A DNA stretch of 22,192 nt from a virus. Below the pieces are notes generated by a model, which was not told the origin of the DNA, did no database searches, and saw nothing but the letters and a program-made list of their open reading frames with translations. Made by a program: the position numbers and the translations under genes. The stretch lies in the IMG/VR virus record IMGVR_UViG_3300037882_004711, positions 1 through 22,192 of that record; one strand, written 5' to 3'. This document shows positions 1 through 22,192 of this stretch, piece by piece (positions within the stretch are counted from its first letter, which is position 1; the number at the start of each line of letters is the position of its first letter).

Positions 1-99
1 ACCCAAAACAGTTATTGCTGCTAGCGATACTGATTATGAGGTGGGAAGCTCACTACTACTACCCAAAACAGTTATTGCTGCTAGCGATACTGATTATGA
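1..99 (+). repeat. 60-bp tandem repeat inside the partial plus-strand gene
   Basis: Bases 1-39 and 61-99 are identical and 60 bp apart. The spacing is a multiple of three and keeps the reading frame, giving a 20-residue protein repeat. Further units may lie upstream of the window. The remaining 21 bases of each unit diverge. Confidence 0.8.
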
Positions 100-127
100 A
101 GCAGGAGTGTTGATTGCGCCAAATTAA
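2..127 (+). CDS. C-terminal end of an unknown plus-strand protein (5' part outside window)
   Basis: Frame 2 is open from the window edge to a TAA at 125-127 and gives 41 residues. Nearly all of it is a tandem 20-residue repeat: the unit PKTVIAASDTDYE occurs twice, followed by VGSSLLL and then AGVLIAPN. The repeat is near-identical at DNA level, which means either recent duplication or strong constraint. I do not recognise the family. Its position beside phage tail genes suggests a virion protein such as an appendage, but this is inference. The stop codon is directly followed by a transposon-like left end, so the present C-terminus may have been created or trimmed by that insertion. Confidence 0.5.
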   Translation, partial: PKTVIAASDTDYEVGSSLLLPKTVIAASDTDYEAGVLIAPN

Positions 128-128
128 C

Positions 129-233
129 CATCGCTGTGGGTTAAAAGCCTTGCCTTTATAGGGCGACTTTGCGAAAGCTATTAGCCGTTAGCTATTAGCT
201 ATCTTCGGGTATAGCGCAAAGCAGTTGGTTCAA
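129..233 (+). mobile_element. Candidate 105-bp IS608-like miniature element (no genes)
   Basis: The left part matches the left end of the larger element at 5142-5668. Both have a four-base flank ending in AC (TAAC here at 125-128, TTAC there), then a similar 15-base stretch, AAAG (144-147), a hairpin with a GCC/GGC stem near 152-164, then ACTTTGCG and AGCTATTAG-type heptads. A second hairpin at 198-215 (GCTATC/GTATAGC arms with a bulged T) precedes TCAA at 230-233, as expected for a right end. The GAAT guide expected before the right hairpin is not present, and the flank is TAAC rather than TTAC. The left end is well supported by homology; the right boundary is a guess. Confidence 0.45.
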
Positions 234-257
234 ATGAGCTGCGCAGGGACTTGAAAA

Positions 258-389
258 GTAATGAGTATTGAGTAATGAGTATTGAGTAAAAGAGCGTTAC
301 CAAGCCCTTCGGGCTAAAGTCAAAAGTCCTAAAGGACAAAGGATTTGTGAATCATAACTCATTACTCATAACTCATTACTCATTACTCT
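258..389. repeat. Inverted pair of GAGTAAT/ATTACTC heptad arrays around hairpins
   Basis: Bases 258-288 carry GAGTATT/GAGTAAT heptads, and 353-389 carry the complementary ATTACTC/ATAACTC heptads, so the two arrays are inverted. Between them lie two hairpins (AGCCC/GGGCT near 303-315 and GTCCT/AGGAC at 326-337). The segment TTAC (297-300), 15 bases, AAAG (316-319), then hairpin has the same spacing as the two better transposon left ends in the window. The hairpins lie between the convergent ends of the gene stopping at 127 and the minus gene ending at 397. They could stop transcription, although no U-run follows them. Confidence 0.55.
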
Positions 390-396
390 CCTGGAG

Positions 397-681
397 TTAT
401 ACCCCTTCGGTGGGTTGACAGTATAAAGATACTTGTCGTACTTGAAAATTAAAATATCCGTCTTGCTCAAATTCGCTTTTTTCAAACTTTGTTATTTTTA
501 TTTCAATAGGTTTTTCCTCTAAATAACTGCAATTGTTGGATAAAGAGTCTTGATTTAAATCCTGTCTCGTCGAATAAACTTCAAATGTCAAGATTTGATC
601 GGTGTTTAACAAACCGTCTCGTAATTGATCGCTTGATATATATAAAAAAAGTCTGTCATTTGCAATAAGAGACTGTGGCAT
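397..681 (-). CDS. Small unknown protein, last gene of left minus-strand group
   Basis: The 94-residue product is acidic and rich in beta-prone segments, with no signal peptide or membrane segment visible. I recognise no family. The ATG at 679-681 starts one base after the TAA of the upstream gene (683-685), so the two genes are probably cotranscribed and translationally coupled. Being coupled to a large probable tail protein makes an accessory virion protein or chaperone plausible, but nothing in the residues shows it. Two cysteines (residues 51 and 87) are present without any metal-site pattern. Confidence 0.6.
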   Translation of the reverse strand: MPQSLIANDRLFLYISSDQLRDGLLNTDQILTFEVYSTRQDLNQDSLSNNCSYLEEKPIEIKITKFEKSEFEQDGYFNFQVRQVSLYCQPTEGV

Positions 682-682
682 T

Positions 683-2107
683 TTAGTCTATTAGTCTTAA
701 TACTCCAGGAAGTTTGTATTCAATAATTTTGCCATCTTTTTTCTGATAGCTAACTTCAATAAACTGAGACTGAGCATTTTGTGACAAGTAATATTCACCA
801 TCGCGAATACAATATTCCCCGCGATTGTAGGTATCTAGAACGTCTTCAGCTGGATCGTTTTCTGGATTGTCTGTAAATCTAGTTACTACACTTTTTAGTA
901 CTGCATCGCTACTGATAGCAAAATTATCCTCTGAATCGAAATAATCAGTTTCTCTAACTACTTGTAGTGAACTTCCACCGATCCGCACTTCTATAACTTT
1001 AATTTGCCTCCAAGACCTAGCCGAAAAACTTACATCAGGGTTAGGAATCTTGCCTATTTTAAATACTAAGTAGGCTTTGTTCCCCAAATAAATGAAGTAG
1101 GGACGATAAACAAGATTGCTTGCTTCTGGGCGTGAATAAGCTAAAAAAGGTGGTAGATTAGGATCGTGAGACTTGATAAAGTAATTAATAGTTCTACCTG
1201 AGGTGATTGGTCTTGGTTGAACATCTCTTCTGATAACAATACCAGACGGTGCAATATGATTTCCAACAACCATAGATGGATTGCTACGAAATGTAGGAAG
1301 CGGCTCAAAATCACCATTAGCAGTTTCAATGGTTTTGACGTACACTGTAATCATTTTGAAGGTAGCAACATTACCTGGCGCGCCTAAATCTAAAACACTG
1401 CGACTAGTTTTGGTGTACCCTAATGAGGCTGGATTTGGGATTAGACTGCCATCTGTAAAAGTATATGACTGAGTGTCCGTCACAAGCCAGACGTTATTAT
1501 CGGTAATGCCTGGATTCCGAGAGGCGTTTACGGCGAATATTTCATGGGTTCTTTGATAAGTTACGTCATTTAACCTGTATCCCGATTCCGAACTTACATA
1601 GGTATTGCCATTGCTTGAATTGAAATAGTACGGCTCTTTAGGTGTAAATGATGTGACAAATCGACCAGAATTGGCAGCCATACAAGCTCCAGCCGTGTCA
1701 TATGTCCCTCTGCCGTCTGTAGTTTCTATACAGGCATGATCTCCTTCGCTGTAAAACCACTTTGAGTAATTCAGATCGAGTTTTATTTCTGGACTTGTTG
1801 TTCCTGGCTCTTCGGGGGCAATAGGCACGTTTTTTAGTGCCGTCCAAAGCGATGCGCTCACTAATTTACAATCTCCTTCCTCGTAATTGGGTTTAGATTG
1901 AAAAAATTGTGTAGTTCTATTCAATAGCGATCGCGGAGAATCCTGACTAATCACGCGACCTTGATTCCCTGTAGGATCGCCAATTATTAAAACGTTAGTA
2001 CTAACAATATCCGATTCAGCAATGAACCGTTTTACTTTTCCATTAGGTAGTCGAACGGCTACTTTTTGACCTTTTTTGGCAAAGTTTAAAGCTGTCCCAA
2101 TGATCAT
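683..2107 (-). CDS. Unknown 474-residue protein, probable tail-associated structural protein
   Basis: The N-terminal ~60 residues are basic and carry the phrase VAVRLPNGKVKRFIAES, like a small beta domain. The remainder is rich in Ser, Thr, Asn, Tyr and Gly with long beta-prone stretches, the composition common in phage tail-tip, fibre and adhesin-like proteins. No catalytic motif is visible. The ATG at 2105-2107 has no clear Shine-Dalgarno; the upstream gene ends 14 bases before it and the downstream gene follows after one base, so the three minus-strand genes 2310-397 form one unit. A tail or host-recognition role is inferred from composition and neighbourhood only. Confidence 0.6.
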   Translation of the reverse strand: MIIGTALNFAKKGQKVAVRLPNGKVKRFIAESDIVSTNVLIIGDPTGNQGRVISQDSPRSLLNRTTQFFQSKPNYEEGDCKLVSASLWTALKNVPIAPEEPGTTSPEIKLDLNYSKWFYSEGDHACIETTDGRGTYDTAGACMAANSGRFVTSFTPKEPYYFNSSNGNTYVSSESGYRLNDVTYQRTHEIFAVNASRNPGITDNNVWLVTDTQSYTFTDGSLIPNPASLGYTKTSRSVLDLGAPGNVATFKMITVYVKTIETANGDFEPLPTFRSNPSMVVGNHIAPSGIVIRRDVQPRPITSGRTINYFIKSHDPNLPPFLAYSRPEASNLVYRPYFIYLGNKAYLVFKIGKIPNPDVSFSARSWRQIKVIEVRIGGSSLQVVRETDYFDSEDNFAISSDAVLKSVVTRFTDNPENDPAEDVLDTYNRGEYCIRDGEYYLSQNAQSQFIEVSYQKKDGKIIEYKLPGVLRLID

Positions 2108-2121
2108 AAATTAATTACTAA

Positions 2122-2310
2122 TTAAAATTGACTTCTACCAAAATTACTATTACTACTTGCTAAAGGAAAAAAATAATTTCTCTTTTTATATGTCACACTA
2201 ATTCCGTTCCCTTTTCTGGGATCGCTATTAATTATCTCCACCTTTGCTCTTTGAGCTGCGATCGCAGCTAAGACTCTATTTTTAGCTTGTTCTAATTCTT
2301 GTTTACTCAT
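2122..2310 (-). CDS. Small basic unknown protein with a strong ribosome binding site
   Basis: The 62-residue product starts MSKQELEQAKNRVLAAIAAQRAKVE, a predicted helix, followed by a short basic beta-prone segment and an aromatic C-terminus. Its start is well supported: AAGGAGGG sits five bases upstream of the ATG. It leads a three-gene minus-strand unit. Its ATG overlaps the ATG of the plus-strand gene at 2309 in a single CATG. The family is not recognised. Helix followed by a short beta tail would suit a small tail chaperone or adaptor, but that is speculation. Confidence 0.6.
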   Translation of the reverse strand: MSKQELEQAKNRVLAAIAAQRAKVEIINSDPRKGNGISVTYKKRNYFFPLASSNSNFGRSQF

Positions 2311-4813
2311 GTTTTCCCTCCTTCAACCATCTCATCAAGTAGCTGATGTACGTACTTCTGCTTTTGTCAATTTAATTCTTGATTCAACTGAAGATTACGA
2401 TGTTCAAATCGATTATATTCGGAACGAGCGAAATATCTCCTCAGTCGTAATCGATGACATAACAACTACAAGTAACGGCACGGTTGTTTTTTCAATTCCC
2501 AATAAATTTGACAATATTTCAGAGATTTTAATTGGTTCTAATGTTTATGTATTGGCTGTTGATTCAACTTCCTTAAAGCCTGGGGAGTTTATATATGATC
2601 CTTCAACTAACAAAGTAACATTATTTTTGTTGCCTGGAGATCGACTAAATTCCAGTGCTGTTATAGTTCGCACAGAGGATGAAATTGATTCGTCAAAGGC
2701 AAAAATAATTTCCGATTGTTGTGATGGTTATTTTTCTGAACGATTGCAGAAGTGGAATCCGAACGGCAGCTTAATAATCCAACACACTTTTCAACAAGAG
2801 CCTAGCTTTGCTTTTACCTTTACCGCTTGTAGCGAGCAAGAAAAATCGATTTTACGTGAATTAGCTAATGGCACTATCCATGAAGCTTTTGGGTGGCAAT
2901 GGGCAGTTTCTAATCTGCAAATAACTCGCCAAAAACCCAGGCTTCAGAAATTAGAAACCGATCCGCTTATTTATCAAATAGATGTGACGGTAACTTGTCA
3001 ACATTTTTATGCCAGCTTGGGAACGCCATCTAGATCGCCGATGGATAAATTATTGAAACTTCAAAAGGTATCTCCTAGCAATCCTTCAACTTATTTAACA
3101 AACAGGAATTTAGCTGATTTAGTAAAAGAAGCTGGAGTTAATTATCTTGGACGTAACATACAACTGCGAACCCCTAAATCAACTAGCTCAACGGAAACGA
3201 CAACAATTAGGCAAATATTAGAGGAGAGAGGAGTTACTGTCGGTGGGTTTATTTACTATAGTCCTGCTGGGGTGGAGTTGAAACAATGGGCGTTAATTTT
3301 TATTCCAGGTGTCGATCAAAAAGAGAGAACAATCAAGGAACATATAATTAAAAATTCAGATGTGCGATCGCCAGAAATTACCTATAACTACAATGGACAT
3401 GGTTCAATTGTAAACGACGTCAAGCTGCATACTGAGTATCGTAATGTAAAAGTTAGCTTGGACTTTGACCCAGATCAGTCAGATGATAGTGATAGCGTTG
3501 GCATAAAAGAGTTATGGGCTTTTGAAAATTGTGAAAGTTTTGGGGAGATGTCTTCTGCTGCGGAGCGTTTTGACTGGTATTTAAAACAACCATCAGTAGA
3601 CATTCTGAGAAATCCTGGAATTAATTTTGATGCGGGGGGAGTGGTCAAAAAAGCGACTAAGACTATTTATTTAAATGGCTCTCCCGTATTCCAACAAGAA
3701 TGGAGGGCAGGTTATGCTTTTAGCAGCGATCAAGTTCATCGGATTAGAATAACCGATCAAGGCGGAATAATTATTGAGCTAGAAACTGCTACTTTCCCTC
3801 AATCTTATTGGCAAGAAATTTACCAAGCTACTTCCGACTGGCGATACGACGATAACGGTTATTTGACGAGCATAGATGTATCTGGTCGTGAGTTGGCTAG
3901 ATTACAACAAGAATCAAATAAACTTGAGGCGGTTTCTTTAAAAGCTCAAGCTTATGCTAATGCAATTGACATAGGCGGAATTACTGTTCCTGACCCTAGT
4001 TTAATGGCTCAAGCAGCTGCTTATCAATTTACGGAAAATCTCCCAGTTGAAGATACTACTTTATACCAATTAAAAAGACATCGAGATTACTATGACGATA
4101 TTGTAAAACCTGCTTGTGGGAAAGATCCTGATTGGGTTGAGCCTAAGTTTTTATCGAGAATGTGGCGATCGCAAGAGAATTATTTTATTAAAGAAAATCC
4201 CAAAAACAACGAATTTTATACTTATCCTCCCATTTTAAGTGGTAGATTCTCCAGAGAATCTCAAGAGGTTTCAATCCTGAGTAAAGATAAATACGAAGTC
4301 AGAAATAGAAAACAAAATTCTGAAGGAGAATATTTTAAGAATGCAAGAGCAGAAGGCAATACCGATTATTCACAAGGACGACCCCCCACTCACACTCGCT
4401 TAGAAAAAGAAATTGATCCTGATGTTAAAAAAAATCCCAACTACAAAAAGTATAAAGATACTAATTACTATTTAGATTCAGGAGCAGTTTTTGGAGGAGG
4501 AACAGACGCAGAAGAAGGGAGTAAAGGGTATCCTGATTTAGATACTCCTTCTGCGGTACTGGCTGCTGCCACAACTGAATTGTCAATTATCAATTCTCAA
4601 AATGCTTGTACGACTAGCATTGACATTGAGTGGCGCAGAGGGATTTCAGTCGGGGATTTTGCTGTGTTTCAAGGGAAACGCTGGGTGATTTTGGGGATTG
4701 AGGATAATAGGCGAATTGAGTATAAAAATTTGAAAAGTGAAAGCTTTGTCTTGAAACTAGGATTATATTTAGATCCAGGATTATTATTGACAGATAGATC
4801 GGTTGATTGTTGA
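2309..4813 (+). CDS. Large probable tail or baseplate protein (834 residues)
   Basis: This is the only long plus-strand gene. The first ~140 residues look like a beta-rich domain, with phrases such as KPGEFIYDPSTNKVTLFLLPGD. Residues ~140-245 include IIQHTFQQEPSFAFTFTA. The middle contains PEITYNYNGHGSIVNDVKLHTEYRN, the C-terminal third has a charged linker rich in Asp, Lys and Tyr, and the end is another beta-rich segment. There is no signal peptide, membrane span or enzyme motif. Size and composition fit a tail-tip or baseplate hub-like protein, but I cannot name the family. The ATG at 2309 is the only plausible start: an in-frame stop lies at 2252-2254 and no other ATG follows early. It has no Shine-Dalgarno and shares CATG with a divergent gene. 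The stop is followed at once by heptads. Confidence 0.65.
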   Translation: MFSLLQPSHQVADVRTSAFVNLILDSTEDYDVQIDYIRNERNISSVVIDDITTTSNGTVVFSIPNKFDNISEILIGSNVYVLAVDSTSLKPGEFIYDPSTNKVTLFLLPGDRLNSSAVIVRTEDEIDSSKAKIISDCCDGYFSERLQKWNPNGSLIIQHTFQQEPSFAFTFTACSEQEKSILRELANGTIHEAFGWQWAVSNLQITRQKPRLQKLETDPLIYQIDVTVTCQHFYASLGTPSRSPMDKLLKLQKVSPSNPSTYLTNRNLADLVKEAGVNYLGRNIQLRTPKSTSSTETTTIRQILEERGVTVGGFIYYSPAGVELKQWALIFIPGVDQKERTIKEHIIKNSDVRSPEITYNYNGHGSIVNDVKLHTEYRNVKVSLDFDPDQSDDSDSVGIKELWAFENCESFGEMSSAAERFDWYLKQPSVDILRNPGINFDAGGVVKKATKTIYLNGSPVFQQEWRAGYAFSSDQVHRIRITDQGGIIIELETATFPQSYWQEIYQATSDWRYDDNGYLTSIDVSGRELARLQQESNKLEAVSLKAQAYANAIDIGGITVPDPSLMAQAAAYQFTENLPVEDTTLYQLKRHRDYYDDIVKPACGKDPDWVEPKFLSRMWRSQENYFIKENPKNNEFYTYPPILSGRFSRESQEVSILSKDKYEVRNRKQNSEGEYFKNARAEGNTDYSQGRPPTHTRLEKEIDPDVKKNPNYKKYKDTNYYLDSGAVFGGGTDAEEGSKGYPDLDTPSAVLAAATTELSIINSQNACTTSIDIEWRRGISVGDFAVFQGKRWVILGIEDNRRIEYKNLKSESFVLKLGLYLDPGLLLTDRSVDC
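2316..2323 (-). promoter_or_regulatory. Strong Shine-Dalgarno for the gene at 2122-2310
   Basis: Read on the minus strand this is AAGGAGGG with a five-base spacer to ATG at 2310-2308, a near-perfect anti-16S match. Most genes in this window lack such a site. It lies inside the first codons of the divergent plus-strand gene, so any minus-strand promoter must sit within that gene. Confidence 0.75.
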
Positions 4814-4816
4814 AAA

Positions 4817-4850
4817 ATGAGTTATGAGTTATGAGTTATGAGTTATGAGT
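4817..4850. repeat. GAGTTAT heptad array
   Basis: Nearly five tandem copies of a 7-bp unit directly follow the stop of the plus-strand tail gene. The complementary orientation (ATAACTC) fills 5757-5853, so the two arrays form an inverted pair around the disrupted four-helix-bundle gene. The minus-strand pseudogene would read into this array and stop in it at 4836-4838. Confidence 0.85.
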
Positions 4851-5141
4851 TTTGGAAATTAAAGAGTTTAACATTCTAGATATTTCAGTTATTTTATCGC
4901 TTAATAACTCCGCTTTTTTGAATCAATATAACCCAAATCTCTTGCAATTAAAATCTGGCATTCTACCTCGGCTGCACTACCTTTTGCAATATACAAAAAT
5001 CTAGTCAATTCCTTGTTACTGCCTCTTCCACAGCCTTCACTTATGTTAGATTCAATACTGACACTTGCCCTTCTTATCTGGTTAGTTAAACCAAATTTTT
5101 CGCTATCTGGGAAACTAGAACTTATTTTGTATAAATTTACC

Positions 5142-5668
5142 TTGACTGCTCACCGCCCTAAAGGGATCGGTGATTCTAGCTTTTAGCTTTTAGCTTTTAG
5201 CTTTTAGCTTCTGATTAAGAGCATTTATCATCCTAGAAACCTCATTTATCTTATCTGTTAATAGCTGTGATTTGCTAGTATCTAAATATCCTAAGTCTCT
5301 GGCTATTAATATCTGACACTTAACCTCGCAAGCACTACCCTGAGCTATGTCTAAAAAACGGCTAAATTCTTTATCACCATTGCGTCCACATCCTTCGGAA
5401 ATATTGGATTCAATACTAACAGATGCTCGTCTAATTTGATTGGTTAAACCAAATTTTTCCTCCGAAGGAAAATCTTTAGTTATCTTATATAAATTTACTG
5501 TGAAGCTATGTGCTTTCTGCCAAACTTTGAGTTGCGTGAAGTCTTGCATTTAACTAAGTAGTCGCTATTAGTTAATATTGTACTACAAAAGCTAAAAGCT
5601 AATGGCTAAAAGCTAATAGCTAACGTAAAGTCGTCCTTCAAGGACGAGGCTTTAAACCCAGAGCGACG
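5142..5668 (-). mobile_element. Non-autonomous IS608-type (IS200/IS605) element carrying a four-helix-bundle gene
   Basis: Read on the minus strand, TTAC (5672-5669) is followed by 15 bases, AAAG (5653-5650) and a 17-base hairpin (5647-5631, TCGTCC arms). At the other end GAAT (5176-5173) precedes a hairpin (5171-5152, arms ACCG..CCCT/AGGGCGGT with a two-base AT bulge), and after six bases TCAA (5145-5142) ends the element. In IS608 the left and right cleavage sites are TTAC and TCAA and the internal guides are AAAG and GAAT, placed 5' of the subterminal hairpins. All four match here. There is no target duplication, as expected for single-strand HUH transposition. No tnpA or tnpB is present. 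AGCTTTT-type heptads lie just inside both ends, inverted to one another. The only gene is at 5190-5549. Confidence 0.8.
5190..5549 (-). CDS. Four-helix-bundle protein (23S rRNA IVP / Avd-like family), intact
   Basis: The 119-residue length is typical of this family (TIGR02436, PF05635). Diagnostic parts are the N-terminus FTQLKVWQKAHSFTVNLYKI, the central GLTNQIRRASVSIESNISEG with its paired arginines, and the alpha-helical C-terminus ending LNQKLKAKS. Relatives form pentameric four-helix bundles; one branch (Avd) serves diversity-generating retroelements, others are encoded in 23S rRNA intervening sequences, and most have no known role. No reverse transcriptase or rRNA is nearby. The gene is the sole cargo of an IS608-like element and is nested in a paralogue. 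Its last codons (KLKAKS and TAG) are built from the flanking GCTAAAA heptads. TACAAT at 5582-5577 is a possible -10. Confidence 0.85.
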   Translation of the reverse strand: MQDFTQLKVWQKAHSFTVNLYKITKDFPSEEKFGLTNQIRRASVSIESNISEGCGRNGDKEFSRFLDIAQGSACEVKCQILIARDLGYLDTSKSQLLTDKINEVSRMINALNQKLKAKS

Positions 5669-5756
5669 GTAAAATTATGCGCTTTCTGCCATACTTGTAA
5701 TTTTTTAAAATCCTGCACTTTAAATACTACTTAATAAATATAAGTATGTTTATTGT

Positions 5757-5853
5757 AACTCATAACTCATAACTCATAACTCATAACTCATTACTCATTA
5801 CTCATAACTCATTACTCATTACTCATAACTCATAACTCATAACTCATAACTCA
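5757..5853. repeat. Long ATAACTC/ATTACTC heptad array
   Basis: About fourteen tandem 7-bp units, mostly CTCATAA with some CTCATTA, make this the longest array in the window. Its last three bases are the stop codon (TGA on the minus strand) of the fibre gene at 5851-8136. It is inverted relative to the array at 4817-4850. Confidence 0.85.
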
Positions 5854-8136
5854 AACCAAATTCCCGATCGCGATCCAATTTCCACTGCCAACATAAGCAA
5901 AATAAACTGAATCGTATAAATTAGGAATCGTCGTTCCTGAAGCTTGTAAAGTGCCTCCAGAAGCGATCGCAATATTAACATCTCCTGTATTTGATTTACG
6001 GACAATCACTTCAAAAGGATTGTAAACAGATGTATTTAAAATAGTATGATCTAAGGTAATAGTAACTGGGTTTGCGCTGTTTGCCGTCACAACGTGATGA
6101 TAGTCGGCAGAAGCAATTGTGTAATTCCCCGTGACTGTTTTGGTTTTGGTTTTAAAATCGGCAACTTGAGTATTTAGGGTATTAATATTGTTCTGAGCTA
6201 TGGTTAAATCGGTTTGACTGGCTGCCTCGATCTGCTCTCTGGTAACTTGATGCGGGTTATTGAAATTGTCTAAGTGATCGACAATCTCGGTCAAATTACC
6301 AATCACTTCTGATAAAGGTAAGTTAGCAGTAGCGATCGCCTCTGTTACATTGTGATTAATATGCGTGATCTTGGTGTTCCCTGTTTCGTAGGCATAGGCG
6401 AAATAGGCGGTTACTGTGCCTGTAATCGAACCTGCGATCGCGCTTCTAGTAACACTCTCTGGTTCAAATAAAGAGAAATAAGGGTCGTTTTGAATTGGCA
6501 AAGATGAGATGATCGTGAAGCTACTAAGATTGTTGACATTGATAACCTGTGGTGTAGTTGCAAAACCCAGTAAACTAGAGCGATAAATAGTACTGTCAAC
6601 TTTTAAATACAAGTATCCTTTATAGCCAGTAAATAGAGCTTTTTCATTGCCTGCGATACTGGTATCTGGGTAATCAGGGCGAACTCTGCCCAGCAAAGGA
6701 GCGTTAACAGGATCTACATAAGGGTGGTTAACTGTTACAGAAATCCCTTGATTAGCTAACGGTAGAGCCGAGCCAGCTATTAACTTACCCATTCCCGTTG
6801 CAGTACTAAATAACGCTCTCACAACTTCGGCATAAGCTAAAGTATCTCCTTGTTGCCGAACTGTCACAAAGCCGTTTAAAGCCCCTGAGAGGGCAGCAAT
6901 TTGATTAGAAGTGTCTGCGACTACTCCAGTAATCATTAATTCGTTTGGATCGTCAATAATAAACCCCGTCTTAAAGGATGCTTTTCCTGCCAATCTTTTT
7001 AACCCTGGCACAATCACCAGCTTGTCTAAATCGCTATAAACAATATCCCCTAAAAACTCAGCAAAATCCGACTTTCGCCCTTGTATCGAAAAAACATCGA
7101 TGACATCAATTCCAATCACAGGTTTACTAGGAAGCTTGCCTAACATCCGACTTGCGCTAAAGGAAAGTACTAAGTCATAGACTGCTGCCTGTCCTCTCGG
7201 TAATTGTTCGGGCAAAACTATTAACCCAGAGGTGGGATTCCAAGTTTTCTGAAACCCTACCTCTAGTACGTTAGTATTTAAAATCCCAGATGCGCGATCG
7301 CAATATCCCCGTAAAGTATATTTAATTTGATCGGCAAATAAATTCTCATATCCAGGAACACCATCAACACTAATCTCCAAGCTATATTTACCTGCTACGA
7401 TTGGGCTATCTCCATTACTCTCAAACCCATTATTTAGCCAGATCCGCAAAGGATTGCTGTCGGCGTTGCCACTCTTAGGCGGGATTTTTAAAGCATTTGA
7501 AATACTAGACAACCTGCGATCGCATCCTCCAGCATCTCTAGTAGTCGCTAAATAAGTAGCAAAACTGCCGTCATATTCCACCCAATTTTTAAGAGGATTG
7601 CCAGCAGCTAAAGCGGAATAGGAATAGAAAAGACCGTTAACAACTACAGCCTCAGCATCGTAACGATAATATTTCCCACTATCCGTCACAAGTGCGATCG
7701 CGCCGTTTTTAATTCCTGTGTCAGGTAGAAGGTCAATTGTTGGATAAGTACGAGTCAACTTAAAATGCTCATCAGTTGTAAAATCAATTGTTATGGGCAG
7801 CGATCGCATTACCAATTGATTGGATTCCCTAGCTTGCCAACTTGCTACTCTGACTGCATCGAGTGAGTCACCAGTCTTCTCCAAGCTAACCACTATTGAA
7901 AAGACATCCTCTCCAGAGGCGATCGCATTGGGTAAAATAGAGATTACAATACCTTGCCCAGCAGTAATTGAGACAGAATTAGGTTCGCTTAATAAATTCC
8001 TGCCAGCTCGATTTTCAAACTGCAAATAAACATTGTAATCTCCTGCTGAAACCTCGGTAGTATCTCCACTGGTGGCATAAGCGGTGAATAATGTGGAGTC
8101 AAATTGATTGCGAAAAGAGCCGTAAGTTGGGAGCAT
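5851..8136 (-). CDS. Large tail fibre protein (761 residues)
   Basis: The N-terminal part contains beta-rich segments that may attach to the tail (YNVYLQFENRAGRNLLSEPN, residues ~35-54). The middle is long, beta-rich and free of catalytic motifs. From residue ~615 a short heptad-like stretch contains NPHQVTREQIEAA (627-639), the NPH-x-VT-x-x-Q motif common in phage tail fibres, then a helical stalk (~640-665). The last ~95 residues form a beta domain ending GSGNWIAIGNLV, apparently related to the C-termini of the proteins at 9815 and 10724. The protein probably trimerises and binds host surface structures. The ATG at 8134-8136 has no strong Shine-Dalgarno, and the TGA stop lies within the heptad array. 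Fibre identity is fairly firm; receptor specificity is unknown. Confidence 0.75.
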   Translation of the reverse strand: MLPTYGSFRNQFDSTLFTAYATSGDTTEVSAGDYNVYLQFENRAGRNLLSEPNSVSITAGQGIVISILPNAIASGEDVFSIVVSLEKTGDSLDAVRVASWQARESNQLVMRSLPITIDFTTDEHFKLTRTYPTIDLLPDTGIKNGAIALVTDSGKYYRYDAEAVVVNGLFYSYSALAAGNPLKNWVEYDGSFATYLATTRDAGGCDRRLSSISNALKIPPKSGNADSNPLRIWLNNGFESNGDSPIVAGKYSLEISVDGVPGYENLFADQIKYTLRGYCDRASGILNTNVLEVGFQKTWNPTSGLIVLPEQLPRGQAAVYDLVLSFSASRMLGKLPSKPVIGIDVIDVFSIQGRKSDFAEFLGDIVYSDLDKLVIVPGLKRLAGKASFKTGFIIDDPNELMITGVVADTSNQIAALSGALNGFVTVRQQGDTLAYAEVVRALFSTATGMGKLIAGSALPLANQGISVTVNHPYVDPVNAPLLGRVRPDYPDTSIAGNEKALFTGYKGYLYLKVDSTIYRSSLLGFATTPQVINVNNLSSFTIISSLPIQNDPYFSLFEPESVTRSAIAGSITGTVTAYFAYAYETGNTKITHINHNVTEAIATANLPLSEVIGNLTEIVDHLDNFNNPHQVTREQIEAASQTDLTIAQNNINTLNTQVADFKTKTKTVTGNYTIASADYHHVVTANSANPVTITLDHTILNTSVYNPFEVIVRKSNTGDVNIAIASGGTLQASGTTIPNLYDSVYFAYVGSGNWIAIGNLV

Positions 8137-8138
8137 TC

Positions 8139-8208
8139 TAGGAAATAGGAAATAGGAAATAGGAAATACCTAAGAAGTAGGAAGTTATGAGTTATGAGTT
8201 ATGAGTTA
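8139..8208. repeat. Two adjacent heptad arrays of different sequence
   Basis: Bases 8139-8168 repeat TAGGAAA about four times, and 8183-8208 repeat GAGTTAT about three and a half times. Both have 7-bp period but unrelated units. They lie upstream of the start of the 761-residue fibre gene, so transcripts from the preceding gene pass through them. Confidence 0.8.
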
Positions 8209-8212
8209 CTCA

Positions 8213-8288
8213 TTGAATTCTGTGTCGAGAAAGTATTTCGTGACACTCCCCGCCTTTCGCTACGCTACAGACGAGGTTTTACGACCCT
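8213..8288 (-). mobile_element. Possible IS200/IS605-type right-end relic
   Basis: Read on the minus strand, a long wobble-pairing hairpin (CCTCGTCT at 8275-8268 with AGGCGGGG at 8255-8248) is followed by an imperfect hairpin between GTGTC (8246-8242) and GACAC (8226-8222). Five bases later comes TCAA (8216-8213). This resembles right ends of IS200/IS605 elements, but no guide tetranucleotide, left end or transposase remnant was found. The rest of the gap 8137-8355 holds only heptads and AT-rich DNA. Confidence 0.25.
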
Positions 8289-8333
8289 TTCTATAAAATT
8301 TGATTTTTGCTTAATTCCATAAAAAAGTGTTTT

Positions 8334-8372
8334 ATTACTCATTACTCATTACTCATTACTCATTACTCGTTA
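8334..8372. repeat. ATTACTC heptad array forming the end of a gene
   Basis: About five tandem ATTACTC units. On the minus strand the last codons of the gene at 8356-9222 (SNE then TAA) are read from GAGTAAC and GAGTAAT units, so the array supplies its stop codon. Confidence 0.85.
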
Positions 8373-9222
8373 CTTGCAAAAACTTATCCACCTCAACATT
8401 CCCAGTCGGCTCAAGAGCCTTAGTAAAACAAACAGCGATCGCATTTCTAATCGTCCCCAAGCTAGTAGTTGTATCCAAATCCAACCAAGCTTCAGGACTA
8501 TCTTTGACTGTTTTTAGGATCTGGCAATCAGCGTATAAAACATATTTGTCAGTCTGATCTTTGTAAACAGCAAAATAATCTTTTACTTTGCTGCCTAGTC
8601 CCAATTCAGTAGCTCTGGCAATTAACCAGGCGAGAATTGTTTGGCGACGGCGAGTAGTAATGTCAGCGCGATCGCTCACATTGTAAAACTCCTTGGGTAA
8701 TAGTTTAAATTCTTCAGATAAGGTATTATTTTCTTTGTAAAAATAAATTTCCTTGACTCTACTCAACGGCAGTTTATTCTTTTCGTCCCAACTGTACTTG
8801 TACCGCTCAAAAACCACAGGAATTGCTGGTATTAGTTCTTTCGTATCAGGATCGACTGATTGATAAAATACCTGAGCCACCCTTAAACCAAAGTAGTCAA
8901 TGGTTTTAGTGGTTAAACCAATAACCAAGTCTGTGTTGTAGTTAATATCTTGGGGAAAGCGATCGCAATATCCAAAGCGATCGCTTGGAAGTAACTTATT
9001 AATCGTATAACCAATTATTTCAGGTATTGGTTCAGGAGGGTGATCGCTTAAATCTAATTCGCCATTTTCAGCTTCCCACTCTCGAAGAGCGATCGTTAAA
9101 GAATCTTCAAGATCATAAAAACCTTTTTCACCGCTCCAAAGCACACTTGCACCATCAGGACGACGAACGATCGCATCAACTTGACCTAGATCGTTTCTTA
9201 TTGCTTCAAAATAAATTTCCAT
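8356..9222 (-). CDS. Unknown 288-residue protein in the tail-fibre block
   Basis: Residues 1-55 form a compact alpha/beta-looking region (EIYFEAIRNDLGQVDAIVRRPDGASVLWSGEKGF). The rest is mixed, with aromatic-rich strands (VFERYKYSWDEK) and a helix near residue 195 (TRRRQTILAWLIARATELGLG). No known motif, signal peptide or membrane span is seen. I prefer the ATG at 9220-9222, which overlaps the TGA of the upstream gene as TGATG; a TTG one codon upstream is also open. Coupling to a fibre gene suggests an appendage or its assembly factor, but the function is unknown. The C-terminus runs into a heptad array that provides TAA. Confidence 0.6.
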   Translation of the reverse strand: MEIYFEAIRNDLGQVDAIVRRPDGASVLWSGEKGFYDLEDSLTIALREWEAENGELDLSDHPPEPIPEIIGYTINKLLPSDRFGYCDRFPQDINYNTDLVIGLTTKTIDYFGLRVAQVFYQSVDPDTKELIPAIPVVFERYKYSWDEKNKLPLSRVKEIYFYKENNTLSEEFKLLPKEFYNVSDRADITTRRRQTILAWLIARATELGLGSKVKDYFAVYKDQTDKYVLYADCQILKTVKDSPEAWLDLDTTTSLGTIRNAIAVCFTKALEPTGNVEVDKFLQVTSNE

Positions 9223-9743
9223 CAACTCAAAATCCTCGCTTTACGATAACAGAAAGAGATAGTGCCAGCTTTGGAGATATTTCCAGTCCTGGTGTCTAAA
9301 TACCTCAATCCCACAGCTCCCGTGGCTGCCAAATTGACGTGAACATTGGCTGTGTTTTTAAAGGTTTGCCAAGTAGTAGCAGCTTGACCTATGTTGTTCC
9401 CCGATACCAAAGTACTAGCTGCCCCTGTACTATTAATACGGGCGATATTCCAACTCCAGTTAATTGTTGCTGTGGCTGCCACAGTACAATTAATAGTGGC
9501 GATCGCATTCAAGAAAAAGATATTGTAAGCAGGATCTAAATCAAAAACCATGCTATAGGTAGTGTTGCCCGAAGTAGTATTGATCGATTCTTTGTAAACC
9601 TGAGAGCTTAACCAATAAGTCCCGTTCCAAATCCAAGTCTCGCCTCCGCTGGCGGTCGGCTCAATCCAAGTCCGACCGACATATAAGTCTGTAGGAGCGA
9701 TCGCGTCAATATGAGGGTTTTCTAGTTTAGTAGTGATGCTCAT
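9222..9743 (-). CDS. Fibre-associated virion protein (173 residues)
   Basis: Residues ~15-50 contain APTDLYVGRTWIEP and GGETWIWNGTYWLSS, a Trp-rich phrase (GxTW...WxWNGxxWL) frequent in phage tail and fibre proteins. The rest is a Thr/Asn/Ala-rich beta domain without enzyme residues. It starts with ATG at 9741-9743, just past a heptad hairpin, and its TGA overlaps the next ATG. It is probably a tail appendage or fibre component; the name rests on composition, the Trp motif and the neighbours. Confidence 0.6.
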   Translation of the reverse strand: MSITTKLENPHIDAIAPTDLYVGRTWIEPTASGGETWIWNGTYWLSSQVYKESINTTSGNTTYSMVFDLDPAYNIFFLNAIATINCTVAATATINWSWNIARINSTGAASTLVSGNNIGQAATTWQTFKNTANVHVNLAATGAVGLRYLDTRTGNISKAGTISFCYRKARILS

Positions 9744-9744
9744 G

Positions 9745-9814
9745 GCTTTTAGCTTTTAGCTGTTAGCTTTTAGCTGTTAGCTGTTAGTTTTTTTTGCTAA
9801 AAGCTAACAGCTAA
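9745..9814. repeat. AGCTTTT/AGCTGTT heptads forming a long hairpin
   Basis: The arms 9756-9774 and 9796-9814 are perfect 19-base inverted repeats made of TTAGCTG/TTAGCTT heptads, with a 21-base loop containing T8. The structure fills the gap between two fibre genes, ending right at the TAA of the gene at 9815. It could attenuate transcription or protect an mRNA end. It has the same heptad family as the inside of the IS608-like element. Confidence 0.8.
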
Positions 9815-10444
9815 TTAATACTCCATCCACTCCGTTCCGTCATAGCTCGCTGCATAAATCTGTGACGGAGCAATTGTATTGCCGTTGACAGTTATGTTGC
9901 CTAACGATGTCGGGTGATTTTTGACAATAAAGTCAGTATCGATCGCAGGAGAAGCAGGGAAGGCTACAATCCGAACCGTTGCCGTAGGATTGATACAGTT
10001 CTGAATCCTTTTATCAGTAGCAGTTAGCGTCACGTCGCTACTTAAAGTTCGGCGATTTATGCCAGTGCGCAGTAGCAGCGTAGTGATTTGATTTGCTTGA
10101 GTTGTGTTAACTGCTTCGATCGCAGTAATTGCATTACTTTGAGTAGTGTTGACCGCCACCAAAGCTGCGATCGCGCTATCTTCATCAGCTAATTTAGTAG
10201 CAATCTCTCCCAGAGTATCGAGAGTACCTGGGGCTGAATTAATCAGGTCATTGATCTTGGTATCCGCGATCGCGTTTACCTGTGCAGCATTTTGATAACC
10301 CGCATCGTTAATTAAGTCAGAAACGTTGTCACCAACATCGACCAAGTTCCGAGCTTGGACAGTTGTAACGTTTGATTCTACTGCGGTAAGGCGTGTAACC
10401 AGAGGATCGGTAAGTAGTTTTTCAAGGCTTGTTGAGATGGACAT
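9815..10444 (-). CDS. Coiled-coil tail fibre protein (209 residues)
   Basis: Residues ~20-130 are a coiled-coil-like stalk containing INDLINSAPGTLDTLGEIA, a phrase typical of phage tail-fibre stalk repeats, plus a short repeat (AIAALVAVNTTQSNA, AITAIEAVNTTQANQ). The last ~77 residues form a beta module (TLTATDKRIQN, NITVNGNTIAPSQIY, DGTEWMEY) that closely resembles the C-terminus of the next protein (10724-12361). It is likely a trimeric short fibre whose tip module contacts the host or another fibre. ATG at 10442-10444; no Shine-Dalgarno is evident. It is flanked on both sides by heptads. Confidence 0.75.
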   Translation of the reverse strand: MSISTSLEKLLTDPLVTRLTAVESNVTTVQARNLVDVGDNVSDLINDAGYQNAAQVNAIADTKINDLINSAPGTLDTLGEIATKLADEDSAIAALVAVNTTQSNAITAIEAVNTTQANQITTLLLRTGINRRTLSSDVTLTATDKRIQNCINPTATVRIVAFPASPAIDTDFIVKNHPTSLGNITVNGNTIAPSQIYAASYDGTEWMEY

Positions 10445-10449
10445 AGTTT

Positions 10450-10486
10450 TAAGTAATGAGTAATGAGTAATGAGTAATGAGTAAGT
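10450..10486. repeat. GAGTAAT heptad array
   Basis: About five tandem units lie between the fibre gene start and a four-helix-bundle gene remnant. The unit contains TAATG and TGA, so stops occur in more than one frame. Confidence 0.85.
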
Positions 10487-10626
10487 TATTTTTGTTTTAA
10501 TTTGTTAATTGAAGTTGTTAATATTTTAATTATTCTTTCATTTTCTTCAATCATATTTTGGAATTTAGATTTTGATACAAGTTGCGATTTAATCATTATT
10601 TTTATCCAATAAAGAGTTTTATGCAA
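10486..10626 (-). pseudogene. C-terminal remnant of a four-helix-bundle gene
   Basis: Frame from 10626 down to TAA (10488-10486) reads LHKTLYWIKIMIKSQ, then LVSKSKFQNMIEENERIIKI, then LTTSINKLKQK. The TLYWIK phrase, the KF...EE..RIIKILT..I..LK pattern and the position of the stop match the last helices of S23 IVP-like four-helix-bundle proteins, from a subgroup different from the copy at 5190. An internal ATG would give 36 residues, but the N-terminal two thirds are missing. The remnant ends abruptly in AAGTAAT heptads at its 5' side and GAGTAAT heptads at its 3' side. Confidence 0.6.
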
Positions 10627-10723
10627 ATAAGTAATAAGTAATAAGTAATAAGTTTGAGCGTTCTTTACTCATTACTCATTACTCCTAACTCATTACTTAT
10701 TACTCATTACTCATTACTCATTA
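10624..10723. repeat. AAGTAAT array followed by inverted ATTACTC array
   Basis: Bases 10624-10652 repeat AAGTAAT four times, and 10673-10723 carry ATTACTC/ATTACTT units in the opposite orientation. They can pair with each other and with the array at 10450-10486. The spike gene at 10724 ends immediately after this array. Confidence 0.8.
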
Positions 10724-12361
10724 TCAAAGTTCCAGCCATTTGTTACCATTCCAAGCGATCGCATAGCGATAACTTGGAGCAACAACTGACCCATTGATCA
10801 AGAAGCTTCCTATTGAGTTAGCTTCGTTGATAACAATAAATTCTTTTGCCAAGGCTGGCGTAGTTGGTAATAGAATGTTGCGTTGCGTAGTACTCGGATT
10901 AGTTAAATCTTGAATCCGAGCAGCATTGTTTTGCAGTTGTTTATCAGCCGTAATTGTTTCTACGTTAATTGATTGAACTGAATTTAATTGAGTTTTTAAT
11001 TCATCGATCGCATCTTGATAGTTCTGAGCGACTAAGCCTGACGTCGTATTGTCGTAGTTAATTAATTTACTTGTAGCGAAATCAAATATTGGGTTATTGC
11101 TAAAACCCCCATATAAATCATCAGGAATAGTCCCAGCTAATTTTTCTATCCCGTAGTAATCTGAAACAGCTAACCTAGCACTGTCTAAGGCATAAGCCAT
11201 GCCATTGAAAGAGAAAGCACTATGTTCAACTTGAATGCTAAAACAATTGGCTGCAAAAACAATTTGTCCTATATTACGAGGAGCAACAAAACTATCCAAA
11301 AAAGATAAATCAACATAAGCATAGCCAACGGAAAGAAATTCAAATAATGAATTGGTTACATTAATAGTCCCCTCACATCGTATGGGGGCATTCATTTCTA
11401 CAGATCCAATGTCTTCAAATTGAAACACTACGCCAGTAGTAGCAGTGATATTTCTAATCCTGACGTTATTAGTTCCAGTAGTTATATCGACTTTACCGAT
11501 TCTTTTGAAGATAACCCTAGCGTTACCCGCTAGCTGTGCCTTTACCCCAACTACAGAAAAATCTGTAACTGTCAGTGTATTAATATAATCTGTAGTAGTA
11601 CTTGTTACCCCAATCCTGATTGAAATACCATTAGCAGCATCAACGCCAATTCCTGACAAAGTAATTGGAGTATTAAATAGTGTTGCTCCTTCCAAAGTAA
11701 GACCAACAACATCCGTCCAATAGTATTTCTGTAGTTCAGCCAAAGCTCTGTTTACCGTGGCAAAAGCGGTAACTGAAGATTCACCGTTGTTTAAATCGCT
11801 ACCTGTATTTGCATTAACATAATAATTAGTAGAAGCTTTTGAAGGCTTACTGGTATCAAAAGTCCGTTGCGCGATCGCATTCCCCAATCGATAAACTTCC
11901 AAGTTTTGACCAACTACTTGCGCGATCGCCCCATCGGGAAAAGACTGATCGACAAAGCTGCCACCTTTTAATTGTTTAATTACAGGAGGACTGGACTTTA
12001 ATAAGACGCGATCGCCTTCAGTAAGTGACGCGATCGCTGGTAAAGTAACGACGACTGACTTAACTGGATCGATGTAATAAGGCGACTTAGCATCAGGTGC
12101 AGCAATAACTTCCCAATTAATTTCCTGCCCTGCTGTTGTCTCATCTGTATTACACCACAAGCGATCGCCTGGATTGATTTGATAAGAAAGGGAGTAAAGA
12201 GTTATTGTGCCAGCAGCATTGAAGTAAAAATACTCTCCTTTATTGGCAGCAGGTAAGGGATTGGGTAAGGATGCAGGAGCGATCGCAGCGATCCGAGCAT
12301 CTGGATCTAGAAGCGCGATCGCATTCTGCAAAACTTGATTATTGCCAGGGTAAATTCTCAT
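10724..12361 (-). CDS. Tail spike/fibre with right-handed beta-helix domain (545 residues)
   Basis: Residues 1-165 are an N-terminal region that could attach to the tail. From ~180, TNYYVNANTGSDLNNGESSV followed by FATVNRAL is the characteristic entry into pectate-lyase-type beta-helices (YVNxxTGSDxNxG...FxTxxxA). Residues ~215-440 are short repeating beta coils. A brief helical segment (~450-485, QDAIDELKTQLNSV) leads to a ~75-residue C-terminal module (ARIQDLTNPSTTQRNILLP, FLINGSVVAPSY, WNGNKWLEL) shared with the 9815 protein. No Asp/Glu catalytic pair could be assigned by eye, so enzymatic depolymerase activity is possible but unproven. ATG at 12359-12361, without a clear Shine-Dalgarno. 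Confidence 0.75.
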   Translation of the reverse strand: MRIYPGNNQVLQNAIALLDPDARIAAIAPASLPNPLPAANKGEYFYFNAAGTITLYSLSYQINPGDRLWCNTDETTAGQEINWEVIAAPDAKSPYYIDPVKSVVVTLPAIASLTEGDRVLLKSSPPVIKQLKGGSFVDQSFPDGAIAQVVGQNLEVYRLGNAIAQRTFDTSKPSKASTNYYVNANTGSDLNNGESSVTAFATVNRALAELQKYYWTDVVGLTLEGATLFNTPITLSGIGVDAANGISIRIGVTSTTTDYINTLTVTDFSVVGVKAQLAGNARVIFKRIGKVDITTGTNNVRIRNITATTGVVFQFEDIGSVEMNAPIRCEGTINVTNSLFEFLSVGYAYVDLSFLDSFVAPRNIGQIVFAANCFSIQVEHSAFSFNGMAYALDSARLAVSDYYGIEKLAGTIPDDLYGGFSNNPIFDFATSKLINYDNTTSGLVAQNYQDAIDELKTQLNSVQSINVETITADKQLQNNAARIQDLTNPSTTQRNILLPTTPALAKEFIVINEANSIGSFLINGSVVAPSYRYAIAWNGNKWLEL

Positions 12362-12368
12362 AGCGAAG

Positions 12369-12399
12369 GCAGAGGGCAGATGGCAGATGGCAGATGGTA
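12369..12399. repeat. GGCAGAT heptad array (left copy)
   Basis: About four tandem units of a GC-richer heptad lie upstream of the spike gene start. The same unit, in the same orientation, recurs at 12534-12564 on the other side of a four-helix-bundle fragment. Confidence 0.8.
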
Positions 12400-12439
12400 G
12401 AATAAAAATACTTCAGACTTCAAACTTAATTCCTTCCTT

Positions 12440-12529
12440 ATGAGTTTCAAAGAACAGTTCATTTGGCAGAAAGCCATTGATTTGTCAGTTCGCTGCTATA
12501 AACTGACCGAATTTTTTTCCGAAAGCTGA
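12440..12529 (+). pseudogene. N-terminal remnant of a four-helix-bundle gene
   Basis: ATG at 12440 opens a 29-codon frame, MSFKEQFIWQKAIDLSVRCY then KLTEFFSES, ending TGA at 12527-12529. The F-x-x-x-x-WQKAIDLxxxxYKLT pattern is the standard start of S23 IVP-like four-helix-bundle proteins. The normal continuation (Q-x-RRA-x-x-S-I-x-x-N-I-x-E-G) is absent, because GGCAGAT heptads begin within a few bases. It is on the opposite strand to the surrounding late genes, consistent with an independent insertion. It is unlikely to make a folded product. Confidence 0.65.
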
Positions 12530-12533
12530 TGAA

Positions 12534-12574
12534 GGCAGAGGGCAGATGGCAGATGGCAGATGGCATCTGCCATC
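12534..12574. repeat. GGCAGAT heptads ending in a palindrome over a stop codon
   Basis: Tandem heptads (12534-12564) merge into a perfect inverted repeat: GATGGCAGAT at 12552-12561 and ATCTGCCATC at 12565-12574, with a three-base loop. The second arm overlaps the TGA stop (12575-12573) of the minus-strand gene. There is no U-run, so a hairpin or mRNA-stabilising role is more likely than intrinsic termination. Confidence 0.75.
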
Positions 12575-12956
12575 AATTTCTCAGCCTCGCGATCGCCACA
12601 AACTTTAACCCAGTTTTAGCAGATAAAATACTGATTCGCTGGTTTGCTTCTCCTTCTTCAATCACCCCAACTCCTCTAGGGTCAATTTCATAACTCCTAG
12701 AGGCGATCGCATCCTCACCAATGCCAATAAGTAAAACATCAGTACTATCCAGATTTTGAATAGTTATTCTGTCTCGATTAGGATTAGCAGCAGCTAAATC
12801 TTGAGCAGTATTGGCAAGAGCGATCGCGCCACTGTAGTTGGCAGTGGTAAAACTTTGATTAGTTGTAGTTGCCCCTCCGCCTACACCTCCATTTGTAGGG
12901 ATTGCTTTGAGCAGTTGAATAACTTGTTGTTCCCAACTTATAACAGGAGTAGGCAT
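12573..12956 (-). CDS. Small beta-rich virion protein, possible head decoration or fibre base (127 residues)
   Basis: After a short helix (SWEQQVIQLLKAI) and a Gly-rich linker (GGVGGG), residues ~35-127 form a beta domain: SFTTANYSGAIALANTAQDL, AANPNRDRITIQNLDSTDVL, then LKFVAIARLRN. The NPxRxxxxIQNL phrase is common in small phage proteins downstream of the capsid gene. Decoration or adaptor function is inferred from place and fold type. The upstream TAA is followed directly by GTG and then ATG; I use the ATG at 12954-12956, and GTG at 12959 would add one residue. Confidence 0.6.
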   Translation of the reverse strand: MPTPVISWEQQVIQLLKAIPTNGGVGGGATTTNQSFTTANYSGAIALANTAQDLAAANPNRDRITIQNLDSTDVLLIGIGEDAIASRSYEIDPRGVGVIEEGEANQRISILSAKTGLKFVAIARLRN

Positions 12957-12959
12957 CAC

Positions 12960-13241
12960 TTAAACCTCTACTAAATTCTCAATTACTTGCCAGTTGAGTT
13001 TGCTAAGACGCGCTTTTGCTTGTTCGATAGATTCATAAGGACGATTTTCAACAATTAAATTCGCTCTATTGCTGCTAACTGTCGGGAGATTGGTTAAATC
13101 TTTGACTGATGCAGTATTAAGATTTATCAATCGTGAGAAAGAGACATCGTTATACAACTCATGCAGATCTGGGTCAAAATCTGACTGATTAATCAAGCAG
13201 TACCCCGATGAGTGTTTGATTTTAACGGTAGAGATCTTCAT
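12960..13241 (-). CDS. Small helix-hairpin-helix protein next to the capsid gene (93 residues)
   Basis: Residues ~1-30 (MKISTVKIKHSSGYCLINQSD then FDPDLHELY) form a small beta segment. Residues ~39-69 read INLNTASVKDLTNLPTVSSN followed by RANLIVENRPY, which matches the ComEA-type helix-hairpin-helix found in non-specific DNA binders. Such modules appear near phage head genes, possibly in head completion or DNA contact at the portal; the role here is inference. I choose the ATG at 13239-13241, five bases after the capsid gene stop. A start ten codons upstream (13271) would overlap the capsid gene. Confidence 0.65.
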   Translation of the reverse strand: MKISTVKIKHSSGYCLINQSDFDPDLHELYNDVSFSRLINLNTASVKDLTNLPTVSSNRANLIVENRPYESIEQAKARLSKLNWQVIENLVEV

Positions 13242-13246
13242 CGCGA

Positions 13247-14386
13247 CTATCCAATAATTCTCACCATACATTCAGGTCTGATTGCGCCTACACCCCACAG
13301 AGCATCGATCGCCCAACGAGTTCGTTTATGTTCGTTAGTAACTTCTAGCCTTAAAGGGATCAAAGATACGGGGTCTACATAGACCATGCTCATAGTTCCG
13401 CCGATCGCCTCTCTGACAACGCTATTTTGTAGCGATCGCACTGCTAGCCCAATACTGTCCCGATGAAAGCCCAGGTTAACCGCGTGATCTGGCAAGAATG
13501 TTACCACGGCATTATCAGCAAAAGCTGTTTTAGATTTAGGTAAATACTGGATGGTATTGCCGTTTACCGCCCGCACAACGTAGGACTGAGAGTCTCCCGC
13601 AACGGTGAAGATATCACCCTCGACAATATTGCCTGTTCCTGTGTCTAAAGTTACTTCAGTACTGCCAACTAAATGGGTAGCTTGGTTGATTAAATAACCC
13701 GCAGGTAATGCAGAACCACGATTATGATAAGCCGTAGTGTGTGATGGCATCAACTGATCGTAGTACCAATCAAACCCTAATTTACGACCAATCAAACCCT
13801 CCATGATCGTCAAAGTGCTACCAGAGCGATCGGCGTTTTGAAAAGCTGGTAACCCTGTAGCATTAGCATCCGCGTCAACATCCAAAACAATACGACGATC
13901 TTGGGGAGGACAAGCTGAGGCGTTTAAAGCTCGTCTGGCTAGTTGAGCAGGAACAGTATCAGTTCCAAACGGTGTTGTTCCTGGTACGCCGACATGGTTA
14001 AACGAGTACTTATACAGTTCGAGTAAAGAACTATCGATTGCATTGGCGATAGTTTTCCCAGCTTCCGTTACTTGCATCGGAACGATACCGTCTATCACGT
14101 TGGCAATATCTTGATCTGTTAAAACAAAAGGAGCTTCTTTCCAGTTGTTTAACGGAATTTTAGCTGTGTTAATTGTTAAATCATCAGGATTAGGAGCGTA
14201 TGCAGCAGGTATAACATCTCTAGCTGCAATTGAAGTGGGGATTGGGACTTCAACTACACTGCCTTTAGCTGCTGCATCTTGGCTATAGTCTCCATTAACT
14301 AATCTTGGCACGATACAGGTTTCTCTCAAAGAATCCGCTGCACCTGCCAAGATTTTAGGCATCAAATCATCTAAAATGTTGGGCAT
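13247..14386 (-). CDS. Major capsid protein, P22 coat-like (HK97 fold)
   Basis: The 379-residue product begins PNILDDLMPKILAGAADSLRE, followed by TCIVPRLVNGDYSQDAAAKG and SVVEVPIPTS, the N-terminal arm and early strands of P22 gp5-like coat proteins. Residues ~240-285 (EGDIFTVAGDSQSYVVRAV) form an inserted beta segment of the kind seen in this family. The C-terminal part (LAVRSLQNSVVREAIGG, SMVYVDPVSLIPLRLEVT, RTRWAIDALWGVGAIRPE) fits the last strands. It would assemble with the scaffold encoded just upstream into the procapsid. The ATG at 14384-14386 has no Shine-Dalgarno; the 146-base gap before it holds ATTACTA heptads. Confidence 0.8.
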   Translation of the reverse strand: MPNILDDLMPKILAGAADSLRETCIVPRLVNGDYSQDAAAKGSVVEVPIPTSIAARDVIPAAYAPNPDDLTINTAKIPLNNWKEAPFVLTDQDIANVIDGIVPMQVTEAGKTIANAIDSSLLELYKYSFNHVGVPGTTPFGTDTVPAQLARRALNASACPPQDRRIVLDVDADANATGLPAFQNADRSGSTLTIMEGLIGRKLGFDWYYDQLMPSHTTAYHNRGSALPAGYLINQATHLVGSTEVTLDTGTGNIVEGDIFTVAGDSQSYVVRAVNGNTIQYLPKSKTAFADNAVVTFLPDHAVNLGFHRDSIGLAVRSLQNSVVREAIGGTMSMVYVDPVSLIPLRLEVTNEHKRTRWAIDALWGVGAIRPECMVRIIG

Positions 14387-14440
14387 ATCGCCAGAAAATT
14401 AAAACTTTAAAGGTTGATAATTTTCCAGAATGTCTGAAAA

Positions 14441-14470
14441 TAATTACTAATTACTAATTACTAATTACTA
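14441..14470. repeat. ATTACTA heptad array
   Basis: About four tandem units in the gap between scaffold and capsid genes. Nothing else recognisable is in 14387-14532. Confidence 0.8.
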
Positions 14471-14532
14471 AGAAAGATACCGAGATTGTCTGAGTATCAG
14501 CGTTGCGCTATCTTAATTTAACTGAATATTGA

Positions 14533-15378
14533 CTATTTAACAACTACTCTGCCATCGCCGATCGCTTTATTAATATTGCCGTCTTCTAATTGCGCTGCGA
14601 TCGCTTTCATCGCTTTGATATTTCCTAACTGCGATCGCTCTATGATTAAAGCTACTCCCGTTTGTTGCGGTTTAATATTGGCACTCTGCGGACTTGCCCC
14701 ACTGCCAGCAGCTTCAGTAATTGGGTTGAAGAATGGCGAACCGCCATTGACTCTAAACTTCTGCATCCATTGAGAAACGTTAACCTCATTCCCTTCTTCA
14801 TCGTATAAAGGATCTTCTGAACCAGAAGCTTTTAAAAGCTGTAAATCTCCAGTTTCACTTAACTTAGTCTGATTTCTTAATTCCCCTTCCCAAACATATT
14901 TAAATGCTTCTGATTTACCTTTATTCGCAATAAACGTGTCATAAGCTGCAAACTTTCTAGTCAACTCATCTACTTTTGATGTCGCGATCGCTAGTTGCTC
15001 GCTTGTAGACAATAATTCGTTCTTAGTAGATGTTAAGTCTGAACTAGCCTTGTCTAGTTTTAAAGTGTATTGCTCCTCAATTTGAGCCGTTTTTTTCCCT
15101 AAAAGAGCTTCCCAATTCTGCTCTTTAATTAACTTTTCCTCTTCAGCGTGCGATCGCTCTTTTGCCATCTGCTCTCTTTCTTGGAGCATCTCATGATATC
15201 TATTAATATCAATTCCTTGATATCTTTTCTCTAATTCAGCTTTTTCAGCAGCTATTTTTTTCTTCTCTTCCTTAGTCCGCTCATAAGCATTTAATAAAGC
15301 TGTAGGATTTTCAATCTCTTTGTTTTCAGATGACTCTTGAGCTTCATCTTCGATTTTAGATTCTATATTATCTGGCAT
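14533..15378 (-). CDS. Head scaffolding protein (281 residues)
   Basis: An acidic N-terminus (~1-25, rich in Glu) leads into a long charged coiled coil (~25-150: AYERTKEEKKKIAAEKAELE onward). A helical region with YDTFIANKGKSEAFKYVWEG follows, then a Pro/Gly/Ser linker and a basic C-terminus ending DGRVVVK. High Glu/Lys content, coiled coil, no cysteine, and a place directly before the major capsid gene are the usual marks of a phage scaffold. It would guide procapsid assembly and be lost or cleaved before packaging. No protease domain is visible. The ATG is two bases after the stop of the upstream gene. Confidence 0.75.
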   Translation of the reverse strand: MPDNIESKIEDEAQESSENKEIENPTALLNAYERTKEEKKKIAAEKAELEKRYQGIDINRYHEMLQEREQMAKERSHAEEEKLIKEQNWEALLGKKTAQIEEQYTLKLDKASSDLTSTKNELLSTSEQLAIATSKVDELTRKFAAYDTFIANKGKSEAFKYVWEGELRNQTKLSETGDLQLLKASGSEDPLYDEEGNEVNVSQWMQKFRVNGGSPFFNPITEAAGSGASPQSANIKPQQTGVALIIERSQLGNIKAMKAIAAQLEDGNINKAIGDGRVVVK

Positions 15379-15380
15379 AA

Positions 15381-15773
15381 TTAACTTCTGTATCTACTCC
15401 TAGTAGTCATGTAAGGGTTGTAAGATGTCTCAAATTCTCTAGCAATTTTAGCAATTAAAGCTGACTTTTCTCTTCTAAGATCCAAAGAAATATCAGTTGT
15501 ATTGCTTTGGTATTCTACTTTATAGTCATCTTTAATATCCTCAGATTTAATTGAATTCTTATTATTATCAACATTCAACTTAATCTTGCCATCTAATTCC
15601 GTAATTCTGATTAGCCATGATTGGATATCGACAACAAAAGTAGTATTAAATTCAGTATCATAATTTTCTAATGACTGAGCCTTTAATTTTAACTGCGATC
15701 CTGGCAAGAGCGATCGCGGTGATAGATTGAGTAAATCGCGGATTTGAGCAAGGTTGTTGGTAGTAAAGGGCAT
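15381..15773 (-). CDS. Small unknown head-region protein (130 residues)
   Basis: The order portal, this gene, scaffold suggests a head accessory or head-completion protein. Residues 1-20 are helical with a hydrophobic face (LAQIRDLLNLSPRSLLPG). The middle carries VVDIQSWLIRITELDGKIKL and a polar Asn/Asp-rich stretch, and the C-terminus has a helix (KSALIAKIAREFE) and a basic tail rich in Arg, Ser and Tyr. I do not recognise a family. ATG at 15771-15773; the gap upstream is entirely heptad repeats. Confidence 0.55.
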   Translation of the reverse strand: MPFTTNNLAQIRDLLNLSPRSLLPGSQLKLKAQSLENYDTEFNTTFVVDIQSWLIRITELDGKIKLNVDNNKNSIKSEDIKDDYKVEYQSNTTDISLDLRREKSALIAKIAREFETSYNPYMTTRSRYRS

Positions 15774-15798
15774 TTGAGGTTAGGTAATTATTTCTTAT

Positions 15799-15927
15799 GG
15801 AGTTATGAGTTATGAGTAATGAGTTATGAGTAACGCCTTTTAGTTATTAGTTTGGAGTTTGGAGTTTGGAGTCCTCAGCGATGAACTACGAACTACAAAC
15901 TATGAACTCATTACTCATTACTCATTA
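15799..15927. repeat. Three different heptad arrays in succession
   Basis: GAGTTAT/GAGTAAT units (15799-15834), TTTGGAG units (15850-15872), then GAACTAC and ATTACTC units (15881-15927) follow one another with 7-bp period. The last array supplies the TAA of the portal gene (15920-15918) and its final Glu codon. Confidence 0.85.
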
Positions 15928-17354
15928 TTTTCTAATTCTGACTCAATCTCCTCATCGCTTAAGTATCTGCCAAAAGCTTTGATTTCGGACAATCTTCGCA
16001 AGACGAACTCTTTGGAGAATGCTCCTGTAGTTTGAAATTCGATCAAGTCTCTAGGTGATAGGTTAGATACTATATCAATCAGTTTCTTATCAACCTCAAT
16101 CCTAGATATATTTCCAGTATCATTTATATCTGATTCATAAGCATTAAAAAACTTAAACGCACTCTCCACCGCCGATTCCTTTTGAGCAGATAGACCAGCA
16201 AAATTAGACCTGGCTTGAGTGGCGTCTAATCTCGCCTCTGTAGCAGTCCTTGCTATCTGTGACCCCGATAAAAAAGCCAGAGTCTTAGAATCAATCGCTG
16301 CGTGTGCAGTTTTACATTCTTCCTGCGAGTGTACGATCGCTTTGCCTTCAGGTTCAGCCCACTTTAAATCGACATTCCAATAGGCTGTAGAGTAATTAAT
16401 TACCGCTTCTTTTTGAGCATTATTTTCCCCTTTTGTACTATATTCCTCGTGTCTCTCATGAAAGGTCGGGACAGGAATATTACACAGATGCAGGTTCTCT
16501 AACTTATCGCTGTGGAGTCGATAAAGCTCTAAACACAAGTCAGCTATATCTTTTAAAGGGAAATTGTTGACTTCAAAGGATTCTGTAGAGGTTAAGGAGT
16601 AAGGAATTAGAGGTACTTTGGTTAAATTTGTTTTACCAGCGATCGCGTTTCCATCTTGATCTAAAGCAGGTACAGCTATTTTTTTCCCGTCTGCATCAAC
16701 TATTTTTTGCACTTCATAAGCACCAGGAGTCAGAATACGATATCGCTCCTCTAATTCTTGTCCGTATAAACCTACTTTTACATAGGCATACTCCTTGATA
16801 ACCGCTAAATCGATTTGTTCTGCACCATATTCATAATGCACATCCCAGTTATGGATCTGATGTCGTGGGTACAAGACTAAAAATGGTCTGCGTTGTGCTG
16901 CCTGTCTTTCATCCTCTCCTGTAATCCGATGATCTTCTCTTTGATAGTCGGCATAGATAAAACAGCAACCATCTCTTAAGGCTAATGAGTCGGCAGCTTT
17001 AAGGAACGCGGTTAAACTATTCCCTTTAAGATCAATATTGTTCACATATTGTTCTAAAGCGATACTAGGATCTTTAAGTTCAAACTGAGTCAGCAATCCA
17101 GCAAAATCCTTCTCAATCGCATCTCTAAATCTATTTTCGTAACGCGATCGCTCTAAACGATTTTTATATTGAAAATCTAAATCGTGCTTTTCTCTCGGCA
17201 GATATCGATGACATTTTTCATGATCAACAATCTCACCATTTTTAAACCAGTTTTCTTTCCCATCCCACAAGTCTTGTAGTTCAATCAGAGTCGGCAATAT
17301 CTCACGATAAAACACGTGTTGATAGTCTGGCAGTGATGGATCTTGCGAATTCAA
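15918..17354 (-). CDS. Portal protein, DUF4055-like (478 residues)
   Basis: The N-terminus has LQDLWDGKENWFKNG and YLPREKHD. Residues ~75-150 (RYENRFRDAIEKDFAGLLTQ, IDLKGNSLTAFLKAADSLAL, RDGCCFIYADY) match the start and core of the DUF4055 portal-like family. The middle has PLIPYSLTSTESFEVNNFPL, and the C-terminal half is helical (LSGSQIARTATEARLDATQA), as in the wing and stem of portals. A dodecameric portal would sit at one capsid vertex and form the channel for DNA entry. TTG at 17352-17354 is the only usable start: a stop lies five codons upstream and no ATG follows for the first domain. It ends inside heptads. Confidence 0.75.
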   Translation of the reverse strand: MNSQDPSLPDYQHVFYREILPTLIELQDLWDGKENWFKNGEIVDHEKCHRYLPREKHDLDFQYKNRLERSRYENRFRDAIEKDFAGLLTQFELKDPSIALEQYVNNIDLKGNSLTAFLKAADSLALRDGCCFIYADYQREDHRITGEDERQAAQRRPFLVLYPRHQIHNWDVHYEYGAEQIDLAVIKEYAYVKVGLYGQELEERYRILTPGAYEVQKIVDADGKKIAVPALDQDGNAIAGKTNLTKVPLIPYSLTSTESFEVNNFPLKDIADLCLELYRLHSDKLENLHLCNIPVPTFHERHEEYSTKGENNAQKEAVINYSTAYWNVDLKWAEPEGKAIVHSQEECKTAHAAIDSKTLAFLSGSQIARTATEARLDATQARSNFAGLSAQKESAVESAFKFFNAYESDINDTGNISRIEVDKKLIDIVSNLSPRDLIEFQTTGAFSKEFVLRRLSEIKAFGRYLSDEEIESELENNE

Positions 17355-17390
17355 TTTACCTATTACCTATTACCTATTACCTATTACCTT
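17355..17390. repeat. CTATTAC heptad array spanning a gene junction
   Basis: About five tandem CTATTAC units cover the whole junction between the minor head gene and the portal gene. The last residues and TAA of the minor head protein (VIGNR) are encoded by this array. Confidence 0.85.
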
Positions 17391-18047
17391 ATCCAATATA
17401 CCCTCGATCCTCGATAAACTATAGGTTTTGCCAGTTGAAATTGCTCGATAATCGATAATACATAAACACGAACCCATACACGAACAGCGATCGCCAATTG
17501 CTGTTACCTGTTCAATTGGTACAAATTTTTCATTAGTTGTCAGAGATGGACATTCTGGACAATGATTACGATTACCCCCAAGTCTGCGACGGGCTAAGGT
17601 TGAACCTGCAATAATTCTTTCAATTTGACGCGCCTTGTGGAAGGTTCGGTTGGAACTTTTGGCATAGAGTTTACTGCGCCAGATAATATATTCAAGACTA
17701 ATATCCTTATCGCTGGCTAGTCTTTCCCCAAAGGCTTTAAGGTATTTATTCCCCTCTTGATTCAATCGACCGCCGATCGCGCCGTAGATGGCGTTATTTA
17801 AATTGTCTTTCCCTCCAGCCCCTAAAGCCCCCATCCGAATATGGCTTGCTTTTATAGTTTCCATCATCCGAGTTTGGAATTCTGCTATGGGGATTTTGCC
17901 AGTGCCGACCAATCTACCTAAACCAGCTAATCTAGTTTCTAATCTGGCGATCTCTTTTTGTCTTTCCATTACAACACGGACGTTTGGCACAAACTGATTA
18001 GTTTCGGTGTCGTGCCATCGTCCTGTTGATGTGCGATATTCAATCAA
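17370..18047 (-). CDS. Minor head protein, SPP1 gp7/Mu F-like with Cys cluster (225 residues)
   Basis: The N-terminus YRTSTGRWHDTETNQFV is a recurrent opening in minor head proteins of this type. A basic helical region follows (~25-155), then a Cys cluster: HCPECPSL (C163, C166) and RCSCMGSCLC (C188, C190, C194, C196), the pattern ending the SPP1 gp7/Mu F-like head-morphogenesis domain, probably a zinc site. Such proteins bind portal and DNA inside the head. Here the gene precedes the portal in transcription order, whereas it usually follows it. Start TTG at 18045-18047 is the first usable codon; no ATG lies near. The C-terminus is written by heptad DNA. Confidence 0.7.
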   Translation of the reverse strand: MIEYRTSTGRWHDTETNQFVPNVRVVMERQKEIARLETRLAGLGRLVGTGKIPIAEFQTRMMETIKASHIRMGALGAGGKDNLNNAIYGAIGGRLNQEGNKYLKAFGERLASDKDISLEYIIWRSKLYAKSSNRTFHKARQIERIIAGSTLARRRLGGNRNHCPECPSLTTNEKFVPIEQVTAIGDRCSCMGSCLCIIDYRAISTGKTYSLSRIEGILDKVIGNR

Positions 18048-18049
18048 TT

Positions 18050-18081
18050 GAAGTAGAAAATAGAAAGTAGGAAATAGAAGG
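18050..18081. repeat. GAAATAG-type heptads, one half of an inverted pair
   Basis: Degenerate 7-bp units (AGTAGAAA, ATAGAAAG, TAGGAAAT) lie upstream of the minor head gene. The complementary orientation is at 18259-18291, so the pair brackets the small ORF at 18092-18235. Confidence 0.7.
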
Positions 18082-18091
18082 TAAACAAAAT

Positions 18092-18235
18092 TTAGCTCCT
18101 GGTTTTAGCATTGATAAACAATTTTAAAGAGCGATCGCACTCCTGAATTGCCTTTTTAACATCATCAGGTGTGATTTTAGCAAGCTTGCTTAAAGCTTTG
18201 CTGGTCAATGGCTTCCCTTTAATTTTGACTTCCAA
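18092..18235 (-). CDS. 47-residue basic helical protein between terminase and head genes
   Basis: A TTG start at 18233-18235 with AGAGG six bases upstream opens a frame ending TAA at 18094-18092. The product reads (M)EVKIKGKPLTSKALSKLA, then KITPDDVKKAIQECDRSLKL, then FINAKTRS: a short beta hairpin, two amphipathic helices and a basic tail. Codon use resembles neighbouring genes, and it fills the only space between terminase large subunit and minor head protein. Family unknown; small basic ORFs occur at this place in other phages. An inverted pair of heptad arrays flanks it on both sides. Confidence 0.5.
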   Translation of the reverse strand: MEVKIKGKPLTSKALSKLAKITPDDVKKAIQECDRSLKLFINAKTRS

Positions 18236-18258
18236 CTCTAACCTCTGTAATCAACTGT

Positions 18259-18291
18259 TACTTTCTATTTTCTATTTTCTACTTTCTACTT
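18259..18291. repeat. TTCTATT/TTCTACT heptads, other half of the inverted pair
   Basis: About four and a half tandem units abut the stop codon of the terminase large subunit gene (TGA at 18296-18294). They are complementary to the array at 18050-18081. Confidence 0.75.
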
Positions 18292-18293
18292 AA

Positions 18294-19751
18294 TCAAAAG
18301 CTCCATCTCGTAGTCGCCGAACGCGATCGCGCTGCTATCGGATACAAACCATAGACTAAGTACCTAATTGTATCGCCGATATGACTCCGATCTAAATTAC
18401 TCTTATCGATCGCTGGTGGATTTGAACCTTCTTTGAAGACTAGAAACTCTAAATCTTTAATGCTTTCTTTGCATCTGCCATCTATAAATAATCGATTTTG
18501 ATTAAATAAGGCATTACAAGCATTAATCGTATCAATCACCGAGGGGTTGGATTTTGAGTATCTACCTTGAGCATTTAAGCCGTATTTCCTAAAAGCATCC
18601 CAAACAATTTGCCAGTTAGACTGATTGGAATTGGCTGTTTTTTGATTGCCACTGGCATCACCAAAGACCTGTACATCATTCGCATTGATACTCCTTAAGT
18701 ATTCGCAGACGCGATCGCTACTGATAAAGGTATTGGCGTTTTTTAGGTAAAACTCGCGATGGATGTACAGGGATTTAATCCCGTTAACAGTTCTTTCTTG
18801 CCCCACGATCGCTGTTGCTGGCGACCAGTTGAAATCAAAAGATACAAATATTTCCTGATTCGGTAAAAGCGTAATTTCAGCCAGATGTTTAGCTCGGTCA
18901 AAATAGGGAAACACTTTCCCTGTGGCAACACTGGTATACTCTCCCTCTAATTCAATTTTAATTAATTCTGGGGTTAAGGAGGCACGTAGCGATCGCTCGT
19001 AATCCTCTCCTAAATACTTAGTATTTTCAGAAGTTGAGAGGGGGATTGTGTAATGGAGTTTTTTTAGTTCCTCAGAGCGATCGGGGTCGTCAAACAAGTC
19101 ATAGGCAAAATTGTAAGGATCGTTTTTATTGATTGAGGAGGTGATTACCCCTGTCGCTGGCAACCAACCATCCCCGCGCCCCATCCGAGTATTAATCGTG
19201 TTGAATGCTGATTTTTCTGCATAGCTCCCCTCGTCAAACCAAACTGAACGAATCTGTAGCCCTCGACCAGCCTCTTTTGATTTCGCTGTTTTACCAGTAA
19301 ACACCTCGGCACTTAATACTAAACAGTAATAGTGATCATTAATTATGCAGTAGCGGTTATGCGCTATTTTCCGCGCTGTTAAATCCACAGTTTCAGCCGA
19401 CGGTTCTAATTTATGTCCGAATTTGGCGCAAAATTCAGCCAACGCCACACAAGTTGATGTCTCTAGCTGTCCGTAGGTATTCGCCGTAATTAACCCTCTA
19501 GATTCTGGATCTAATAGCGATCGCGAGGTGATAAACGCAGACCCACAAGTTGACTTACCACTCCCTAATCCTCCACGTAAGTAATACCATCGTATGCCTG
19601 GCGCAATACTTGACTTATCTTGAGGGACTAAGTCAAAGAATTCTTGCTGTCCTCCAGCATTAGGGACAAATGCCAAAGGCTCAGTCGCGATCGCTTTAAC
19701 AGAGGCTGGCTTGAGTTTCTTTTTGGTTTTAGGGAGCATTCGGGAATACAT
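18294..19751 (-). CDS. terL: Terminase large subunit (packaging ATPase and nuclease)
   Basis: Numbering from the ATG at 19749-19751 (485 residues), the ATPase domain has Walker A GGLGSGKST (60-68) and Walker B VWFDEG (170-175). An RNase H-like nuclease follows with acidic residues in VSFDFNWSPA (D306), VFGDASGNQ (D365) and SHIGDTIRYLVYGLYP (D460). The protein cuts concatemeric phage DNA and pumps it into the procapsid through the portal, recruited by the small subunit at 21615-22142. AAGG lies nine bases before the chosen ATG; a TTG six codons upstream (19769) is also open. All expected catalytic residues are present, so it should be functional. Two genes, a nuclease and a methyltransferase, separate it from the small subunit. 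Confidence 0.9.
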   Translation of the reverse strand: MYSRMLPKTKKKLKPASVKAIATEPLAFVPNAGGQQEFFDLVPQDKSSIAPGIRWYYLRGGLGSGKSTCGSAFITSRSLLDPESRGLITANTYGQLETSTCVALAEFCAKFGHKLEPSAETVDLTARKIAHNRYCIINDHYYCLVLSAEVFTGKTAKSKEAGRGLQIRSVWFDEGSYAEKSAFNTINTRMGRGDGWLPATGVITSSINKNDPYNFAYDLFDDPDRSEELKKLHYTIPLSTSENTKYLGEDYERSLRASLTPELIKIELEGEYTSVATGKVFPYFDRAKHLAEITLLPNQEIFVSFDFNWSPATAIVGQERTVNGIKSLYIHREFYLKNANTFISSDRVCEYLRSINANDVQVFGDASGNQKTANSNQSNWQIVWDAFRKYGLNAQGRYSKSNPSVIDTINACNALFNQNRLFIDGRCKESIKDLEFLVFKEGSNPPAIDKSNLDRSHIGDTIRYLVYGLYPIAARSRSATTRWSF

Positions 19752-19762
19752 ATATTTAAACC

Positions 19763-19806
19763 TTGACAAATAGCTGTATTAACTTGTATTATAGTAAATA
19801 CAAGTT
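19763..19806 (+). promoter_or_regulatory. Plus-strand promoter-like site overlapping a 10-bp inverted repeat
   Basis: TTGACA (19763-19768) is a perfect -35, with TATTAT (19787-19792) 18 bases downstream as -10. The perfect inverted repeat AACTTGTATT (19781-19790) / AATACAAGTT (19797-19806), with a six-base loop, overlaps the -10 and the expected start of transcription. That is a typical operator position. It points against the late operon, towards the small ORF at 19818. Repression by a dimeric regulator is inferred; no regulator gene is in the window. Confidence 0.5.
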
Positions 19807-19817
19807 TTAAAAAAATA

Positions 19818-19898
19818 ATGACTAATTTAGAAAATTTAATCGAATCGAATGCTAAGGCGATCGCTATTTGTTACCAAATAAACGTTCTCGTTGGATAG
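19818..19898 (+). CDS. 26-residue small ORF behind the plus-strand promoter
   Basis: ATG at 19818 begins about 26 bases after the -10. It reads MTNLENLIESNAKAIAICYQ then INVLVG and stops at TAG 19896-19898. The N-terminal helix (LENLIESNAKAIA) looks like the start of a longer coiled-coil or helical protein, so this may be the stump of a truncated gene. No Shine-Dalgarno is present. It lies antisense to the late operon in the gap between HNH and terminase genes. It could be a decayed gene, a leader peptide, or only the 5' part of an antisense RNA. Confidence 0.3.
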   Translation: MTNLENLIESNAKAIAICYQINVLVG

Positions 19899-19904
19899 TA
19901 AGTG

Positions 19905-20186
19905 TTATCCTGAGCATTTGTGTATCCAATGATGACATTTAGCACACAGAGTTATCAAATCTTGTGGTGGGCTACTCCAAATATAAGGCTTGCTGTACTT
20001 TTTGTGGTGAACGTGAAGCGATCGCTTTTTGGTTTTGCATTTACGGCATTGATAGCGATCGCGTTTCAATATCTGCGCTTTGTACCTGAGCCAGTTTGGG
20101 TGCAGATACTGTTGCTTCCAGGGCAATTTTCCTTTGATAGGAGTAAATTTGGGAATCTTAAATTCTCCTCTACCTGGGCAAATCAA
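19905..20186 (-). CDS. HNH endonuclease (93 residues)
   Basis: The HNH fold is clear: RYQCRKCK (C47, C50), SLHVHHKKY (H58, H60, H61) and LITLCAKCHHWIH (C81, C84, H85, H86, H89). The cysteines build the structural zinc site and the histidines the catalytic metal site. Small HNH proteins beside terminase genes assist DNA cleavage during packaging in several phages; a homing nuclease is the alternative, less likely because the gene is embedded by coupling. The TTG start at 20186-20184 overlaps the methyltransferase TGA as TTGA. No intein or intron signs are visible. Confidence 0.85.
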   Translation of the reverse strand: MICPGRGEFKIPKFTPIKGKLPWKQQYLHPNWLRYKAQILKRDRYQCRKCKTKKRSLHVHHKKYSKPYIWSSPPQDLITLCAKCHHWIHKCSG

Positions 20187-21643
20187 GCTATGTTGCTCTC
20201 AAATACGGCAGTTTTACCTGTTAAATTTTCCCAACGTGTAAGAATTACATCGCAATAATTTGGGCTGAGTTCGCAGCCATAGCAAATGCGATCGCTCTGC
20301 TCGGCAGCAATTAAAGTAGTGCCAGAACCGAGAAAAGCATCAAATACCAATTCCCCATGACGACTGCTATTACCCATAATGTAGGCTATTAATTTAACGG
20401 GCTTCATGGTTGGGTGGAGGTCATTCTTAAGGGGCTTATCAAACTCCATTACCGACATTTCACTCCTGCTTTCGGTGAAATAATGCCCCGCCCCTGGCTT
20501 CCATCCATATAATGCTGGCTCGTGCTTATAGTGATAATCCGCCCCACCTAAAACATGATTGTTTTTGACCCAAATCAAAGAGTGTTTAAGCAACCATCCT
20601 GCTTTTTGTATCATCATCATCATCATCATCAGTTCTCCGCCTTGAGGAGAGAAGACGTAATAAGGACATCCTGGTTTGGCGATCGCAAACATTACCTTAA
20701 ACATTGGCAGCCATAATTCTTCAGAAATATTTTCTACTGAGAGATGATCGTTTTCAATCGGCGTTTGAATGCAATTGCCTTTGCCAACCGCATTCAAACG
20801 TTTATTTTTATCTGCATAACTAACCCCGTAAGGCGGATCTGTTATTAATAAATCTATTTCGCGATCGCCCGAAGCGGGAGTGGAATATGCGCCGTGAGAC
20901 GACGCATTTCTTCCCGCCAAAAAAGTCTTAATTTTGTTTTCATCAGTTGAATCGCCACAGTAAACTCGATGCTTGCCCAACTGCCAGATGTCGCCTAATT
21001 TAACCCGTGTTTTTACATCCTCTGGATCTGGGACTTCATCTTCTTGGATTTCGGAAAAGGCTCTATCCGTATAGCCGAATCCATCACTTTCGCGAAAATC
21101 CAGAGTTTGTAGCAGTTCGTCTAAATCTTCCTCAACTGACAAAGGCAAACTATTTTCTTCGTCTAATATCTTTAACTGTTCTGTCAATGCCTCCCCATCA
21201 AACAAAGAAAGCATTTGTTCTAAATCAACATCACTACCCCAAAGTACTGACCAATTATGCTCGATTGAGTAAGAGATCGCCTCTGCTTCACTGGCTGAGT
21301 TTACTCCAAACAAGATAGGAACTTCCCAGTTTTCTTTTAGCCCACGGGGGACATTCATACGCCGATCGCGCATTTCAATTAGAGACTCTAAACGACCGTT
21401 GCCCTCAATAATTCCCCCTTGACCATCATTTAAAGCTGGGTCAAAAGTTATCGGATCGCGAAAACCATACCTACGAATTGATTCAATAATCTTATCCGTA
21501 TCATGTTTTTTTGAGTTGCCAACCAGAAATGTATCCGCTAAATTATCTAGCGAGACATAGTGGACTGCGATCGCATCTCCCTGTTTTTCAGCTAAATCTT
21601 GAAGCATTTTTTTTTCAATCATCTCTCGGTTCATTAACCTCAT
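20183..21643 (-). CDS. ParB-domain / DNA methyltransferase fusion (486 residues)
   Basis: Residues ~25-130 form a ParB/Srx-like domain (IIESIRRYGFRDPITFDPAL, IIEGNGRLESL). The methyltransferase follows: RVYCGDST (~227-233), motif IV DPPYG (269-273), IWVKNN (357-362), HPTMKPVKL (410-418) and the AdoMet-binding FLGSGTT (437-443). Motif IV before motif I indicates the beta class, and DPPY suggests N6-adenine methylation. It may protect phage DNA or mark packaging sites. Two oddities are a 15-20-residue insert before DPPY (~246-262, SSHGAYSTPASGDRE) and a run of six methionines (339-344). The gene overlaps the upstream terminase small subunit by 29 bases; starts at 21634, 21622 or 21607 are alternatives. 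CTTs and HIP1-like DNA aside, composition matches its neighbours. Confidence 0.85.
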   Translation of the reverse strand: MRLMNREMIEKKMLQDLAEKQGDAIAVHYVSLDNLADTFLVGNSKKHDTDKIIESIRRYGFRDPITFDPALNDGQGGIIEGNGRLESLIEMRDRRMNVPRGLKENWEVPILFGVNSASEAEAISYSIEHNWSVLWGSDVDLEQMLSLFDGEALTEQLKILDEENSLPLSVEEDLDELLQTLDFRESDGFGYTDRAFSEIQEDEVPDPEDVKTRVKLGDIWQLGKHRVYCGDSTDENKIKTFLAGRNASSHGAYSTPASGDREIDLLITDPPYGVSYADKNKRLNAVGKGNCIQTPIENDHLSVENISEELWLPMFKVMFAIAKPGCPYYVFSPQGGELMMMMMMIQKAGWLLKHSLIWVKNNHVLGGADYHYKHEPALYGWKPGAGHYFTESRSEMSVMEFDKPLKNDLHPTMKPVKLIAYIMGNSSRHGELVFDAFLGSGTTLIAAEQSDRICYGCELSPNYCDVILTRWENLTGKTAVFESNIA

Positions 21644-22142
21644 ACCCCGCTTTAATCACTTCATCCATCGCCACATTCAAATCCATATATTTCATCCCCA
21701 ATGACATCCGCTGCATTTGTGCCATTTGGGCAAATATAGCAGAGTATCTTTGTACTGCTAAAGTAAAATCTTTATTGGTTACTTTTTTGGAGCGATCGCT
21801 ATTACTAGTCTCTTGTATCTCAGCAGCCAGAATCGCAGCAAAGTTTTGGGACATCTTACGGAATAACTCAAAACCTTTGATATGCTCCTCGTTCATTCTG
21901 GTCAATTCGTCGGCTAGGCGATCGCTTGTAGCTTCGATCACCTTCTCTTCAGTTTTTGTTCTCAGTTCGTTATGATACCGTTCTCGCTCCTGTATCCAAT
22001 TGTCCTCACTCGACCAAGCCCCCACAGTACAGTGACCACGATTGGCGAGTTTAGACAGTGTTCTGATCCCGATCTTCTCGCCTTGGACGTACCGAACGCG
22101 ACATTCTTCTCTTGACCACTTCTTCTCACTTTTCTTAGGCAA
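21615..22142 (-). CDS. terS: Terminase small subunit (175 residues)
   Basis: The N-terminal ~60 residues are a helix-turn-helix domain (GIRTLSKLANRGHCTVGAWS, EDNWIQERERYHNEL), the layout of small terminases that recognise the packaging site. The central helical region (~60-150) suits ring oligomerisation, and the acidic C-terminus (YEVNEPRDD) would contact the large subunit. It is the first gene of the visible late operon. TTG at 22140-22142 is the first usable start after an in-frame stop; the next Met is far inside. The 50 bases upstream to the window edge hold no recognisable promoter. Confidence 0.75.
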   Translation of the reverse strand: MPKKSEKKWSREECRVRYVQGEKIGIRTLSKLANRGHCTVGAWSSEDNWIQERERYHNELRTKTEEKVIEATSDRLADELTRMNEEHIKGFELFRKMSQNFAAILAAEIQETSNSDRSKKVTNKDFTLAVQRYSAIFAQMAQMQRMSLGMKYMDLNVAMDEVIKAGYEVNEPRDD

Positions 22143-22192
22143 CAGTCTGAAAAATTGTTTTTGAACCTATCTTAAACTATTTCCAAGTTGAT

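What the first reader, a model, noticed from the sequence alone, without database searches (positions are those of the whole stretch)
5142..5668. An IS608-type transposon end pair carrying only a four-helix-bundle gene
Seen: TTAC, 15 bases, AAAG and a hairpin at one end; GAAT, a bulged hairpin, six bases and TCAA at the other. The only gene between them is an intact S23 IVP/Avd-like protein, with no tnpA or tnpB. Known: IS608 uses TTAC/TCAA as cleavage sites and AAAG/GAAT as internal guides beside subterminal hairpins. All four tetranucleotides match in the right places. Inference: this is a non-autonomous IS200/IS605 element whose cargo is a four-helix-bundle protein, mobilised in trans by a host TnpA. 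Such cargo would be an unusual partner for this transposon family and could mean the protein helps the element, for example as a single-strand nucleic-acid binder.
Basis: partly seen in the sequence, partly recalled or inferred. Interest (0 to 1): 0.88.

Follow-up and report, generated by a model that had tools for sequence, protein, structure and literature searches.

The report
Repeat-armed four-helix gene inside a mini-transposon
A 527-base IS608-type mini-transposon in a cyanobacterial virus carries a small four-helix-bundle gene and has landed inside an older copy of the same gene; that gene family turns out to travel between its own self-complementary seven-base repeat arms in many bacteria, the same layout seen in a ribosomal-RNA insert whose origin has been unclear for decades.

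Summary
5142-5668 (read on the - strand) is TTAC|15 nt-AAAG-hairpin ... GAAT-hairpin-AGCAG-TCAA. It is a real insertion: it splits a second, diverged copy of the same 23S-IVP/S23 four-helix-bundle gene, and joining the flanks restores that gene's frame. The ends belong to a family of non-autonomous IS200/IS605 elements in Cyanobacteriales; seven gene-less ones (about 85-241 bp) have both ends. No tnpA with these ends was found.

The suggestion that the protein partners this transposon is not supported. Nearly all IVP genes examined lack these ends, and nearly all these elements lack the gene. Instead IVP genes have their own hallmark: inverted, mutually complementary arms, mostly of 7-bp repeats, with a different heptamer per copy. 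Arms flank 38/61 Cyanobacteriales IVP genes (controls 4/256), 18/21 in other orders (0/122) and about half in other phyla; a 23S-rRNA IVS in Azospirillum has them too. In one genus the arm-gene-arm unit occupies one of two loci in different species, with the other lacking it, and the protein is under purifying selection. The arm-gene-arm unit is therefore probably mobile itself; the mini-transposon is one carrier. How the unit moves is inferred, not shown.

The parts
5142..5668 (-). 527-bp non-autonomous IS608-type (IS200/IS605) element
   Evidence: family members; boundaries confirmed by the interrupted homologue
5669..5672 (-). TTAC target/left cleavage site (GTAA on +)
   Evidence: TTAC also abuts the left end in 5 of 7 gene-less elements
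5630..5668 (-). Left end: CGTCGCTCTGGGTTT, guide AAAG (5650-5653), subterminal hairpin CCTCGTCCTTGAAGGACGAC (5630-5649)
5142..5176 (-). Right end: guide GAAT (5173-5176), hairpin (5151-5172), AGCAG, cleavage TCAA (5142-5145)
5177..5213 (.). Inverted heptad arm (AGCTTTT type), 3' side of gene A, overlapping its stop
   Evidence: I13, 89% complementary to 5586-5622; inverted score 27, direct 10
5586..5622 (.). Inverted heptad arm, 5' side of gene A
5190..5549 (-). Gene A: intact 119-aa IVP/S23 four-helix-bundle protein
   Evidence: PF05635 4.5e-42; solved relatives 2gsc and 2rld, 5 chains each
5669..5718 (-). Gene B (second IVP gene), 5' part, cut by the element; GTG start
4862..5141 (-). Gene B, 3' part; also frameshifted near its end
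4818..4850 (.). Inverted heptad arm of gene B (TGAGTTA type), 3' side
   Evidence: I12, 100% complementary; one search score 36
5756..5853 (.). Inverted heptad arm of gene B, 5' side (TAACTCA/TTACTCA on +)
   Evidence: D1, I1-I12
9745..9792 (.). Gene-less inverted heptad hairpin of the same AGCTTTT type
   Evidence: sequence read

Best explanation
Two layers. Outer layer (well supported): 5142-5668 is a non-autonomous IS608-type element. It inserted as single-stranded DNA 3' of a TTAC in an older IVP gene; inferred to be cut and joined in trans by a TnpA that reads AAAG and GAAT as guides beside the hairpins. Inner layer (well supported as anatomy, moderately as mobility): gene A with its two inverted, complementary heptad arms is itself a mobile unit, a free-standing counterpart of the 23S-rRNA intervening sequences that encode the same protein family. 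The mini-transposon has picked it up, as an unrelated TIR-type mini-transposon did in another cyanobacterium. Inferred mechanism: the two arms pair when the unit is single-stranded (replication or transcript), forming a long stem with the gene in the loop; the IVP oligomer (relatives crystallised with five chains) binds the arm repeats and presents the hairpin to host enzymes that move or copy it. Arm-to-arm template switching keeps the two arms complementary while the heptamer drifts. The unit encodes no recognisable transposase, so the enzyme must come from the host or another element.
For: Element ends and family. Insertion into homologous gene B with frame restored. Arms are a property of IVP genes: 38/61 vs 4/256 controls (Fisher 1e-28), 18/21 vs 0/122; size-matched controls 2/123; tnpA genes 0/6; direct orientation 4/61; swapped arms 3.3% of 3660 pairs. 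After dereplication at 70% identity 44/64 inverted vs 6/64 direct. Other phyla 53% at score 16 vs 1.5%; all 10 plasmid loci. Heptad period: excess identity 0.38, 0.37, 0.33 at lags 7, 14, 21; 30 heptamer units with 25 distinct heptamers. Same anatomy in a 23S-rRNA IVS: L239. Mobility: locus 1 filled in G157, G130, G392, G394 and without the gene in G391, G259, G291, G393, G249; the same unit at locus 2 in G390, G393, G395, G391, G264 while locus 2 lacks the gene in G157, G130, G394; homology spans arm to arm only. Selection: dN/dS 0.04-0.17. Second carrier: G066 TIR mini-transposon.
Against: No tnpA element with the window's ends was found. The second gene-bearing copy (L008) has the right end but no recognisable left end. 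GU and AC mismatches in the arms are balanced, 68:61, so there is no sign of selection on RNA pairing. About a third of Cyanobacteriales IVP genes show no clear arms. Some IVP genes sit in what look like stable operons on conjugative plasmids. Sites without the gene often hold other repeats, so insertion and loss are hard to tell apart, and no target duplication or target rule was found for the arm-gene-arm unit. Binding of the IVP oligomer to heptads and the role of the protein in movement are untested.
Confidence: 0.8

Rival explanations
1. The gene is functional cargo of IS608-type elements, selected because the four-helix protein helps this transposon family, for example as a single-strand binder.
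For: Intact gene between exact ends; a second gene-bearing copy with the same right end at another site (L008).
Against: Only these two of the IVP loci examined have such ends; seven complete elements with the ends have no gene; IVP genes also ride a different mini-transposon.
Confidence: 0.06
2. IVP genes are static host genes; heptamer arrays are common in cyanobacteria and simply accumulate on both sides of intergenic genes.
For: Solo heptamer arrays are abundant; the trpC-lpdA site holds different arrays in different species.
Against: Arrays are inverted and match each other within a unit, not between units; orientation is almost never direct; the arms also occur in non-cyanobacterial phyla; tnpA genes and size-matched ORFs lack them; units differ between loci.
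Confidence: 0.1
3. IVP genes insert into the loops of pre-existing heptamer hairpins, as IVSs replaced tetraloops in 23S rRNA; the arms are the target rather than part of the unit.
For: Gene-less inverted heptamer hairpins exist: window 9745-9792, L305, L310, arm-to-arm junctions L296 and L297; the 23S-rRNA IVS case.
Against: The moved unit at the two loci shares its arms as well as the gene; the arm-to-arm junctions could equally be gene loss.
Confidence: 0.3
4. The arms act in RNA: transcripts fold, RNase III cuts the stem as in 23S IVSs, and movement or expression control is RNA-based.
For: Same layout as 23S IVSs, which RNase III excises (PMC4990558); L239 lies in 23S rRNA.
Against: No excess of GU over AC mismatches in the arms.
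Confidence: 0.25

Closest known systems
IS608 and non-autonomous IS200/IS605 derivatives (MITE/PATE-like elements)
   Same: Subterminal hairpins, TTAC/TCAA cleavage sites, AAAG/GAAT guides, insertion 3' of TTAC without duplication
   Different: Carries an IVP gene with heptad arms instead of tnpA/tnpB; autonomous partner not found
23S rRNA intervening sequences (IVS) encoding IVP/S23p, e.g. Leptospira and Coxiella
   Same: Same protein family between complementary arms; the Azospirillum IVS (L239) also has heptad arms
   Different: Window copies, and the surveyed loci other than L239, show no sign of lying in rRNA; those analysed in detail differ between intergenic loci
RAYT genes with REP/REPIN repeats
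   Same: Small gene flanked by its own inverted repeats, with dispersed solo repeats and gene-less inverted pairs; one IVP locus holds a RAYT-like gene in a related species (L262)
   Different: IVP is a four-helix bundle, not a Y1/HUH transposase; repeats are tandem heptamers that differ for each copy
Diversity-generating retroelement accessory protein Avd
   Same: Distantly related four-helix bundle (bAvd model matches below its cut-off)
   Different: No reverse transcriptase noticed among the window's ORFs; template and variable repeats were not searched for

Membership tests
IS200/IS605 (IS608-type) non-autonomous element | TTAC and TCAA cleavage sites with AAAG and GAAT guides next to subterminal hairpins | tested here: met
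   recurs
IS200/IS605 (IS608-type) non-autonomous element | Insertion 3' of the target tetranucleotide without target duplication | tested here: met
   joined flanks restore the frame of gene B; no exact empty site in a sister genome was available
IS200/IS605 (IS608-type) non-autonomous element | Several copies with the same ends at different sites | tested here: met
   G001, G021, G048, G122, G138
IS200/IS605 (IS608-type) non-autonomous element | A tnpA-bearing relative with the same ends | tested here: inconclusive
   none among Y1_Tnp loci of G001 and G002; host of the virus unknown
23S rRNA intervening sequence | Located within a 23S rRNA helix | tested here: not met
   the window copies lie between phage genes; 15 surveyed loci show no rRNA in Rfam; L239 outside the window does lie in 23S rRNA
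23S rRNA intervening sequence | IVP/S23 ORF between complementary termini | tested here: met
23S rRNA intervening sequence | Cut by RNase III | not testable with these tools
   needs experiment
RAYT/REPIN | Y1 (HUH) transposase gene | tested here: not met
   Pfam hits are 23S_rRNA_IVP and a sub-threshold bAvd only
RAYT/REPIN | Gene flanked by inverted copies of its own dispersed repeat | tested here: met
DGR Avd | Belongs to the bAvd family | tested here: not met
   34.5 bits, below the cut-off of 40

The most novel reading that the evidence does not exclude
IVP genes define a widespread, previously unrecognised class of bacterial mobile element: a four-helix-bundle gene between self-complementary heptad arms, moving without its own transposase. 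23S-rRNA intervening sequences are the members that landed in rRNA, and some of the orphan heptamer arrays of cyanobacterial genomes are its gene-less derivatives.
Probability: 0.5. Interest if true: 0.92.

Novelty: new variant of a known kind. Interest (0 to 1): 0.8.

Why it matters
The origin and function of 23S-rRNA intervening sequences are described as still unclear more than 25 years after their discovery (PMC4990558), and I found no accepted origin for the heptamer arrays of cyanobacteria. Finding the IVP protein family between inverted heptad arms outside rRNA, with loci occupied in some species and empty in others, ties the two together and makes mobility testable. The window adds a clean case of such a unit captured by an IS608-type mini-transposon that then hit another IVP gene.

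Tried and rejected
Viral-contig scans with gene A, the right-end hairpin and the neighbouring 834-aa protein found no relatives; no annotated phage carries gene A. A tnpA element with the same ends was not found. RNA-level selection on the arms was tested by GU versus AC mismatches and not seen. Placement of surveyed loci in 23S rRNA was tested by motif and, for 15 loci, by Rfam and rejected, except L239. Direct-orientation arrays, swapped arms, size-matched ORFs and tnpA genes served as controls. An empty site for the nrdB/nrdA plasmid copy was sought and no relative was found. Paper searches for IVP with heptamers, or with IS200, in cyanobacteria returned nothing relevant; the library is open-access only, so absence of a report is weak evidence.

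Full report
Observation. Read on the - strand, 5142-5668 is TTAC | CGTCGCTCTGGGTTT AAAG hairpin ... gene ... GAAT hairpin AGCAG TCAA. The gene (5190-5549) encodes a 119-aa protein of PF05635, 23S_rRNA_IVP, E 4.5e-42. Its solved relatives are 2gsc and 2rld, each with five chains.

It is a real insertion. The repeat search showed that 4922-5101 and 5666-5720 are each about 71% identical to parts of gene A. They are the two halves of a second IVP gene, B. Joining the flanks in a script gives one reading frame through the junction (VQDFKKLQVWQKAHNFTVNLYKISSSFPDSEKFGLTNQIRRASVSIESNISEG...), whereas with the element in place the frame runs into element sequence and stops. So the boundaries deduced from the motifs and from the homologue agree. 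B is also frameshifted near its end. A and B are saturated at silent sites with dN 0.27, so they are old paralogues under constraint.

The ends are a family. The left end with up to three mismatches occurs in five of 293 genomes of the order, the right end in four of 391. Seven elements without a gene have both ends: L305/L115, L309, L310/L116, L311, L117, L119 and L121, of roughly 85-241 bp; TTAC abuts the left end in five. L305, L309 and L310 contain inverted heptamer stretches but no gene. A Pleurocapsa locus (L008) has a 90%-identical IVP gene interrupted by what looks like a group II intron, and ends in the same right end, without a recognisable left end. No tnpA locus of G001 or G002 has these ends.

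The gene has its own hallmark. Genes A and B are flanked by inverted heptamer arrays, AGCTTTT for A and TGAGTTA for B. IVP genes in two Pleurocapsa genomes showed the same layout with other heptamers. I therefore took 80 IVP loci from the phylum and scored complementarity between 200 bp upstream and 200 bp downstream. Score 18 or more: 38/61 in Cyanobacteriales and 18/21 in other orders, against 4/256 and 0/122 control ORFs in the same regions; same-orientation repeats 4/61 and 3/21; arms swapped between loci 3.3%. Size-matched controls gave 2/123 and tnpA genes 0/6. Dereplicated at 70% identity: 44/64 inverted, 6/64 direct. The control ORFs were not matched for intergenic space, which is why the direct-orientation and swapped-arm controls matter. 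Arms have period 7 in Cyanobacteriales (lags 7, 14, 21) and 7-8 in other orders. Thirty heptamer units use 25 heptamers.

It is general. IVP loci from Nitrospirae, Omnitrophota, Patescibacteria, Ignavibacteriae and others have inverted arms in 53% of 32 cases at score 16, against 1.5% of controls. All ten plasmid loci examined have them. One of these, L239 of Azospirillum, lies in 23S rRNA, and its arms are heptads as well. Fifteen other loci contain no rRNA by Rfam.

It moves. In the genus of G157 (16 species searched) the unit at locus 1 is present in G157, G130, G392 and G394, decayed in G184, and absent in G391, G259, G291, G393 and G249, whose conserved flanks enclose 82-172 bp of other sequence. 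A unit 83-86% identical, with homology confined to arm-gene-arm, lies at a second locus between trpC-like and lpdA-like genes in G390, G393, G395, G391 and G264, while that locus lacks the gene in G157, G130 and G394. In G254 and G396 the two arms abut with no gene. dN/dS is 0.04-0.17 for the pairs of these units where it can be computed. The sites are hot spots holding other repeats as well, so I cannot exclude differential loss for part of the pattern.

Carriers. In G066 an IVP gene with heptamers is repeated inside a TIR-type mini-transposon (AACTGACGTTACGCA...TGCGTAACATCAGTTA). The window's IS608-type element is thus one of at least two unrelated carriers.

Mechanism. Shown: ends, insertion site, arms, complementarity within units, occupied and empty loci, purifying selection. 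Inferred: trans-mobilisation by TnpA; pairing of the arms in single-stranded DNA or RNA; binding of the IVP oligomer to the heptads; use of a foreign enzyme; arm homogenisation by template switching. GU versus AC mismatches (68:61) give no support for RNA-level selection.

Known background. Complementary termini, an S23p ORF, RNase III cutting, and the old ideas that an IVS is a transposition remnant or a mobile element whose ORF aids mobility are summarised in PMC4990558, which calls function and origin unclear. A study of TAACTGA heptamers (PMC4679880) notes direct repeats in Beggiatoaceae and cyanobacteria and has no mention of IVP or S23 by term search. My statements on IS608 guides, REPIN/RAYT and Avd rest on general knowledge.

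Noticed in passing
window 9745-9792: Gene-less inverted heptad hairpin (GGCTTTTAGC... / GCTAAAAGCTAACAGC) of the same heptamer type as gene A's arms, between two phage genes.
   Followed up: partly
L008 2900-3360 (G001:C83): An IVP gene 90% identical to gene A is interrupted by what looks like a group II intron with an HNH-type ORF, and still ends in the same IS608-type right end.
   Followed up: partly
L262 (G238:C1:4802360-4805000): The locus that holds an IVP unit in related species here holds a RAYT-like gene flanked by the palindrome GATCCCCGACTTCTT..AAGAAGTCGGGGATC.
   Followed up: no
L158, L161-L166 (G066): IVP gene with heptamers amplified inside a TIR mini-transposon (AACTGACGTTACGCA ... 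TGCGTAACATCAGTTA).
   Followed up: partly
L239 (NC_016586.1 11901-17245): Unannotated IVP gene inside a 23S rRNA gene of Azospirillum lipoferum, with heptad arms.
   Followed up: partly
L028 2864-3565: IVP unit sits between two tRNA genes in a Nitrospirae MAG.
   Followed up: no
L296 and L297: Heptad arms joined directly to each other with no gene between them at the second locus.
   Followed up: partly
window 8327-8370: ORF translating as YSLLITHYSLL, which reads like another heptamer array in the phage genome.
   Followed up: no
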